Source: Clostridia bacterium
GTDB lineage: Bacteria; Bacillota; Clostridia; Christensenellales; Borkfalkiaceae
Length of the DNA: 64,000 bases
Direction of reading: 5' to 3'
Assembly: GCA_017536205.1 (NCBI GenBank)
Contig: JAFXHX010000003.1
Location: 1-64,000, forward strand
Made by a program: the position numbers and the translations under genes
Shown here: piece by piece, positions 1 through 64,000 of the stretch
Position numbering within the stretch: position 1 is the stretch's first letter
Layout: the number at the start of each line of letters is the position of its first letter
Notes under the pieces: model-generated
Told to the model about the DNA's origin: nothing
The model's database searches: none
The model's input: the letters and a program-made list of their open reading frames with translations, nothing else

Positions 1-5
1 GATAA

Positions 6-83
6 TGGGGCGAGAGATGGGACTCGAACCCACGACATTCAGAACCACAATCTGACGCTCTAACCAACTGAACTACTCTCGCC
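6..83 (-). tRNA. tRNA-His (GTG)
   Basis: The reverse strand folds as a tRNA with a 7-bp acceptor stem plus the extra G-1 opposite C73 that is diagnostic of tRNA-His. The anticodon is GTG, the T-arm TTCGA is intact, and the CCA end is encoded (positions 8-6). It is the last gene of a three-tRNA operon. Confidence 0.95.
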
Positions 84-92
84 ACAATTATA

Positions 93-169
93 TGGCGCGC
101 CAGAAGGGACTCGAACCCCTGACACCCGCCTTAGAAGGGCGGTGCTCTATCCAGCTGAGCTACTGGCGC
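93..169 (-). tRNA. tRNA-Arg (TCT)
   Basis: The reverse strand gives acceptor GCGCCAG paired with CTGGCGC, discriminator G and an encoded CCA (95-93). The anticodon loop CTTCTAA gives anticodon TCT, which reads AGA/AGG. It is the middle gene of the Gly-Arg-His operon, 9 nt from tRNA-His. Confidence 0.95.
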
Positions 170-208
170 ACTTTGTCAACGGTTAAACCCTTTTAGCCTA
201 CATTTATA

Positions 209-282
209 TGGAGCGGGTGATGGGAATCGGACCCACGCAACCAGCTTGGAAGGCTAGTGTTCTACCATTGAACTACACCCGC
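209..282 (-). tRNA. tRNA-Gly (TCC)
   Basis: The reverse strand gives acceptor GCGGGTG paired with CACCCGC, discriminator T and an encoded CCA (211-209). The anticodon loop CTTCCAA gives anticodon TCC. It is the first gene of the tRNA operon, 22 nt downstream of a consensus promoter -10 box. Confidence 0.95.
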
Positions 283-304
283 ACTTACCGTACAATGCTA
301 AACG

Positions 305-333
305 ATTATAGCAAAAAGTAAGTTGGTTGTCAA
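305..333 (-). promoter_or_regulatory. Sigma-A promoter of the tRNA operon
   Basis: On the reverse strand TTGACA (333-328), a 17-bp spacer and TATAAT (310-305) make a perfect consensus promoter directly upstream of tRNA-Gly. Confidence 0.85.
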
Positions 334-368
334 ACAAAATTAAAGGTAATTCCAAAAAAAATTATTTT

Positions 369-854
369 TTAAAATCTTTTGTCGAGTGGAATATGTTTTA
401 CACTGATATCTTTGCCGTTAATTTTTATAAATGCAAAAGTTTTTGCCGTTCCGTATGAAGAAAGCGTTCCGGGATTTACTAGCGTAACGCCGTTTATCTC
501 GGTAGTTTTAGGTTGGTGAGTATGCCCATATAAAACAAGGCTTGCGTTAACCTTGTTAGCGTATTCATAAAGGCGTGAAAGCGAAAGTTTAACCCCGAAC
601 TCGTCGCCGTGAACGGCAAGCACGGTAACCCCTTCAACGGTAAAAAGCGCTTGTTTAGGGTAAAATTGAATAAAATCGCAGTTGCCCCTAACTATAACGG
701 CTTTATCTTGATAGTTAGAAAGAACTTCGCTTGCGTCGCTAACACCGTCGCCTAAAAACACTATTTTAGAAGATATTTCAAAGTCGCCCCGCAGGCGTTT
801 AACCCCATCTAAATTGCCGTGGCTATCTGAAAACACTGTTAAATAACTACTCAT
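369..854 (-). CDS. yfcE: YfcE/YsnB-type metallophosphoesterase
   Basis: Small (161 aa) calcineurin-like phosphodiesterase of the YfcE/MJ0936 family, predicted cytosolic and Mn2+-dependent; the physiological substrate in this family is not settled. All metal-binding blocks are visible: D10-x-H12, GD (35-36), GN (57-58), H82 and G-H-T-H (110-113). Length is typical. The ATG overlaps the end of the upstream MATE-RdgB gene by 8 nt and has no strong ribosome site of its own, so it is probably translated by coupling. An rdgB-yfcE pair is normal in Firmicutes (B. subtilis ysnA-ysnB), which supports both calls. Confidence 0.92.
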   Translation of the reverse strand: MSSYLTVFSDSHGNLDGVKRLRGDFEISSKIVFLGDGVSDASEVLSNYQDKAVIVRGNCDFIQFYPKQALFTVEGVTVLAVHGDEFGVKLSLSRLYEYANKVNASLVLYGHTHQPKTTEINGVTLVNPGTLSSYGTAKTFAFIKINGKDISVKHIPLDKRF

Positions 855-2781
855 TTTCGTTTAATTTTCCGTAAAGGTCGCAAAGCGCGCGATAACGGTG
901 GCTTACTTTGTTTTTATCTTCATCGCTTGCTTCGCCAAAGGTAACTTGCAAATCGTTAGATAGAAAAATACAATCGTAACCAAAGCCGTTTTCGCCACGT
1001 TCTTCGGTGGTTATAACGCCGTGAGTTTCGCCTATTCCCCAAACGTAACTGCCATCTGTTTTATAAAGCACTACCGCCGAAACAAACTTTGCGCTTCTAT
1101 CGTTTGCGTTTTCAATATTTTTAAGAAGTAAAGCACGATTTTCTTTGTCCCCGCCACCAGAATACCTTGCGCTATAAATGCCGGGCGCACCATTAAGTGC
1201 CGTGACCATAAGCCCGCTATCGTCTGCAAGCACGTTTTTATTAAGCGCAAGCGACACCGTTTTAGCCTTAATAAGCGCGTTTTCTAAAAAGGTAGTACCC
1301 GTTTCTTCAATGTCTTTATTAAAACCAAGTTCGCTCATAGGAACAACGATATATTTATCGCCGAAAATGGCTTTAATTTCTTTAATTTTACCTTTGTTTC
1401 CAGATGCAACTACAATTTGTTCCATACTGTTCTCCTTAAAATCTTTATTAGGAAGTTTTGAAATAAACACTATTAAAAAGGGGAGCGATACAAGCGAAGA
1501 CACAACGTCTGCAATAGGTTGCGATATTTGAACGGCAGTAACGCCACAGTAACTATGAAGTATAAGAATTGTTGGAATAAACGCAAGCCCCGAGCGTAAC
1601 ATTGCTAAAAAACTTGCCGTGAGCGCTTGGCGAGTGCTTTGAAAAAGCATATTTGAAACAACCGATATAGGCATAAATATAACGCCTATCGAAGCAACCC
1701 TAAGCGCAAGCGTTCCTATTTTAATAACTTCGCTACTTTCTTGGAAAAAACTTATAATTGCTTCGGGGAAAATAATTCCCGGTATAGATAAAACGCAAAC
1801 TATAATAGTTCCAAACAAAAGGGTGAACGAAACGCTCTTTTTAACTCTTAAAAACTTTTTGGCTTCGTAGTTAAACGAAGAAACGGGTTGAAAACCTTGC
1901 CCTATGCCCAGTCCAACGTACATTATAAGCCCTAAATACTTGTTTACTATGCCCATAGCGGCGTTGGCAGCGTCACCGTAAAGTTTTGCAAGGTTGTTAA
2001 GTATGCCACCTGAAATTGCAGTTAAGCCTTGGCGAATAAGCGAAGGAAGCCCAACCTTTATAATATTTAAATAAACTGCTACGCTATTTGAAATAAGCGT
2101 GTGGTTTACTTTGCTTTGCGAGTAACGAGAATATAAAACTATAAGCAATACAAAACTTATAAATTGCGAAACTGCCGTTGCAATACCCGCACCCAAAACG
2201 CCACAATTAAAAACTGAAACAAGCAAAAAGTCGCCCAAAATATTAAGTAATCCACCCGTTCCAAGCCCTATCATTGCATAGAACGCCTTGCTTTCGTAGC
2301 GTAAGCAGTTGTTAAGAACGAGCGAGCCTATCATAAACGGCGCAGTTATTAAAACGCAAACGCCGTACTCTTTAGCGTAGGGTAAAATAGTTTGGCTACT
2401 TCCTAAAACTTTCATAAGCGGTGTTAAGAAGATAAGCCCAAACACCGAAATAAAAAGCCCTAAAATCATTCCAACGTAAAACGCCGAAGAAACGTAAACC
2501 GAAGAAGTTTTTTGGTCTTTTTCGGCAAGATATTTTGCAACGAACACGCCCGAGCCGTGCCCAAACATAAACGCTATTGCTTGAATTATGCATTGAAGCG
2601 TAAATAAAACGCCTATTGCGCCTTGTGCGCTTTCACCAAGCGAGCCAACGAAATAAGTGTCGGCAAGGTTATATATGCTAGAAATTAGCATAGAAACGGT
2701 GGTGGGTATGCCAAGCGTTATAATAAGTTTAGAAACGGGCGTTTCCGTCATTTTTTTGTAATGCGTGTCTATGGCGTTCAT
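847..2781 (-). CDS. In-frame fusion: MATE-family transporter (N) + RdgB/HAM1 NTP pyrophosphatase (C)
   Basis: One 644-aa frame holds two complete proteins. Residues 1 to about 445 are a multi-helix MATE efflux transporter (MepA/DinF type, cation-driven drug or metabolite export). Residues 453-644 are a full-length RdgB/HAM1 pyrophosphatase, which hydrolyses dITP, XTP and ITP to clean the nucleotide pool; its SGNKGK substrate loop is at 460-465 and the Asp pair at 520-521. Residue 453 is a Met preceded by a good ribosome site, so RdgB may also be made separately. I see no stop or frameshift at the junction. The start at 2781 lacks a ribosome site and sits 6 nt from a -10 box; Met11 (2751) is an alternative. 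A lost stop codon or sequencing error could mimic a fusion. Confidence 0.85.
   Translation of the reverse strand: MNAIDTHYKKMTETPVSKLIITLGIPTTVSMLISSIYNLADTYFVGSLGESAQGAIGVLFTLQCIIQAIAFMFGHGSGVFVAKYLAEKDQKTSSVYVSSAFYVGMILGLFISVFGLIFLTPLMKVLGSSQTILPYAKEYGVCVLITAPFMIGSLVLNNCLRYESKAFYAMIGLGTGGLLNILGDFLLVSVFNCGVLGAGIATAVSQFISFVLLIVLYSRYSQSKVNHTLISNSVAVYLNIIKVGLPSLIRQGLTAISGGILNNLAKLYGDAANAAMGIVNKYLGLIMYVGLGIGQGFQPVSSFNYEAKKFLRVKKSVSFTLLFGTIIVCVLSIPGIIFPEAIISFFQESSEVIKIGTLALRVASIGVIFMPISVVSNMLFQSTRQALTASFLAMLRSGLAFIPTILILHSYCGVTAVQISQPIADVVSSLVSLPFLIVFISKLPNKDFKENSMEQIVVASGNKGKIKEIKAIFGDKYIVVPMSELGFNKDIEETGTTFLENALIKAKTVSLALNKNVLADDSGLMVTALNGAPGIYSARYSGGGDKENRALLLKNIENANDRSAKFVSAVVLYKTDGSYVWGIGETHGVITTEERGENGFGYDCIFLSNDLQVTFGEASDEDKNKVSHRYRALCDLYGKLNENE
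1423..1437 (-). promoter_or_regulatory. rdgB: Internal ribosome site and start codon of the RdgB half
   Basis: Within the fused frame, AAGGAGA (1437-1431), a 5-nt spacer and ATG (1425-1423) precede the natural RdgB N-terminus (M-E-Q-I-V-V-A-S-G-N-K). The spacing is ideal, so a free 192-aa RdgB can be initiated here. Confidence 0.75.
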
Positions 2782-2787
2782 AAGTTT

Positions 2788-2816
2788 ATTTTATCACTCA
2801 ACACCAAAAATTACAA
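2788..2816 (-). promoter_or_regulatory. Promoter placed 6 nt before the MATE-rdgB ATG
   Basis: Reverse strand: TTGTAA (2816-2811), 17-bp spacer, TAAAAT (2793-2788), then six bases and the ATG at 2781. With normal start-site choice the transcript would begin at or within 1-2 nt of the ATG, and no Shine-Dalgarno is present. Confidence 0.6.
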
Positions 2817-2818
2817 CT

Positions 2819-2846
2819 AAAAAAGCCCCTTAGAAAAGGGGCTTTA
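2819..2846 (-). terminator. Rho-independent terminator of clpB
   Basis: Read on the reverse strand, AAAGCCCC and GGGGCTTT form a stem followed by a T-run (2824-2819). It lies just past the clpB stop codon. Confidence 0.85.
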
Positions 2847-2849
2847 AAA

Positions 2850-5429
2850 TTATTTTATAGTAACTTCTAATTTTCCGTTAATTGCGTCTACCAAAATAAC
2901 GCTTTCGGGCTCGGGGTTTGAAGTTATTATAAGTTTTGCTATTAAAGTTTCAACTTCTGCTTGAATAAAACGCTTTAACGGCCTTGCTCCGTAAACGGGG
3001 TCGTAACCACCTTCAACTATATACGTTTTAGCGTCGGGCGTAAGTTCAAGATGAAGTTTTTTATCTTTAAGCCTTTTTGCAAGATTTTCAATTAAAAGGT
3101 CAACTATTTTTACAATTTCTTCTTTGGTTAAGGGCTTATAAAAGACTATATCGTCAAGCCTATTTAAAAACTCTGGCCTAAAGTGTTGCTTGAGTAGTGA
3201 GTTAACCGAAGTTCTTGCGCTTTCGCTAATGTTACCACTAGAGTCAATGCCTTCTAAGATTATGGGCGAGCCAAGGTTAGAAGTTAAAATTATAACGGTA
3301 TTTTTAAAGTCAACCGTTCTACCTTGGCTGTCGGTAACTCTGCCGTCGTCAAGCACTTGAAGTAAAACGTTAAACACGTCGGGGTGGGCTTTTTCAATCT
3401 CATCGAATAGTACTACCGAATAGGGTTTTCTTCTAACGGCTTCTGTTAGTTGACCACCGTCTTCAAACCCAACGTAACCCGGGGGAGCGCCTATAAGCCT
3501 TGAAACGCTAAACTTTTCCATATACTCGCTCATGTCTATGCGAATAAGATTTTTCTCGTCGTCAAACAGCGTTCTTGCAAGGGTTTTTGCAAGTTCGGTT
3601 TTGCCAACGCCCGTAGGTCCAAGGAATAAAAACGAGCCTATGGGGCGATTAGGGTCTTGGATACCTGCTCGTGAACGAAGAATTGCCTCGCTAACTTTTT
3701 TAACGGCTTCGTCTTGACCGATAACGCTTTTATGAAGTATGCTTTCAAGTTTTATAAGTTTTTCAACTTCGCCCTCAACTAGTTTAGAAACGGGAATACC
3801 CGTCCATTTAGAAACAATTTTGGCAATTTCGTCTTCGGTAACTTTATCGCGAAGAAGGGTGGTTTGCTTTGGCGATTTTTCGGCGTCTATTAGTTTCTTT
3901 TTAAGTTCGGGAAGTTTGCCGTATTTTAATTCCGCCGCTTTGTTAAGGTCGTATTCACGCTCTGCCTTTTCAATTTCGGCACTAATTTGTTCTATTTGCT
4001 TTCTTAAATCTTGTTCGGCGTTAATTCCCGCCTTTTCCGCTTGCCACTTTTCGTTCATATCGGCATAGCGTTTTTTAAGCGTGGTAAGTTCGTCGCTTAA
4101 AGAAGATAGCCTATCTTGAGAAAGGGCGTCGGTTTCTTTTTTAAGGGCGGCGCACTCAATCTCAAGTTGCATAATCTTTCTTGAAACGTCGTCCATTTCG
4201 GTGGGCATAGAGTTCATTTCCGTTTTAATAGAAGCGCACGCTTCGTCAACTAGGTCGATTGCCTTGTCTGGCAAAAATCTATCGCTAATATAACGGTTAG
4301 ATAGCGTGGCGGCGGCAATTAACGCGCCGTCTTGTATTTTAACGCCGTGGTAAACTTCATAGCGTTCTTTAAGCCCACGGAGTATTGAAACGGTATCTTG
4401 CACCGAAGGCTCGTTTACGGTAACGGGTTGAAAACGGCGTTCTAGGGCAGGGTCTTTTTCAATGTATTTACGGTACTCGTCAAGCGTAGTTGCGCCTATG
4501 CAGTGAAGTTCGCCACGGGCTAGCATAGGTTTTAAAAGGTTGCCGGCGTCCATAGCACCGTCGGTTTTGCCTGCGCCTACTATGGTGTGAAGTTCATCAA
4601 TAAACAAAATTATATTTCCGTTGCTTTTTTTAACTTCTGAAAGCACGGCTTTAAGCCTTTCTTCAAACTCACCGCGATATTTTGCGCCCGCTATTAAAGC
4701 GCCTATATCAAGCGAAAAGAGTTTTCTATCCTTAAGCGACGAGGGAACGTCACCTTTCATAATTCTAATTGCAAGCCCTTCTGCAATAGCCGTTTTACCA
4801 ACGCCCGCTTCACCTATTAAAACGGGGTTGTTTTTAGTTTTTCTAGAAAGTATTCTTATTGCGTTTCTAATTTCGTCGTCTCTACCTATTACTGGGTCAA
4901 TTTTATTTTGGCGCGCCCTTTCAACAAGGTCGGTGCCGTATTTATTTAAAACGTCGTAAGTGGCTTCGGGGTTATCGGTTGTAACTGAAACGTTACCCCT
5001 AACTTCACGAAGCGCCTTTAAAAACGCATCTTTAAAAATGCCGAACTTTTCTAGGATTTTTTTAGCCTTTTCGCTACCTTTTACAATAATTCCGTATAAA
5101 AGGTGTTCTACCGAAATAAAACTATCTTTCATTTCGTTTGCCTGCGTTTCTGAAAAGGTGAACACGGCGTTAAGGTCTTGCGATAAATATTCGCCCGAGG
5201 CCCCCGAAACTTTTGGTAGTTTTTCTATTTCCTTAACCGTTTCTGCCTTTACGGCTTGGGGGCTTACGCCTATTTTTTCAATAATTTTATTCGATATGCC
5301 TTCGCCGTCTTCAAGAAGCGCGCATAAAAGGTGCAACGAAGTAATTTGTTGGTTGCCGTAGTTAGACGCTATTTGTTTAGCGCCGTTAACGGCTTCAATT
5401 GATTTTTGTGTTAAGTTTTGTGCGTTCAT
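2850..5429 (-). CDS. clpB: ClpB disaggregase
   Basis: AAA+ chaperone that threads aggregated proteins together with DnaK. It has 859 aa, the normal length. Order: N-domain (about 1-145), first AAA module with Walker A GEAGVGKT near residue 205, coiled-coil middle domain (about 410-525), second AAA module with Walker A GPTGVGKT near residue 607, and a C-terminal small domain. The ribosome site AGGTGAT precedes the ATG. Its gene starts 8 nt after a ribbon-helix-helix protein gene, so both share one promoter. I found no CIRCE or CtsR-type operator upstream, which is unusual for a Firmicutes clpB. Confidence 0.97.
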
Positions 5430-5437
5430 AATATCAC

Positions 5438-6079
5438 CTATATAACTAATCGTTCTTTTTTAAGGGTTAAAAACCTTTGCTCAACCACTCTATAAGCGTA
5501 AGCAGGGCTTGATAGATTTGAAAAGAATAAGTTTAAAAGTTCGTCAAACTCCTTAACGTAATCGGTAATTTCTTGGGCAAGAAGTTTTGTTGAAACCGTT
5601 TTATTTGGGAAATTAAATAACCTTGTAAACCTTACTCCGTCGAAAATATGCGTTGCGTGTGCGTTGTAGTAATTTTTTTCAAGTGCAGAGTATAGCGAAT
5701 AAAAATCGCTCATAAGGTTAATTAAAATGGGGTTTTGCGTGCGCAAGGTAACCTTTAACTGCCCTAAATGGTCGCTGTTGGGAAAAAGTTCAACGCTATA
5801 TTTAATAGCGGGGTTATAACGGTAGTTAATTGCGCTAACAATGCTTGCCATATACTGCGACGGTTGGTCAATAAAGCGCATAGTGCTACCACCCGATAAC
5901 AACTTTTCAATTTCGCCAAACACGCTTTGCGCCCTAATTTCGGGCGTTTCGTACCTAACTGCGCTTGCAAGTATTTTTTCAACCATATTAGAGCGTGAAA
6001 GCCCGTTTTGCCTTGCTAGTAAATCAACGCAAGAAATAACTTCGTCGTTTAGAAGTAAACTGTAAACCGATTTTGCCAT
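5438..6079 (-). CDS. Ribbon-helix-helix (CopG-like) protein, putative regulator of clpB
   Basis: 213-aa cytosolic protein. Residues 1 to about 45 look like a ribbon-helix-helix DNA-binding fold: a short beta strand ([12 protein letters not shown]), then two helices with the [11 protein letters not shown] pattern. The remaining ~165 residues are mixed alpha/beta and I do not recognise them; they may sense or dimerise. The start was set at the ATG with AGGAGAG 5 nt upstream; a longer in-frame start at 6130 overlaps the promoter. It is the first gene of an operon with clpB. That placement suggests an autoregulated stress-response repressor, but this is inference; no target is known. Confidence 0.7.
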
Positions 6080-6101
6080 AAAACTCTCCTTTCGTATAAA
6101 C

Positions 6102-6130
6102 ATTGTAAACCTATTATAATAATTTGTCAA
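6102..6130 (-). promoter_or_regulatory. Sigma-A promoter of the RHH-clpB operon
   Basis: Reverse strand TTGACA (6130-6125), 17-bp spacer, TACAAT (6107-6102), followed by the AGGAGAG ribosome site of the regulator gene. Confidence 0.8.
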
Positions 6131-6138
6131 TAAAATTA

Positions 6139-6154
6139 TGTAACTTTATTTACA
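6139..6154. promoter_or_regulatory. Candidate operator dyad TGTAA-N6-TTACA
   Basis: A perfect inverted repeat lies just upstream of the -35 box of the RHH-clpB promoter. A related GTTTACA motif overlaps the -10 box. Ribbon-helix-helix proteins often bind such short repeats, so this may be the autoregulatory site; this is inference. Confidence 0.35.
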
Positions 6155-6180
6155 AAATTATACAAAAAAATAACGGCGAA

Positions 6181-6621
6181 CTATTCTTCGCCGTCAGGTA
6201 TAAAGCGTTTAAGCCAGTCAAGGTTTAAGTTCCACGCATCAACCGAAGAGAGTTCAACCGATTTTTGCGTTGCGTTAGAAAGTGCTTTAATATAACCTTG
6301 ATAGTCGCAGTTATTAACCTTTTCAAAGTGTTTTATTGCGCTATCTTCATAACCTAAAAGTTGGGTGCGCGATATGTGAATTACCGAGTGGCAAGCGTGG
6401 CACACGGCAATAACGTCGTCAAGCGTTTGGGTGGCGGTTTCTTTATTATAACTCCACTTTTCGTGCGCTTCAAGCCTGCCTTTTTTACCGCATATAGCAC
6501 ATTTATGTCCGCTTCTAGCGTAGGCGTCTTTCCTAATAAAATCCCACGCGCGCTTTGAAAGCACCGTTCTTAAATTGTTATTCCACGCCCCCGTTGGAAC
6601 TATTTCAAAGTTAAGTTTCAT
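6181..6621 (-). CDS. HNH-like zinc-finger protein
   Basis: 146-aa protein with a zinc-binding HNH-type core: C41-x2-C44, then H53 and W56, then C74-x2-C77-H78 and H82. The arrangement matches HNH/McrA-like small domains, which can be nucleases, but the exact catalytic His-Asn-His set cannot be confirmed by eye. The flanks (1-40 and 90-146) are helical. It is a single gene, divergent from the BspA-like lipoprotein. There is no ribosome site before the ATG and a promoter -10 box ends 6 nt upstream, so it may be leaderless. The partner or substrate is unknown. Confidence 0.7.
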   Translation of the reverse strand: MKLNFEIVPTGAWNNNLRTVLSKRAWDFIRKDAYARSGHKCAICGKKGRLEAHEKWSYNKETATQTLDDVIAVCHACHSVIHISRTQLLGYEDSAIKHFEKVNNCDYQGYIKALSNATQKSVELSSVDAWNLNLDWLKRFIPDGEE

Positions 6622-6627
6622 ATTTTA

Positions 6628-6656
6628 ATTTTAACATACGCCTGCAAAAAAATCAA
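6628..6656 (-). promoter_or_regulatory. Promoter placed 6 nt before the HNH gene
   Basis: Reverse strand TTGATT (6656-6651), 17-bp spacer, TAAAAT (6633-6628), six bases, then ATG at 6621. No Shine-Dalgarno is visible. Confidence 0.5.
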
Positions 6657-6661
6657 ATGTG

Positions 6662-6690
6662 TTGACAATTTAATAACGCTGTACTATAAT
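6662..6690 (+). promoter_or_regulatory. Sigma-A promoter of the BspA-like lipoprotein gene
   Basis: TTGACA, 17-bp spacer and TATAAT form a perfect consensus, followed by AAGGAG (6704-6709) and the ATG at 6715. Confidence 0.9.
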
Positions 6691-6714
6691 TCATTATAAT
6701 AATAAGGAGTTATT

Positions 6715-8016
6715 ATGAAGAAGAAAATTGTTCTATTTTTATCGACTATTATGCTTTTATCGCTTAGCCTTTTTGGGCTTACGGCGTGCAGTAAAGAATC
6801 ATACACTTTAGAAGTTATTCACTACGAAGGCTCTGGTAATTGGGGGCAATCTACTGAATATTTTGAAGTAGAAGAAGGCGAAAGTTTATTGTTCGTTGAA
6901 AACAAAGAACTTTTAGGAGCAGAGTTTGCAGGTTGGAACATAGACCTTCCCGAAGTTATGCCTTCAAGCAATTTAACTATTAAAGCAACTTATCGCGCTA
7001 AAACTTCGCCCGAAGATATATTCGTGTTTTCAAGTGGCGTAATTACGGGGCTTACTAGCACGGGTAAAACTTATTACGCAATTAAACTTCCCGAAACTAT
7101 AGGTGGCGTTACCGTAACCGAAATAGGTGACGAAGCCTTCGACGGTGCAGACTTTCAACTTTTCGAGTTTTCTAGAAACGTTACCGTTATAGGTAACGAA
7201 GCGTTTAGCGGTTGCAATATAAATAAAATTGAACTTCCTGAAAGTTTAGTAACTTTATGTTCTTCTGCGTTTGAATATACTAATATTGAAGAGTTAAATA
7301 TTCCCGTAAACGTTTCTAGGCTAGGCAAGTCTTCAAACGGTTTTGAAGGCGATATAAAAAACGGTGCGTTTTATTATATGGACACTATTAAAGCCTTTAA
7401 CGTTGACTCGGCTAACGAAACGATTGCATCGCACAACGGGCACTTGTTTACTGACGATGGAAAAACCCTTATAAGATACGCTCCTAGTAGCAAGGCAACT
7501 ACTTATAACGTAAGTGCTGAAAAAATACATTACGGCGCGTTTAGAGATGCTAAAAATCTTGAAACAATCAATATAGGTGCAAGCGTTACCGAAATAGGCG
7601 CACGCGCGTTCTACGGAACGAGTAACCTTAAAGAAATTATCGTTAGCCCATACTGCTACGATTATTACGGCGAAGAAGGAAACGTTGCCGTTTACTATCA
7701 ACCCGATAGTGGTGACGAGATTGACCTTGTGATTTATGCGTCTAACGTAGATAACCAGTCTTACGTTATAAAACCCGGCACTGATACCGTTAAAATGTAC
7801 GCTTTTGAAAATTGCACGTCGCTTACCAGCGTAACCATACCAAGTAGCGTAACCAAGTTAGAAAGCGGTGCGTTCTGGAACTGCACTAATCTTACTAGCG
7901 TTATTTTTGAAGGAACGGTTGAACAGTGGAACGCTATAAACAAATCGAGTTGGATTTTTAATAGCCAAAAGTTAACTACTATAACTTGTTCAAATGGAAC
8001 GGCATCTGTAAATTAA
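6715..8016 (+). CDS. BspA-like leucine-rich-repeat lipoprotein
   Basis: 433-aa predicted surface lipoprotein. The signal peptide ends in the lipobox L-T-A-C (Cys25). Residues ~30-95 form a small beta domain with a G-W motif resembling InlB/Flg_new repeats. From about 125 to 425 there are LRR_5 (BspA/TpLRR) repeats with the signature V-T-x-I-G-x-x-A-F and L-x-S-V-x-I-P-S-S-V-T. Such proteins in gut Firmicutes are usually adhesins or ligand-binding surface proteins; no ligand can be named here. It is monocistronic, with a consensus promoter and its own terminator. Confidence 0.88.
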   Translation: MKKKIVLFLSTIMLLSLSLFGLTACSKESYTLEVIHYEGSGNWGQSTEYFEVEEGESLLFVENKELLGAEFAGWNIDLPEVMPSSNLTIKATYRAKTSPEDIFVFSSGVITGLTSTGKTYYAIKLPETIGGVTVTEIGDEAFDGADFQLFEFSRNVTVIGNEAFSGCNINKIELPESLVTLCSSAFEYTNIEELNIPVNVSRLGKSSNGFEGDIKNGAFYYMDTIKAFNVDSANETIASHNGHLFTDDGKTLIRYAPSSKATTYNVSAEKIHYGAFRDAKNLETINIGASVTEIGARAFYGTSNLKEIIVSPYCYDYYGEEGNVAVYYQPDSGDEIDLVIYASNVDNQSYVIKPGTDTVKMYAFENCTSLTSVTIPSSVTKLESGAFWNCTNLTSVIFEGTVEQWNAINKSSWIFNSQKLTTITCSNGTASVN

Positions 8017-8023
8017 CAAAACA

Positions 8024-8050
8024 AAAACACGGGATTTCCCGTGTTTTTTT
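8024..8050 (+). terminator. Rho-independent terminator
   Basis: AACACGGG/CCCGTGTT stem with a 4-nt loop and seven T residues, directly after the lipoprotein stop. Confidence 0.85.
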
Positions 8051-8058
8051 AATGTTTT

Positions 8059-9471
8059 TTAGTTTTTGCTTTGAATATATTCGTGGGTTGCTTTTGCTGC
8101 GATTTTACCTGCGCCCATTGCAGAAATTACCGTAGATGCGCCAGTAACTGCGTCACCACCGGCGTAAACACCGTCAAGTGAAGTTTTGCCGTTGTCGTTT
8201 ACGATAATTCCACCCCAACGGTTAACTTCAAGCCCTTTAGTCGTTTGTTTAATAAGTGGGTTAGGTGAAGTACCTATTGCCATAATTACAACGTTAGCGT
8301 CCATAGTAAACTCGCTACCTTTTATAACCACGGGGCGACGTCTGCCGTTTTCATCGGGGTCACTAAGTTCCATTTTAACGCATTTAATTTGCTTAACGAA
8401 ACCGTTTTTAGTATCGCGTGGGTCGCTAGGGTTAACGTAGCCTATAATTTCAACGGGGTTAGTTAAAAGGTTAAACTCTATGCCTTCTTCAATGGCGTTT
8501 TCAACTTCTTCTTTTCTTGCGGGAAGTTCGTTCATTGAACGGCGATAAACTATAGTAACCTTTTCTGCACCTAAACGGAGCGCCGTGCGAGCAGCGTCCA
8601 TAGCAACGTTACCGCCACCCACAACTACAACCTTTCCACCTTTCATAATAGGGGTTGCAGAGCCGTCTTTATAAGCCTTCATAAGGTTAGAACGGGTTAG
8701 GAATTCGTTAGCCGAATAAACGCCTTTAAGCGCTTCACCGGGAATATTCATAAAGTTTGGAAGACCTGCTCCCGAGCCTACGAAAACTGCCTCATAGCCG
8801 TCTTCAAAAAGTTCTTTTATTAAAACGGTTTTACCAACAACTGTGTTTCGCTCGAACTTAACGCCAAGCCTTTCAAGTTTTTCAACTTCGCTTTTTACTA
8901 TTCTTTTAGGAAGACGGAACTCGGGAATGCCATAGGTAAGAACACCGCCTTCTAGGTGGAAGGCTTCAAACACGGTAACGTCGTAGCCAAGTTTAATAAG
9001 GTCGCCTGCGTAAGTTAAGCCAGAAGGTCCAGAGCCAACTACTGCAACTTTATGCCCGTTTTTCTCGGGTAAAGTGCTTATTTCAACGCTTGCATTGTCT
9101 GCAACGTAGCGTTCAAGCCTACCTATTGCAACGGGTTCGCCCTTAATGCCCCTAACGCACTTTTGTTCGCATTGAGTTTCTTGTGGGCAAACTCTACCGC
9201 AAATAGCAGGGAGCGACGACGTTTTAGATATTATTGCGTAAGCGCCGTTTAAGTTGCCGTTTTTAATTTCGGTAATAAAACCGGGAATATCAATATTAAC
9301 GGGGCAACCTTTAACGCACACTGGATTTTTACAGTTTAAACAGCGAAGCGCTTCGCTATATGCCTGTTCCTTGGTATAGCCAAGTGCAACTTCATCAAAG
9401 TTTTTGCCACGCAAAACGGGGTCTTGCATAGGCATTTCGTTCTTTTTAAGGCTCATATTAAAGTTCGCCAT
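8059..9471 (-). CDS. nfnB: NfnB, large subunit of electron-bifurcating ferredoxin:NADP oxidoreductase
   Basis: 470-aa GltD/GltA-like flavoprotein. N-terminal Cys clusters (C-x2-C-x4-C-x3-C near 45-58 and C-x3-C-x5-C-x3-C near 92-107) bind two [4Fe-4S] centres. A FAD Rossmann motif (GSGPSGL) lies near 148 and an NAD(P) motif (GGGNVAMD) near 290. Paired with NfnA it couples reduced ferredoxin and NADH oxidation to NADP+ reduction by flavin-based bifurcation. The same fold serves as the glutamate synthase small subunit, but no gltB large subunit is nearby and NfnA is adjacent, so Nfn (SudA) is the better call. The ribosome site AGGTGA precedes the ATG; the gap to nfnA is 1 nt. Confidence 0.9.
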   Translation of the reverse strand: MANFNMSLKKNEMPMQDPVLRGKNFDEVALGYTKEQAYSEALRCLNCKNPVCVKGCPVNIDIPGFITEIKNGNLNGAYAIISKTSSLPAICGRVCPQETQCEQKCVRGIKGEPVAIGRLERYVADNASVEISTLPEKNGHKVAVVGSGPSGLTYAGDLIKLGYDVTVFEAFHLEGGVLTYGIPEFRLPKRIVKSEVEKLERLGVKFERNTVVGKTVLIKELFEDGYEAVFVGSGAGLPNFMNIPGEALKGVYSANEFLTRSNLMKAYKDGSATPIMKGGKVVVVGGGNVAMDAARTALRLGAEKVTIVYRRSMNELPARKEEVENAIEEGIEFNLLTNPVEIIGYVNPSDPRDTKNGFVKQIKCVKMELSDPDENGRRRPVVIKGSEFTMDANVVIMAIGTSPNPLIKQTTKGLEVNRWGGIIVNDNGKTSLDGVYAGGDAVTGASTVISAMGAGKIAAKATHEYIQSKN

Positions 9472-9472
9472 A

Positions 9473-10327
9473 TTATTTCACCTCGTGCTTAAAGAGATTG
9501 CAAGCGTCGCCGTAAGAGTGGTTTTCGAACTCACGGTACATACTGCTTCTTTGCATTGCCTCGTCAAAATCAACTTCATAGCCGTTAAAGTCGGGCCCGT
9601 CAACGCAGGCAAACTTGGTAATGCGCTCGCCGTTTCTTACAAGCGTTAAACGGCAACCACCGCACATACCCGTTCCGTCTATCATAACGGGGTTCATAGA
9701 AACTTCGCAGGGAATACCCGTAGGTCTTACTGCGTTAACAACGAACTTCATCATAATAAGTGGACCTATTGCAATAACTTTATCAAAGGTTTTGCCACCT
9801 GAAAACATTTCGTTTATAGGCATGCAAACGTTGCCTTGATTTCCGTAACTACCGTCGTCAGTCATAACGGTAAGACTATTTGAGCACGCTTTAAACTCGT
9901 CTTCTAAAATAACGAGGTCTTTATTTCTAAAACCTATAACGCTAGTAACGTTAGCGCCCATTTTATGAAGTTCTTGGGCAAGGGGGAGCGCAATAGCGCA
10001 ACCAACGCCACCACCAACTATTAAAACGTTTTTAAGCCCGTCAAGTTCGCTGGCGTTACCTAAAGGACCAACGAAGTCGTGAATAAAGTCGCCTTCTTCT
10101 TTATGTGAAAGTAAAAAGGTGGTTGCGCCAACCGTTTGGAAAATTATTCTAACGGTGCCTTGTTCACGGTTATAACCCGCAACGGTAAGGGGTATGCGCT
10201 CGCCTTCTTCATCAACGCGAAGAATAATAAATTGACCGGGTTTAGCCTTTTTAGCAACGCGTGGAGCGTAAACGTCCATAACCGTAACGGTAGGGTTAAG
10301 TGCTTTTTTGTAAACTATTTTAAACAT
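9473..10327 (-). CDS. nfnA: NfnA, FAD/[2Fe-2S] subunit of NADH-dependent ferredoxin:NADP oxidoreductase
   Basis: 284-aa ferredoxin-NADP reductase-fold protein (sulfide dehydrogenase/DHODH electron-transfer subunit family). It has the FAD-binding region at the N-terminus (R-I-P-L-T-V), an NAD-binding G-G-G-V-G-C motif in the middle, and a C-terminal [2Fe-2S] cysteine set (G-x-C-G-G-C and F-A-C-V-D-G). The start was placed at the ATG at 10327, six bases after AGGTGG. A GTG at 10336 would lie inside that ribosome site and is rejected. First gene of the nfnAB operon, divergent from the DegV-family gene. Confidence 0.9.
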   Translation of the reverse strand: MFKIVYKKALNPTVTVMDVYAPRVAKKAKPGQFIILRVDEEGERIPLTVAGYNREQGTVRIIFQTVGATTFLLSHKEEGDFIHDFVGPLGNASELDGLKNVLIVGGGVGCAIALPLAQELHKMGANVTSVIGFRNKDLVILEDEFKACSNSLTVMTDDGSYGNQGNVCMPINEMFSGGKTFDKVIAIGPLIMMKFVVNAVRPTGIPCEVSMNPVMIDGTGMCGGCRLTLVRNGERITKFACVDGPDFNGYEVDFDEAMQRSSMYREFENHSYGDACNLFKHEVK

Positions 10328-10356
10328 ATAGACCACCTAGTTGTTAATTCTTTAAC

Positions 10357-10386
10357 ATTGTAACATATTTTTGTATATTATTGCAA
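10357..10386 (-). promoter_or_regulatory. Promoter of nfnAB
   Basis: Reverse strand TTGCAA (10386-10381), 18-bp spacer, TACAAT (10362-10357). Confidence 0.55.
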
Positions 10387-10403
10387 CAAAACTAGTGCAA
10401 AAC

Positions 10404-10432
10404 TTGACAAAAGTTTATGCTTTTAGTAAAAT
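10404..10432 (+). promoter_or_regulatory. Sigma-A promoter of the degV-family gene
   Basis: TTGACA (10404-10409), 17-bp spacer, TAAAAT (10427-10432), followed by AAAGGAG and the ATG at 10470. Confidence 0.75.
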
Positions 10433-10469
10433 ACTTTTTGTATTATTGCCAAAATTAAAGGAGTTTACA

Positions 10470-11315
10470 ATGAGTATTGCAATTACGGCGGATAGCGTTA
10501 TAGACTTAACCCCCGAATTACTTGAAAAGTTTAATATTAAACTTATACCCATTTCAGTAATCGTGGGCGACGACGTGTATGACGACGGCGTTATTACAAC
10601 AGATGAAATCTTTGCTTACGTTAAAAAAACCGGTGTTTTACCTAAAACTAGCGCTTGTAACGAAACAAGATATAGTGAAAACTTTTCTAATCTTTTAAAG
10701 GAGTACGACGGGGTTATACATTTTTCGTTATCTTCGTTTATGAGCGCATCGCATATGAACGCCGTTAACGCTTCTAAACAGTTTGACGGCAAGGTTGAAG
10801 TAATTGACAGTATGTCGCTTTCAACGGGAACGGGCATACAGGCAATTTACGCAAGGGAACTTACTAAAACCGAAAGCGATATTCACGTTATTGCCGAAAA
10901 GGTTAGAAGTAGAGTTTCAAGCGTTCAAGCAAGTTTCGTTGTTGAAAGGCTTGACTTTTTACATAAGGGTGGCAGATGTTCTTCAGTTGCGCTTCTCGGC
11001 GCTAACCTTTTAAAAATACGCCCCCAAATCATTGTTAAAGACGGTAAGATGGGTAGCCATAAAAAATACCGTGGCGCAATGCCTTTAGTTGTTAAAAAAT
11101 ATTGTTACGACGTGCTTGAAGAGTTCAACACGCCAGATAAAAAAATATGTTTTATAACTTATAGTTCTGCAACCCCTGAAATGATAGAGTCTGCAAAACA
11201 AGTCGTAAGCGAAGCGGGCTTTGAAACGGTGTATATTACCCGTGCAGGCGGAACTATTTCTAGCCACTGTGGCGAGAACACGCTTGGCATTTTATATTAT
11301 AACGACGGTAAGTAA
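10470..11315 (+). CDS. DegV family fatty-acid-binding protein (FakB-like)
   Basis: 281-aa cytosolic DegV protein. The N-terminal D-S-V-I-D-L block, the central S-L-S-S/S-T-G segment and the conserved G-G-R-C-S-S-V-A-L-L-G-A region contact a bound fatty acid in family structures. DegV/FakB proteins present fatty acids to the FakA kinase for phosphorylation and phospholipid synthesis; no fakA is in this window, so the partner is inferred. The ATG at 10470 was preferred over an upstream in-frame start because AAAGGAG lies just before it and a consensus promoter overlaps the longer form. Confidence 0.88.
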   Translation: MSIAITADSVIDLTPELLEKFNIKLIPISVIVGDDVYDDGVITTDEIFAYVKKTGVLPKTSACNETRYSENFSNLLKEYDGVIHFSLSSFMSASHMNAVNASKQFDGKVEVIDSMSLSTGTGIQAIYARELTKTESDIHVIAEKVRSRVSSVQASFVVERLDFLHKGGRCSSVALLGANLLKIRPQIIVKDGKMGSHKKYRGAMPLVVKKYCYDVLEEFNTPDKKICFITYSSATPEMIESAKQVVSEAGFETVYITRAGGTISSHCGENTLGILYYNDGK

Positions 11316-11321
11316 TTTTTT

Positions 11322-11348
11322 AAAAGCGCAAGTGTTTTGCGCTTTTTG
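11322..11348 (+). terminator. Rho-independent terminator after degV
   Basis: AAAAGCGCA/TGCGCTTTT stem followed by T residues. Confidence 0.75.
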
Positions 11349-11353
11349 CATAT

Positions 11354-12187
11354 ATGGAAAAAATAGTTGTAAAAAGTGAATATTTTTGCATAGTTCAAAC
11401 GTTAACTTGCGGGCAAGTTTTTAGGTATAAGCCGTATAAAAAGGGTTATACCGTTTTTTCGGGCGATAAAATATGCTACGTTTATACCGAAAACGAAAAC
11501 ACCGTTATAGAAACGGAGTTTAAAGATTATTTTTATAACTATTTCGATTTAAACACCGATTATAAACGTATAGTAGATAGCGCATTCAGCGAAAACGTTG
11601 AAGTTTTAAAGGTTTCGGCTAAACTAGCAAAGGGAATAAGAATATTAAAGCAAAACCCCGAAGAAACACTTTTTTCGTTTATAATATCGCAAAACAACAA
11701 CATTAAAAGAATAACTTCTACCATCGAAAAAACGTGCGAAAAGGTGGGCAAAAAGTTAAACTCTCCGTTTGGCGAATATTACGCTTTTCCAACTGCAACC
11801 GAGTTTTTATCGCTTAAAGATGACGATTATAAAGCGCTTGGTTACGGCTATCGCGGGGCGTATATAAAAAATCTAGCAAACTTAATCGTAAACGGCTACT
11901 CGGTAACTAGTCTTAACAGTTTAACAACCCCTGAACTTAAACAAGAACTACTTAAACTTTACGGCGTTGGCGAAAAGGTTGCGCTTTGCGTTACGCTATT
12001 TGGTTTTTCGCGCACCGATAGTTTCCCCGTTGATACTTGGATTGAAAAGATTTACCGTGAAAATATGGGTGGAACGCTAAAAAGTCGCACCGAAATTACC
12101 AAGTTTTTTACTAGTAAGTTCGGCGCTTACGGTGGTTATTACCAGCAGTATTTGTTTTATTACAAGCGTTCGCTTGAAAAAAGATAA
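11354..12187 (+). CDS. ogg: 8-oxoguanine DNA glycosylase, OGG1/HhH-GPD type
   Basis: 277-aa base-excision repair enzyme that removes 8-oxoG from DNA and nicks the abasic site. The N-terminal OGG domain shows T-L-x-C-G-Q-x-F-R (17-24). The HhH-GPD core has the I-I-S-Q-N-N-N motif (110-116), the helix-hairpin-helix G-V-G-E-K with catalytic Lys208, and the downstream catalytic Asp227 (P-V-D-T-W). Clostridial Ogg enzymes of this bacterial OGG1 type are known. The ATG has no ribosome site and follows the degV terminator by a few bases, so expression may depend on read-through; the true start is less certain than the gene. Confidence 0.9.
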   Translation: MEKIVVKSEYFCIVQTLTCGQVFRYKPYKKGYTVFSGDKICYVYTENENTVIETEFKDYFYNYFDLNTDYKRIVDSAFSENVEVLKVSAKLAKGIRILKQNPEETLFSFIISQNNNIKRITSTIEKTCEKVGKKLNSPFGEYYAFPTATEFLSLKDDDYKALGYGYRGAYIKNLANLIVNGYSVTSLNSLTTPELKQELLKLYGVGEKVALCVTLFGFSRTDSFPVDTWIEKIYRENMGGTLKSRTEITKFFTSKFGAYGGYYQQYLFYYKRSLEKR

Positions 12188-12213
12188 AAGCAGTGCAAAA
12201 GCACTGCTTTTTT
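12187..12213. terminator. Bidirectional terminator between ogg and the HAD gene
   Basis: AAAGCAGTGC/GCACTGCTTT stem, 4-nt loop, with A-run and T-run flanks, located between two convergent genes. Confidence 0.85.
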
Positions 12214-12898
12214 ATTTGATAATATCTAAAACCTCTTCAATTTTACTAACTTCGTAAGTGGGAATAACTGAAGTTTGGTTTTGCTTGTTAAAAGCGTTAA
12301 TCCAAACGCTATCAAGCCCTGCTTGATTTGCACCCTTTATATCGCTACTTAAACTGTCGCCAACAACAACTGTGTTTTTATCAAAAGTAATACCGAAAAG
12401 TTTTTCGGCTCTCTTAAAAAAGTCAAGGCTTGGTTTAGAAGCGCCAACGCACTCTGAAATGCAAACGCCTTTAACGTAATTCATAAAGGGTTGACCAAAA
12501 AGCCTTCCGTCTTGCACCCTTTTAACGCCGTTAGTAATAATATAAATATCTTTTCCACGCTCGTAAAGCGTTTTAAGCGTTTGCTCGGCGCCGTTTAAAA
12601 GTTTTCTTCCCTTTGAAAGGTTAGATATATACCCTTCGTTAAACGCCTTTGGGTCTGCGCTAGAATTAAGATAATTAAGGTATCGTTCAAACCTTTTTAT
12701 AACTAACTCTTCACGGGTAACAAGCCCAAGTTCAAGTTCCTTCCAAAGCGCGTCGTTTATTTCGTGATAAACTTTATAATCGCTTTCACGGTAGGGAATA
12801 TCAAACTGCAAAGTGGTTAGTTTATGGGCGTTTTTTTCAGCGTGGCGAAAATCTAAAATAGTTTCGTCAAGGTCGATTAAAATAACGTTGTAACTCAT
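12212..12898 (-). CDS. yjjG: HAD-superfamily nucleotidase, YjjG-like
   Basis: 228-aa HAD hydrolase with nucleophile motif D9-x-D11-E-T, helical cap (about 20-85), motif II T/N near I-I-T-N-G, motif III Lys (A-S-K-P), and motif IV G-D-S-x-x-S-D. Sequence pattern and length fit the YjjG/YfnB group, which dephosphorylates non-canonical pyrimidine nucleotides; substrate specificity is inferred. Monocistronic. There is no ribosome site, and a good promoter ends exactly 6 nt before the ATG, so the mRNA is probably leaderless. Confidence 0.85.
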   Translation of the reverse strand: MSYNVILIDLDETILDFRHAEKNAHKLTTLQFDIPYRESDYKVYHEINDALWKELELGLVTREELVIKRFERYLNYLNSSADPKAFNEGYISNLSKGRKLLNGAEQTLKTLYERGKDIYIITNGVKRVQDGRLFGQPFMNYVKGVCISECVGASKPSLDFFKRAEKLFGITFDKNTVVVGDSLSSDIKGANQAGLDSVWINAFNKQNQTSVIPTYEVSKIEEVLDIIK

Positions 12899-12904
12899 AG
12901 CGCA

Positions 12905-12933
12905 ATTATAGCACTATTACTTTAAGTTTGCAA
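12905..12933 (-). promoter_or_regulatory. Promoter placed 6 nt before the HAD gene
   Basis: Reverse strand TTGCAA (12933-12928), 17-bp spacer, TATAAT (12910-12905), six bases, ATG at 12898. No Shine-Dalgarno is possible in this gap. Confidence 0.75.
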
Positions 12934-12936
12934 GCG

Positions 12937-14130
12937 TTAAATGTAATTATACGACGTAACTTTTATTTTAAACTCGGTGTTTTGAAAGACGTTTTCGCTT
13001 AATTTTTCGTACTCTTTATAGTGGTAGCGGTAAAGCATATTTTTAATGCCGAAAACGTCGGCGTTAACGCTTTTAACGTAACTAAAAAAGGTTTTAAGCG
13101 TTTCTTCAATATATTTACTTGCATCTTTTAGCGTTTTTTCGCTTAACTTTCCAAGCGTTGCAATTTCTTTCATACTTTCAGGAAAGTTACCGTCGTCAAC
13201 TTTAAGCCACACTTTTAGTTCGGCGTTAAGAACTGGCGTGCCGTTTTCTAGCGTTAAATTAACTTTGTTTTTAGATTTTCTAACGCTTATTAGCGCTAGC
13301 CCGTTTTCGTTAGATTTAGTAACGTTAAGCGAAAAATAGTCTTCGTTTGCGGGTTTATCAAGTAGGGAGAAGAAAAGGCACTCGTCGCCAGAAACTTTGC
13401 CAACCATATTTCCACCCGAAAATATAACTGCGCTAGTTGCATCGTAAACTACGGGGGTTGACTTGCCGTCGTCACCACCTTTACCCGATTGCGTTCCCAC
13501 CGACGACGCTTGCGACGTGTTATTGCCGTTATCTTCAGTTTCAATCATTTTAATAAGTGGCATATAGCCGTAAGACGCGTTTGAGTAATAGTTTTCTGAA
13601 AACTCTTTAACCGAAGTGGTTAAAATGGGGCTAGCGGTATTATAATCTCTAACGAATATTTTAGAAAGCGCAAAACTAGAAATGTTATCTAGTGGCGATA
13701 TAGAGTTTAAAACAGATTTAGCGCTTTCTTCACTAGCGCAAAGTATTGCCGAATCTTCTACCTTGTATGAGCGAATAAAAAAGTCTACCACGCTCATAAC
13801 GTTATCTTCAAAAACTGAACTTCCAAGTATTATAAGGTTGCAAAATGAAAGTTTTGGATACCAACCCGTTTCTTTGCCTATTCTATTAACGGCTTGGTAA
13901 AGCGTTTCGCCCTTTGCGTATATTACCGACTCGTTGCTTTTAGTTGACTGGTTGGTTGCTTCAGGCACGGCTATTTGAACGGTTACTTCGTAGCCCTCGT
14001 CAATTTTATCAACTCCAAGCGCAACTATAAGCGCAGTTTTTTCAACGTCTATAAGCAAAAAGTCTAGCGTTAAAAAGTTTATGAAAATTATTATAAAAAT
14101 TATAAAAAATATCTTTGCTCGTTTATACAT
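12937..14130 (-). CDS. gerAC: Ger(x)C family germinant receptor subunit C (non-lipidated variant)
   Basis: 397-aa C subunit of a GerA-type nutrient germinant receptor, acting at the outer face of the spore inner membrane. The N-terminal hydrophobic segment (about 7-30) is followed by the family block A-L-I-V-A-L-G-V-D-K near 33-42. In GerAC/GerBC proteins this block follows a lipobox Cys-Trp-Asp; here the aligned position reads D-F-L-L and no Cys occurs in the first ~100 residues, so lipidation seems lost and the helix is probably the anchor. A Gly/Ser/Asn-rich loop lies near residues 195-215. Ribosome site AGGGGG; abuts gerAB. Confidence 0.88.
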   Translation of the reverse strand: MYKRAKIFFIIFIIIFINFLTLDFLLIDVEKTALIVALGVDKIDEGYEVTVQIAVPEATNQSTKSNESVIYAKGETLYQAVNRIGKETGWYPKLSFCNLIILGSSVFEDNVMSVVDFFIRSYKVEDSAILCASEESAKSVLNSISPLDNISSFALSKIFVRDYNTASPILTTSVKEFSENYYSNASYGYMPLIKMIETEDNGNNTSQASSVGTQSGKGGDDGKSTPVVYDATSAVIFSGGNMVGKVSGDECLFFSLLDKPANEDYFSLNVTKSNENGLALISVRKSKNKVNLTLENGTPVLNAELKVWLKVDDGNFPESMKEIATLGKLSEKTLKDASKYIEETLKTFFSYVKSVNADVFGIKNMLYRYHYKEYEKLSENVFQNTEFKIKVTSYNYI

Positions 14131-15225
14131 TTAAGCCCCCTTTAACTGCCTTATAGGTCTAGTTTTAATTAAAGTTGCAATTAAAATTACAAGGGGAATT
14201 AAGTAGCATAAAACGCTATAAAAAACCCAAACGTAAGAAGTAAAAAACTCGGCTAGGGGGAATAGTTCGTTTTGGAAAAAATAACTTAATACACCTTGCG
14301 CTACGCATATAACAAGCGGAATAACAAACTGCTTTTTAAAGCTGAATATTTTAGTAAAACACAGCGATGAAATCATTAGCGGTAGGGTAAGCGAAAAAAC
14401 GCTTACAAGCGAAAAAAGTAGCGCTCCCATATAGTCAAGTCTTCCTATATTTGAAAGGGTTATTGAATATTTGCTCATTTTAAGTGGCGCAAAATACTGC
14501 CTTTCGGCAATAGTTCCAAACACTGCGTAAAAAACTACAATTAGTAGTACGGTCGTTACTGCGCTTGCCGTAAACGATATTGCCGTTTTTTTAAAAAGCC
14601 CTTTTTTGTTTTCAACAAACTCGTATAAAAACAGTAGAATAACTGGGTCGCCAAACCAAATTAAAGCGCTATGAGTTCCACTTAACAGTTTTTCACCCGT
14701 TGTGTAAAGTGGCAAAAGCCTTTGGTACTTTCCCGATGGAATTGAAAGCGAAAAAGTTATAATTAGTCCTAAAACAAACAGCCAAAAGGTAATTTCAACG
14801 CTCCTTGAAAATGAAGTGAAACCCTTTAAAATAATATAAAAAGCAACCAAATAAAAGGGCATAAAAGTAAGAAGAGTTGGTTGGCTTTCGTAAAAGGTTA
14901 GATTTATTGAGTTTTTTTGTTCAAGTATGGGAATTAACGCCTTTGAAAAAAAGTAAAGCCCGTAAATAAAATAAATAATGGTAGCCCCCACCTTTCCAAA
15001 TAGGGTGCAAAGTAGTTCGTAAAACCCCTTTGATTTCGAGCGTTTTATTATGGTTATTACAATAATTAAAAGCAAGAAGTCTATTATAAAGTTAAGTAGT
15101 ACTGCAAGTGGTGAACTTTCTGCCGAAGCCCCTGCAACTACTGCGGGCATTATATAAAACTTTGAAACCGAAAAGGTTACGAAAATTATAAAGCAAAGTT
15201 GTTTTAAACTAATTTTTTCAGTCAT
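14131..15225 (-). CDS. gerAB: GerAB/Spore_permease family germinant receptor subunit B
   Basis: 364-aa integral membrane protein with about ten hydrophobic helices, the normal layout of GerAB permease-like subunits (amino acid-polyamine transporter fold) that bind the nutrient germinant. The ribosome site AAGGAA lies inside the end of gerAA, and the frame overlaps gerAA by 8 nt, so the subunits are translationally coupled. The germinant cannot be predicted from sequence. Confidence 0.92.
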   Translation of the reverse strand: MTEKISLKQLCFIIFVTFSVSKFYIMPAVVAGASAESSPLAVLLNFIIDFLLLIIVITIIKRSKSKGFYELLCTLFGKVGATIIYFIYGLYFFSKALIPILEQKNSINLTFYESQPTLLTFMPFYLVAFYIILKGFTSFSRSVEITFWLFVLGLIITFSLSIPSGKYQRLLPLYTTGEKLLSGTHSALIWFGDPVILLFLYEFVENKKGLFKKTAISFTASAVTTVLLIVVFYAVFGTIAERQYFAPLKMSKYSITLSNIGRLDYMGALLFSLVSVFSLTLPLMISSLCFTKIFSFKKQFVIPLVICVAQGVLSYFFQNELFPLAEFFTSYVWVFYSVLCYLIPLVILIATLIKTRPIRQLKGA

Positions 15226-16654
15226 AAAAGCGTTTCCTTATTTTGTTATGGCTTTTTAAAAACTCGGGGCGCTTTGTCTGCTCGGCGTAAAAGTCCATAA
15301 TAATTCCGTCGCCAAGGTCGTTAAGATTAAGCGGTGCGTAAGGCGACAAGTAAGGCGCACCGAAAGAAGTGAAGTCGTTAAGGTAAGTTAATAGCCCTGC
15401 GCTTAATAAAATTATTCCGTAACCACCCATAAAACCTGCAACAGTTAAAAACATAAGCCTTAAAACGGAAAGCGTTTCGTTAAGGTCTGGAACGGCGTAA
15501 AAGCATATGCCAGATAGCGCAATTATCATAATAGTTGGCGTTGAAACCATACCTGCGTTAACTGCAGTTTCGCCAAGCACTAGCGCGCCAACAACGCTCA
15601 TTGCAATACCAACGTATCTGGGCATTCTAACGCTTGCCTCGTTAAGTATTTCAAATATTAAAAGGGTAACGAACATTTCAACGCTTGGCGATAACGGTAT
15701 TCCCTTAATACTTGAAACTATGGTTAATAAAAAGGAAAGGGGAATAAACTGCAAGTGAAACAGTTGTGCCGAAACGAAAAATGCGGGAAGAAGCACCGAT
15801 ATAATTACTGCAGTAACCCTTAAAACGCGCGAAAAGTTTGCCCTGTGCGTATTGATATAGTAGTCTTCACTGCTTTGAAAATCTTCTAGCATTATAAAGG
15901 GGGCAGTAAGGGCAATGGGCGAGCCGTCAACCAAAACGCCAACTCTACCTTCTAAAAGTTTCGCCACGAAAATGTCGGGCTTTTCGGTACTTCCAACTTG
16001 CTTAAACATTGAAGTTTTTCTGTTAGTTATGCACTTTATAACGTAAGAACTGTCTATTATTCCATCAACGTTTATTTTGCTTATTTTTTCTCGCAAGCCG
16101 TTAACAACGCTATCATTTGCAACGTTCGTTAAATACACAAGTTCAATTTGAGTTTGGCTTTGCTTTCCAACCGTTAACTTTTCAACCTTTAACTTTGGCG
16201 ATTTTAGCCTTTGCCTTACTAGACTTGTGTTAATTAAAATATTTTCTACAAACCCTTCTCTCGGCCCTTTTAAAACTGATGCGGTAGGTGGCTCGGCAAC
16301 TGCTCTAACAGAAGGCTTTTTAGTCGCAACCGTAAAGGCGCTACTAAATCCGTCTATTAAAATAACGGCGTCGCCTTCAACTATTTTTTTAGTGCAGTCT
16401 TTTATATAGTAAAGTTCCTTACACTCGGGTAGAGTTAGCGCTTTGGTTACGCTTTTAACGCTTGATAGGTTTTCAAGTAAATATAAAGGTTTAATAACTT
16501 GCTCGCCTAAAAGTTCTTTGTCGGTTAAACTTTCTAAATAAATAGCAAGTGCGCTTGTTCCGTTTACGTTAAACGAAAAGTAAATAACGTCTTGGCTATT
16601 TAACTCTTTATTCAAAAGCGATTTGTTGTTTTCAATATTTTTATCTAATTTCAT
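15218..16654 (-). CDS. gerAA: GerAA family germinant receptor subunit A
   Basis: 478-aa A subunit. The soluble N-terminal half (about 1-270) carries the family motif G-P-R-E-G-F-V-E-N near residue 132; the C-terminal part (about 275-440) has several membrane helices. First gene of gerAA-gerAB-gerAC. The upstream 34 bp hold a sigma-G-like promoter, consistent with forespore expression of ger operons. The ATG lies only 5 nt past the -10 element and has no ribosome site, so this mRNA too may be leaderless. There is no other Met in the first part of the frame. Confidence 0.93.
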   Translation of the reverse strand: MKLDKNIENNKSLLNKELNSQDVIYFSFNVNGTSALAIYLESLTDKELLGEQVIKPLYLLENLSSVKSVTKALTLPECKELYYIKDCTKKIVEGDAVILIDGFSSAFTVATKKPSVRAVAEPPTASVLKGPREGFVENILINTSLVRQRLKSPKLKVEKLTVGKQSQTQIELVYLTNVANDSVVNGLREKISKINVDGIIDSSYVIKCITNRKTSMFKQVGSTEKPDIFVAKLLEGRVGVLVDGSPIALTAPFIMLEDFQSSEDYYINTHRANFSRVLRVTAVIISVLLPAFFVSAQLFHLQFIPLSFLLTIVSSIKGIPLSPSVEMFVTLLIFEILNEASVRMPRYVGIAMSVVGALVLGETAVNAGMVSTPTIMIIALSGICFYAVPDLNETLSVLRLMFLTVAGFMGGYGIILLSAGLLTYLNDFTSFGAPYLSPYAPLNLNDLGDGIIMDFYAEQTKRPEFLKSHNKIRKRFYD

Positions 16655-16659
16655 AAAGT

Positions 16660-16689
16660 TAATATTGCCAAATACAGTTTATTTATTCA
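16660..16689 (-). promoter_or_regulatory. Sigma-G-like promoter of the gerA operon
   Basis: Reverse strand TGAATA (16689-16684), 17-bp spacer, AATATTA (16666-16660). The -35 matches the sigma-G consensus; the -10 matches CATNMTA at 5 of 7 positions. It is squeezed between the upstream gene's terminator and gerAA, so the gerAA promoter must lie here. Confidence 0.5.
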
Positions 16690-16719
16690 AAATAAAAAGG
16701 CAAGGAATAAATCCTTGCC
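16689..16719 (-). terminator. Rho-independent terminator of the 172-aa gene
   Basis: Reverse strand GGCAAGGA/TCCTTGCC stem with a short loop, followed by TTTTTATTTT. Confidence 0.85.
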
Positions 16720-16726
16720 CAAACGG

Positions 16727-17245
16727 TTATTTTTTCTTGCCTGAAAGGGTTACCGTTATAATTTTTGCTATTGCCGAAGATACTTCGGTTGGTATATCGG
16801 CGTTGTCTGTAAGTATTTGGCGCACTGTGTTTTCAGTTTCTTCATCGCTGTCGGTATGGGAAAAGTTTTTGGTAATTAAATTGGCAACGTCTTTAATAGC
16901 GCTAGTTGACAAAACGCCCTTTAAAACGTCTTGCACGGCTTTTTTAACACTGCCACTTGAAGATAAAATCTGTTTGAAAAAGGTGTAGTATAAAGTTGCA
17001 ACTCCACCACATTGAAAACCCTTTGAAATAACGCAAAAAACGTCTAAAAGGTTTAAAATAAAATAAGAATATAAACCGTAAAGAATAATTCCTAAAATGA
17101 ACGGAATTAAACCTATTAGGCTTTTAATCTTTTCGGGAATAACTTTTTTAATAAGCCCCGTAATTACCGAAACAACGCCTGCAATAACCAAAACGTCAAT
17201 ACTATACACGTTAATAAAGTTGATAAACGTTTGTAAATCTAACAC
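16727..17245 (-). CDS. Small membrane protein of unknown function (holin-like topology)
   Basis: 172-aa protein with two or three hydrophobic segments (about 18-32, 43-70 and possibly 72-93) and a charged, partly helical C-terminus. The topology recalls small holin-like proteins but I recognise no family. The start is GTG at 17245, with only a weak upstream GCGAG. It is a single gene between spoIIE and gerAA, so a sporulation role is possible by context only. Confidence 0.6.
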   Translation of the reverse strand: MLDLQTFINFINVYSIDVLVIAGVVSVITGLIKKVIPEKIKSLIGLIPFILGIILYGLYSYFILNLLDVFCVISKGFQCGGVATLYYTFFKQILSSSGSVKKAVQDVLKGVLSTSAIKDVANLITKNFSHTDSDEETENTVRQILTDNADIPTEVSSAIAKIITVTLSGKKK

Positions 17246-17422
17246 GGTTTTCTCGCTTTAAGGAGTAAAGCGGTAACTATTACGCTTTTATGCCACCTTT
17301 TATAGCGCAATACTTACGCATAAGTCGTGTTTTAATCTTTAATGCTTTTATCGCTCTTCCCCCTTTGTTTTTATTCAAGACGCAAGTCTATTATAAACGC
17401 AAGTTAAGCCCTTTTAAAGTGT

Positions 17423-19684
17423 TTATGACACCTTTTTAAATATTCTAACGCAAATAACGGTCATATCGTCTTTAGGCGTTCCGTTAGATAGTGAAAGCGC
17501 CTTTTTGCAAACGTCGTCTGCAAGAGTTTGGGGGTTGCGAGTTTTAAGCCCCTTTAAAAAGGATATAAAGTCGGTTGACGAGCCGAACGCATCGTGAACG
17601 CCGTCGCTTATAAGCATAACGGTGCTTCCTTCTTCGAGCGAAAGCGAAACGCCCGTAGGCTTTAATTCGTCTAGTATTCCAAGTGGAAGTGAGTTTCCTT
17701 CAACTATTTTTATAGTGTCTTTTGTTAAAACGTAACTGTGTGGCGAGCCTATTTTAATAAAGTCGGCAGTAAGCGTAAAAAGGTTAAAGGTCATAACGTC
17801 AACGGCAGAAAAACTATCTTCCGTGCCAAGCGATAAAACCTTGTTAACCATATTTATAACTAGGTTGCCGTTAAGCCCCGCTTTGTAAAACGATTCAATT
17901 AGCGATATTGCAGTTTTAGAAGTGTTATACGCTAAACTGCCACTTCCCATACCGTCAGATAGCGCAACCAAAAAACGCGCGTTGTCAATCTTTATAAGCG
18001 AGTGCGTGTCGCCACTTTTTTCCGAGCCGTATTTTGCCGTGCTAGAAAGCCCGAACGATGCGTCTACGCAAGGCGCAGGTTTAAGCGTTATTGCCGTGTG
18101 AGTAAGCGATAAATGAGTTTTAGAAGTAATGCTCATAAAGGCGTTAACCGCCTCGGAAGTTACTTTTATAAGTTTTTGATAGTCAATTTCGCTTTCGTCA
18201 ACCACAAGGTTAATCTCAACGCCGTCGTCACTAGAAAACGCCATAATTTCAATAAACGGAACGCCATAAAGCAAAAGTTTTTCGGTAACTAATTTTTCAA
18301 TTCCGTCTTCAAAAGAAAGCGTTTTAGAATAGTCTAGCGCAATGCTTTTAAGCACGCTTGCAACGCCACCTGATTGCATTAAAATAAGTTCTTTTCCACT
18401 TGAAAGTTCGGTACTTTTTTTAACTTTTTCACGGTACTTTGTTATAAGCGAATTCATTTCAAATATTATAGAGTTTACAAAACCGCAAGAGGAGGCAAAC
18501 TTTTTAGTAAGGTCCATAAGCGTAACTCTGTTTTTAGAAACGCCAACTGAAAGTATTTTGACTATTTCTTCTTTGTCGGGCGCGCCTTGGTTTTTGCACC
18601 TTAAATACCCTGGGCAACTTTCGCAAACGTTAGCAACTATTTCATCTGCCATTTTTATGTAAATCTCGTCGGCAACCGATTTAGTTTGTTTAAGTTCGTT
18701 TAAACAGTCTTTCATTTCTAAAAACACGTTAGAAACGTCGAACAACTTTCCGGCAAGCGTTCCACGCAGTCTGTTAACGGCGTATTTAGTAAGAACTCGC
18801 CCTTTAAGCGAACGCGCCATTTTCACAAGCGAAGTTATAGCGCTTTCGGGAATAAACAAATAAATTAAAACGGGGACTGAAGAAAATATGGCGTCGGTGT
18901 AGTGAAAAGCCCCGTAAGCCTTTAAAAAGTAAGCGCAAAACAGGTCTGCAATAACGGCAAAAAACCCCGCAAGCAGTCTAGATTTTTTCATTACGGCAGA
19001 CGGCAATAAAAAAGTTATTGAAAAGGTTGCAAAATACGTTAGCGTTAGGCTTTTAATTGAAGGCGCAAGCGCTAAAACCACTGCTAAAACGCAAGAAGAA
19101 TTAGCCCCGAAAACTTCCATAGCAATTAAAATTAAAAATATTGAAACGCTTCTATACGCATCGTAGCCGAAAAGCGATATAAAGCCAAGCGATAAGCAAG
19201 TTATAAACACTGAAAGGCACACTTTTTCACCGTCGTCGCTTTTAAAACTTAATTTTTTAACGTATAAAACCCTAACGGCAGATATAAAAACGGGCGTAAA
19301 AAGCGAGCATATAGCGCCTTGAATTAAAAGGTAAACTATTTCCGTTTTAGGAATAAAAATAAATGGTAAGCACGCCAAAACCGAAGCGATTATAACTTTA
19401 CCGCCAACCCTCGTTTGCTTTTTTCTTAAAATCATAAAAAACGGAAGGGTAACTAGTATTGAGATTAAAGCGCAAATAAGAAGTGTTGGGTTAAACTTTA
19501 CTAAAAACCCAAGCGCAAATATAATTGCGCTTGAAACGGGGTTTACTTTTAGGTATAAAAGCGCAATAAAAAAGGGTAGCGATAAAAAGCAAACTCCGTC
19601 AAGCGTATAGCAAAGTAAAATTGAAAAACCTGCTGAAAGTAAAAAGCCTAAAACGCTAGAATAAGTTAGTTTATTTTTAGCCAT
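17423..19684 (-). CDS. spoIIE: SpoIIE, stage II sporulation protein E (PP2C phosphatase)
   Basis: 753-aa membrane phosphatase that dephosphorylates SpoIIAA and thereby activates sigma-F in the forespore; it also associates with FtsZ at the polar septum. The N-terminal third (to about residue 300) is multi-helix membrane; a central region (about 310-540) follows; the C-terminal PP2C domain has L-S-D-G-M-G-S-G near 574-581 and I-S-D-G near 698-701. It is shorter than the B. subtilis protein (~827 aa), mostly in the central region. The ribosome site AAAGGTGG lies 7 nt before the ATG and inside a strong leader hairpin. Confidence 0.95.
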   Translation of the reverse strand: MAKNKLTYSSVLGFLLSAGFSILLCYTLDGVCFLSLPFFIALLYLKVNPVSSAIIFALGFLVKFNPTLLICALISILVTLPFFMILRKKQTRVGGKVIIASVLACLPFIFIPKTEIVYLLIQGAICSLFTPVFISAVRVLYVKKLSFKSDDGEKVCLSVFITCLSLGFISLFGYDAYRSVSIFLILIAMEVFGANSSCVLAVVLALAPSIKSLTLTYFATFSITFLLPSAVMKKSRLLAGFFAVIADLFCAYFLKAYGAFHYTDAIFSSVPVLIYLFIPESAITSLVKMARSLKGRVLTKYAVNRLRGTLAGKLFDVSNVFLEMKDCLNELKQTKSVADEIYIKMADEIVANVCESCPGYLRCKNQGAPDKEEIVKILSVGVSKNRVTLMDLTKKFASSCGFVNSIIFEMNSLITKYREKVKKSTELSSGKELILMQSGGVASVLKSIALDYSKTLSFEDGIEKLVTEKLLLYGVPFIEIMAFSSDDGVEINLVVDESEIDYQKLIKVTSEAVNAFMSITSKTHLSLTHTAITLKPAPCVDASFGLSSTAKYGSEKSGDTHSLIKIDNARFLVALSDGMGSGSLAYNTSKTAISLIESFYKAGLNGNLVINMVNKVLSLGTEDSFSAVDVMTFNLFTLTADFIKIGSPHSYVLTKDTIKIVEGNSLPLGILDELKPTGVSLSLEEGSTVMLISDGVHDAFGSSTDFISFLKGLKTRNPQTLADDVCKKALSLSNGTPKDDMTVICVRIFKKVS

Positions 19685-19691
19685 AAAAATA

Positions 19692-19744
19692 CCACCTTTA
19701 GTTAGGGTAAGTAATAGTTACCATAATAAAGGTGGCTAATTATA
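19692..19744 (-). promoter_or_regulatory. spoIIE -10 box and self-complementary leader that can hide the ribosome site
   Basis: Reverse strand: TATAAT (19744-19739) with no consensus -35. The predicted transcript starts near 19732 with CCACCTTTA (19735-19727), which pairs perfectly over 9 bp with TAAAGGTGG (19700-19692), the Shine-Dalgarno region. A nested GGTAA/TTACC stem (19722-19718 with 19710-19706) stabilises it. The missing -35 fits a promoter needing an activator such as Spo0A, though no clear 0A box is seen. Confidence 0.55.
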
Positions 19745-19774
19745 ATAAGTTTTGTAAAATAGTGACTAAAAAGG

Positions 19775-20989
19775 TTATTTTATAAGGGTAGTTCCAACGC
19801 TTCTAACGTTTGCAGTAAATACGTTTTCACTGCCGAAAAGTTCTTTCATATACGTTTCGTAAGCGCTAACTTCGCCGTTACTTACAAACGCAAGTATCGA
19901 GCCTGCAAACCCACCGCCGTGAACTCTAACTGCACCGTCTTTAATAAACGCGCGTGATAGTTCAATGCCTAAAACAACGGGTTGAATGGTGTCGCCAGGG
20001 ACCATACAGTTTTGAAGTAAAACTAAACTTGAAAGCCCTGAAAGGTTAACTTGTTCAAGGAAAAGTTTGGTGTTTTTAGTTTCAAGCGCTTTCTCGGCAA
20101 GTTCAACCCTGTCGTTTTCGTTATAGAAGTGAAGGGCGCGCAAAATGGCTCTTCCTGAAAACTTTCTTTTAAGTGTGGGCATAAGTTTATTAAAATCTTC
20201 ACGGGGAACGTCACGAAGAACTTTTTTGCCAAAGAACTCTGCAATTTGTTCCATTTCAGTTCTTATTGCTGCGTAGTGCTCGGTAAGCGTAGCGTGGTCG
20301 CCACCCGTGTTGGTTATAACTAGGGTGTAGCCGTCGGGTGCTTCAAGTTGTTTAATAACGGGTTTAGTTGGAACGTTAAAATCAAGTTTGACAAGCGAGC
20401 CTATAGATATTCCACTTTGGTCAAGAAGCCCACAAGGCTTGCCGAAATAAACGTTTTCGGCGTACTGCGAAATAACTGCTCTATCAACGGGCGAAAGTTT
20501 TCCGTTTAAATATAAAACGTTAAAAATCTCGCTAACTAAAACTTCAAACGCCGCCGAAGAAGAAACACCCGCGCCCTTAAATATGTTAGACGTGGTGTAG
20601 GCGGTAAAGCCCTTAATTTTAAAGCCCCTTTCGATAATAGCGTTAGCAACGCCCCTTGCAAGTGCGTTAGAAGTGCCTTTTTCTTCGGGAATAACCGAGA
20701 GGTTAGAAATATCAACTACAACGGGTGGATAGCCTTGCGAGCAAATCTTAACGATATTATCGCTTGTCTTTTTAACTGCCGCTATAACGTCGCACGATAT
20801 AGAAGCAACTAAAACTAAACCGTGATTGTGGTCGGTGTGGTTACCAAGTATTTCCGCTCTACCCGAAGAAGAAAAAACGTAGTCTGGCTCAACCCCTTCG
20901 TTTTCTTTAAAGGTTTGTTTAATGCTTTCAATTCTCGCTTGCGCCTTAGTCGTGTCGGCGTTTTTTCCGTATAAAAGTTTTAAATCCAT
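19775..20989 (-). CDS. galK: Galactokinase (GHMP kinase)
   Basis: 404-aa GHMP-superfamily sugar kinase that phosphorylates galactose with ATP. Motif 1 is G-R-A-E-I-L-G-N-H-T-D-H-N-H-G near 39-53 (the clostridial variant of the GalK signature), motif 2 G-A-G-V-S-S-S-A-A near 137, motif 3 H-G-G-G-F-A-G-S near 371. The start was set at the ATG preceded by AGGTGAT; the upstream in-frame Met at 21016 has no ribosome site. No galT, galE or transporter is nearby, so the pathway partners are elsewhere; a related sugar kinase role cannot be excluded. Confidence 0.88.
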   Translation of the reverse strand: MDLKLLYGKNADTTKAQARIESIKQTFKENEGVEPDYVFSSSGRAEILGNHTDHNHGLVLVASISCDVIAAVKKTSDNIVKICSQGYPPVVVDISNLSVIPEEKGTSNALARGVANAIIERGFKIKGFTAYTTSNIFKGAGVSSSAAFEVLVSEIFNVLYLNGKLSPVDRAVISQYAENVYFGKPCGLLDQSGISIGSLVKLDFNVPTKPVIKQLEAPDGYTLVITNTGGDHATLTEHYAAIRTEMEQIAEFFGKKVLRDVPREDFNKLMPTLKRKFSGRAILRALHFYNENDRVELAEKALETKNTKLFLEQVNLSGLSSLVLLQNCMVPGDTIQPVVLGIELSRAFIKDGAVRVHGGGFAGSILAFVSNGEVSAYETYMKELFGSENVFTANVRSVGTTLIK

Positions 20990-21054
20990 AATATCACCTT
21001 GGTAATAGTTTAACACCCTTTTTTTACTTTGTAAACATTTTTCATAAACATAAG

Positions 21055-21083
21055 TTGCAAAAAAAATCGCAATGGTATATAAT
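21055..21083 (+). promoter_or_regulatory. Promoter of pth-mfd
   Basis: TTGCAA, 17-bp spacer, TATAAT, followed by AAAGGAGAG and the ATG at 21110. Confidence 0.7.
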
Positions 21084-21109
21084 TTTACTTAAAAGGAGAG
21101 TTTACGGTT

Positions 21110-21673
21110 ATGTTTATAGTAGTTGGGCTTGGAAATCCCGATAAAAAATATCAAAACAACTTACATAATTTGGGTTTTACAGCCATTGACTTGCTTGCCG
21201 AAAAACTCGGCGTTTCAATAGACAAAAAGGGGTATAAAGGGCTTTACGCTTTAACGACTATAAAGGGCGAAAAGGTTATGCTTTTAAAGCCCCAAACTTA
21301 TATGAACTTGTCTGGCGAAAGCGTTGTAAGCGCCGTTTCCTTTTTTAAAGTTCCACTTGAAAACGTTTTAGTTATTTACGACGATATCGACGTGGAAATA
21401 GGCAAAATCCGCATTAGAAAAAGTGGCTCGGCAGGTACTCATAACGGTATGAGAAATATCGTTACGCACCTTTCTTCTACTAATTTTCCTAGAATTAGGG
21501 TGGGTTGCAAACCACAAAACTTTAAGGGCGATTTAGTCGAATACGTTTTGTCTAACGTAGAAAGTGAAGATAAGCCCTTTTTCGACGATGCGCTTTCAAA
21601 GGCGGTTAACGCATCAAACGCCTTTATAAACGGCGAGAAATTAGACACTATAATGAATAGGTTTAACGGTTAA
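21110..21673 (+). CDS. pth: Peptidyl-tRNA hydrolase
   Basis: 187-aa cytosolic enzyme that releases tRNA from stalled peptidyl-tRNA. Visible are the N-terminal G-L-G-N-P block (7-11), the catalytic-His region (N-L-H-N-L-G-F, His near 20), K-P-Q-T-Y-M-N, and the D-D near 93. Normal length. The next gene mfd starts one base after its stop; the pth-mfd pair is a common Firmicutes order. Confidence 0.97.
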   Translation: MFIVVGLGNPDKKYQNNLHNLGFTAIDLLAEKLGVSIDKKGYKGLYALTTIKGEKVMLLKPQTYMNLSGESVVSAVSFFKVPLENVLVIYDDIDVEIGKIRIRKSGSAGTHNGMRNIVTHLSSTNFPRIRVGCKPQNFKGDLVEYVLSNVESEDKPFFDDALSKAVNASNAFINGEKLDTIMNRFNG

Positions 21674-21674
21674 A

Positions 21675-24600
21675 ATGCTAAAAGAAGTTTTGCGCTCAAA
21701 AAAACGCGGTGGCGTGTACGGCGAAATATTATCTTGCGTCTGCGATGGTTTACCCATCGCAGTTTTCGGTGGTGGCGAAAGTGAAAAGGCAAGGCTTATA
21801 TCTAGTTTAAATAGTGGCACGCTCGTTATCGTAAAAGACGTTTTGTGGGCTAAAAAACTTGCAAAACTAATTAGTAGTATGACGGGTGAAGACGTTGTTT
21901 TTCTCCCCCCGAAAGACGACGTTTTGCTTTATAAATCAACCTTTGATAAAGAAAGCCTTTTTAAAAGGTTAACGGCGCTTTATAAACTTCAAAACGGCGC
22001 AAAAACGGCAGTTACTACTATTGAGGCGTTACTTCAATTATTCCCTAAAAAAGTTGATAGTTTAACCTTTAAAAAGGGGTGTGATTACGAACTTGATACC
22101 GCCGTTAAAAGCCTTGTTAAACTAGGCTATAAAAGGGTGGAAGTTCCCGAAAGCGCAGGCACTTTTTCACTTCGTGGCGATATACTTTTAATCTACCCTA
22201 TTAACGACGAAACGGTTTATAGGCTCGACTTTTTTGGCGATGAACTTGAAAGTATTAGGCGAGCAGGTACAGAAGTTGATAGCGTTGACGTTATTATTGC
22301 AACCGACGCTTTAATTTTAGAAAGCGAAGTTGAAAGCGTTAAAAAGGGCGTTTTAAAGTCTTATAAAAATTACGGAACGCTTTTATCGGGCGAAAAGGCA
22401 AAGGTTTTAAAAGATAAACTTTTAGAAGGGCTTGAAACCGATTTGTATCAAGACTCTCTTTCGTATTTATCACCACTTTTATCTTCCGTTACGCACGACT
22501 TTACCGTTTACTTAAAAAACTTTAAAAACGTTGTTTTCGACGAGCCTAAAACGCTTTACGATAACTTAAATTACCACCTTAAAGAGTACGCCGACCGAAT
22601 AGGTGGGCTACTTCGCTCGGGTGAAGCACTCGATTTTATAAGCGGGCAAATTGCAACCGAAAAAGAATTAACTAGCAACTTATCTTCTTTTACTAGCGTT
22701 GCCGTTCAAGCTTTTTCTGCGCCCGTTCCCTTTTTTAACCCCCTTAAAACGTTTAACGTGCGCTCGTCGCCCGTTCCCCGCTATTTTTTAAAGATAGAAG
22801 ATTTATATAGCGACCTTAAAGCGTGGCAAGTTTCCGGGTACGACGTAATAATTTGCGCAGGTAGCGTTAAAAACGCCGAAACTATTTATTACGATGCGGG
22901 AAAGCACGGAATAAAACTAGAATATCTCCCTGCACTCAACGAAAACTATTCGGGTCTTTCGGTTACCGATTTAAGTTTAGAAAACGGCTTTATAAACCAT
23001 AACGATAAACTAGCAGTTATAGGTTGTAACGACGTTTTTGCCAAAAAAACCCGTGAAAAGTCGCTTAAAACCAAACGTGGCGACCTATTTACTGCGCCTG
23101 AAGTAGGCGAGTTTGCCGTTCACGAAGTGTTCGGTGTTGGTTTAATAAAAGGCGTTAAGAGAATAGCCACGATTGAAGGTGCTAAAGATTACGTTGAACT
23201 TGAATACGCCGATAACGATAGGCTTTACGTTTCAACCGACCAAATGGATAAACTTTCACGCTATCTTGGTGGAAAGGGCACTCCGTCTTTAAATAGAATA
23301 GGTGGCGGTGAGTTTGAAAGAATTAAGGAAAGGGTTAAAAAAGCGATAAGCGAAATGACCATAAACCTTAAAAAACTCTACGCCGAAAGAAAATCGGTAA
23401 AAGGCTTTGCCTTTTCGCCCGATAACGCTTTAACTAGAGAGTTTGAAAGCGCCTTTGGCTTTGAAGAAACCGAAGACCAAATTACTTCTATGGAAGAAAT
23501 ACGCCAAGATATGGAAAGCGACGGCGTTATGGATAGGCTTTTATGCGGTGACGTTGGCTTTGGTAAAACCGAAGTTGCATTTCGCGCCGCGTTCAAGGCG
23601 ATAATGGACGGAAAGCAAGTTGCAATGGTCGCTCCAACCACCATACTTACCGAACAGCATTACCTTACGGCAACTGCTAGGTTTGAAGGTTTTGGCGTTA
23701 GAATAGCAGTTTTAAACAGATTTAAAACGGCAAGAGAACAAAAGCAAATACTTGAAAAAGTTGCTAGTGGTGAAATCGACTTCGTTATAGGCACTCACAG
23801 GCTCTTTTCAAAAGATATAAAGTTCAGCGATTTAGGGCTTTTAATTATAGACGAAGAACAGCGTTTCGGCGTTGAGCATAAAGAAAAACTTAAAACGCTT
23901 AAAAGCAACGTAGATACCCTTGCGCTTTCGGCAACGCCCATACCTAGAACGCTCCACATGTCCCTTTCGGGAATTAGAGATATTAGCACTATTAACACTC
24001 CGCCAAAGCAGAGAATACCCGTTCAAACGGTGGTAACCGAACTTACCGATTCCCTTCTTCGTTACGCCTTAACTCGTGAACTTTCTCGTAAAGGTCAGGC
24101 GTTCGTGCTTTACAATAGAGTTGAAAGCATTTACGAGTTTTCGGCAAGAATTAAAAATATAGTTCCCGAAGCAAGTGTAATAGTTGCACACGGTCAAATG
24201 GATGAAAAAAACCTTGAAAACGCCGTTAAGTCCTTCTATGAAGGAAAGGCCGACGTTTTAGTTGCAACCACCATTATTGAAAACGGCATAGATTTGCCAA
24301 GGGCAAACACGCTTATAGTAGAAAGTGCCGATAAAATGGGGCTTTCAACGCTTTACCAACTTAAAGGCAGAGTAGGTAGGGGCAACCTTATGGCTTACGC
24401 TTACTTTACCTATCCTGAAAACGCAATACTTCAAGACCCTTCTTACAAGCGACTTTCTGCGCTGGTAGAATATAGCGAAATGGGAAGTGGCTATAAAATA
24501 GCCATGCGCGACCTTGAACTTCGTGGCGCAGGTAGTTTGTTAGGCAAACAGCAACACGGCCACCTTGATAAAGTTGGCTACGAACTTTACAACAAACTTT

Positions 24601-25070
24601 TACGCGAAGAACTTGGCGAAGTTACCAAAAACGCCGAGTTTGAACTAGACGTTAAAGCCGACGCGTATATTCCCGAAAATTATATAGCAAGCGAAAAATC
24701 TAGAATGCACGCATATAAGTTAATTGCCGAAATACGCACCCTTCAAGATAAAGAAAGGGTAGAAAACTTGCTTGAAGAAAACTTCGGCTTAATACCCACC
24801 GTAGTAAAAACGCTTATCGATATTGCTTGGGTAAAAGTTAAGGCTATAAACGCAGGCGCAATAAAACTTGTTTTATCAAAGGAAAAATGCGCTTTAACTT
24901 TACGTTCGCTAGATAGTTTAAAAGACGGAAAAATTATAAACAAATTAAAGTCGTATAAGGGCGAAGTAACGCTTGCGTTTAACGAAAATCCCGTTCTAGT
25001 GTTTAACAAAACGGGCAAAACACCCGTTGAGGCGTTGGCGCTTGCGGGCGAGTTTTTATCGCTTAACTGA
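21675..25070 (+). CDS. mfd: Transcription-repair coupling factor Mfd
   Basis: 1131-aa DNA translocase that removes stalled RNA polymerase and recruits UvrA. The N-terminal UvrB-like region has lost its ATPase; the RNA polymerase-interacting domain lies near 465-530 (E-V-G-E-F-A-V-H). The translocase has Walker A G-D-V-G-F-G-K-T near 632, DEEQ box near 733 and R-G-R motifs near 900; a C-terminal TRCF D7 domain follows. Full length. I see no terminator after it; the next promoter is 70 bp downstream. Confidence 0.97.
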   Translation: MLKEVLRSKKRGGVYGEILSCVCDGLPIAVFGGGESEKARLISSLNSGTLVIVKDVLWAKKLAKLISSMTGEDVVFLPPKDDVLLYKSTFDKESLFKRLTALYKLQNGAKTAVTTIEALLQLFPKKVDSLTFKKGCDYELDTAVKSLVKLGYKRVEVPESAGTFSLRGDILLIYPINDETVYRLDFFGDELESIRRAGTEVDSVDVIIATDALILESEVESVKKGVLKSYKNYGTLLSGEKAKVLKDKLLEGLETDLYQDSLSYLSPLLSSVTHDFTVYLKNFKNVVFDEPKTLYDNLNYHLKEYADRIGGLLRSGEALDFISGQIATEKELTSNLSSFTSVAVQAFSAPVPFFNPLKTFNVRSSPVPRYFLKIEDLYSDLKAWQVSGYDVIICAGSVKNAETIYYDAGKHGIKLEYLPALNENYSGLSVTDLSLENGFINHNDKLAVIGCNDVFAKKTREKSLKTKRGDLFTAPEVGEFAVHEVFGVGLIKGVKRIATIEGAKDYVELEYADNDRLYVSTDQMDKLSRYLGGKGTPSLNRIGGGEFERIKERVKKAISEMTINLKKLYAERKSVKGFAFSPDNALTREFESAFGFEETEDQITSMEEIRQDMESDGVMDRLLCGDVGFGKTEVAFRAAFKAIMDGKQVAMVAPTTILTEQHYLTATARFEGFGVRIAVLNRFKTAREQKQILEKVASGEIDFVIGTHRLFSKDIKFSDLGLLIIDEEQRFGVEHKEKLKTLKSNVDTLALSATPIPRTLHMSLSGIRDISTINTPPKQRIPVQTVVTELTDSLLRYALTRELSRKGQAFVLYNRVESIYEFSARIKNIVPEASVIVAHGQMDEKNLENAVKSFYEGKADVLVATTIIENGIDLPRANTLIVESADKMGLSTLYQLKGRVGRGNLMAYAYFTYPENAILQDPSYKRLSALVEYSEMGSGYKIAMRDLELRGAGSLLGKQQHGHLDKVGYELYNKLLREELGEVTKNAEFELDVKADAYIPENYIASEKSRMHAYKLIAEIRTLQDKERVENLLEENFGLIPTVVKTLIDIAWVKVKAINAGAIKLVLSKEKCALTLRSLDSLKDGKIINKLKSYKGEVTLAFNENPVLVFNKTGKTPVEALALAGEFLSLN

Positions 25071-25141
25071 AAAATACTGCCCAAAAAAGCAAAAATTAGG
25101 TAAAAACGGCAAGATAATTTTGCAAAACTTTGAAAAAACTA

Positions 25142-25170
25142 TTGCATTAAAAGTAATTATTTTGTATAAT
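25142..25170 (+). promoter_or_regulatory. Promoter of the parvulin-like lipoprotein gene
   Basis: TTGCAT, 17-bp spacer, TATAAT, followed by a ~75-nt leader and a TTGGAGA ribosome site before the ATG at 25246. Confidence 0.65.
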
Positions 25171-25245
25171 AGTAACGCTATTTATTTAAATTATTAAGGG
25201 GGAGCAGTTAAAAAATCTTTCCTTTTCAAACTCTTGGAGACTAAT

Positions 25246-27330
25246 ATGAAGAAATTATTTGCTAAAATTATATCGCTAACACTCGCCGTTGTTATGAGTC
25301 TATTTGCATTAAACGGTTGCGGGCTCGTTACTACCAACGAAGAAAGAGATATGGCTCAAATTATCGCCACCGTTGCGCTTGACGAAGATTTAAGCACCGA
25401 TATTAAAAAGAGCAAATTAGTTACTCAATTCGTTAACAACGCATCTTATTACGTTAACGGTCAAGGCTACACCGTAAAAGAAACTTACGAACTTTTACTT
25501 GAAGATATCGTTGAAAGAGAAATACTTGCTCAACAAGCAAGGCTTGCACTTACTGGCGCTACGCAAGAAGTTGGCAACGAAAAAGGTTATTTTACGCAAG
25601 CACAAGAAGTTGCAGAAGCAAATAGAACTACTAAAGAAAAAGTTTTAACTACCAAAAACCACTTAGGTCAAGAAATGACCACCGTTACTAAAAGCGACTC
25701 GCTCGATAAGTTCTTAACCGAATACGAATATAATTCGGCGGTTTTCGGGGTTATATATGCGATTAACAACTATATAGAATCGTATATGGACGAAGAAGAT
25801 GAAGAAGAACACGAGCACGAATCTTACGCTGGAACTGCAAGAGCAACCCTTTCAGCCCCCACCGAACAAGAAGGCAACGAATACGAATTAAAAAACGATG
25901 AAAAATTAAGTAAAATTGACAAAGAGTCGTCGTTTTACAAGTCGTTAAAGTTCATCGTTGAAGAAAACGATTTAGACGTTGACATTGATTCTTACACCGA
26001 TAAATACAGCGTTTCTATGGCTGTGTATAAAGAGTATATTGAAAGCTTCAAAGTTGAAGGCCGTGAAGACAAGCGCGCAGTTAGCAAAATTATTAAAGAC
26101 CTTAGAGAACTTGGCCTTATAACTTCAGAAGAGGCGGCGGGTAAAACTCCCACCACTGCAAACGAGTTTTTAGAACTTTCTTACTTCAAAGCAAGCCTTA
26201 ACGACCAGTTTAGCAATCTCGTTATTAGCAAATACGAACTTGCTCTTACCAACCAGCAAGAAAAGATTATGGATAATAACGAAGAACTCTACAACGTATA
26301 TCTCAACGTTTACGAGTCGCAAGAAGCAATTTATAAAAACGACTATACCGCTTACGAATCTGCGCTTGAAAACGCAACCGAAGTAAGCCAAATACTCTAC
26401 AACCCAGACTTTGGCGGAAAATACGGCCAAATATTAAACCTTTTAATCGGCTTTAACGAAGCGCAAAACGAAGTTATTACAAATTCAAAGGCAGATAAAA
26501 ACCTTTCAGACGAAGAACTTTTAAATATTAGAAATAGCGTTTTAGCAACGTTAACCGCGCAAGACTTAAGAAGTTCTTGGGTTGATGCTGGTTACGGCGA
26601 ATATAACGCTTCTACGGGTAAAGTAACCTTTAAAAATCAATACTGCAAAACTAGCAGTTTATCTTCGTTTATCGGCACCGTTTACGGCGCCACCGATTAC
26701 ACCGAGAAAGACGAGTATAACAACGAAGTTACCAAGCATTATTTCGAGGCTGTTAAGCCCACCGTTATGACCTTTAACGAGTTCTTAAACGGTAAAACGG
26801 GCGTCTTTGACGGCGTTAATCAAATTATGGGCTTTACGGGTAATTCTGGTGTGTTAACTTCAGTTGCGGAGCAAAACTCGCTCGGTTACGTTTTAAACGA
26901 AGAAACGCTCGATAAGTACCAAGACCTTATTTACGCTTTCTCTACCGACGGTGGTTCGCTTTCAGAAGGTTTCGGTTACCTTTACTCTCCAAAAACTTCT
27001 AAAACCAAATACGTTCAAGAATATGCCGAAGCCGCTCAAAGACTTATAAACCTTGGCGTTGGCGCTTACGAAGTAGTTGCTACCGAATACGGCTACCATA
27101 TTATGCTTTGCGCAAGAGTAATCGAGCCAAGCACTCAACCTATTGTAAAAATCGATTTTGTAAGTATGCTTTCGGTTGAAGATAGCATTCCTTATAACTT
27201 TAAAGAGTATCAAAAATCGCGCGTGGTTTACGATAACATAAATAAAATTACCACTGCGTTTATAAACAGGAACCTTGATTCAAGCGTAACCTATTTTGAA
27301 AACACTTATAAAGATTTACTTGAAGAATAA
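25246..27330 (+). CDS. Large SurA/PrsA-like lipoprotein with a degenerate parvulin domain
   Basis: 694-aa predicted lipoprotein: signal peptide with lipobox ending A-L-N-G-C near residue 24. The N-terminal helical region recalls SurA/PrsA chaperone arms, with an acidic linker near 180-205. The C-terminal part (about 540-640) has the parvulin-like pattern G-G-S-L-S-E-G-F-G and E-Y-G-Y-H-I-M, typical of PpiC-type prolyl isomerases. Likely role: folding exported proteins outside the membrane. It is about twice the usual PrsA length; the middle (240-520) is unassigned. The start at 25246 follows TTGGAGA; an upstream TTG start is rejected. Confidence 0.75.
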   Translation: MKKLFAKIISLTLAVVMSLFALNGCGLVTTNEERDMAQIIATVALDEDLSTDIKKSKLVTQFVNNASYYVNGQGYTVKETYELLLEDIVEREILAQQARLALTGATQEVGNEKGYFTQAQEVAEANRTTKEKVLTTKNHLGQEMTTVTKSDSLDKFLTEYEYNSAVFGVIYAINNYIESYMDEEDEEEHEHESYAGTARATLSAPTEQEGNEYELKNDEKLSKIDKESSFYKSLKFIVEENDLDVDIDSYTDKYSVSMAVYKEYIESFKVEGREDKRAVSKIIKDLRELGLITSEEAAGKTPTTANEFLELSYFKASLNDQFSNLVISKYELALTNQQEKIMDNNEELYNVYLNVYESQEAIYKNDYTAYESALENATEVSQILYNPDFGGKYGQILNLLIGFNEAQNEVITNSKADKNLSDEELLNIRNSVLATLTAQDLRSSWVDAGYGEYNASTGKVTFKNQYCKTSSLSSFIGTVYGATDYTEKDEYNNEVTKHYFEAVKPTVMTFNEFLNGKTGVFDGVNQIMGFTGNSGVLTSVAEQNSLGYVLNEETLDKYQDLIYAFSTDGGSLSEGFGYLYSPKTSKTKYVQEYAEAAQRLINLGVGAYEVVATEYGYHIMLCARVIEPSTQPIVKIDFVSMLSVEDSIPYNFKEYQKSRVVYDNINKITTAFINRNLDSSVTYFENTYKDLLEE

Positions 27331-27336
27331 TTTAAA

Positions 27337-27364
27337 AACAACGCTAACTTGGCGTTGTTTTTTT
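27337..27364 (+). terminator. Rho-independent terminator of the lipoprotein gene
   Basis: AACAACGC/GCGTTGTT stem followed by T residues. Confidence 0.85.
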
Positions 27365-27410
27365 ATTTCATATTTACTAATTATTTAATATTATTTATAT
27401 TATATATAGA

Positions 27411-27434
27411 AAGCGCCCCTAGTGGCGCTTTTTT
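27411..27434 (+). terminator. Second, tandem terminator-like hairpin
   Basis: AAGCGCC/GGCGCTT stem followed by six T residues, 46 nt after the first terminator. The AT-only stretch between them holds no gene. The 303-bp gap before nrdD contains these two hairpins and the NrdR-like sites. Confidence 0.7.
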
Positions 27435-27510
27435 ATGCAAAAACAGCGATAAAAACGCATAAAATCGTTATAAAAGGTAAATACATAATGTGGTTTAATA
27501 AAAAACGGCA

Positions 27511-27587
27511 CCACAATATCTTGTGTTATTTTTTAAAATATTTTTAAAATTGTGGCTTTTGCAACAGTAATATATAGAAAATTGTGG
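27511..27587. promoter_or_regulatory. Putative NrdR-box region upstream of nrdD
   Basis: The 16-mer at 27511-27526 (CCACAATATCTTGTGT) matches the NrdR box ACACWATATATWGTGT at 14 of 16 positions. Two direct AAAATTGTGG half-site-like motifs follow at 27546-27555 and 27578-27587; centres are about 29 and 32 bp apart, close to three helical turns. NrdR represses ribonucleotide reductase genes when dATP is high. Confidence 0.5.
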
Positions 27588-27633
27588 TATATTATATAAG
27601 CAACACGAAAATGATATATTACGGAGACATGTT

Positions 27634-29811
27634 ATGAAGATAATCAAAAGAAGTGGCTCGGAAGTCGAGTTCGATTTAATTAAGATTATTAACGCGGTAG
27701 AAAAGGCAAACCGTGAAGTTATTGAAGACGATAGAATTACTGATGAACAAATTAGAGACCTTTCTAAAAAAGTTCAAGCAATTTGTTCGGCAAGAACGCG
27801 TTCGTTAGGCGTTGAAGAAATACAAGACCTTGTTGAAAACGAACTTATGCGTCTTGGTGCTTTTAACCTTGCAAGAACTTATATTACTTACCGTTATAAG
27901 CGTGAACTCGTTAGAAAGTCTAACACTACCGACCAACGCATTATTTCGCTTATCGATTGTAATAACGAAGAAGTTAAGCAAGAAAACTCTAACAAAAACC
28001 CCACTGTTAACAGCGTTCAACGCGACTATATGGCAGGTGAAGTTTCTAAAGATATAACCAAGCGTATTCTTCTTCCACAACACATAGTTACTGCGCACGA
28101 AGAAGGCGTTATTCACTTCCACGATGCCGACTACTTTGCTCAAAGAATGCATAACTGCGACCTTGTTAACCTTGAAGATATGCTTCAAAACGGCACCGTA
28201 ATTTCGGGAACTATGATTGAAAAGCCACACAGTTTTTCAACTGCTTGTAATATTGCAACCCAAATTATAGCGCAAGTAGCGTCTTCGCAATACGGTGGTC
28301 AAAGTATATCGCTTACCCACCTTGCGCCGTTTGTTCAAGTTTCTCGTGAAAAAATTACCGGCGAAGTTATCGAAGAGTTTAAAGATGCAGGCGTTGGCGT
28401 TTCAGACGACGTTATTAAGCGCATAGTTGAAAAGCGTGTGCGCGACGAAATTAGAAGGGGTATACAAACTATTCAATACCAAGTAGTAACGCTTATGACT
28501 ACTAACGGTCAAGCCCCCTTTATAACGGTGTTTATGTATCTTGGCGAGGCAAAGAGCGAACGCGAAAAGAAAGACCTTGCTATTATGATAGAAGAAACGC
28601 TCGTTCAACGTATTCGTGGTGTTAAAAACGAAAACGGCGTGTATATTACCCCCGCTTTCCCCAAACTTATTTACGTTTTAGAAGAACAAAATATTCACGA
28701 AGATAGCGAGTATTATTACCTTACTAAACTTGCAGCCGAATGTACTGCAAAGCGCATGGTTCCAGACTATATCTCTGAAAAGATTATGCGTAAACTTAAA
28801 GTAGATAAAAACGGTGACGGTCAATGTTACACCTGTATGGGTTGCCGTTCTTTCCTTACCACTTATCTCGACGACGACGGTAAGCCCAAGTATTACGGCA
28901 GATTTAACCAAGGCGTTGTAACTGTAAACCTTGTTGATATTGCTCTTTCTGCAAAGCGTGATATGAACGCTTTCTGGGATATTTTTGAAAAGCGCATGGA
29001 ACTTTGCCACGAAGCGCTTCAATGCCGTCACGAACGCCTTTCTGGCACTTTGTCAGACGCTGCGCCTATCTTATGGCAACACGGCGCTCTTGCAAGGCTT
29101 AAACCGGGTGAAAAAATAGATAAACTTCTTCACGGTGGTTATTCTACCATTTCGCTTGGCTACGCAGGTCTTTGGGAATGCGTTTACGCTATGACGGGTA
29201 AAAAACTTACCGAGCCAGAAGGTAAAGAGTTCGGCTTAAAGATAATGCAAGCCCTTAACGACTACACTGCAAAGTGGAAACGCGCCGAACACGTTGACTA
29301 TTCAATTTACGGCACTCCGCTTGAAAGCACCACTTATAAGTTTGCAAAATCACTTCAAAAACGCTTTGGTATTATCGAAGGCGTAACCGATAAAAACTAT
29401 ATTACTAACAGTTATCATATTCACGTTACCGAACCTATCGATGCCTTTACCAAACTCAAAGAAGAAGCAGAGTTCCAAGCCCTTTCTCCAGGTGGTGCAA
29501 TAAGTTACGTTGAAGTTCCCAATATGCAACATAACCTTCCTGCCGTACTTAAAGTTATGCAATTTATTTACGACAATATTATGTACGCCGAACTCAACAC
29601 CAAGAGTGACTATTGCCAAAACTGTGGTTACAACGGCGAAATCCAAATCGTAACCGACCCCGATGGTAAACTTATTTGGGAATGCCCCAACTGCAAAAAC
29701 CGCGACCAGTCCAAAATGAACGTTGCCCGTCGCACCTGTGGTTACATCGGTACTCAATACTGGAACCAAGGTAGGACGCAGGAGATAAAAGAGCGCGTAC
29801 TCCATTTATAA
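27634..29811 (+). CDS. nrdD: Anaerobic ribonucleoside-triphosphate reductase
   Basis: 725-aa class III ribonucleotide reductase, a glycyl-radical enzyme making dNTPs without oxygen. The N-terminal ATP-cone (1 to ~90, K-R-S-G-S-E-V-E-F-D) senses ATP/dATP. The catalytic barrel follows, with C-T-C-M-G-C-R near residue 395-401. The C-terminal zinc site uses C-Q-N-C and C-P-N-C, and the glycyl-radical motif R-T-C-G-Y-I-G puts the radical on Gly703. It is activated by NrdG, encoded downstream. Possible NrdR boxes precede it. Confidence 0.97.
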   Translation: MKIIKRSGSEVEFDLIKIINAVEKANREVIEDDRITDEQIRDLSKKVQAICSARTRSLGVEEIQDLVENELMRLGAFNLARTYITYRYKRELVRKSNTTDQRIISLIDCNNEEVKQENSNKNPTVNSVQRDYMAGEVSKDITKRILLPQHIVTAHEEGVIHFHDADYFAQRMHNCDLVNLEDMLQNGTVISGTMIEKPHSFSTACNIATQIIAQVASSQYGGQSISLTHLAPFVQVSREKITGEVIEEFKDAGVGVSDDVIKRIVEKRVRDEIRRGIQTIQYQVVTLMTTNGQAPFITVFMYLGEAKSEREKKDLAIMIEETLVQRIRGVKNENGVYITPAFPKLIYVLEEQNIHEDSEYYYLTKLAAECTAKRMVPDYISEKIMRKLKVDKNGDGQCYTCMGCRSFLTTYLDDDGKPKYYGRFNQGVVTVNLVDIALSAKRDMNAFWDIFEKRMELCHEALQCRHERLSGTLSDAAPILWQHGALARLKPGEKIDKLLHGGYSTISLGYAGLWECVYAMTGKKLTEPEGKEFGLKIMQALNDYTAKWKRAEHVDYSIYGTPLESTTYKFAKSLQKRFGIIEGVTDKNYITNSYHIHVTEPIDAFTKLKEEAEFQALSPGGAISYVEVPNMQHNLPAVLKVMQFIYDNIMYAELNTKSDYCQNCGYNGEIQIVTDPDGKLIWECPNCKNRDQSKMNVARRTCGYIGTQYWNQGRTQEIKERVLHL

Positions 29812-29824
29812 GCCTTATAAACTT

Positions 29825-29923
29825 CGTTATGCGTCGTTTCTGTTTCGTTTGCCTAACCCCAACAACCAAAAGGTTAGTTGTGTCTAGTCAAACTCACGAG
29901 CCTTGCCTAACTTGTTTCTAATG
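29825..29923 (+). repeat. Solitary copy of the structured intergenic repeat
   Basis: 99-nt copy of the element found three times at 38676-39051. It has CGTTA (29825-29829) and TAATG (29919-29923) closing ends that pair with one G-U, central arms CAACAACC (29860-29867) and GGTTAGTTG (29872-29880) with a single bulged A, and an AAAA loop. The downstream half keeps GAGCCT and CTTGTTTCTAA. It lies between nrdD and nrdG in the same orientation. Confidence 0.75.
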
Positions 29924-29972
29924 CTTATAATAATTGCTTTCTACAACAAACAAATAAAAATAATTAAACTAT

Positions 29973-30002
29973 GAAAATCTTTTAGGCAACTAAAAGATTT
30001 TC
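29973..30002 (+). promoter_or_regulatory. Perfect 13-bp hairpin with GCAA loop before nrdG
   Basis: GAAAATCTTTTAG (29973-29985), loop GCAA, CTAAAAGATTTTC (29990-30002). The loop fits the stable GNRA class. No T-run follows, so it is not a classic terminator. It ends 9 nt before the nrdG ATG, which has no ribosome site. Confidence 0.65.
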
Positions 30003-30011
30003 CCATCTTAT

Positions 30012-30542
30012 ATGAATTACGCTACTATTAAATACAACGATATTGCAAACGGAACGGGGGTAAGAACGTCGCTTTTCGTTTCGGGTTGCACTCATAAATG
30101 CAAAGGCTGTTTTAACGCCGAAGCGTGGGACTTTAATTACGGTTTACCCTACACTAAAGAAGTAGAAGATAACATTATTGCTTCTTTAAACTCTCCGTTT
30201 ATTGACGGGTTGTCCCTTCTTGGTGGCGAGCCGTTCGAGCCACAAAATCAGCCTGCGCTCCTTTCTTTACTTAAAAGGTTTAAAGAAACTTACCCAAATA
30301 AAACGGTGTGGTGCTACACGGGCTATCTATTCGATGAAGAACTGTTAAAGCCAAGTCGTGCAACTACCGAGCATACCTTACAAATGCTATCTTTAATAGA
30401 CGTGTTAGTTGACGGGCGTTTTGAAATGGATAAGAAAAACCTTATGCTCAAGTTTAGGGGCTCAACAAACCAACGCATTATAGACGTTCAAAAATCTCTA
30501 AAAGAAAAAACCGTCGTACTTCACGACGTTGACAAGTGGTGA
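30012..30542 (+). CDS. nrdG: Anaerobic RNR-activating radical SAM protein
   Basis: 176-aa radical SAM enzyme that installs the glycyl radical on NrdD. The cluster motif is C26-x3-C30-x2-C33, preceded by G-T-G-V-R-T-S; G-G-E-P lies near 76-79. Normal length. It follows nrdD after a 200-nt gap holding a structured repeat and a hairpin. The ATG at 30012 lacks a Shine-Dalgarno, so translation control is unclear. Its stop overlaps the ribosome-site region of dut. Confidence 0.95.
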   Translation: MNYATIKYNDIANGTGVRTSLFVSGCTHKCKGCFNAEAWDFNYGLPYTKEVEDNIIASLNSPFIDGLSLLGGEPFEPQNQPALLSLLKRFKETYPNKTVWCYTGYLFDEELLKPSRATTEHTLQMLSLIDVLVDGRFEMDKKNLMLKFRGSTNQRIIDVQKSLKEKTVVLHDVDKW

Positions 30543-30546
30543 TATT

Positions 30547-30990
30547 ATGCAAAAACTTACCGTAAACTTCAAAAAACTTAGCGAAAACGCAATAACTCCA
30601 ACCTTTGGAACGGAGTTTTCAGCAGGGGCAGACCTTTATAGCGCCGAAGAAGACGTTGTTATTGCTCCTAATCAAACCAAGTTTATAGGCACGGGAATTG
30701 CAACTGAAATACCCGCCTACACGGTTGGCCTTATATATGCAAGAAGCGGTCTTGCTTGCAAAAAAGGTTTAGCGCCTGCAAACAAAGTTGGCGTTATAGA
30801 TAGCGATTACCGTGGCGAAATTAAAGTTGCCCTTCACAATCACGGCACCGAGCCACAAACCGTTTTAAAAGGCGAAAGAATTGCTCAAATGGTAATAACC
30901 CCTTATTACGCCGTTGAATACGTTGAAAAGGAATCGTTAAGCGAAACCGTTCGCGGTGAAGGTGGATTTGGCTCAACGGGAAGAAAATAA
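30547..30990 (+). CDS. dut: dUTP diphosphatase
   Basis: 147-aa trimeric dUTPase, converting dUTP to dUMP and keeping uracil out of DNA. The five conserved motifs are visible: A-G-A-D-L near 27, A-R-S-G near 68-71, G-V-I-D-S-D-Y-R-G near 86, R-I-A-Q-M near 115, and the C-terminal G-G-F-G-S-T-G. The start was set at the ATG preceded by GGTGAT; an upstream Met overlaps nrdG. Placement after nrdDG couples dNTP synthesis and clean-up. Confidence 0.96.
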   Translation: MQKLTVNFKKLSENAITPTFGTEFSAGADLYSAEEDVVIAPNQTKFIGTGIATEIPAYTVGLIYARSGLACKKGLAPANKVGVIDSDYRGEIKVALHNHGTEPQTVLKGERIAQMVITPYYAVEYVEKESLSETVRGEGGFGSTGRK

Positions 30991-30992
30991 CA

Positions 30993-31022
30993 AAAAACTC
31001 TTGCGTTTTGCAAGAGCTTTTT
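30993..31022 (+). terminator. Rho-independent terminator after dut
   Basis: CTCTTGC/GCAAGAG stem, GTTTT loop, then C and five T residues. Confidence 0.85.
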
Positions 31023-31024
31023 AA

Positions 31025-32041
31025 TTACATTATGAACTGAATAGTGCAGTAACTTGCGTAAATAAGAAGCAATACAATTCCTTGCCAGCGCTTTAATTTG
31101 CCCGTTATAAGTGTGGGCACCGTTAATAATAACATAACTGAAAGCATTACGGGAATATCAAGCACGAGCGATGCGTTTTGACCAAATAGTATTGATTCTG
31201 CCGGTATCGAAAACGGAGATATTGTAATTGAAACGCCCGAAACTAAAACCAAGTTAAATAAGTTAGCGCCTATTATATTGCCAAGCGAAAGCGAGCCGTG
31301 CCCTTTAACTAGTGAAGTTATTGCAGTTACAAGTTCAGGTAGCGAAGTTCCTAGCGCAACGAAAGTAAGCGCAATAACCGAATCGGGAACGCCAAGCATA
31401 GTTGCAATTTTAGTTCCGTTTTCAACTAAAAAGTCTGCGCCAAACGCAATTGCAACTGCGCCTAAAACAAGCAAAATAAGTTCCCTTACAACCGAAGTTC
31501 TTTCGCCTTTAAGTTCTAAAACAAGTTCTTGTTTAAACGGTAATTTATCTAAAATCTCGGGCTTTTCTTCTTGAATATCTTGCGTTTTATTTTTAAGCAT
31601 TTTTAAAACGGTTATTACCATATAAACTATAAAAAGCGCAATAAGCGTAATTCCCGTCCACCTTTTAAAATTGCCCGTAGTATACGAAATGCCCGAATAA
31701 AACGTTGCTGCAATAAAGAAAAATATTACGGGTATTATAAGCGATTTTTTGTCAATTTTAGAAGGACTAACTGCAATCGTAATTGCTGAAATGAGCGCAG
31801 TATTGCAAATTATTGAACCTATTGCGTTTCCGTAAGCAATTTCGCCGTTGCCTATAATAGCGGCGCTACTTGAAACCATAACCTCAGGAAGCGTAGTACC
31901 TATTGACACTACGGTTGCGCCTATAAGTATTTCGGGAAGTTTAAATCGCCTTGCAAGCCCCGTAGCACCGTCGACAAACCAGTCGCCACCCTTTATAAGT
32001 AGTATTAAGCCTAAAATAAAAAGTAGTATGGGAATAATCAT
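31025..32041 (-). CDS. CaCA-family Na+/Ca2+ (or K+) antiporter
   Basis: 338-aa inner-membrane exchanger with two inverted halves of about five helices each. The alpha-repeat signatures are visible: G-A-T-V-V-S-I-G-T-T-L-P-E near residue 41 and A-L-G-T-S-L-P-E-L near residue 235. These bind the cation. YrbG-type calcium/sodium antiporters have this length and order. The start was taken at the ATG after AAGGTG; a longer in-frame Met at 32080 lacks a site. A cytosolic loop (about 150-190) links the halves. Confidence 0.92.
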   Translation of the reverse strand: MIIPILLFILGLILLIKGGDWFVDGATGLARRFKLPEILIGATVVSIGTTLPEVMVSSSAAIIGNGEIAYGNAIGSIICNTALISAITIAVSPSKIDKKSLIIPVIFFFIAATFYSGISYTTGNFKRWTGITLIALFIVYMVITVLKMLKNKTQDIQEEKPEILDKLPFKQELVLELKGERTSVVRELILLVLGAVAIAFGADFLVENGTKIATMLGVPDSVIALTFVALGTSLPELVTAITSLVKGHGSLSLGNIIGANLFNLVLVSGVSITISPFSIPAESILFGQNASLVLDIPVMLSVMLLLTVPTLITGKLKRWQGIVLLLIYASYCTIQFIM

Positions 32042-32089
32042 AATAACACCTTCCGTTATAATTATGCGTATTTTGCGCATTATATTCGT

Positions 32090-32230
32090 ATGAGAAAATA
32101 TAATGGTGAATATAAAAAGATTTTAAACGAATTAAAAAATGCCACCCCAAGCGAAGTGGGTTATATATTAAAGCGCTATTTTAGCGCTAAAAAACAAAGC
32201 CAAAAACCTAAAAATCCCACTTTGGAATAA
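32090..32230 (+). CDS. Possible small protein (46 aa)
   Basis: An open frame on the plus strand from ATG 32090 encodes 46 residues, basic and helix-prone, with the segment P-S-E-V-G-Y-I-L-K-R-Y-F-S. It starts in the gap between two minus-strand genes and overlaps the 3' end of the pflX-like gene by 23 nt. No Shine-Dalgarno is seen. The composition looks protein-like, but I recognise no family and it may be chance. Confidence 0.25.
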   Translation: MRKYNGEYKKILNELKNATPSEVGYILKRYFSAKKQSQKPKNPTLE

Positions 32231-33065
32231 ACTCTTCGCTAGAAGACGTTAAGTCTTGAACGAAAGCGTTTTCAACGCCCGATAATTGCGCGTACTCTAA
32301 AACTCTATCGTATTCTTTTTTTGTAATTTTGCGTTTAAGTTCGGGGAATAATTCAATACTGCCAAACGGAGTGTACTGCGCCATAATAGATAGATACGCT
32401 CCGTTTTTTTGGTTTTTTGCAAACCAGTCTATAACCCGCTTACTGTCGCTAACGTTTTCGGGAAGAATTAGGTGCCTAACTATAACGCCACTTTTCATAA
32501 GTCCGTTTTCTATAACCGTTTTTTTGCTTTCTAACATATACGAAATTGCATTTGTGGCAACGCTAAAATAATCTTTTTTACCCGTGTATTTTAGCGAAAC
32601 TTCACTCGAACAAAACTTTAAGTCAGGCAGGTAAATGTCAACGTATGGGGCGATTATTTTAAGTCCGTCTAGCGTTTCGTAGCCATGAGTGTTATAAACT
32701 ACGGGAATATTCGGTCTATATAATTCAAAGGCTTTTACAATGCCGGTTATATAGTGCGTTGGGGTTACTAGGTTTATATTACTAGCCCCCGCATCTTCAA
32801 GCGTTTTAAAAATATCGGCAAGTTCGCTTGGTGTAACAATTTTACCGCGTTTAGCGCGCGAAAGTTCGTAGTTTTGGCAATAAACGCATTTAAGCGAACA
32901 ACCCGAAAAAAACACCGTGCCCGAGCCTTTAGTTCCAGAAATAACGGGTTCTTCAAAAGGGTGCAGGTAATATTTAGAAATTAAAATATCGTTACCTACG
33001 CCACACGCACCTTTTTGCTCGTTTCTATCAATATTACAGTTGTTAGGGCATATAGTGCATTTCAT
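32208..33065 (-). CDS. PflX/COG1313-like radical SAM protein
   Basis: 285-aa radical SAM enzyme with cluster motif C56-x3-C60-x2-C63 and a separate N-terminal Cys set (C3, C6, C10, C21) typical of the PflX / AmmeMemoRadiSam-like group. Members are often annotated as pyruvate formate-lyase activating enzyme, but no glycyl-radical partner is adjacent, so the substrate is unknown. Divergent from metK, which makes the SAM it needs; the two promoters overlap. Its mRNA leader is predicted to be only about 5 nt, with no ribosome site. Confidence 0.85.
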   Translation of the reverse strand: MKCTICPNNCNIDRNEQKGACGVGNDILISKYYLHPFEEPVISGTKGSGTVFFSGCSLKCVYCQNYELSRAKRGKIVTPSELADIFKTLEDAGASNINLVTPTHYITGIVKAFELYRPNIPVVYNTHGYETLDGLKIIAPYVDIYLPDLKFCSSEVSLKYTGKKDYFSVATNAISYMLESKKTVIENGLMKSGVIVRHLILPENVSDSKRVIDWFAKNQKNGAYLSIMAQYTPFGSIELFPELKRKITKKEYDRVLEYAQLSGVENAFVQDLTSSSEEFIPKWDF

Positions 33066-33077
33066 AATCGTTTTATT

Positions 33078-33106
33078 ATTATAACACTTTTTAAAGTAGT
33101 TGACAA
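33078..33106 (-). promoter_or_regulatory. Promoter of the pflX-like gene
   Basis: Reverse strand TTGTCA (33106-33101), 17-bp spacer, TATAAT (33083-33078). The -35 overlaps the metK -35 on the other strand. Confidence 0.7.
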
Positions 33107-33128
33107 TAAAAATGAAAGCATATATAAT
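33100..33128 (+). promoter_or_regulatory. Sigma-A promoter of metK
   Basis: TTGACA (33100-33105), 17-bp spacer, TATAAT (33123-33128). Only ~25 nt separate the start point from the ATG, so there is no room for a SAM riboswitch. Confidence 0.85.
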
Positions 33129-33160
33129 TAAAATACTTTAATTATCAAGTAGGTTTAACT

Positions 33161-34327
33161 ATGAACAAGTTTTTTACAAGCGAAAGTGTAACCGAAGGGC
33201 ATCCAGATAAGATTTGCGACCAGATATCAGACGCTGTTTTAGATGAGATTTTGCGCCAAGACCCTGAAGCAAGGGTTGCGTGCGAAACTGCGTGCTGTAC
33301 GGGGCTTATTCTCGTAATGGGTGAAATAACCACTTCTTGTTACGTAGACATTCAAAAAATAGCAAGAGATACCGTTAGCGAAATAGGCTACACTCGCGCA
33401 AAATACGGGTTTGACGCTTCTACTTGTGGCGTTATAACTTCTATAAACGAACAAAGCGCAGATATTGCTCTTGGCGTTAACAGTTCGGTAGAACACCGTG
33501 AAAGTGGCGATATTGCAGATAAAGTTGGCGCAGGCGACCAAGGTATGATGTTCGGCTATGCAACCGACGAAACTGAAGAGTATATGCCAACTGCAATTAC
33601 TTACGCCCACAAACTCACCCAAAAACTTACCGAAGTTAGAAAGAGTGAAATACTTCCTTACCTTCGCCCAGACGGAAAGGCTCAAGTTACCGTTGAATAC
33701 GATGGAAACGACGTTAAGCGCATAGAAGCGGTAGTAGTTTCTTCGCAACACTCACCCGAAGTAACTACCGAAAAACTTCGTGAAGATATTATGCGAGAAG
33801 TAATACTTAAAGTATTGCCGTCAAACCTTTTAGATGATAACACCAAGTACTACATTAACCCAACGGGTAGGTTTGAAATAGGCGGTCCTAACGGCGATAG
33901 CGGTTTAACGGGCAGAAAAATTATCGTTGACACTTACGGTGGTTACTGTGCGCACGGTGGCGGAGCGTTTAGTGGTAAAGACCCAACCAAGGTTGATAGA
34001 AGCGGTGCGTATATGGCTCGTTACGTTTGCAAAAACGTGGTTGCTTCAGGCCTTGCTAAAAAGTGCGAACTTCAACTTTCTTACGCAATAGGCGTTGCAA
34101 AACCCTTATCCGTTTACGTTAACACTTACGGCACGGGTGCATTAAAAGACGAAGAGCTTGCCGATATTATCGTAAAAGAGTTCGATTTAAGGCCTTATTC
34201 AATCATTGAAACTTTAGGGCTTCGCGCTCCCATTTATAAAAAGACGGCGTCTTACGGTCACTTTGGAAGGCCTGGTTTCCCTTGGGAAAAATTAGATAGG
34301 GTAGCCGACCTTAAAAAATATCTTTAA
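33161..34327 (+). CDS. metK: S-adenosylmethionine synthase
   Basis: 388-aa cytosolic tetrameric enzyme making SAM from methionine and ATP. The N-terminal [14 protein letters not shown] block (7-20), the [12 protein letters not shown] motif near 122, and the P-loop-like G-G-G-A-F-S-G-K-D near 266 are intact. Normal length. It is transcribed divergently from a radical SAM gene. A strong terminator follows immediately. Confidence 0.97.
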
Positions 34328-34336
34328 TAAATAATC

Positions 34337-34364
34337 GGCAAGGCTTGTTGCCTTGCCTTTTTTT
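34337..34364 (+). terminator. Rho-independent terminator of metK
   Basis: GGCAAGGC/GCCTTGCC stem, 5-nt loop, then eight T residues. The next start codon (34371) lies only 6 nt downstream. Confidence 0.85.
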
Positions 34365-34370
34365 AAAATT

Positions 34371-35207
34371 ATGAAAGCGGTAGAACTTAAAAACGTTTCT
34401 TTCAAATACGGCTCGGGCGAAAACCTAGCCGTTATAAAGAACTTAAGCCTTTCGGTAGAGAAAGGCGAGTTTTTGTGTGTTTTGGGCGAAAACGGAAGTG
34501 GAAAGTCTACCCTTGCAAAACTAATAAACGGCTTATTGCTACCAGATAGTGGCGAAGTAGAAGTTTTTGGTAGTAACACTAAAGACAAAAAGTCCGTTTA
34601 CGAAGTTAGAAAAAAAGTTGGAATGGTCTTTCAAAATCCAGACAATCAAATGGTTGCCACGATAGTTGAAGACGACGTGGCTTTCGGCCCTGAAAACGTT
34701 GGCGTTTCAAGTGAAGAAATAGGTGAGCGCATAGACTTTGCTTTAAAAGCAGTAGGCATGGAGAAGTTTAGGTTCGTTGCAGGTCAAAAACTTTCAGGCG
34801 GGCAAAAACAACGCGTTGCAATAGCGGGGGCGTTGGCGCTTAAACCCGAAGTTTTAATACTAGACGAGTCTACCGCTATGCTCGACCCTATGGGTAGAAA
34901 AGAAGTTATGCAAGTTGCCGAAAAGTTAAACGACGAAGGTATGACTTTAATTACTATAACTCACTATATGAAAGAAGCCGTAAAGGCAGATAGAGTGGTA
35001 GTACTTCACGAGGGTGAAATAGTCGTTTCGGGCACTCCCGAGCAGGTATTTTCACGCCCAGAAGACCTTAAAAAGTACGGGCTTGACGTTCCAAGGGCAA
35101 CGTATATTGCCGAAAAACTTAAAAAAAGCGGTGTTCCTATAAAATCGGGAATATTAACCGAAGAAGAATTAGGGGAGGAGTTATGCAAATTATTTCAAAA
35201 TCGCTAA
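34371..35207 (+). CDS. ecfA1: ECF transporter ATPase EcfA1
   Basis: 278-aa ABC ATPase of the energy-coupling factor module that drives uptake of vitamins and metal ions with interchangeable S components. Walker A G-E-N-G-S-G-K-S-T near 38-46, signature L-S-G-G-Q-K-Q-R near 140, Walker B ending D-E-S. The start chosen gives the standard N-terminus; it has no ribosome site and abuts the metK terminator, so the source of its transcript is unclear. Starts the ecfA1-ecfA2-ecfT-truA run; overlaps ecfA2. Confidence 0.95.
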   Translation: MKAVELKNVSFKYGSGENLAVIKNLSLSVEKGEFLCVLGENGSGKSTLAKLINGLLLPDSGEVEVFGSNTKDKKSVYEVRKKVGMVFQNPDNQMVATIVEDDVAFGPENVGVSSEEIGERIDFALKAVGMEKFRFVAGQKLSGGQKQRVAIAGALALKPEVLILDESTAMLDPMGRKEVMQVAEKLNDEGMTLITITHYMKEAVKADRVVVLHEGEIVVSGTPEQVFSRPEDLKKYGLDVPRATYIAEKLKKSGVPIKSGILTEEELGEELCKLFQNR

Positions 35208-36073
35208 CCTTTTCCTATAACGAAAAGGCAAACTTTTCACGCCGTGCGCTCGACGGCGCTACTTTAACCGTAAACGAAGGCGACTTTTTCGGTATAATAG
35301 GCGAAACGGGCAGTGGCAAATCAACCTTTATTCAGCATTTAAACGGGTTAATTCCCCTTCAAAGTGGAACGCTCACGGTTGGCGAGTTTAATTTAACCGT
35401 TCCCAAAAAGCGCAAGGAAAAAAAGGCGTTTTTAAAATCGCTTAAACAGTTAAGAAGTAAGGTGGGTATGGTGTTTCAATACCCCGAATATCAACTGTTT
35501 GCCGAAACCGTGCGAGAAGACGTTGCTTTCGGCGTTAAAAACTTTTTCCCTAATGCAAGCCAAGAAGAAGTAGATTTTAAGGTAAAAAAAGCAATTGAAC
35601 TTGTCGGGCTCGACTATAATTTGGTTGCCGAAAAGTCCCCGTTCGACCTTTCAGGCGGGCAAAAAAGGCGAGTTGCAATAGCGGGCGTTTTAGCCTCTGA
35701 ACCCGAAACTTTGGTGCTCGACGAGCCCGTTGCAGGGCTTGACCCCGTTTCTAAAAAACGCCTTATGAGCCTTCTTCACACCCTTCACGACACCGGCGTT
35801 GTAAAAACCGTTATTATCGTTTCGCACGATATGAACGACGTTATGGAAAACTGTAACCGAGTTGCCGTGTTTGAAAACGGCAAGGTCGTTAAAGAGTGCG
35901 AGCCTAAAAGTCTTTTTGAAAATTACGACGATTACGCTCTTTCTAGGCTAGGGCTACCGGTAACTGCCTACCTGACCAAAACGCTTAAAGGCGTTGGCGT
36001 TAACGTTGAAAGCAGTTATAAAATAGAAGATTTTACAAATAAACTCATTGAAAAATACTTTGAAAACCGTTAA
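35183..36073 (+). CDS. ecfA2: ECF transporter ATPase EcfA2
   Basis: 296-aa partner ATPase. Walker A G-E-T-G-S-G-K-S-T near 37-45, signature L-S-G-G-Q-K-R-R near 155, Walker B D-E-P. It heterodimerises with EcfA1 under EcfT. Ribosome site GGGGAGGAG lies in the end of ecfA1; the frames overlap by 25 nt, so translation is coupled. Confidence 0.96.
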   Translation: MQIISKSLTFSYNEKANFSRRALDGATLTVNEGDFFGIIGETGSGKSTFIQHLNGLIPLQSGTLTVGEFNLTVPKKRKEKKAFLKSLKQLRSKVGMVFQYPEYQLFAETVREDVAFGVKNFFPNASQEEVDFKVKKAIELVGLDYNLVAEKSPFDLSGGQKRRVAIAGVLASEPETLVLDEPVAGLDPVSKKRLMSLLHTLHDTGVVKTVIIVSHDMNDVMENCNRVAVFENGKVVKECEPKSLFENYDDYALSRLGLPVTAYLTKTLKGVGVNVESSYKIEDFTNKLIEKYFENR

Positions 36074-36081
36074 GGAGCATT

Positions 36082-36891
36082 ATGTTGCAAGACGTAACCT
36101 TCGGGCAGTATTACGAAACGCAATCTTTCGTTCATAAAATGGATGCAAGAATTAAACTGCTCGCGTTAATTTTATACGTCGTACTTATATTCGTAGTAAA
36201 AAACTTCTACGGATTTTTAGTCGTGGGTGCGTTTTTAATAGTTGCAACTATCTTTTCTAGAGTGCCGTTAGGAGCAATGCTAAGTAGTGTAAAAGGCATA
36301 CTTTTTCTAATACTTTTTACTGTTTTACTCAACGTGTTTTTCTATCAAGCGCCAAACGAAACTATACTTTTTTGGGTGGTTTCGGTAGAGTCGCTTACCT
36401 TTGCAGGCTTTATGGCACTTAGGCTTATAACGCTAGTTTTAGGCAGTATGTTACTTACCCTAACGACTACGCCCGTTGCACTTACCGACGCTATTGAAAG
36501 TTTGCTTTCCCCTTTAAAAGTAATAAAGTTCCCCGTTCACGAACTTGCGCTCGTTATGTCTATTGCGCTTAGGTTTATTCCCACTCTAATGGCAGAAGCC
36601 GACCGTATTATTATGGCGCAAAAAGCAAGGGGTGCCGATTTTGATAGTGGCAGTTTAGTTGCCCGTGCAAAGGCGATGATTCCCGTTTTAATCCCCCTTT
36701 TAATTAGCGCGTTTCGCCGTGCTGAAGAACTTGGCGACGCTATGGATAGCCGTTCGTATAGTTCAAGCGCAGTTAGAACGAAGTATAAAAAATATCGCCT
36801 TACTTACCGTGATTTAATAGGCTCGATTATATGCGTTATATCGCTTGCGGGTGTTATTTTATTAAACGTTTACGCAGGGGGTATTGTATGA
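36082..36891 (+). CDS. ecfT: ECF transporter transmembrane subunit EcfT
   Basis: 269-aa membrane scaffold with five to six hydrophobic helices and the two cytosolic coupling Ala-Arg-Gly/X-R-X motifs (A-R-G-A-D-F near residue 182 and the following D-S-R-S-Y region). It joins S components to EcfA1A2. Ribosome site AAGGAG. The stop overlaps the truA start (ATGA). Confidence 0.96.
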   Translation: MLQDVTFGQYYETQSFVHKMDARIKLLALILYVVLIFVVKNFYGFLVVGAFLIVATIFSRVPLGAMLSSVKGILFLILFTVLLNVFFYQAPNETILFWVVSVESLTFAGFMALRLITLVLGSMLLTLTTTPVALTDAIESLLSPLKVIKFPVHELALVMSIALRFIPTLMAEADRIIMAQKARGADFDSGSLVARAKAMIPVLIPLLISAFRRAEELGDAMDSRSYSSSAVRTKYKKYRLTYRDLIGSIICVISLAGVILLNVYAGGIV

Positions 36892-37619
36892 GAGTTTTAC
36901 TAACCCTTTCTTATGACGGAACTGATTTTTGCGGTTACCAAGTTCAACCGAACGGTAGGTCTGTCGAACAAGTTTTAAACGATGCTATTTTTGCCTTAAC
37001 GGGCGAAAGGGTAAAGTCCGTTTCAAGTGGTAGAACTGACAGTGGCGTTCACGCATACGCGCAAACGGTGCATTTTGATACTAATTCAACTATTCCCGCA
37101 AAAAACTTTGCGCTTGCGTTAAACCCGTTACTTCCAAGCGACGTTAAGGTTTTAAAAAGCAAAAAAGTAAGTGGCGATTTTCACGCAAGGTACGGCGCTA
37201 AAAGTAAGACGTATAGATATTCTTTCTACGTTTCGCAAACCGAAAACCCTATGTTTTCACGCTACAAATCGCTTATAAAACAAATGCCTAACGTTGAAAA
37301 AATGAAAGAGTGTTGCAAGGTTATTGAAGGCACGCACGACTTTAAGTGTTTTATGGCGTCGGGAAGTTCCGTTAAAGATACCACTCGAACGGTGTATAGC
37401 GTAAAAATTACCAAAAGGGGAAGTTTTTTAGATATTACCGTAAAAGGAAACGGGTTCTTATACAATATGGTAAGAATTATTGCGGGCACTTTGTTAGCCG
37501 TTGGCGAAAACAAACTATTAAGTGGTGACGTTGCCCGTATGATAGAAACGGGCGATAGACCCGTGCAAGCAAAAACGGCAGAAGCAAGGGGACTTGCGCT
37601 TATTGAAGTAAAATATTAA
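36888..37619 (+). CDS. truA: tRNA pseudouridine(38-40) synthase TruA
   Basis: 243-aa cytosolic tRNA modification enzyme. The catalytic Asp is D51 in G-R-T-D-S-G-V-H-A. Start set at the ATG overlapping the ecfT stop; a longer frame upstream lies wholly inside ecfT. The ecf-truA-rplM-rpsI order is conserved in Firmicutes. Confidence 0.97.
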   Translation: MRVLLTLSYDGTDFCGYQVQPNGRSVEQVLNDAIFALTGERVKSVSSGRTDSGVHAYAQTVHFDTNSTIPAKNFALALNPLLPSDVKVLKSKKVSGDFHARYGAKSKTYRYSFYVSQTENPMFSRYKSLIKQMPNVEKMKECCKVIEGTHDFKCFMASGSSVKDTTRTVYSVKITKRGSFLDITVKGNGFLYNMVRIIAGTLLAVGENKLLSGDVARMIETGDRPVQAKTAEARGLALIEVKY

Positions 37620-37648
37620 GTAAAACTTAAAAAAGGCTTGTAAATTGC

Positions 37649-37677
37649 TTGACAAGACGGGTTATTTTTTATAAAAT
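37649..37677 (+). promoter_or_regulatory. Sigma-A promoter of rplM-rpsI
   Basis: TTGACA, 17-bp spacer, TAAAAT. Confidence 0.75.
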
Positions 37678-37683
37678 AAACAA

Positions 37684-37766
37684 GCGACTTATGGAAAAAG
37701 GCTTTTGAATTAGCCCCTCAAACGTTTTTAACCGGTAGTTTAGCATAATTTTTAAGGAGAAACATC
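37684..37766 (+). promoter_or_regulatory. rplM leader, possible L13 autoregulatory element
   Basis: An ~80-nt 5' leader lies between the promoter and the AAGGAGA ribosome site. It can form a small GGC...GCC stem-loop (near 37701-37722) and further weak pairings. Firmicutes L13 operons usually have an autoregulatory leader (Rfam L13_leader); I match it by position and not by structure. Confidence 0.35.
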
Positions 37767-38201
37767 ATGAAATCTTTCATGGCTAAAGAAAGCGAAATTC
37801 AAAGAAAGTGGTACGTTGTTGACGCTTCTGGTTTAGCACTTGGTAGGCTTGCATCGCAAGTAGCCGCTATTTTACGCGGTAAAAACAAACCCGAGTTCAC
37901 CCCCAACGTTGACTGTGGCGACCACGTTATTATAGTTAATACCGATAAGGTTATCTTAACGGGTAAAAAACTCGAAAAGAAGTTTTACACTTATCACACC
38001 GGTTACATCGGTGGTCTTAAACAAATCCCCTACAGCAGAATGATGGCTGAAAAGTCAGACCTTGCCGTATACGAAGCAGTTAAAGGTATGCTTCCTAAAA
38101 ACAGCCTTGGCAGAAAAATGCTCACCAAGTTAAGAGTATATAAAGGCGCAGAGCACAATCATCAGGCACAACAGCCCGTTGAATTAACGCTCGGTAGATA
38201 A
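37767..38201 (+). CDS. rplM: 50S ribosomal protein L13
   Basis: 144-aa ribosomal protein, an early assembly protein of the large subunit. The conserved [17 protein letters not shown] and G-M-L-P-K-N-x-L-G-R-K-M blocks are present. Followed 11 nt later by rpsI in the universal rplM-rpsI pair. Confidence 0.98.
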
Positions 38202-38212
38202 GGAGAATTATT

Positions 38213-38626
38213 ATGGCAAAAGTAGCAAGCAAGAAAAAAGTTCAATTTTGGGGAACCGGTAGAAGAAAGAAAGCCGTTGCAAGAGTAAGGCTTATTCCCG
38301 GTGGCGCAGGTAACATCGTTATCAATAAAAGAGATATTAACGATTATTGCGACCTTGAAACCGTTAAACTTATTATTAAACAACCCTTAGTTCTTACCGA
38401 AACTAGCGCAAAGTACGACGTGTTTGTTAACGTTGTAGGCGGTGGCTTTACCGGTCAAGCAGGCGCAATCCGTCACGGTATTGCACGCGCACTCGTAGTT
38501 GCAGAACCTGAACTTCGTCAAGCACTTAAGAAAGCAGGTTTCTTAACTCGTGACCCACGTATGAAAGAACGTAAGAAATACGGTCTTAAGAAAGCACGTA
38601 GAGCACCTCAATTCTCTAAGCGTTAA
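38213..38626 (+). CDS. rpsI: 30S ribosomal protein S9
   Basis: 137-aa ribosomal protein with [11 protein letters not shown] near 15-25, [13 protein letters not shown] near 76-88 and the basic C-terminal tail ending F-S-K-R, which reaches the P-site tRNA. Good ribosome site AGGAGAA. Confidence 0.98.
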
Positions 38627-38642
38627 TCTTTTTAAAGACATT

Positions 38643-38671
38643 AAAAAAGCGAGCAAATGCTCGCTTTTTTT
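38643..38671 (+). terminator. Rho-independent terminator of rplM-rpsI
   Basis: AAAAAGCGAGCA/TGCTCGCTTTTT stem with a tiny loop and T-run. Confidence 0.9.
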
Positions 38672-38675
38672 AATT

Positions 38676-38790
38676 CGTTATAAACGGCGCACAAGTTCGT
38701 TTACTGCCAACAAGTTGCAACCCCAACAACCGAGTAAGGTTAGTTGTGTCTGCCCCTTGTTGTCGAGCCTGCTTGTGCTTGTTTCTAACG
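38676..38790 (+). repeat. Structured intergenic repeat, unit 1
   Basis: 115-nt unit. Outer stem: CGTTA (38676-38680), AAAC (38682-38685) and GCACAAG (38689-38695) pair with TAACG, GTTT and CTTGTGC at the other end (38772-38790), 16 bp in all with a t-c mismatch. Central stem CAACAACC (38724-38731) pairs with GGTTAGTTG (38738-38746) with one bulged A. Its last ~70 nt are almost identical to unit 3. Confidence 0.8.
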
Positions 38791-38807
38791 CTTTAAAAGT
38801 TTTATTT

Positions 38808-38920
38808 CGTTATTTGCGTCGTTGGGCGTCGTTTACTGCCACGCCATCAAGACTTAAATAACCAAAAAGGTTTATTTAATCCTTGCCGTCGTGTCGAGCC
38901 TATGGGGCTTGCAACTAACG
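38808..38920 (+). repeat. Structured intergenic repeat, unit 2 (divergent stems)
   Basis: 113-nt unit. Outer stem CGTTA plus TTGC (38808-38817) pairs with GCAA plus TAACG (38911-38920), with the same t-c mismatch as unit 1 but different paired bases. Central stem TTAAATAACC (38854-38863) pairs with GGTTTATTTAA (38869-38879), again with one extra base in the 3' arm and an AAAAA loop. GTGTCGAGCC is shared with the other units. Confidence 0.8.
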
Positions 38921-38937
38921 CCTTAAAAGTTTTATTT

Positions 38938-39051
38938 CGTTACAAGTCGTGTTTTAGTGCGTTTACTGTTTTGTTTATCTAACCCCAACAACCAAAAAGG
39001 TTAGTTGTGTCTGCCCCTTGTTGTCGAGCCTGCTTGTGCTTGTTTCTAACG
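38938..39051 (+). repeat. Structured intergenic repeat, unit 3
   Basis: 114-nt unit. CGTTA (38938-38942) pairs with TAACG (39047-39051). Central stem CAACAACC (38986-38993), AAAAA loop, GGTTAGTTG (38999-39007). A shared ~20-nt linker (TTAAAAGTTTTATTTCGTTA) precedes units 2 and 3, giving a period of 130 bp. Confidence 0.8.
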
Positions 39052-39068
39052 CCTTGCGTCGCAATTTG

Positions 39069-39109
39069 CAAAAAAAGGTTAGCCTTTAAAGCATTAAAGG
39101 CAAAACCTT
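39069..39109 (-). terminator. Terminator-like hairpin facing the repeats
   Basis: AAGGTT + GCCTTTAA (39075-39089) pair with TTAAAGGC + AACCTT (39094-39109). On the reverse strand a T-run (39076-39070) follows the stem, as in a rho-independent terminator. No minus-strand gene is visible upstream of it. Confidence 0.5.
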
Positions 39110-39350
39110 AAAGCAATTGCTCCTTTTTCCCAAAAATCTTTTTATTCTAAAAATATTTTCGGGAGCCCTATTATTTTGCTTGCTACGGCTTGAACGGGGA
39201 GGGTTTAAAATATGTGTTGTTATAACAAAAAATCTTTCCTTACTTTCCTTATATATAACGCGTGGGCGCGCGTGTTATGCACTATTTTGACTATTTTTCA
39301 TAATATGTATTAAGCCGATTTGACAAAAAACACTCCTAAACGACAATTTC
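39110..39350. other. Gene-free stretch upstream of spo0A
   Basis: No open frame of useful length on either strand. It contains an AGCAATTGCT palindrome (39112-39121), TTGTTATAACAA near 39217, and an imperfect TAAC...GTTA inverted repeat around a GC-rich core near 39257-39277. On the minus strand a weak promoter-like TTGTCA lies near 39321-39326. It may encode a small RNA ending at the 39069 hairpin; otherwise I see nothing in it. Confidence 0.3.
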
Positions 39351-39413
39351 GTACAAAAATATTTGACTATTTGATTAAAAATCGTTTATTTTGTACAAAA
39401 ATAGTGATATAAT
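39351..39413 (+). promoter_or_regulatory. spo0A promoter region with direct repeat
   Basis: A TATAAT box lies at 39408-39413 without a good -35, and TTGACT at 39363-39368 could serve another start. The motif GTACAAAAATA occurs twice (near 39351-39361 and 39392-39402), about 41 bp apart; the second overlaps a TTTTGTACAAAA palindrome. They may be activator or repressor sites. Confidence 0.35.
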
Positions 39414-39441
39414 AGTTGCATTACATAAGGGAGTAATTATT

Positions 39442-40194
39442 ATGGAAGAACAGAAAGTTGTTGTTTTGCAAGAAAACCAAAGTGCCGTTGATTTTGTAGT
39501 TAACGCTATAAGTGAAATGAGTGGATTTACAGTTGTTGGAAGTTCGTGTGACGGAGAAGAAGGGCTTAACCTTATTGAAAAGTTCGAGCCTGATTTTTTA
39601 ATTACGGGCATAGTTTTAAAAAGTATTGACGGGTTTACCGTTTTAGAGCGTTTACAAAAAAGTAAAGCAAAAGCGGTTGTGGTTAGTTCTTTTACTAGCG
39701 AGCCTATAATTAGCCGTGCGCTTTCATCGGGCGCAGTATACTACATAGCAAAGCCGTTTAAAAGCGAAGTTTTAAAAAGTAGGCTTTTAGAACTTTGTTT
39801 AGGTGAAAAAGAGCCCACCGAAAAAGTTTCGTTTGAAATGCGCAAAAATAGTCTTGATGAAAAGATTAGCAAGATTTTTATATCGGTTGGTATTCCACCG
39901 CATATAAAGGGTTATTACTATCTTCGCGAAGGCGTTAAAATGGCGGTAGAGCATCCCGAAATAATAAACAACATAACAAAAAAACTCTACCCTAAAATAG
40001 GCGAAAAGTTTGAAACTTCGGCATCGAAAGTCGAACGTGCAATTCGCCACGCCATTGAAGTTGCTTGGAATAGGGGAAGAATAGAAACCATAAACAATTT
40101 ACTTGGTATTCGCGCTTACGTTGGTGGTGAAAAGCCTACAAACGGGGAATTCATTGCGTTAATTGCCGATAAAATGCTACTTGAAGGTGCTTAA
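39442..40194 (+). CDS. spo0A: Spo0A homologue with degenerate receiver (phospho-Asp lost)
   Basis: 250-aa master regulator of sporulation entry. The C-terminal DNA-binding domain (about 143-250) is highly conserved: H-I-K-G-Y-x-Y-L-R-E and the recognition helix S-K-V-E-R-A-I-R-H-A-I-E-V-A-W. The receiver (1-120) aligns end to end with B. subtilis Spo0A without gaps to residue 64, but Asp56 is Gly, the Asp10-Asp11 metal pair is Gln-Glu, and Met-Pro after the Asp is Leu-Lys. Lys in A-K-P-F and Ser at the Thr switch are kept. Phosphorelay control therefore looks lost or altered. Ribosome site AAGGGAG sets the start at 39442. Confidence 0.93.
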   Translation: MEEQKVVVLQENQSAVDFVVNAISEMSGFTVVGSSCDGEEGLNLIEKFEPDFLITGIVLKSIDGFTVLERLQKSKAKAVVVSSFTSEPIISRALSSGAVYYIAKPFKSEVLKSRLLELCLGEKEPTEKVSFEMRKNSLDEKISKIFISVGIPPHIKGYYYLREGVKMAVEHPEIINNITKKLYPKIGEKFETSASKVERAIRHAIEVAWNRGRIETINNLLGIRAYVGGEKPTNGEFIALIADKMLLEGA

Positions 40195-40228
40195 AATTAA
40201 AAAAATTAAAAAAAATTGCAAAAAAGTG

Positions 40229-40256
40229 TTTACAAATCTCAATACAGTGATACAAT
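40229..40256 (+). promoter_or_regulatory. Promoter of the zinc-ribbon gene
   Basis: TTTACA, 16-bp spacer, TACAAT, with TG one base upstream of the -10, about 55 bp before the ATG at 40311. Confidence 0.5.
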
Positions 40257-40310
40257 AGGTAAGAGTTACTTGCTACGTTGTTTACTAAATCGGCTGATAA
40301 GGAGTTTTGT

Positions 40311-40808
40311 ATGCCAAAATACGTATTATGTCCAAGATGTGAACTTAATTATATTATCGAAGGGGAAGACTACTGCGCGGTTTGTAAAGCCGAACTTAAA
40401 ATAGGCCCGCAACTTATGTTTTCTTCAGAGGGCGAAGTAAAAGAACAAATACTTTGCCCCGTTTGCAAGAAAAACTATATAGACGAAGAAGAAGATATGT
40501 GCAGTGCTTGCCGTGAAGAATACGAATTCGAAAGAAGCGCCGAAGAAGACGACGGTGACGAGTGGCGCAAATATCTTGACGACGACGAGAAAGAAGTTAT
40601 TGCATCGCAAGACGATGAAGATATGGCTTCGCTTTCAGAAATTGCCGAGCAAGAAGCATTTGAAGACGATTATGAAGATGACGACGAGATTGACCCCTAC
40701 ACCAACGAAAAGGTGGTTAAGCACGACGACGACTTCGATTACGTTACCGTTTCAGACGACGACTTTTTAGACGACGAAGAAGACGACGAAGAAGATGAAG
40801 AAGTTTAA
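40311..40808 (+). CDS. Double zinc-ribbon protein with acidic tail
   Basis: 165-aa cytosolic protein. Two zinc knuckles: C7-x2-C10 with C22-x2-C25, and C49-x2-C52 with C64-x2-C67. The rest (about 75-165) is extremely acidic, rich in Asp/Glu, and probably disordered. I recognise no named family. Start set at the ATG after AAGGAG. It lies between spo0A and veg with its own promoter. An acidic tail could mimic nucleic acid or bind basic proteins; that is speculation. Confidence 0.75.
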   Translation: MPKYVLCPRCELNYIIEGEDYCAVCKAELKIGPQLMFSSEGEVKEQILCPVCKKNYIDEEEDMCSACREEYEFERSAEEDDGDEWRKYLDDDEKEVIASQDDEDMASLSEIAEQEAFEDDYEDDDEIDPYTNEKVVKHDDDFDYVTVSDDDFLDDEEDDEEDEEV

Positions 40809-40837
40809 GTTTTTATAAACTTGGCAATGCTTTTAGT

Positions 40838-41077
40838 ATGATTAAAAGTGTTCAAAGTTTACAAGGAACGAAAGACAAAATTAAATCGTTTTTAGGTAAA
40901 AACGTTGAAATTAAAGTTAATTTAGGTAGAAATAAATACCAAAGTTATAAAGGAAAAATAACGGGTTGTTACCCTGCGCTATTCTGCGTAACACCTAGCG
41001 AAAAAGTTAGTGGAAAAACTTCTTTTTCATACGCAGAGTATATGTGCGGGCTAGTAAAACTTAAAGAAATAAATTAA
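40838..41077 (+). CDS. veg: Veg family protein
   Basis: 79-aa beta-barrel-like protein of the Veg (DUF1021) family, conserved across Firmicutes; in B. subtilis Veg promotes biofilm gene expression through SinR. The family pattern is clear: L-x-G-x-K-V/I-K near 9-16 (L-Q-G-T-K-D-K-I), N-L-G-R-N-K near 29-34 and a C-terminal F-S-Y-A-E. Normal length. No good ribosome site precedes the ATG; it follows the zinc-ribbon gene by 29 nt. Confidence 0.88.
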   Translation: MIKSVQSLQGTKDKIKSFLGKNVEIKVNLGRNKYQSYKGKITGCYPALFCVTPSEKVSGKTSFSYAEYMCGLVKLKEIN

Positions 41078-41099
41078 AGGACGGGCGCGTCCTTTTTTT
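41077..41099 (+). terminator. Rho-independent terminator after veg
   Basis: AAGGACG/CGTCCTT stem with GGCG loop and T-run. Confidence 0.85.
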
Positions 41100-41103
41100 A
41101 TTG

Positions 41104-41132
41104 TCATAATAATAGGCGCTTTTTCATACAAT
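41104..41132 (+). promoter_or_regulatory. Sigma-E promoter of sipL
   Basis: TCATAAT (41104-41110), 14-bp spacer, CATACAAT (41125-41132). The -10 is a perfect match to the mother-cell sigma-E consensus CATACAHT and the spacing fits. Confidence 0.75.
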
Positions 41133-41153
41133 TAAACGAAAGGGGGAGAGAGT

Positions 41154-42635
41154 ATGCCTATTAACGCAGAAAAAAAGCAGTTTTATAAAACGTGTGAAAT
41201 AAAAATAACTTCAAAAAACGAAGTTAGCACCAAACTTGAACTTACCGAAGAAGAAGCAACGTCGGTTATTATAGAAAACGCAATTCCGTTTTTAGAAATA
41301 GAAGAATGTGGAACTAGCGAAGTAAGGTACGGTGGTAAAGTTTATTTTACCGTAGTTACGGGGCTAAACGGTGTTAAAAAGACGGAAGCGGGCGTTGAGT
41401 TTATGTATAAAGAACAAGCCCAAAAGGTAAACGCAGGCGACCTTGTTATAGGTGACGCTACAGTAGATAACGTTAAAGTTACCGTTAAAAACGGAATTGT
41501 AACTGCAAGTGCCGTTTTAATTTACACGGCAACCGTTTACCAAAAGCAGGAAGAAAGTTACCTTTATTCGCTTGAAGGCGCTAACGTTAAAAAAGCAGAA
41601 GTTAATTCACTTTTGTTTCCTACAAAATATAAATCGAACTTCACGGTTGAAAACGAGTTTGAAGTTCCCTTCGTTATAGCCGACGTTTTATATCACGAAG
41701 AACGTGTAAAATTAACGTCAGTTTCGGCGGGAATAGGTTCGGTTATTATAGAAGGCGAAGTTGAACTTTCAATGCTTATAAAAACCCACGAAGGCGGGTT
41801 AGTTCGCCACGTTAAATGCTTGCCTATGCGCTACGAAGGCGATGCAAGCGACGTTTTGCCCTCGTCTATTATAAGCGTTTGCGCTTGCGTTAAAGGCGCT
41901 AACTTATCGGTTACTTCTTACGAGCAAACTTCAAAAAGTACCGTTTCGGCGTTTGTAAACGTTGGTTTTTCGGGGCTTATTTACGAAGTGGAACAGTTAA
42001 GGTTTATAAGCGACGCCTACTCTATCAAAAACGAACTTATTCTAGATAAAAAAGAGTATAAAACCACCGAAATTACGGGGGTAAAATGCACGGCAGTTAA
42101 AGCAGAAACGCAGGGAAGTTTAAAAATTAAAGAAAACGCTGGACTTATATGCCCGTTATTTGTTAAAATAGAAAGTGTAGAAACGAGCGAAACGCCAAGC
42201 GGGCTTAACTTAAACGGCGTTGCAAGCGCCACGGTTATAATAAGTAACGAAGGCGTGTTTGAAACGGTTAAAGTTCCCGTTAACTACTCTACTCGTTTAG
42301 AAGAAAGTTGTTTAGTTAAAAACGTAACGCCTTGCAACCTAGAAGCAAGCGTTTCTGGCGGTAAAATAAGCGTTACTTTCGACCTTAACTTAACGCTCGT
42401 TTCAACCGAAAATAAAGCAACTTATGCCTTATTTGAAGTTCAAGAAGGTGAAGAGCGCCCCGTAAACGACAGTGCAATTAGCATTTGCGTTCCTAAAGAA
42501 AGCGACACGCTTTGGGATTTATGCAAGTCGCTTGGCGCTTTAGAAGAAGAAGTTTTAAAACTAAACCCCGAACTTAATTTCCCGTTAACGGGCGATGAAA
42601 GGGTTGTTATTTACAGAGAGATAAACAAGGAATAA
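41154..42635 (+). CDS. sipL: SipL-like spore coat anchoring protein (DUF3794 + LysM)
   Basis: 493-aa mother-cell protein. Several beta-rich DUF3794/SPOCS repeats fill residues ~1-430. The C-terminal LysM domain (about 446-490) shows D-T-L-W-D-L-C and L-N-P. In C. difficile SipL binds SpoIVA through its LysM domain to anchor the coat around the forespore; the domain order here is the same. Expression by sigma-E is supported by its promoter. Downstream ispE and spoIIR match the clostridial gene order. Ribosome site GGGGGAGAG. Confidence 0.88.
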   Translation: MPINAEKKQFYKTCEIKITSKNEVSTKLELTEEEATSVIIENAIPFLEIEECGTSEVRYGGKVYFTVVTGLNGVKKTEAGVEFMYKEQAQKVNAGDLVIGDATVDNVKVTVKNGIVTASAVLIYTATVYQKQEESYLYSLEGANVKKAEVNSLLFPTKYKSNFTVENEFEVPFVIADVLYHEERVKLTSVSAGIGSVIIEGEVELSMLIKTHEGGLVRHVKCLPMRYEGDASDVLPSSIISVCACVKGANLSVTSYEQTSKSTVSAFVNVGFSGLIYEVEQLRFISDAYSIKNELILDKKEYKTTEITGVKCTAVKAETQGSLKIKENAGLICPLFVKIESVETSETPSGLNLNGVASATVIISNEGVFETVKVPVNYSTRLEESCLVKNVTPCNLEASVSGGKISVTFDLNLTLVSTENKATYALFEVQEGEERPVNDSAISICVPKESDTLWDLCKSLGALEEEVLKLNPELNFPLTGDERVVIYREINKE

Positions 42636-42638
42636 ACT

Positions 42639-43544
42639 ATGGTAACCCGTAAAGCGTATGCGAAACTTAATATTGCGCTTAAAGTCGTTGGCGCCGAAAA
42701 CGGCTATCATAATTTAGATAGCGTTTGTTTAACGGTTGATAAATACGACCTTATTACCGCCAAAAAGCGCAAAGACGATAAAATACTTATTACCTTTACG
42801 GGTAAATACGGGTTTATTCCCACTTTTCAAGAAGACACGCTTACCTATAAAGCAGTTAAACTTTTTAAAGAAAAGTTTAACGTTTCGGGCGTAGAAATTA
42901 CCGTTGAAAGAAACGTTCCAACAGGTAGCGGTATGGGTGGCTCGTCGCTTGATATAGCGGGAACTTTAACTGCGCTTAAAGAGTTGTTTAAAATAAAGTG
43001 CGACCTTAAACCACTTGCCGACGAACTCGGAAGCGATGCAGGCTACCTTTTAAACGGTGGATTTGCAAGGCTTAACGGGCGTGGCGATAAAGTTATTCCG
43101 TTCTCGTGCGAGCGCGACTATTACTTCGTTGTAATTTACGCTAAAACGGGCGTTACTGCAAAAGAGTGTTTTGAAAAGTTCGATGGCACTCAAAACTTTA
43201 CTTCTACCGTCGATTGCGAAAAGGTTATAACTGCACTTCAAAACGGCGATTTAAAAGAAATTGCTTTACACGGCGGAAACGATTTATATAGTTCTGCATC
43301 TAGTATAAACGCCGAAATAGAAAAGAGCTTAAACGCCTTAAAATCACTATCTCCAGAAGTTTGTTTTATGACGGGTAGCGGGGCAACGTGCTACGCTATG
43401 TACGATAGTTACGAAATGGCAAGTTGGGCGCTATCTAAACTTAAAAAAGAGTATAAAGATAACGTTGAACTTTTATATACTTACAACCCTTATAAACTCA
43501 CTCTTATTGAAAAACTTTTCGGCATAAGCAAAGAAAACTTTTAA
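42639..43544 (+). CDS. ispE: 4-diphosphocytidyl-2-C-methyl-D-erythritol kinase
   Basis: 301-aa GHMP kinase of the MEP isoprenoid pathway, phosphorylating CDP-ME. N-terminal A-K-L-N-I-A-L-K-V (7-15) with G-Y-H, and the ATP loop P-T-G-S-G-M-G-G-S-S near 90-99. It is 3 nt behind sipL, so a housekeeping enzyme sits under a sporulation promoter; a second promoter may lie inside sipL. A terminator follows. Confidence 0.94.
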   Translation: MVTRKAYAKLNIALKVVGAENGYHNLDSVCLTVDKYDLITAKKRKDDKILITFTGKYGFIPTFQEDTLTYKAVKLFKEKFNVSGVEITVERNVPTGSGMGGSSLDIAGTLTALKELFKIKCDLKPLADELGSDAGYLLNGGFARLNGRGDKVIPFSCERDYYFVVIYAKTGVTAKECFEKFDGTQNFTSTVDCEKVITALQNGDLKEIALHGGNDLYSSASSINAEIEKSLNALKSLSPEVCFMTGSGATCYAMYDSYEMASWALSKLKKEYKDNVELLYTYNPYKLTLIEKLFGISKENF

Positions 43545-43557
43545 AAAGTGAAAAAAT

Positions 43558-43589
43558 TGAATAAAACCCCTAAATCTAGTCAATAATTC
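43558..43589 (+). promoter_or_regulatory. Candidate forespore (sigma-F/G) promoter of spoIIR, inside the terminator hairpin
   Basis: TGAATA (43558-43563), 18-bp spacer, then AATAATT (43582-43588), which matches CATNMTA at 5 of 7 positions. The start point would fall near 43595, inside the loop of the hairpin at 43567-43608. Confidence 0.35.
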
Positions 43590-43616
43590 GGCTATCACGA
43601 TTTAGGGGCTTTTTAT
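43567..43616 (+). terminator. ispE terminator whose 3' arm is the spoIIR ribosome site
   Basis: CCCCTAAATC (43567-43576) and GATTTAGGGG (43599-43608) pair perfectly over 10 bp with a 22-nt loop, then CTTTTT. The AGGGG of the 3' arm is the only Shine-Dalgarno for spoIIR, 9 nt before its ATG. Confidence 0.8.
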
Positions 43617-43617
43617 T

Positions 43618-44151
43618 ATGAAAAAACTTGGAATAACTTTACTTATAATTGCCATAATAACGATAACGGCAGTTGCTTCAAATCAAGGTACCGCTAGCGA
43701 AAAGTATCTTCGCATACACATCCGCGCCAACTCAAATAGCCTAACCGACCAAAGCGTAAAGTACGAAATTAAAGACCAAATAATATCGCACCTAACACCG
43801 TTTATTATAGAGTGTAAAAGTAAAAGCGACGTTATTAGCGTTTTAAACGAAAAAACCACGGAAATAAACGGAATAATAAATAACGTGCTTAGAAAAAACG
43901 GCTTTACCTACACGGGCAAAATGGTGGTAAGAAACGAGTTGTTTCCTACAAGGGTTTACGGAGACTTTACGCTCGAAGAAGGTTTTTACGACGCCGTTAT
44001 AGTCGAATTAGGTAAAGCCGAGGGGGATAACTGGTGGTGCGTTATGTATCCCCCTTTATGCTTTGCCGAAGCCGAAAACTTAACTTATAAGTCGAAAATC
44101 GCCGAGTTAATACAAGAGTTTAAACAAAAATACATAAAGGAGAAAGTATGA
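43618..44151 (+). CDS. spoIIR: SpoIIR, stage II sporulation protein R
   Basis: 177-aa forespore-secreted signalling protein that triggers SpoIIGA to process pro-sigma-E in the mother cell. N-terminal signal segment (about 4-22), then the family block L-R-I-H-I-R-A-N-S-N-S near 31-41 and Y-P-P-L-C near 146. Normal domain, C-terminus short. The ribosome site lies in the ispE terminator stem. Its stop overlaps the sleB-type gene start (ATGA). Confidence 0.93.
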   Translation: MKKLGITLLIIAIITITAVASNQGTASEKYLRIHIRANSNSLTDQSVKYEIKDQIISHLTPFIIECKSKSDVISVLNEKTTEINGIINNVLRKNGFTYTGKMVVRNELFPTRVYGDFTLEEGFYDAVIVELGKAEGDNWWCVMYPPLCFAEAENLTYKSKIAELIQEFKQKYIKEKV

Positions 44152-44855
44152 ATAAAAAGGTTAAAAGAACGTTTGTAATTATTATGCTTATAATTTCGGT
44201 TACGTCTATGTCGGCGCTAACCGTAAGCGTGTATAATCCCGTGGTTGAAGTTGCCGTGGTTAGTCAAAGTTCTAATTCTGCCGATATTAAACTCGTTCAA
44301 AAAAAACTTAAAAACTGGGGTTACTATAAAGGCTCGGTTGACGGAATATTCGGCAGTCAAACACGCTCTGCAGTTAGGCTTTTTCAAAGGCGAAACGGCT
44401 TGACGGTTGATGGAATTGTAGGAAACAAAACGCTTTCTGCACTTGGAATAACTAGCAGTATGCTATCTTCAGGAACTTCGTCTTCGGGGGCGAGTGGCTA
44501 TTCTTCAAGCGACGTTAACTTGCTTGCTAAACTCATTTACGCAGAAGCGCGTGGCGAGCCTTATCAAGGTCAGGTTGCAGTTGGCGCAGTAGTTTTAAAC
44601 AGAGTTAAAAGTTCGTCGTTCCCAAACACTATATCAGGTGTAATTTATCAGCCTTACGCCTTTACTTGCGTTAACGATGGGCAAATAAACTTATCACCAA
44701 ACAGCACGGCTTTAAAGGCGGCGAAAGACGCAATGAACGGTTGGGACCCGACTTCGGGTTGTATTTATTATTACAACCCCAAAATTGCAACGAGCAAGTG
44801 GATATATTCGCGCCCCGTTGTAACAACCATAGGCAACCACGTTTTTGCATTATAA
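44148..44855 (+). CDS. sleB: Spore cortex-lytic enzyme, SleB type
   Basis: 235-aa exported hydrolase that degrades muramic-lactam-containing spore cortex on germination. N-terminal signal segment (about 8-28), peptidoglycan-binding domain (about 44-102, V-D-G-I-F-G-S-Q-T and V-D-G-I-V-G), Ser/Gly linker, and a Hydrolase_2 catalytic domain (about 125-235) with A-E-A-R-G-E, where the first Glu is the likely acid. Followed 9 nt later by ypeB, its usual partner. Confidence 0.93.
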   Translation: MNKKVKRTFVIIMLIISVTSMSALTVSVYNPVVEVAVVSQSSNSADIKLVQKKLKNWGYYKGSVDGIFGSQTRSAVRLFQRRNGLTVDGIVGNKTLSALGITSSMLSSGTSSSGASGYSSSDVNLLAKLIYAEARGEPYQGQVAVGAVVLNRVKSSSFPNTISGVIYQPYAFTCVNDGQINLSPNSTALKAAKDAMNGWDPTSGCIYYYNPKIATSKWIYSRPVVTTIGNHVFAL

Positions 44856-44864
44856 GGAGCGAGT

Positions 44865-46310
44865 ATGGAAGAATATAAAAACAGTGCAATAAATAAAACC
44901 GAAAGTATAGTAAACGGCGAAAAGCGCCGTGAAAACAACGCCGAAAACAAAAGGAATAACAGTCGTTTAAGAAGTGAGTTTAATAAAAAGCGTTGGCTTG
45001 TTTTTGCCGTCGTGTTTTTAAGTGCGGGTGTTATGATATTATCTGCTATGCTCGCAGTAAAAACTTTTTCGCCTGCAGGTGAATATTTAACGGGCGCAAG
45101 CGAGCAACAAAGTTTTTACGACCTTGTTTCTTATTCAAACGGAATGGAAGTAAACCTTTCTAAAATTATAGTTACTAAAGATAGCGAAAAACGCCAAAAA
45201 CTGTTAGGCGAACTTCGAGTTCAGTCAAGTTTAGGTGCAGAGAGTTTATCTCGCCTTTCCGTTAAAGAAGAAGATAAGTACTACACCACCAAGTTTATAA
45301 ACCAAGTTAACGACTTTTCTAAGTATTTATGCGAAAAGTTAATAGACGGTGAAACCCTTTCTAGCGACGATTTAAAAACGCTTAAAGATATGCACTCGGT
45401 AAGCAGACAACTTGCTAAAAACCTTCAAACTTTAACAAGCGAAATGGGTTTTGATTACAACTTTAATTCGCTGTTAAAAGGCGACGAAAGCGATAAGATA
45501 ATATCGGCTTTTAAAGACCTTGAAAGTAGCGCAAGCGAGTACCCGCATATGATATACGACGGGGCTTTTGCAGACGGTACCGAGGGCAAGGTTGCAAAGT
45601 ATTTATCTAGCAAAGCCGAAATTAGTAAAGAAAAAGCCCAAACGGTTTTTGAAGAGTATTTTTCGGGCTATAACTTAAAGGGCGTTGAACTAAAAGGTGA
45701 AACTACGGGCGTTGTTATTGAAACTTATAACTTTGAAGCCGAAGACGATAAAGGCGTTATGCTTTCTGGGCAAATTAGTAAAAAAGGTGGCGAACTTGTC
45801 GAGTTTACCTACTTTGAAGATTGCAACGCTCAAACCATAACCGTTGCCGAGTGTGAAGAAATTGCCGACGCCTTTTTAGATAAGTGTGGCTACTTAGGCG
45901 TTAAAGCGGTGTGGACTTCGGTTGGTGGAAATATTATAACTATAAACTATGCGTCTGTGGAAAACGGAATTATATGCTATCCCGACCTTATTAAAGTAAA
46001 CGTTTGCCGTGAAAGGGGAAAGGTGGTTGCGCTTGAAGCAAGTTCGTATATTTATAACCACGAAAAAAGAACTTTTCCAAAGCAATTAGTAACGCTACTT
46101 GAAGCAAAAGAAAAGGTAAGCGATGAAATAAGCGTTGAAAGTTCACGCCTTGCAATTATTCCAAAAGGCGAGTCAAGCGAACTTCTTGCCTACGAGTTTT
46201 ACGGAAAAAGCGGTGATGACGTTTACTATATTTATATAAACGCTCAAACGGGCAAAGAAGTTGATATTTTTAAAGTAATAGAAAACAGTGAAGGAAAACT
46301 TCTAATGTAA
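44865..46310 (+). CDS. ypeB: YpeB germination protein
   Basis: 481-aa membrane-anchored protein needed to localise and stabilise SleB in the spore. A polar N-terminus of ~43 residues precedes one membrane helix (about 44-66); the rest is exposed, with C-terminal PepSY-like domains (about 260-480). Longer than its average only in the polar N-terminus. Last gene of spoIIR-sleB-ypeB, all needed in or delivered from the forespore. Confidence 0.92.
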   Translation: MEEYKNSAINKTESIVNGEKRRENNAENKRNNSRLRSEFNKKRWLVFAVVFLSAGVMILSAMLAVKTFSPAGEYLTGASEQQSFYDLVSYSNGMEVNLSKIIVTKDSEKRQKLLGELRVQSSLGAESLSRLSVKEEDKYYTTKFINQVNDFSKYLCEKLIDGETLSSDDLKTLKDMHSVSRQLAKNLQTLTSEMGFDYNFNSLLKGDESDKIISAFKDLESSASEYPHMIYDGAFADGTEGKVAKYLSSKAEISKEKAQTVFEEYFSGYNLKGVELKGETTGVVIETYNFEAEDDKGVMLSGQISKKGGELVEFTYFEDCNAQTITVAECEEIADAFLDKCGYLGVKAVWTSVGGNIITINYASVENGIICYPDLIKVNVCRERGKVVALEASSYIYNHEKRTFPKQLVTLLEAKEKVSDEISVESSRLAIIPKGESSELLAYEFYGKSGDDVYYIYINAQTGKEVDIFKVIENSEGKLLM

Positions 46311-46312
46311 TA

Positions 46313-46343
46313 AAAGCGCAAAGGTAATCCCTTTGCGTTTTTT
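46313..46343 (+). terminator. Rho-independent terminator after ypeB
   Basis: CGCAAAGG/CCTTTGCG stem followed by six T residues. Confidence 0.85.
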
Positions 46344-46403
46344 GTAATTTTAAAGGTTTTTGTGTTGATTTAATGATATTTTCACTCAACCCACCACCTG
46401 TAA

Positions 46404-46432
46404 TTGACAATTTTATAGGTTTGTTGTATTAT
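46404..46432 (+). promoter_or_regulatory. Sigma-A promoter of the ABC transporter gene
   Basis: TTGACA, 17-bp spacer, TATTAT. Confidence 0.75.
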
Positions 46433-46450
46433 TTGCATAATAGTAGAGTA

Positions 46451-46469
46451 TTTTAGTCGTAGACTAAAA
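46451..46469 (+). promoter_or_regulatory. Perfect inverted repeat next to the ABC transporter ribosome site
   Basis: TTTTAGTC-GTA-GACTAAAA lies about 12 nt after the expected transcript start and touches the AGGTGG ribosome site (46469-46474). It can be an operator for a dimeric repressor or an RNA hairpin. Confidence 0.5.
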
Positions 46470-46481
46470 GGTGGATATGAT

Positions 46482-49136
46482 ATGTTAGAGTTAAAAAATA
46501 TAGTAAAAAACTATTATGCACAAAGTGGAACGGTGCACGCTTTAAAAGGCGTTTCAGTTACGTTTAGAAATAGCGAGTTCGTTTCCGTATTAGGCCCTTC
46601 GGGTTGCGGTAAAACAACCTTACTTAATATCGTAGGCGGGCTTGATAGGTACACTTCTGGCGACCTTGTTATAAACGGCAAAAGCACCAAACTTTATAAA
46701 GATAGGGATTGGGACGTTTACAGAAACCACAGGGTTGGCTTTATATTCCAAAGTTACAACCTTATTCCGCACCAAACGGTACTTCAAAACGTTGAACTTG
46801 CCCTTACTATTGCGGGCATAGGCAAAGAAGAGAGAATTAAGCGCGCAAAAGAAGCACTTGACAGGGTGGGGCTTACCGAGCAATATCACAAGCGCCCCAA
46901 CCAACTTTCGGGTGGTCAATGCCAACGCGTTGCAATAGCCCGTGCGTTAGTTAACGACCCTGAAATACTTCTTGCCGACGAGCCTACCGGCGCATTAGAC
47001 ACGGTTACTAGCGTTCAAATAATGGACCTTATTAAAGAGATTTCTAAAGAAAGGCTAGTTATTATGGTAACGCACAACCCCGAACTTGCCGAAAAGTATT
47101 CAACTAGAATTATCAATATGCTAGACGGTGTTTTGATAGGCGATAGCAACCCTTACGAGCCCGAAGAAGTTCAAAAAGAAAGCAAACAAGAGTTTAAAAA
47201 AGAAGTTAAAGAAAAGGCAAAAATGTCTTTTTGGACGGCGTTTAGGCTTTCTGCAAGAAACTTAATTAGCAAAAAAGGCAGAACTACAATGGTTGGCTTT
47301 GCAGGCTCAATCGGCATTATAGGTATTGCGCTCGTTCTTGCGTTTTCGGCAGGTATTAAAGGCTACGTTGCATCAATGCAAGACGATATGTTATCCGGTA
47401 ACCCCATAACTATTACTGAGCAAACGTACGACCTTAACGTGCTTACCGATATGATGGATAGCGAGCAAAAGGCAGAACTTATAAAAGAGCCTAACAGAGT
47501 TTACATCAACTCGATGGTAGAGTATTTTATAAAGACTAGCCAAGTTCGCGATTCAATGCTCATTAAAAACGATATTGATAAAAACTACGTTGATTACGTT
47601 AAGCAAATGCCAAGCGAATATTATTCGGCTATGGTGCTAAGGTACGGAACTAACGTTCACAACAACGTTTTTACTTCTATTCAGGAAAAAGATAAAACTG
47701 AAAAGACTAATATGTCAATAACGGCACTAACGGCGTTTTACACAAAACTTCTTGAACGCACTAACTTTGAAGATTACGCCGCTTACGTCGATATGTTTAT
47801 TCCCGAAATGGCTCAAGCCCCGAGTAACGAAGAATACATACGCTCGCAATACAAAGTTCACGGCGAAATTGCAGATGAAAAAGATGAAATTATGCTTGTT
47901 ATTAACAAGGAAAGCACCATTTCAGACCTTTTACTTGCAAGGCTTGGCTATTACACTCAAAACGAGTTTATGAACTTGGTTGAAAAGGCAAACGATTCGC
48001 CATCGTATAACGAAGAACTTGATAAGCCGTATTTTACCTACGAAGAACTTTTAAGTGAAGACAAAACGTTTACTTGGTACCCAAACAATGTTGTTTACCA
48101 AAAAACTGCTTTAAGTTTTAATTATAACGCTTACGAAAATGCCGAATGGGCTAATAATGAAAACGCCGTTACCATGAAAGTAGTTGGTATTTTGCAACCC
48201 AACGAAAATATAATGTACGGCTGTTTAAGTTCGGGTATTTATTACACCGAAGCCCTTACTAACCACATAATAAGCGTTTCTTCAAGCGAAACGGGTGGTG
48301 TTTACGAATATTTTAACGGCATTGACACGTCTAGTATGAACTATATGACTATGATGATGCGCGCAAGCACCAAGTACGACGTTTCTTTTACCTACGATTC
48401 TCAAACGGGCGTTGAAACCGAATCAATAGATTTAAGCCTTGCAAATTACAACGCTTTAATGTCAATGATGGGTGGTGCTAATCCCGACGCCGAAGAAATT
48501 AAAGAAGGCGTTATTAGAAGTCTTGGCGCTAACCCCGTTGCAAACTCTATAAGTTTATACCCCGTTGACTTTGACAATAAAGATTTGGTAACTAACTACT
48601 TAAAGGCTTGGAACGATTACGAAGGTGCTATCACCGTTAACGGCGTAGATATTGAAAAGAAAGACCGTCAAAAAATAGAAGCAACCGACACGCTCTCGCT
48701 AATTATAGACCTTATTAACACTATGATAGATATAGTATCTTACGCACTTATTGCGTTCACTTCGGTTTCGCTAGTCGTTTCAACGGTTATGATAGGTATT
48801 ATCACTTACGTTTCAGTTGTGGAGCGCATTAAAGAAATAGGCGTTATTCGCTCGCTTGGCGGTAGGAAAAAAGACGTTTCGTATCTCTTTAACGCCGAAA
48901 CGTTTATAATAGGACTACTTGCAGGCTTGATAGGCGTTATAGCAACTTACCTTATAAGCGAAGTTGTAAACCTTATTCTATTCCCACTTATAGGAATAAG
49001 AAGAATTGCGCTACTTCCTATAACCGACGCTATACTTATGGTGCTTTTAAGCGTTGGCTTAACTTTAATTTCGGGTTTAATTCCCGCAAAATCTGCATCG
49101 AATAAAGACCCTGTTATTGCACTTCGCACCGAATAA
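46482..49136 (+). CDS. ABC transporter, fused ATPase + FtsX-type permease (MacB/YknYZ-like)
   Basis: 884-aa single-chain half-transporter. ATPase (1 to ~230): Walker A G-P-S-G-C-G-K-T near 36-43, signature L-S-G-G-Q near 142, Walker B then D-E-P-T-G-A-L-D near 165. One helix near 262-285, a large extracytoplasmic domain (about 290-735), then three helices (about 750-875) with the FtsX motif R-I-K-E-I-G-V-I-R-S-L-G-G. This MacB-like architecture does mechanotransmission rather than solute flux; it often exports or resists peptides. Monocistronic; substrate unknown. Confidence 0.9.
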   Translation: MLELKNIVKNYYAQSGTVHALKGVSVTFRNSEFVSVLGPSGCGKTTLLNIVGGLDRYTSGDLVINGKSTKLYKDRDWDVYRNHRVGFIFQSYNLIPHQTVLQNVELALTIAGIGKEERIKRAKEALDRVGLTEQYHKRPNQLSGGQCQRVAIARALVNDPEILLADEPTGALDTVTSVQIMDLIKEISKERLVIMVTHNPELAEKYSTRIINMLDGVLIGDSNPYEPEEVQKESKQEFKKEVKEKAKMSFWTAFRLSARNLISKKGRTTMVGFAGSIGIIGIALVLAFSAGIKGYVASMQDDMLSGNPITITEQTYDLNVLTDMMDSEQKAELIKEPNRVYINSMVEYFIKTSQVRDSMLIKNDIDKNYVDYVKQMPSEYYSAMVLRYGTNVHNNVFTSIQEKDKTEKTNMSITALTAFYTKLLERTNFEDYAAYVDMFIPEMAQAPSNEEYIRSQYKVHGEIADEKDEIMLVINKESTISDLLLARLGYYTQNEFMNLVEKANDSPSYNEELDKPYFTYEELLSEDKTFTWYPNNVVYQKTALSFNYNAYENAEWANNENAVTMKVVGILQPNENIMYGCLSSGIYYTEALTNHIISVSSSETGGVYEYFNGIDTSSMNYMTMMMRASTKYDVSFTYDSQTGVETESIDLSLANYNALMSMMGGANPDAEEIKEGVIRSLGANPVANSISLYPVDFDNKDLVTNYLKAWNDYEGAITVNGVDIEKKDRQKIEATDTLSLIIDLINTMIDIVSYALIAFTSVSLVVSTVMIGIITYVSVVERIKEIGVIRSLGGRKKDVSYLFNAETFIIGLLAGLIGVIATYLISEVVNLILFPLIGIRRIALLPITDAILMVLLSVGLTLISGLIPAKSASNKDPVIALRTE

Positions 49137-49145
49137 AACAAAATA

Positions 49146-49171
49146 AAAACCGCCCTATAGGGTGGTTTTTT
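49146..49171 (+). terminator. Rho-independent terminator of the ABC transporter
   Basis: AACCGCCC/GGGTGGTT stem, TATA loop, T-run. Confidence 0.85.
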
Positions 49172-49268
49172 AATTTTAAGAAAATAGAATTAAAAAATCA
49201 ATAAAAAACATAATAATAAAAAGGCGTTAAATAAGTTTTAAAAAACGTAAAACACTAGTAAAAAACTA

Positions 49269-49297
49269 TTGAAATATTTTGTTAAATATGTTAATAT
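49269..49297 (+). promoter_or_regulatory. Promoter of the 49341-52011 gene pair
   Basis: TTGAAA, 17-bp spacer, TAATAT in an AT-rich gap. Confidence 0.5.
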
Positions 49298-49340
49298 ATA
49301 TTAAACAATACGCGTGCGCACAGCGCAAACGGGGGTTTTT

Positions 49341-50564
49341 ATGAAAAATAACAAACTCATTTTAATAGTAGCGCTTACCCTTGCGCTTGCTTTTATAGGC
49401 TTTGCAAGCCCCGTTAAAGCATTTGCCGATACCGTTTACGAAAACGAATATCAGCAGGCATTTTTTGAAAATTACGAGAGCGTTTGTCAAGTAAACGTTG
49501 CAGGTGGATACAGCGCCACTAACGCATTACAATACTATCAAGCGTCTGGTAACGGCTTACAAGGTGGCGAGCAAGCCGAAGCGTTAAGCGAAGGGTTTTT
49601 AACTACTTATAGAAACGAGTACGAAGTTTTAATGGTTGCTTATAAAAACGTTTGCAAGTATATGCTTGATAATTCGTTTAATTTAAGCGATTACGCTCCT
49701 ACCGAAAACGGCGTGGTGCTTGTAAATACGAAGTTACAAGAAGCCAAAACTGCAATTTCACAAGCAACTTGCAAACAAGAAGTCGACGTTGCTTGTCAAA
49801 CGTTTATTGACTTTATTTCGGGTGGCACTGCAGTTAAAAACAATAACGTTTTAGTTACTGAAGAAGGTGCGTCTATAACGGCAAGCGTTGCAACTACCGC
49901 TAAAGTTTTTTCGCCGGACGACGTTTTGTCTGTTAAAAAGTTTGCAGATTCGGTAATTACCAAAAACTTAAAACTTGCGCTTTTAGATAGCACCGAACTT
50001 ACCGTTAACGAAGGTGGCGTTGCTTACTATTTTAGCGTTAAGTGGTTAAGAAACGGCGTTATCGTTGAAGATAGGGCTGATTTAGCAGTTACCTTTACCG
50101 TTTCCCTTGAAGATATGGGCTTAACCGTAGAAAACGGTGCACCGGTTCAAATTGCAAGGTATTTAGGAAACGGCAACGTTGCCTTTACTAGCGCGACCGT
50201 AGATGGTGGCAACCTTATTTTCTCGCTTACGGGTTTTGGTGGCGATATCGAAAGTAAATACGACCTTGACTTTGCAGTGGTCCTTGAAGGTTACGCGCTT
50301 GAAAGCAGGGGTTTCGTTTACGATAACTGGCAAACTATTTTAATAGTACTTGCAGGCATCGTGGTTATTTACTTAATTTCTAAAATGGTAAAAACTGCAA
50401 AGAAAGGCAAGATGAAAAAAGAGTTTAAAGCCTTTAAAAAAGAAAGAAAACTTAAAAAGAAACAAGCAAAGCAAGAAAAAAAGGCTAAACAAGAAGAAAA
50501 AGAAGTAAGAAAGGTAAAACCGCAGGGTGGCTCGAACAAAGTAACCCCCGCGTCTAAAAAATAA
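49341..50564 (+). CDS. Exported type-I membrane protein with lysine-rich cytosolic tail, unknown function
   Basis: 407-aa protein. Signal peptide (about 1-30, A-F-A-D cleavage), extracellular domain (about 31-330), one membrane helix (about 330-350) and a ~55-residue Lys-rich tail predicted inside the cell. No family recognised. Start set at the ATG after CGGGGG; an upstream in-frame start is weaker. It is 13 nt before the next gene and shares its promoter. Confidence 0.7.
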   Translation: MKNNKLILIVALTLALAFIGFASPVKAFADTVYENEYQQAFFENYESVCQVNVAGGYSATNALQYYQASGNGLQGGEQAEALSEGFLTTYRNEYEVLMVAYKNVCKYMLDNSFNLSDYAPTENGVVLVNTKLQEAKTAISQATCKQEVDVACQTFIDFISGGTAVKNNNVLVTEEGASITASVATTAKVFSPDDVLSVKKFADSVITKNLKLALLDSTELTVNEGGVAYYFSVKWLRNGVIVEDRADLAVTFTVSLEDMGLTVENGAPVQIARYLGNGNVAFTSATVDGGNLIFSLTGFGGDIESKYDLDFAVVLEGYALESRGFVYDNWQTILIVLAGIVVIYLISKMVKTAKKGKMKKEFKAFKKERKLKKKQAKQEKKAKQEEKEVRKVKPQGGSNKVTPASKK

Positions 50565-50577
50565 TAAAAGGTGAGTT

Positions 50578-52011
50578 ATGGATAAAATTATAGAGTTTTT
50601 TGTTGGTATATACGAAAATCATATTGCTCCTTTCGTATACGACATTTTTCCGGGTTTATACGGAAGTGAATGGATAGTTCTTTTAGTGTTAGGCATTGTA
50701 ATATTACTTATTATTACTTTAATAGTTGCCGCAAACACCGGTAAGAAAATTATATTTATTGCCGAAGGTAAACGCTACGCTAAAACCAAATCGAAAAAGA
50801 ACAAACCCATTAAGTTCCCCATTGACCCTGAAATGGACGGTTATGTTTTCGAAGGTTGGTTTAAAGATAAAAAGTTTAAAGTTCCCTACACCAAAACGGT
50901 GGTTAACAAAAAAACTAACCTTAACACCGTTAAACTTTACGCAAAGTTTACTAAAATAGCAGAAGATGCTCCCGTTGCTGATAAAGACGCAATAGATATT
51001 CCTAGCGCAGATACTGCTCCTGCTACTACTGCTCCTGCTACCGAAACGCCTGCTACCACTCCCGTTGTTGATAGCAAAAAGGCTAAATTAGAAGCAAAGA
51101 AAGCAGAAAAAGAAGCAAAGAAAGCAGAAAAGAAGAATAAAAAACTTGCTCCTGTCGTTGTAAGTAAAGAAGAAGCAAAAGAAATTGATATTCCTGCTGA
51201 AGTTGCAGTTCCCGCTGAACCTGCTGTTGAAGAAAACGAAGGCCTTGGCAAGTATTACGACAATTTAAGGTACGCAATGCTCGGCTATGAAAGGGCTTCG
51301 CAATTTAAGAAACTCGGCGTTCAAAGAAAGCAAGTAGTTGCTCAAATGTTCGAAGGTAACGACGCCGTTAACCTTTACCTTGCTATCGACCCCGAACTTA
51401 TGAAAGTTAAAGGTCATAACGTTGAAAAGTTCGATAGACCGGAGTTTGCAGTTGCTCCTTGTAGAAAGGTTGTAAAAACCGAGCAAGACTATGAAGAAGC
51501 GCTTGCCCTTATTAAAGACGCAATGCTTATTAACAACCTTGTTAAGAGCGATACCGTTTTTGCTAAACCTGTAAAGAGTGACGAGCAAACTAGAAAATCG
51601 GGCTTTGCGTTCTTCGTTAAAAACGAAACCGTTGCAACTACTTCGGCAGATTATTACAGGCTTTTAAGAGCAGTTGTATTAAGTTACAAACCTGAAGATA
51701 GTTCAAAAATAGCCGATGAAATTAACGGCAAAATGATTCTTAAAATCTTTAAGAAAGACGAAACTATTAACATTTACCTAGCGCTTAACCCTGAAGCAGA
51801 AGGGCTTACCAACGTTGGTTACGATAAAAACTTTGCAGATACTCCTGCAATGTTCGAAGTTAAAGAAAGTGCCGACTGCAAGCGTGCAAACGAACTTATT
51901 GAAAAACTTATGTTCACCTACGGTATGGTTAAAAACCCCGAAAGCGTTGAAATATCTCTTGAAGACGCTATTGACAAAAACTGTGGCTTTGGTTACAGAA
52001 TTAAGAAGTAA
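50578..52011 (+). CDS. Membrane-anchored protein with Flg_new-like motif and duplicated C-terminal domain, unknown function
   Basis: 477-aa protein. One membrane helix near 32-55 is followed by Lys-rich sequence, which by the positive-inside rule puts the rest in the cytosol. Residues ~62-120 contain F-E-G-W-F-K-D, an InlB/Flg_new-like beta repeat normally found outside cells. An Ala/Pro/Thr linker and a Lys/Ala/Glu helix (~160-200) precede two similar ~100-residue domains (about 222-325 and 358-460), each with Y-Y-x-L-R, N-x-Y-L-A-x-(D/N)-P and a final helix. Partner of the preceding gene. No family name recognised. Confidence 0.7.
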   Translation: MDKIIEFFVGIYENHIAPFVYDIFPGLYGSEWIVLLVLGIVILLIITLIVAANTGKKIIFIAEGKRYAKTKSKKNKPIKFPIDPEMDGYVFEGWFKDKKFKVPYTKTVVNKKTNLNTVKLYAKFTKIAEDAPVADKDAIDIPSADTAPATTAPATETPATTPVVDSKKAKLEAKKAEKEAKKAEKKNKKLAPVVVSKEEAKEIDIPAEVAVPAEPAVEENEGLGKYYDNLRYAMLGYERASQFKKLGVQRKQVVAQMFEGNDAVNLYLAIDPELMKVKGHNVEKFDRPEFAVAPCRKVVKTEQDYEEALALIKDAMLINNLVKSDTVFAKPVKSDEQTRKSGFAFFVKNETVATTSADYYRLLRAVVLSYKPEDSSKIADEINGKMILKIFKKDETINIYLALNPEAEGLTNVGYDKNFADTPAMFEVKESADCKRANELIEKLMFTYGMVKNPESVEISLEDAIDKNCGFGYRIKK

Positions 52012-52015
52012 TATT

Positions 52016-52050
52016 AAAGACGTGAAGCGCAAAAACGCTTTACGTCTTTT
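52016..52050 (+). terminator. Rho-independent terminator
   Basis: AAAGACGT-GAAGCG pairs with CGCTT-ACGTCTTT, one of the longest stems in the window, followed by T residues. Confidence 0.85.
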
Positions 52051-52077
52051 GAAAGTTTATAGTAAAAGGAAGTAATT

Positions 52078-52545
52078 ATGAAAGAAATTATACTTACCCC
52101 GCAAGGTAAAAAAGAACTTGAACAAAGACTTAACGTGCTTAAAAACGAACTTATTCCCCAAGTAGTTGAAAGAATAAAGTTCGCTAAAGAACAAGGCGAT
52201 TTAAGCGAAAACGCAGAATATCACGCAGCGCGTGAAGAACAAGGTCACTTAGAATCGGAAAAGGTTGAAATCGAAGCAAAATTAAAAGTTTGCAAAGTCG
52301 TTACCGCTACGAAAGGTGACGTTGTTGGCATAGGTGCAACCGTTTCTTATCTCGACGTTGAAGAGGGCGAAGAATACACCTTTGAAATAGTTGGTACTAC
52401 CGAAGCAAACCTTGCTAAAAACAAAATATCTAACGTTTCACCCGTAGGTCAAGCAATGATGGGCAAAAAAGTTGGCGATACTTGCGTTGTAGTTGCTCCC
52501 AAGGGTGGCAGTTACGAAATTAAAATTACTGCGCTTAAATACTAA
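52078..52545 (+). CDS. greA: Transcription elongation factor GreA
   Basis: 155-aa factor that rescues backtracked RNA polymerase by stimulating transcript cleavage. N-terminal coiled coil (about 1-75) with the acidic tip D-L-S-E-N-A-E-Y near 41-48, then the C-terminal FKBP-like domain. Ribosome site AAAGGAAG. Leads the greA-to-ricT run; the gap to the next gene is 2 nt. Confidence 0.97.
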   Translation: MKEIILTPQGKKELEQRLNVLKNELIPQVVERIKFAKEQGDLSENAEYHAAREEQGHLESEKVEIEAKLKVCKVVTATKGDVVGIGATVSYLDVEEGEEYTFEIVGTTEANLAKNKISNVSPVGQAMMGKKVGDTCVVVAPKGGSYEIKITALKY

Positions 52546-52547
52546 TA

Positions 52548-53462
52548 ATGAAAATTAAAATAACCAAGGAAAAACTTAATACCTTCTTTACCTACGAAAC
52601 GGTTAAAATGGTAGCCGTTTGCGTTGCGTTATGCTTTGCTATTTTCCTTGTTTTCAACGCCTTTACCACAAGGCCTTCTTACGGTCAAGAAATAGTTATT
52701 CTTTACGAGAGAGATTTGGTTGCAGGTAAAGACGTTGACAAAGTTTTGTCGTCACTTACAACTAAACCCGAAAACGATGAAGAAAAAACCACCTTTTCTT
52801 ATGAAGTTTTGCGCGTTTCTAAAACTGAGTTAAACGAGAGTGATTACAATATCGAATATATGCTTAAACGCGTATATACCGAACTTTACGAAGACGATAT
52901 AATGTTCCTTACGGAAGACGTTTACAAGTCTTATATATCAGAGGGTTTTGCAACCGATATAATAGTTTATCTTGAAGATGCTATATCGTTTTTTAAAGAA
53001 AAAGGGCTATGCAATCAAGAGGGTGTTTTTTCTAAAAGCGCAGTAGATAGTTATTTTTACCAAACAAGGGGTAAGGACAAGCGCTTTAAAACGGCACAGC
53101 AAAAAGAGCAGGGCGCAAATTACGAATACGAGCGCGTAACTTCTATTTATAAATACGCAAAGGCGTTACTTAACGTTTTTGAATTGCACCCAGAACTTTT
53201 AACCGAAACGACTTTTGATTACTACGGTCAAACCTTTACGGGTAAGTACGCAATAGAATTATCTTCACTCGTTGGAAACGGTGAAAATAAACCCGAAAAC
53301 CTATTTTCGCGCGCCGTTATGAACGAAACCGAAATTGAATACACTGCGCAAGGCGTTTACCTTGTGCTTGGAGAAAATAAAGAACAAACGGGCGATTTGT
53401 ATTACGAGAGCGTTACGTTTTTATACGAAATCGTAAACAGATACACACCGTATCTCAACTAA
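52548..53462 (+). CDS. Single-pass membrane protein of unknown function
   Basis: 304-aa protein with a short cytosolic N-terminus, one membrane helix (about 20-40) and a charged, mostly helical exterior domain. No family recognised. It sits between greA and tmk with gaps of 2 nt each, so it is expressed with them. The weak ribosome site (no clear GGAG) suggests coupling to greA. Confidence 0.65.
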   Translation: MKIKITKEKLNTFFTYETVKMVAVCVALCFAIFLVFNAFTTRPSYGQEIVILYERDLVAGKDVDKVLSSLTTKPENDEEKTTFSYEVLRVSKTELNESDYNIEYMLKRVYTELYEDDIMFLTEDVYKSYISEGFATDIIVYLEDAISFFKEKGLCNQEGVFSKSAVDSYFYQTRGKDKRFKTAQQKEQGANYEYERVTSIYKYAKALLNVFELHPELLTETTFDYYGQTFTGKYAIELSSLVGNGENKPENLFSRAVMNETEIEYTAQGVYLVLGENKEQTGDLYYESVTFLYEIVNRYTPYLN

Positions 53463-53464
53463 TT

Positions 53465-54085
53465 ATGAGCAAGTTTATTACTTTTGAAGGCTGTGAAGGC
53501 AGTGGGAAATCAACCCAAGTTGCGCTTTTTAAAGAATATCTTGAAAAGAAAGGCGCAAAATATATATTTTTAAGAGAGCCCGGTGGAACGGACATTTCCG
53601 AGAAAATTAGAAACGTTATTTTAGACGTTTCTAACAGCGAAATGACCGACGAGACCGAGGCACTTTTATACGCTAGCGCAAGGGCTCAACTTATATCGCA
53701 AAAAATACTTCCTTCGCTTAAAAACGGAACGCTAGTTTTTTGCGATAGGTATATAGATTCTTCTTTTGCTTACCAGTCGTACGCAAGGGGTTTAGGGCTT
53801 GAATTCGTTAAAAAAATCAACTCTTACGCAATAGAAAATTGCATGCCCGATTACACCGTGTTTTTAAACATTTCGCCAACCGAAGCGTTTAAGCGCAAAG
53901 GTGGGGTTGATAAAGACGATAGGCTTGAATTATCAGGCGCCGATTTTCACGAAAAGGTTTATAGTGGTTACCTTGCCCTTGCTAAAGAAAACCCCGATAG
54001 GTTTATTATGATAGACTGCTCGGGTAGCAAATGGCAAACGCACGAAAAAATAGTTAAAGAACTCGAAAAGAGGGGAGTTTTATAA
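53465..54085 (+). CDS. tmk: Thymidylate kinase
   Basis: 206-aa dTMP kinase making dTDP. P-loop G-C-E-G-S-G-K-S-T (9-17), the D-R-Y motif near 93-95, and the lid region near 140-150. Normal length. The tmk-holB-ricT order is conserved in Firmicutes; here the small yaaQ/yaaR genes are absent. Confidence 0.97.
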   Translation: MSKFITFEGCEGSGKSTQVALFKEYLEKKGAKYIFLREPGGTDISEKIRNVILDVSNSEMTDETEALLYASARAQLISQKILPSLKNGTLVFCDRYIDSSFAYQSYARGLGLEFVKKINSYAIENCMPDYTVFLNISPTEAFKRKGGVDKDDRLELSGADFHEKVYSGYLALAKENPDRFIMIDCSGSKWQTHEKIVKELEKRGVL

Positions 54086-54088
54086 TTT

Positions 54089-55054
54089 ATGAACGGCTTT
54101 TCGCTACTTAAAAATACAAACGCCTATAAGGTTTTTTCGCTAGACGTTAGTAGGGGTACGGCATCGCACGCCTATTTAATCGTTTGTGAAGACGAGTTAA
54201 ACCTTGAAAACTACTTAAAGGCGTTTGCAAAAAGGCTTTTGTGTAGCGAGAGCGAGCCGTGTGGCGTTTGCAGAAACTGCACGCTAATAGAATCAAAAAC
54301 TCATACCGACGTTGTTTTTTACCCAACGGGTAAAAAAATATTAGTTGCCGACGTTGACGATTTAGTTAAAAAATCGGCGTATAAACCACTTGAATGCGAT
54401 AAAAAAGTTTTTATTTTAAACGGCGTTTCTAATATGCTCCCACAAGCGCAAAACAAACTTCTAAAAACGCTTGAAGAGCCACCTAAAAACACCTATTTAC
54501 TTCTTGGCGCAACTTCAACTTACACCGTTTTATCAACCGTGTTATCGCGCTGTAAAAGGCTAGATATTCCATCATTTAAAGAAGAAGATATAGTAAAAGC
54601 GCTTGAAGGCGAGTGTTTAGATAGGCAAAAACTTTTATCGGCGGTAAGGTTGTCGGGTGGAAAACTCGGCGAAGCAAGAGAGCGCTATGAAAGCGGTGCG
54701 GGCGCACTTGCAGAAGAACTTGCAATAAAAACGTTTATCGAAGTAACTTCTAGTAGAGACGTTGCACGTTTTTCAGGTAAAGTTACGAAAGAACTTTTAA
54801 AAGATTACATATCGTCGCTTGCAAGGCTAACGGGGCTTGCATTAAGGCTTCAAGACCACTTTGAAAGTGGTGACGGTGCATTTTACGAAACGGCTTTAAA
54901 CCTTTCTAAAACGCTTAATAAGGGTGCGCTAATACACGCGTCAGACGCCGTTAGAAAAGCCGAGAAAGACGTTTACTTTAATGCTACTGCTACCGCCGTT
55001 GTAGACGGGGTTGTGTTTAGCATTTTGGAGGGAAAACATAAATGGTTAAAATAG
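54089..55054 (+). CDS. holB: DNA polymerase III delta-prime subunit
   Basis: 321-aa clamp-loader subunit. Zinc-binding C-x-x-C-x-x-C near 66-72, the AAA+ fold with degenerate Walker A as normal for delta-prime, and the S-R-C arginine-finger motif near 163-165. It overlaps ricT by 13 nt. Confidence 0.93.
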   Translation: MNGFSLLKNTNAYKVFSLDVSRGTASHAYLIVCEDELNLENYLKAFAKRLLCSESEPCGVCRNCTLIESKTHTDVVFYPTGKKILVADVDDLVKKSAYKPLECDKKVFILNGVSNMLPQAQNKLLKTLEEPPKNTYLLLGATSTYTVLSTVLSRCKRLDIPSFKEEDIVKALEGECLDRQKLLSAVRLSGGKLGEARERYESGAGALAEELAIKTFIEVTSSRDVARFSGKVTKELLKDYISSLARLTGLALRLQDHFESGDGAFYETALNLSKTLNKGALIHASDAVRKAEKDVYFNATATAVVDGVVFSILEGKHKWLK

Positions 55055-55899
55055 TAGGAGTAAAGTTTTTAAACTCCTGTAAAGTATATTACTTCGACCC
55101 GCAAGGCGAAGAGTATAGTTTTGGCGAAGGCGTTATAGTCGATACCGCAAGGGGTACCGAATACGGCGTTGTTCAGGTTGCAACTAAAGAAGTGAGCGAA
55201 AGCGAAATAGTTCAACCGTTAAAACCCGTAACCCGTCGCGCAACTCAAAAAGAAATAGAAAAAATCAAAGAAAACGAGAAAAAAGTGCCTTGGGTTATTG
55301 AAACTTCTAAAAAAGAAGTTGAAAAACTCGGGCTTAATATGAAAATTACTGGCGCAGAGTACGTTTTCGACGGCTCGAAGATTTTAATTTATTTTACTGC
55401 GCCTGAAAGGGTAGACTTTCGCGACCTTATAAAAGCGTTAGTTCCCATACTTCACCACAGAATAGAACTTCACCAAATAGGCTCGCGCGACGAAACCAAA
55501 CTTCTTGGTGGTATTGCTCCGTGTGGTAGGGTATGTTGCTGTAAAAGTTTTTTACCCGACTTTAAAACGGTTACTATAAAAATGGCAAAAAACCAAGGCT
55601 TATCGCTTAATCCAAGCAAAATAAGCGGGCTTTGCGGAAGGCTTATGTGTTGTTTAGAATACGAAAACGAGCCGTACGCCGAAGCGTATAAAAAAATGCC
55701 TAAACTAGGCAGTGAAGTTATTACGCCAGACGGTAAGGCAACCGTTATAGGCAACAATATGCTTAAAATGCTGGTTAAAACCAAAATGTCGCTTAAAGAC
55801 GGAACTTTATCGTATAACGAATATCCGTTAGAAGCCGTTAAGTTTACCAAAAAGGGCGAACAACCCAAAGACGATGACGGTGAAGACGATAAAAATTAA
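55042..55899 (+). CDS. ricT: RicT (YaaT), PSP1-domain regulator
   Basis: 285-aa protein of the PSP1/RicT family. The Cys set C-G-R-V-C-C-C near 155-161 and C-G-R-L-M-C-C near 196-202 bind iron-sulfur clusters in the RicAFT complex, which in B. subtilis tunes RNase Y and the Spo0A phosphorelay. The ricA and ricF genes are not in this window. C-terminal tail is acidic. Conserved position after holB. Confidence 0.93.
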   Translation: MVKIVGVKFLNSCKVYYFDPQGEEYSFGEGVIVDTARGTEYGVVQVATKEVSESEIVQPLKPVTRRATQKEIEKIKENEKKVPWVIETSKKEVEKLGLNMKITGAEYVFDGSKILIYFTAPERVDFRDLIKALVPILHHRIELHQIGSRDETKLLGGIAPCGRVCCCKSFLPDFKTVTIKMAKNQGLSLNPSKISGLCGRLMCCLEYENEPYAEAYKKMPKLGSEVITPDGKATVIGNNMLKMLVKTKMSLKDGTLSYNEYPLEAVKFTKKGEQPKDDDGEDDKN

Positions 55900-55908
55900 A
55901 AAAAACAC

Positions 55909-55937
55909 TATACAAAAACGTAAAAGTGTGATACAAT
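55909..55937 (+). promoter_or_regulatory. Promoter of the ferredoxin gene
   Basis: TATACA, 17-bp spacer, TACAAT, then AAAGGAGA and the ATG at 55976. Confidence 0.5.
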
Positions 55938-55975
55938 ACTAATATCTTTAATAAAATATTTAAAGGAGAAACGTT

Positions 55976-56149
55976 ATGGCATACATTATTAACGACGAAT
56001 GCATCTCTTGTGGTGCTTGCGCAGAAGCTTGCCCCGTTCAAGCAATTAAAGAAGGCGAAACTACTTACGAAATTGATAAAGAAACTTGTATTTCTTGCGG
56101 TGCTTGCGCAGACACTTGTCCCGTAGGTGCTCCCGTTGAAGAAGAATAA
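55976..56149 (+). CDS. 2[4Fe-4S] clostridial-type ferredoxin
   Basis: 57-aa ferredoxin. Two C-x2-C-x2-C-x3-C-P motifs: C9, C12, C15, C19 and C38, C41, C44, C48. Low-potential electron carrier in the cytosol and likely partner of NfnAB, NrdG and other radical SAM enzymes. Strong ribosome site AAAGGAGA and its own promoter and terminator suggest high, independent expression. It occupies the place where B. subtilis has yabA. Confidence 0.96.
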
Positions 56150-56175
56150 AAAGGTGGCATAAAGCCACTTTTTTT
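56150..56175 (+). terminator. Rho-independent terminator of the ferredoxin gene
   Basis: AAGGTGGC/GCCACTT stem with ATAAA loop and T-run. Confidence 0.85.
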
Positions 56176-56186
56176 ATAGGAGAATT

Positions 56187-56858
56187 ATGCTTGTTTTAGA
56201 AGAACTTGGCTTGCTTGGTTTAAAGATTTACCAAGACGATGAACTTTACCGTTTCACGAGCGATGCAGTCGTGCTAACAAAGTTTGCATCAAATAAAAAA
56301 GGCGACGTCGTCGCCGATTTTTGCAGTGGCTCGGGTATAGTTGGTATGCATTACTATGCGCTTAACCCAAAGGTAAAGTCGGTTGACCTTATAGAGATTC
56401 AGCCTGAACTAGCAAGGTTATCTGAAAAATCGGTTGAACTTAATAATCTACAAGAAAAGTTCACCATTATAAACAAGCCTATTCAAGAACTACCTAGCGA
56501 ATATAACAATAAATATTCGCTAATACTTTGCAACCCGCCGTATAAAAAAGCGGGCAGTGGCGAAGTTAATTTAAACGATAAAATTGCAATGTGTAGGCAC
56601 GAAGTTACCGTTACTCAAAAAGAAATAATTTCTATTGCATATAAAAAGTTAAAGCACGGTGGAAGGCTTTGTATGTGCCAAAAAATAGAAAGGTTTTTAG
56701 AGCTTATTAGCGATATGCAAAGCGCTAATTTAACACCTTCTAGAATTCAAATGGTAACGGGTAAAACGGGTGGAGAGCCCTATCTTGTTATGGTTGAAGG
56801 CGTAAAAGGCGTTAAGCCACAACTTAAAGTGCTTGCAAATTACGTTAACGGGGTGTAA
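56187..56858 (+). CDS. trmN6: tRNA1(Val) A37 N6-methyltransferase-like (YabB/TrmN6)
   Basis: 223-aa SAM-dependent N6-adenine methyltransferase. SAM site D-F-C-S-G-S-G near 46-52 and catalytic N-P-P-Y near 114-117. The YabB/TrmN6 family modifies A37 of tRNA; exact tRNA target is inferred. Overlap-free but only 1 nt before rsmI, as in the B. subtilis yabB-yabC region. Confidence 0.9.
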   Translation: MLVLEELGLLGLKIYQDDELYRFTSDAVVLTKFASNKKGDVVADFCSGSGIVGMHYYALNPKVKSVDLIEIQPELARLSEKSVELNNLQEKFTIINKPIQELPSEYNNKYSLILCNPPYKKAGSGEVNLNDKIAMCRHEVTVTQKEIISIAYKKLKHGGRLCMCQKIERFLELISDMQSANLTPSRIQMVTGKTGGEPYLVMVEGVKGVKPQLKVLANYVNGV

Positions 56859-56859
56859 T

Positions 56860-57663
56860 ATGCTTTATTTCGTATCAACGCCGATAGGCAATTTAAAAGA
56901 TATATCTTATAGGGCAATAGAAACGCTTAACGAAGTTGACGTTATTGCGTGTGAAGATACTAGGCACTCTTTAAAACTACTAGACCACTACGGCATTAAA
57001 AAACAACTTATATCTTACCATAAGTTTAATGAAAAAGAACGTGCCGAAGAACTTATTAGTCTTTTAAATGATGGCAAAAAGGTGGCGGTTATAAGCGACG
57101 CAGGCTCGCCCGTTATTAGCGACCCTGGCAACGTTTTAACTTCTATTTTAAGGGAAAGGGGTATTGATTACACGGTAATTCCCGGTGCAACGGCGTTCGT
57201 TCCCGCGCTAATACTTTCGGGGCTTAACGCATCTCGCTTTACCTTTATAGGCTTTTTACCCGATAAGCAAAAAGACTGTGAAAAACTTTTGCAAAGTTAT
57301 AAAAGCGCAACTGAAACGCTTATTTTCTATTCTGCCCCGCACGACGTTAACAGGCATTTAAAATGGCTTTATTTAGCGTTTGGAGATAGAAAAGTAGTTG
57401 CCGTAAAAGAAATAACTAAACTACACGAAACCGTTTATTCAATGAGTTTATCTAGCGCCGAAATTATAGAGCCCAAAGGCGAATTCGTTATTTTAGTTGA
57501 AGGCGCAACCGAAACTAACGAAAAAGGCTTTGCCCTTACCGAAAAAGAGCATATCGACCTTTACGTTTCAAGGGGAATGACTAAAAAAGAAGCAATAAAA
57601 CAGGTTGCAAAAGAGCGTGGCGTTTCAAAAAACTCGCTATATAAATACACCGTAGAAGATTAA
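56860..57663 (+). CDS. rsmI: 16S rRNA (cytidine1402-2'-O)-methyltransferase
   Basis: 267-aa SAM-dependent tetrapyrrole-methylase-fold enzyme. N-terminal S-T-P-I-G-N-L-x-D-I (5-14), C-E-D-T-R-H near 34-39, S-D-A-G-S-P near 83-88 and the P-G-A-x-A motif near 115. The start was set at the ATG following trmN6; an upstream Met lies inside trmN6. Normal length. Confidence 0.96.
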   Translation: MLYFVSTPIGNLKDISYRAIETLNEVDVIACEDTRHSLKLLDHYGIKKQLISYHKFNEKERAEELISLLNDGKKVAVISDAGSPVISDPGNVLTSILRERGIDYTVIPGATAFVPALILSGLNASRFTFIGFLPDKQKDCEKLLQSYKSATETLIFYSAPHDVNRHLKWLYLAFGDRKVVAVKEITKLHETVYSMSLSSAEIIEPKGEFVILVEGATETNEKGFALTEKEHIDLYVSRGMTKKEAIKQVAKERGVSKNSLYKYTVED

Positions 57664-57693
57664 AAAAGAGTGCTTTATAAAGCACTCTTTTTA
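57663..57693. terminator. Bidirectional terminator
   Basis: AAAAAGAGTGCTT/AAGCACTCTTTTT stem between convergent rsmI and the DUF1461-like gene. Confidence 0.85.
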
Positions 57694-58397
57694 TATTTTT
57701 TGTTTAAAAGTATTACAAGCGTAATAAATAGCGCTGTTAATAAGCCCCAAATGCCTGCTATAATAAACACTAAATCGTTAAAGATATAGCTTATAAGGTT
57801 TACCATAACACCGCTTGAAAATTGCCAGTTCCCTTCAAATAAAAGCCTATGGAAAATTGTAAACGCAAGGTCGAAGTCGATAACGGCAAAAAGCGCAATT
57901 AAAAGCAAAAGCCCTAGTAAAACGGCAAGCGTTATAAGCGGAACTTTTCTGCAATTTAAGTAGTAGCCTTTTCTATATATAATATAAAGGACTAGCGAAA
58001 CTGCAATAATAACAAGGCAAACTGCAATAATAGTTAGCCCACCGCCAAAAACGTTTTTAACGTCTTGCATATGCGAAACTTCATCTTCTCTAAACACTTC
58101 AAGCGTTTCGCCGTTAACGGTAGGGTTAAGGTCGCTTTCTAAAAACAAGCAGTAACGCATAACGTGGCTCATAAGGGAAATAAGTTCGTCGCTCGATATG
58201 TTTTCAATATATTCTTTAGCCGAGCCCGAAAGCCTATAACTTTGGTTTTGAACTTTAGTTAAAACGCCGTATTTTTCAAACTGCCACTTGTAAAACGACG
58301 GCGACGTTGCAGGGACTACTATAGCAATTAGCCCAAACGTTAAAAATAATGAAATTGTAAATAGCGCAGTTAAGGCGCAAGATAAAAACTTTTTCAT
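57675..58397 (-). CDS. TIGR01906/DUF1461-like integral membrane protein
   Basis: 240-aa protein with four or five hydrophobic segments and a luminal/exterior loop after the first, matching the TIGR01906 family of unknown function. The start was set at 58397, because a longer in-frame Met lies upstream of the terminator of the neighbouring gene. Weak ribosome site AAAGAAAA. Function unknown. Confidence 0.75.
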   Translation of the reverse strand: MKKFLSCALTALFTISLFLTFGLIAIVVPATSPSFYKWQFEKYGVLTKVQNQSYRLSGSAKEYIENISSDELISLMSHVMRYCLFLESDLNPTVNGETLEVFREDEVSHMQDVKNVFGGGLTIIAVCLVIIAVSLVLYIIYRKGYYLNCRKVPLITLAVLLGLLLLIALFAVIDFDLAFTIFHRLLFEGNWQFSSGVMVNLISYIFNDLVFIIAGIWGLLTALFITLVILLNKKYKKSAL

Positions 58398-58404
58398 ATT
58401 TTCT

Positions 58405-58430
58405 TTAAAAAGCACCCGTGGGGTGCCTTT
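58405..58430 (-). terminator. Rho-independent terminator of the zinc-ribbon membrane gene
   Basis: Reverse strand GGCACCC/GGGTGC stem and T-run. It lies between this gene and the downstream membrane gene. Confidence 0.75.
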
Positions 58431-58431
58431 A

Positions 58432-59418
58432 TTATTCATAGTATTTAGAAAGCGTTTTAATAAACCTTTCGTCGTTTTCAATAACTTTTATTGCGCTTTG
58501 CGAGTTGCCGTTATAAGCGTAATGTAGCGTTTTAGCAAAAATACTTTCTTGGCGCGAGGGCGATTCGCCGTTAAGTGCGCTAACTGAAAACTCTTCTAGT
58601 GAAGAAAGTGTTTTAATTTTTTCTTTCCCCTCAAGGTTAAGGCTTTCAAACGCATCGAAAAAGTCAAGCCCTTGGTTAAATACTTTAATTTTTAGTTTAT
58701 TAGTTGAATAAGTTGTAATAAATATTATAAAAGCAATAAATATAACGCAAGCCACCACCGACAATATAGGGTTGTCTAATATTATCGAAACAACTATTAA
58801 AGCCACCGTTATAACTGCAAATATAATTGTTAGCCAAAGCCACGTTTTTATAAACTTTTCACGTTTAAAGTGGCTTGGTATTTCTGCTTTAAGGTTATCT
58901 TCAACCCTAGCGTAAATGCTTTGGGCTTCTTGCATTTCGTAATCGCTTTTTTCTTCGCTAGTAAGGTGCCTTTTGCGGTAGTAGGGGGCGTAAGTTTTTT
59001 TAAGTTCTTCTTTTTCTTGAAAAGAAGCGTTGTCTATTGCTTTTTTAAAATCTTCTAAATGCGAAACGTCGTTTAAATCTTCAAAGTTTTTGGTTTTACA
59101 AACGACTTTAAGCATATAAAGTCTGCTACTAGTGGTTGAAAGGCTTTCGGCTTCTAACGCCTTTTCAAGCGCAACTTCAAACTCGCCGTTTTTAACGTAA
59201 AAGTCGGCTTCGTCAAGCAAACGTTCAACCTGCAAATAGGTTTCGCCTTCGGCAATCTTTTTTTGCTCGGTTTGTATGCGATTAAGGCTTAAATAATACT
59301 TAATTGCCTTAACTACCGATATTTCGCTATTACAGTTTGGGCAAACGCAAGTGGTTTCACTTGGTTCGGCGCTAAAATCAAAACCGCAAGCCGTACATTT
59401 TACAGGGTGTTTTGCCAT
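58432..59418 (-). CDS. Zinc-ribbon, helical-repeat, two-helix membrane protein of unknown function
   Basis: 328-aa protein. N-terminal zinc ribbon C9-x2-C12 and C24/C26-x2-C29; helical, TPR-like region (about 55-180); two adjacent membrane helices (about 195-240); cytosolic C-terminus (about 245-328). No family recognised. Ribosome site AAAGGAAA. Domain order (zinc ribbon, TPR-like, membrane) recalls sensor or scaffold proteins; no function is assigned. Confidence 0.7.
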   Translation of the reverse strand: MAKHPVKCTACGFDFSAEPSETTCVCPNCNSEISVVKAIKYYLSLNRIQTEQKKIAEGETYLQVERLLDEADFYVKNGEFEVALEKALEAESLSTTSSRLYMLKVVCKTKNFEDLNDVSHLEDFKKAIDNASFQEKEELKKTYAPYYRKRHLTSEEKSDYEMQEAQSIYARVEDNLKAEIPSHFKREKFIKTWLWLTIIFAVITVALIVVSIILDNPILSVVACVIFIAFIIFITTYSTNKLKIKVFNQGLDFFDAFESLNLEGKEKIKTLSSLEEFSVSALNGESPSRQESIFAKTLHYAYNGNSQSAIKVIENDERFIKTLSKYYE

Positions 59419-59549
59419 AATTTTCCTTTATTTTCGCCTTAATTTAGGGCGAGTTTTATTAAAATATTATAGCATACTTATATAAATATTACAACACTTT
59501 TAATTTATTATAATTTTGCTATACTCACTCTTTTTAGCGTTTTGCCCCC

Positions 59550-59578
59550 TTGACTTTTAAAACGCTTTGGAATATAAT
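59550..59578 (+). promoter_or_regulatory. Sigma-A promoter of the creatininase-family gene
   Basis: TTGACT, 17-bp spacer, TATAAT, then AGGAGAT and the ATG at 59613. Confidence 0.8.
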
Positions 59579-59612
59579 ACTTGTATAATTAACTTTGTAG
59601 GAGATAATTACT

Positions 59613-60350
59613 ATGCAAATGCTTGAAATGTTATACGACGAAATACAAGACGCGGTTGACCGTAAAGTTCCCTTTATTATTCCCATAGGAACGCTTGAAT
59701 ATCACGCTCGCCACGCTTCGTGCGGAACCGATACACTCGTTATTACCGGTTGTTTAAGAGAACTTGAAAAAGAAAAAGAAATAGTAGTTTGCCCACCCAT
59801 TTGGTACGGCGTTGCATCGTATGCTGTGTGCGAGCCAAAGCCCAGCCACTTCCACGTTGATGAAGACGCTTACGCTAATTACTTATATTGCGTTTTAAAA
59901 TCTATGATAGACGCAGGGCATAAAAATATTTATTTAGTTGCTCACCACCAAACCGAAGGCGCAGGCTTAATGCCTATGACCATTGCTTGCCATAAAGCCG
60001 CTAAAAAGGTTACTATGGAATATATGGAGCAAAAACTTGGCAAAGGTTGGTGGGGTAGCGATGCTTACGCAACTTATTACGAAGATATGGGCAGTCAAGA
60101 CGACCCGTTCTCGTACATAAAAGTTATTCCCTTAATCGGTGCAGACGCGCAAATTAAATGCGGTGGCTTCGACCACGCAGGCAAGTGGGAAACAAGTTTA
60201 ATGATGGGAACTTACCCAGAACTCGTTGACCTAACTCGTTGCGAAAGAAACACCGAGTGGTTTGCCGAAAGCGCTAAAGAAGCAAGCGAAGAAACAGGCA
60301 AACATATGGTAAACTGCACGCTTGAATGGTTAAGAAAGGTTATAAACTAA
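59613..60350 (+). CDS. Creatininase-family amidohydrolase
   Basis: 245-aa metal-dependent hydrolase. The family metal ligands are visible: E29-x-H31, D40, a H-H pair near 110-111 and the Glu in G-K-W-E-T-S. The family includes creatinine amidohydrolase and FAPy deformylases (ArfB, riboflavin path) and MftE; no neighbouring gene points to one. Monocistronic with own promoter and terminator. Confidence 0.85.
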   Translation: MQMLEMLYDEIQDAVDRKVPFIIPIGTLEYHARHASCGTDTLVITGCLRELEKEKEIVVCPPIWYGVASYAVCEPKPSHFHVDEDAYANYLYCVLKSMIDAGHKNIYLVAHHQTEGAGLMPMTIACHKAAKKVTMEYMEQKLGKGWWGSDAYATYYEDMGSQDDPFSYIKVIPLIGADAQIKCGGFDHAGKWETSLMMGTYPELVDLTRCERNTEWFAESAKEASEETGKHMVNCTLEWLRKVIN

Positions 60351-60358
60351 AACTAAAT

Positions 60359-60392
60359 AAAAAAATCCGTTTCGAACGAAACGGATTTTTTT
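60359..60392. terminator. Bidirectional terminator between creatininase-family gene and guaA
   Basis: AAAAATCCGTTTCG/CGAAACGGATTTTT stem between convergent genes. Confidence 0.85.
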
Positions 60393-60400
60393 ATTTTAAA

Positions 60401-61378
60401 TTATTCCCACTCGATAGTGCCGGTAGGCTTTGGAGTAAGGTCGTAAAGCACGCGGTTAACGCCTTTAACTTCACGAGTAATGCGCTCGGTAATAACTTTT
60501 AAAACGTTATAGGGTATTTCTTCAATAGTTGCAGTCATAGCGTCAACGGTGTTAACGGCTCTAACTATAACGGGCCATTCGTACGAGCGAAGGTCGTTTT
60601 TAACGCCAACCGTTTTAAAATCGGGAACTATGGTAAAATATTGCCAAACGTGTTTATCAAGCCCAAAGTTTTCAAACTCTTCGCGAAGTATTGCGTCACT
60701 TTCCCTAACGGCTTCAAGCCTATCTCTAGTAATTGCGCCAAGGCATCTAACGCCAAGACCGGGGCCGGGGAAGGGTTGACGGAACACCATACCGTCTGGA
60801 AGTCCAAGTTCTTTACCAACGATTCTAACTTCGTCTTTATATAAAAGGCGTAAAGGCTCAACGAGTTCAAATTGCAAGTCTTCAGGAAGACCACCAACGT
60901 TGTGGTGTGCTTTTACGGGGCCGCTTTCTAAAATGTCGGGATAAATAGTTCCTTGAGCAAGGAAGTCGATACCTTCAAGTTTTCTTGCTTCTTCTTCAAA
61001 AACTCTAATAAACTCTGCGCCTATAATTTTGCGCTTGTTTTCGGGCTCGGTAACGCCTTTAAGTTTATCTAAAAACCTATCAACTGCGTCAACGTAAATA
61101 AGGTTGGCGTTCATTTCGTTTTTAAACACTTGAACAACTTGTTCAGGCTCGCCTTTTCTTAAAAGGCCGTGGTTAACGTGAACGCAAACAAGGTTTTTGC
61201 CTATTGCTTTTATAAGAAGGGCAGCAACTACCGAAGAGTCAACGCCACCAGAAAGAGCAAGTAAAACTTTTCTATTGCCTACTTGGGCTTTAATTTCTTT
61301 AATTTGCTCGTCAATAAATGCTTTTGCAAGTTCAGGCGTTACTATGCGCGCCATATCGTCAGGACGTTTATTAAGCAT
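60401..61378 (-). CDS. guaA: GMP synthase, ATP-pyrophosphatase/synthetase subunit only
   Basis: 325-aa protein with the ATP-PPase loop S-G-G-V-D-S-S (43-49), H-G-L-L-R, and the C-terminal dimerisation domain ending P-P-G-T-I-E-W-E-like. It makes GMP from XMP. Most bacterial GuaA are ~510 aa with an N-terminal glutamine amidotransferase domain; here that domain is absent, as in archaeal split enzymes. The start has a good ribosome site (AAGGAGA), so it is not a truncation of the reading frame. Ammonia, or a separate amidotransferase elsewhere, must supply nitrogen. 17 nt after guaB in one operon. Confidence 0.93.
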
Positions 61379-61395
61379 AACATTTTCTCCTTAAA

Positions 61396-63428
<2,033 letters not shown>

Positions 63429-63568
63429 ATTATAAAAACCTTTTTAATATAATAACAAAACAAAACGAAAAAATCAACGCTTTGAAAAAGTTTTCGCATA
63501 AAAAATATAATATTTTTTAATGTTCTAGTAAAAACTTGGCTTGAATATTATAAAAAAGGGGGTGTGGT

Positions 63569-64000
63569 ATGAAAAAAATTGCCGTTTTAATGCTGTGCGT
63601 TTCGCTATCTATTTTATCTTTTTCTTGCGTGCAGGGCATAAACCTTGAAATGTACGTTAGCCAGTTAAGACTAAACGCCTACGTTTATTCTTCAAGCGAC
63701 TATACTTTAACTGTGTTTGAAGAAGAAACCGAAACCCCGTATCTTTTAGACGGTTACGTTGGTAAAATCGAAAAGGTAATAATCGTTAGGCTTGAAAATT
63801 ATAAAACTTCTTTAGACGGGGCTAGCGTTAAACTTAACTATAACGGTAAAGAATTGCGTGGCGATTTTACTTATAACCCCGTTAATTCTAAATATACTAC
63901 CACCATAGCAGTTGACGGGCATTTGCAAAAAAACGAACTTTTGGTAACTTTAATAAGTGGTGGCAACGAAACCGAACTTACTTTAGTTAGGGTTACCGAA
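63569..64000 (+). CDS. Putative lipoprotein, truncated by window end
   Basis: Open frame from ATG 63569 continues to the window edge (144 codons visible, no stop). Signal-peptide-like N-terminus ending S-F-S-C (Cys20), a loose lipobox, then a beta-rich exported region. Ribosome site AAAGGGGGTG. No family recognised from the visible part. Confidence 0.65.
   Translation, partial: MKKIAVLMLCVSLSILSFSCVQGINLEMYVSQLRLNAYVYSSSDYTLTVFEEETETPYLLDGYVGKIEKVIIVRLENYKTSLDGASVKLNYNGKELRGDFTYNPVNSKYTTTIAVDGHLQKNELLVTLISGGNETELTLVRVTE

Follow-up and report, generated by a model that had tools for sequence, protein, structure and literature searches.

A predicted pseudo-receiver form of Spo0A shared by most members of an uncultured gut Clostridia family

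The spo0A locus and the sporulation genes around it

The stretch of DNA analyzed here (the window, 64,000 nucleotides) belongs to a Clostridia genome of 1.39 Mb, assembled in 14 contigs and 93.6% complete. It carries a spo0A gene on its forward strand (39442-40194), encoding a protein of 250 amino acids in which Pfam profiles detect a Response_reg receiver domain (PF00072, residues 7-115, 59 bits) and a Spo0A_C domain (residues 142-244, 129 bits). This architecture, together with the score obtained for the NCBIfam profile TIGR02875 (spore_0_A; 228.8 bits, for a cut-off of 200), is that of a Spo0A orthologue. The DNA-binding domain (residues 138-248, 39853-40185, forward strand) is 53-55% identical to solved Spo0A structures, matches the Spo0A DNA-binding domains 1lq1 and 1fc3, and includes the helix SKVERAIRHAIEVAWNRG. 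The original prediction, made from the letters of the DNA alone, had named a true Spo0A DNA-binding domain, which these profiles and the helix bear out. A search for the second Spo0A that it had suggested looking for found none, the only Spo0A_C match in this 93.6% complete genome being spo0A itself.

The receiver domain (residues 1-118, 39442-39795, forward strand) combines an intact fold with a degenerate active site. Residues are numbered according to Bacillus subtilis Spo0A, using a sequence whose receiver agrees with the PDB chain. The alignment of the two proteins is ungapped up to residue 64; from there to residue 86, the window protein has four residues fewer. Codon 56 is GGC (39607-39609, forward strand), which places a Gly where the phosphorylated Asp56 is expected; codons 10-11 (39469-39474, forward strand) encode Gln-Glu in place of Asp10-Asp11, and M59-P60 is replaced by L-K, all of which had been read correctly from the start. 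Lys108 is retained (K104 in the window protein), and the position of Thr86 is occupied by a Ser (S82), two features absent from the original prediction. The protein, therefore, lacks the phosphorylatable Asp56 and its Asp10/Asp11 acidic pocket, and displays the features of a pseudo-receiver (PsR/ALR): loss of Asp56 and of the Asp10 position, a conserved Lys108, a Thr86 to Ser change, and an intact fold. In the AlphaFold2 model, the receiver is complete, with five strands, five helices, and block pLDDT values mostly of 87-98; the linker is floppy, and the DNA-binding domain has the Spo0A fold. Foldseek matches the model to 1qmp, 1fc3, and 1lq1, with a TM of about 0.9 of target between the receiver model and the Spo0A receiver 1qmp. 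The sequence strongly supports the view that this Spo0A could not be switched by phosphorylation at Asp56.

Several other sporulation genes, most of them announced by the original prediction, were confirmed by profile matches in the window. These are spoIIE (17423-19684, reverse strand), which encodes SpoIIE_N and phosphatase domains (PF07228, PF19732); the spore germinant receptor genes gerA, gerB, and gerC (12937-16654, reverse strand; PF03323, PF03845, PF05504); and spoIIR, sleB, and ypeB (43618-46310, forward strand; TIGR02837, PF09551, TIGR02869, PF14620), with GerB, GerC, and YpeB being additions to the original list. For spoIIR, the TIGR02837 score of 140 bits is below the NCBIfam cut-off of 152, and PF09551 is above its own. 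The ORF at 41154-42635 has no Pfam or NCBIfam match, and its name, SipL, is solely that given by the original prediction. Another contig of the genome carries spoIIAA-spoIIAB, a sporulation-type sigma factor gene, and a spoVA-like gene, as read from the sequence. A single ORF on the reverse strand of the window (847-2781) fuses a MATE transporter domain with a Ham1/RdgB-like pyrophosphatase domain.

Variation at residue 56 and selection on Spo0A

In the genus to which the window belongs, Spo0A is present in all nine genomes and Asp56 in none (Gly in seven, Ser in one, Trp in one). Since the change recurs in these independent assemblies, a sequencing error at codon 56 is ruled out. At the family level, 220 of the 251 genomes have a Spo0A_C match and 31 do not. 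Asp56 is absent from 71 of the 89 full-length family Spo0As that were read (89 species, 15 genera), the choice of loci having been guided by high match scores and by genus, and thus not random. Eleven of these genera are wholly devoid of Asp56, one is mixed (Asn/Asp), and three keep Asp. The replacing residues are Gly, Ser, Asn, Glu, and Trp, with Ser in 24 of the 71. The loss of Asp56, initially treated as a trait of one organism, is thus real but extends to most of a family.

In the other families of the order, Asp56 is found in 56 of 62 sampled Spo0As. The exceptions have Glu or Cys (f10) or Glu (f19, f28), or else a badly degenerate receiver (f24); in the latter, locus L211 (genome G298), as also L176 and L248, encodes Spo0A-like receivers that are degenerate far beyond residue 56. 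Judging from named public genomes, the clade belongs with Candidatus Gallimonas and other uncultured Clostridia of the gut, Gallimonas being placed by NCBI in Clostridia incertae sedis; we take the clade to be, probably, the GTDB family Borkfalkiaceae, in the order Christensenellales.

When the active-site columns were left out, a tree of 117 Spo0As grouped the family and a few named relatives in a single clade (SH-aLRT 99). The letter at residue 56 changed at least 30 times over this tree, and a larger tree (226 rows) requires at least five changes between presence and absence of Asp56 within the family, and 13 overall. The entropy of position 56 is 1.94 bits in the Asp-less members versus 0 in Asp-type Spo0As, while D63, G64, G101, and P109 are invariant, and position 108 is Lys or Arg. 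As site 56 varies and D63-G64, G101, and P109 do not, the site is free and the domain constrained. Within the genus, dN/dS is lowest in the DNA-binding domain (about 0.05), followed by the receiver (about 0.21) and the linker (0.83), these values being rough, with synonymous sites near saturation. The receiver is thus under purifying selection, and the DNA-binding domain strongly so. As far as its sequence and those of its relatives allow it to be classified, the window Spo0A is a clade-wide pseudo-receiver, a trait of most of a family.

Other proteins with a Spo0A_C domain were observed in the course of this comparison. Several family genomes encode a second protein (L199-L204, 260-300 amino acids) with a receiver and a divergent Spo0A_C domain, mostly with Glu-Asp and Asp56 but lacking the Lys-Pro motif that follows the receiver lysine. 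Many genomes of the order also carry another Spo0A_C gene, whose product of 85-139 amino acids consists of a divergent Spo0A_C domain alone (L010, L011, L264, L265, and others); none was found in the window's genome. Within the genus, the extra Spo0A_C matches are short ORFs without a receiver.

Kinases, phosphorelay, and the spo0A promoter

Seven HATPase_c proteins are encoded in the window's genome (93.6% complete). Two are histidine kinases, each adjoining an OmpR-type regulator, and the five others were identified from sequence as two GyrB/ParE-type proteins, MutL, HtpG, and SpoIIAB, so that no orphan histidine kinase is found among them. The three receiver domains of this genome belong to Spo0A and to the two OmpR-type regulators, whose active sites are intact, and none is a stand-alone receiver fit to be Spo0F. 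The orphan kinases and the Spo0F of a phosphorelay-driven Spo0A pathway are, therefore, missing from this 93.6% complete genome. Every one of the 17 kinases in six genus genomes adjoins a regulator, and one family member with Glu56 (G029) has no recognizable histidine kinase. Since Asp56 is lost and the genome has no spare kinase, entry into sporulation would have to be governed otherwise than by Asp56 phosphorylation. The original claim that sporulation does not start by phosphorylation of this residue is strongly supported by the missing acceptor, the missing orphan kinase and Spo0F, and the variation of residue 56 in a constrained receiver. RicT (YaaT), a subunit of a complex formerly connected with the Spo0A phosphorelay of B. 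subtilis, is encoded in the window (55042-55899), though no phosphorelay was found.

The relation between kinases and Asp56 is not a simple one. Four genomes of family f28 (G473, G463, G338, and G277, with Spo0A loci L140, L250, L253, and L258), of roughly 0.9-1.1 Mb and 98-100% complete, have no recognizable histidine kinase, and Spo0A is their only receiver-domain protein. Asp56 is retained in three of them and replaced by Glu in G277. Because these Asp56 species lack a recognizable kinase, the loss of kinases and the loss of Asp are not tied one to one. A family member of 2.0 Mb, G018 (f1 g11, Spo0A at L190), has Asn56, yet its HATPase_c matches number 53 and its response-regulator matches 58, counts far above those of its relatives. 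Kinase loss as the sole cause of Asp56 loss was, therefore, rejected as a simple rule, as the f28 genomes without a recognizable histidine kinase mostly keep Asp56 and G018 combines Asn56 with about 50 kinase-type matches.

The sequences upstream of spo0A were searched for the Spo0A box (TGTCGAA). The most enriched 8-mer is the canonical TTCGACAA, in the family and in other families alike: it occurs upstream of 36 of 86 family loci, versus 1.3 expected, and the canonical box occurs at 22 of 61 loci of other families, versus 0.55 expected. This shared enrichment indicates that self-recognition is conserved, whatever residue 56. The conserved recognition helix and the enriched boxes would be in keeping with binding of the family's Spo0As to such boxes, but the spo0A promoter of the window has only a weak box. 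This box-like element, CGACAA (39341-39346), marks the upstream end of an array and is followed by the array site TTTCGTACAAAAAT (39347-39360) and, 42 bp from it, by the array site TTTTGTACAAAAAT (39389-39402), located between the expected -35 and -10 elements. The sequence TGATATAAT (39405-39413; all four elements on the forward strand) corresponds to the extended -10 of the probable spo0A promoter; it was not picked by a two-hexamer promoter scan. Genome-wide, the array site is found at three places with at most one mismatch, two of them being upstream of spo0A. Upstream of spoIIE and spoIIA, the window's genome has only weak Spo0A-box lookalikes.

In the family, the array sites have the form ATTTTGTACAAAAAT; of their seven core positions, two are not those of a Spo0A box. 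They are spaced at 10.5-bp multiples, and pairs of ATTTTGTACAAAAAT-like sites that are in phase occur at 48 of 60 loci, in all ten testable Asp56-less genera, versus 1.9 expected from shuffles. Elsewhere, such pairs occur at 9 of 16 loci in the mixed genus, at 1 of 10 in the family's Asp-keeping genera, and at 9 of 61 in other families. The array sites also share their helical register with the canonical boxes (R 0.72, n = 52). The raw contrast between the array and Asp56 loss is strong (48/60 versus 9/61 loci). Nevertheless, a gain of the array accompanying the loss of Asp56 finds no support in phylogenetically independent pairs (7 in number, with a median p of 1), and this scenario was abandoned; the link between the two is suggestive, as a co-occurrence at family level only. 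Since the array and the loss of Asp56 do not go together in these pairs, the array may be a family trait unrelated to this loss, and its sites, with their two core differences, may be bound by a regulator other than Spo0A.

The gene directly downstream of spo0A in the window (40278-40808), preceded by a promoter-like sequence of its own (40229-40256), encodes a double zinc-ribbon protein whose tail is acidic; its place next to spo0A is conserved here and in several Asp-keeping lineages.

Proposed control of sporulation without the acceptor and its significance

Control by the concentration of Spo0A, through autoregulation at the array, is the most likely mode, with a ligand or a partner protein as its main rival. 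The proposal that a Spo0A orthologue became a pseudo-receiver across most of the family, with sporulation set by Spo0A concentration, has in our estimate an even chance of being right. The receiver would be kept folded, probably as a dimerization or inhibitory module fixed in a state competent for DNA binding. Upstream of its own promoter, Spo0A would bind the Spo0A box together with the phased series of weaker, box-like sites, yielding a cooperative and thresholded autoregulatory loop, of presumed sign, and would then switch on spoIIE, spoIIA, and similar genes. This supposes that unphosphorylated Spo0A is active and that the organism sporulates. In B. subtilis, full-length Spo0A is largely inactive when unphosphorylated, which counts against such a model. 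The broader reading, in which the whole family exchanged a phosphorylation switch at the entry into sporulation for one based on concentration, the sporulation kinases being lost and the phased array supplying the threshold, is put forward more tentatively. Abundance, a ligand, or a partner had all been named in the original prediction; the choice between them is still one of inference, and the enriched boxes and the phased array favor abundance with autoregulation.

A ligand or a partner could, instead, bind the former phosphorylation face of a pseudo-receiver that otherwise holds the DNA-binding domain off, as for JadR1 or regulators of the BldM/WhiI type. Purifying selection on the receiver, its full fold, and a new consensus around its active site (Leu9, Leu59, Lys or Ser60, Arg118) indicate that this domain still does something specific, and direct ligand regulation of pseudo-receivers is documented (PMC12632262). 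Against this stands the neighborhood of spo0A: no gene was found to adjoin it in Asp-less species only, the zinc-ribbon gene being also present in several Asp-keeping lineages, and some family members have a different neighborhood altogether. This alternative is, thus, possible but somewhat doubtful.

Sporulation may also have been lost, or be on its way out, with Spo0A decaying or serving another role. A classifier in PMC12536801 labels as non-sporulating 18 of the 19 Christensenellales genomes from one host set, among them Borkfalkiaceae; the genomes of the family are small (1.0-2.7 Mb), and the 31 family genomes without a Spo0A_C match point the same way. Conversely, PMC11536998 regards Borkfalkiaceae as potentially sporulating, and, where a family is divergent, a classifier that learned from canonical gene sets may err. 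The sporulation and germination genes of the window and of the other contig, the strong purifying selection on the DNA-binding domain, and the conserved Spo0A boxes make such a loss unlikely. Phosphorylation elsewhere on the protein, or by another enzyme such as a Ser/Thr kinase with the receiver or the DNA-binding domain as its target, is possible in principle: Ser/Thr phosphorylation is known for the Asp-less RitR (PMC4395418), and Ser is common at position 56. Nevertheless, Gly, Asn, and Trp cannot accept a phosphate there, and the most conserved positions of the receiver include no newly invariant Ser or Thr, so that this route is highly improbable. An assembly or binning artefact, or a canonical Spo0A missed in the 93.6% complete genome, is barely conceivable, since all nine genus genomes and 71 of the 89 family species agree and the genus's additional Spo0A_C matches lack a receiver; for the genus, it is refuted.

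Compared with known systems, the window protein shares with Spo0A (TIGR02875) its domain order, its recognition helix, and Spo0A boxes upstream of its own gene, but differs by the lost Asp56, the replaced Asp10-Asp11, and a genome in which no orphan kinase or phosphorelay was found. The ALR regulators RitR, ChxR, HP1043, and FrzS also keep the receiver fold, lose phosphorylation residues, and must be activated independently of phosphate; unlike the window Spo0A, none of them carries its DNA-binding domain. BldM and WhiI (Streptomyces) and FruA (Myxococcus) are likewise atypical regulators that run a developmental, spore-forming program without normal Asp phosphorylation. Nevertheless, their output domains are unrelated, the kind of spore is different, and the change concerns individual regulators, whereas here it affects the endospore master regulator across most of a family. 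The sad alleles of B. subtilis offer a laboratory precedent, in which an altered receiver also frees Spo0A from phosphorylation. Sad67, however, is an engineered internal deletion, while the whole receivers of the family evolved naturally.

Aspartate-less receivers are a recognized class (PMC4395418, PMC12632262). As far as they were consulted, these works on pseudo-receivers do not describe an Asp-less Spo0A, and the text of the review PMC12632262 names neither sporulation nor Bacillus. A study of the evolution of the Spo0 pathway makes no mention of Asp56 or D56. No report of an Asp-less Spo0A was found in the open-access literature, although an earlier mention elsewhere is possible. Asp-less receivers are, therefore, known, and what appears to be unreported is a putative pseudo-receiver Spo0A.

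To our knowledge, Asp56 phosphorylation of Spo0A has been treated as a universal gate to endospore formation. A sizeable and common group of bacteria from animal guts that keeps Spo0A and sporulation genes without the acceptor indicates that this gate is not universal, and, where the family was examined in detail, the lost acceptor is mostly accompanied by the absence of orphan kinases. Tools inferring sporulation or its control from canonical parts may misjudge the species of this family. With more than 70 species, it constitutes a natural set for studying how a response regulator turns phosphate independent, and what sets its threshold.
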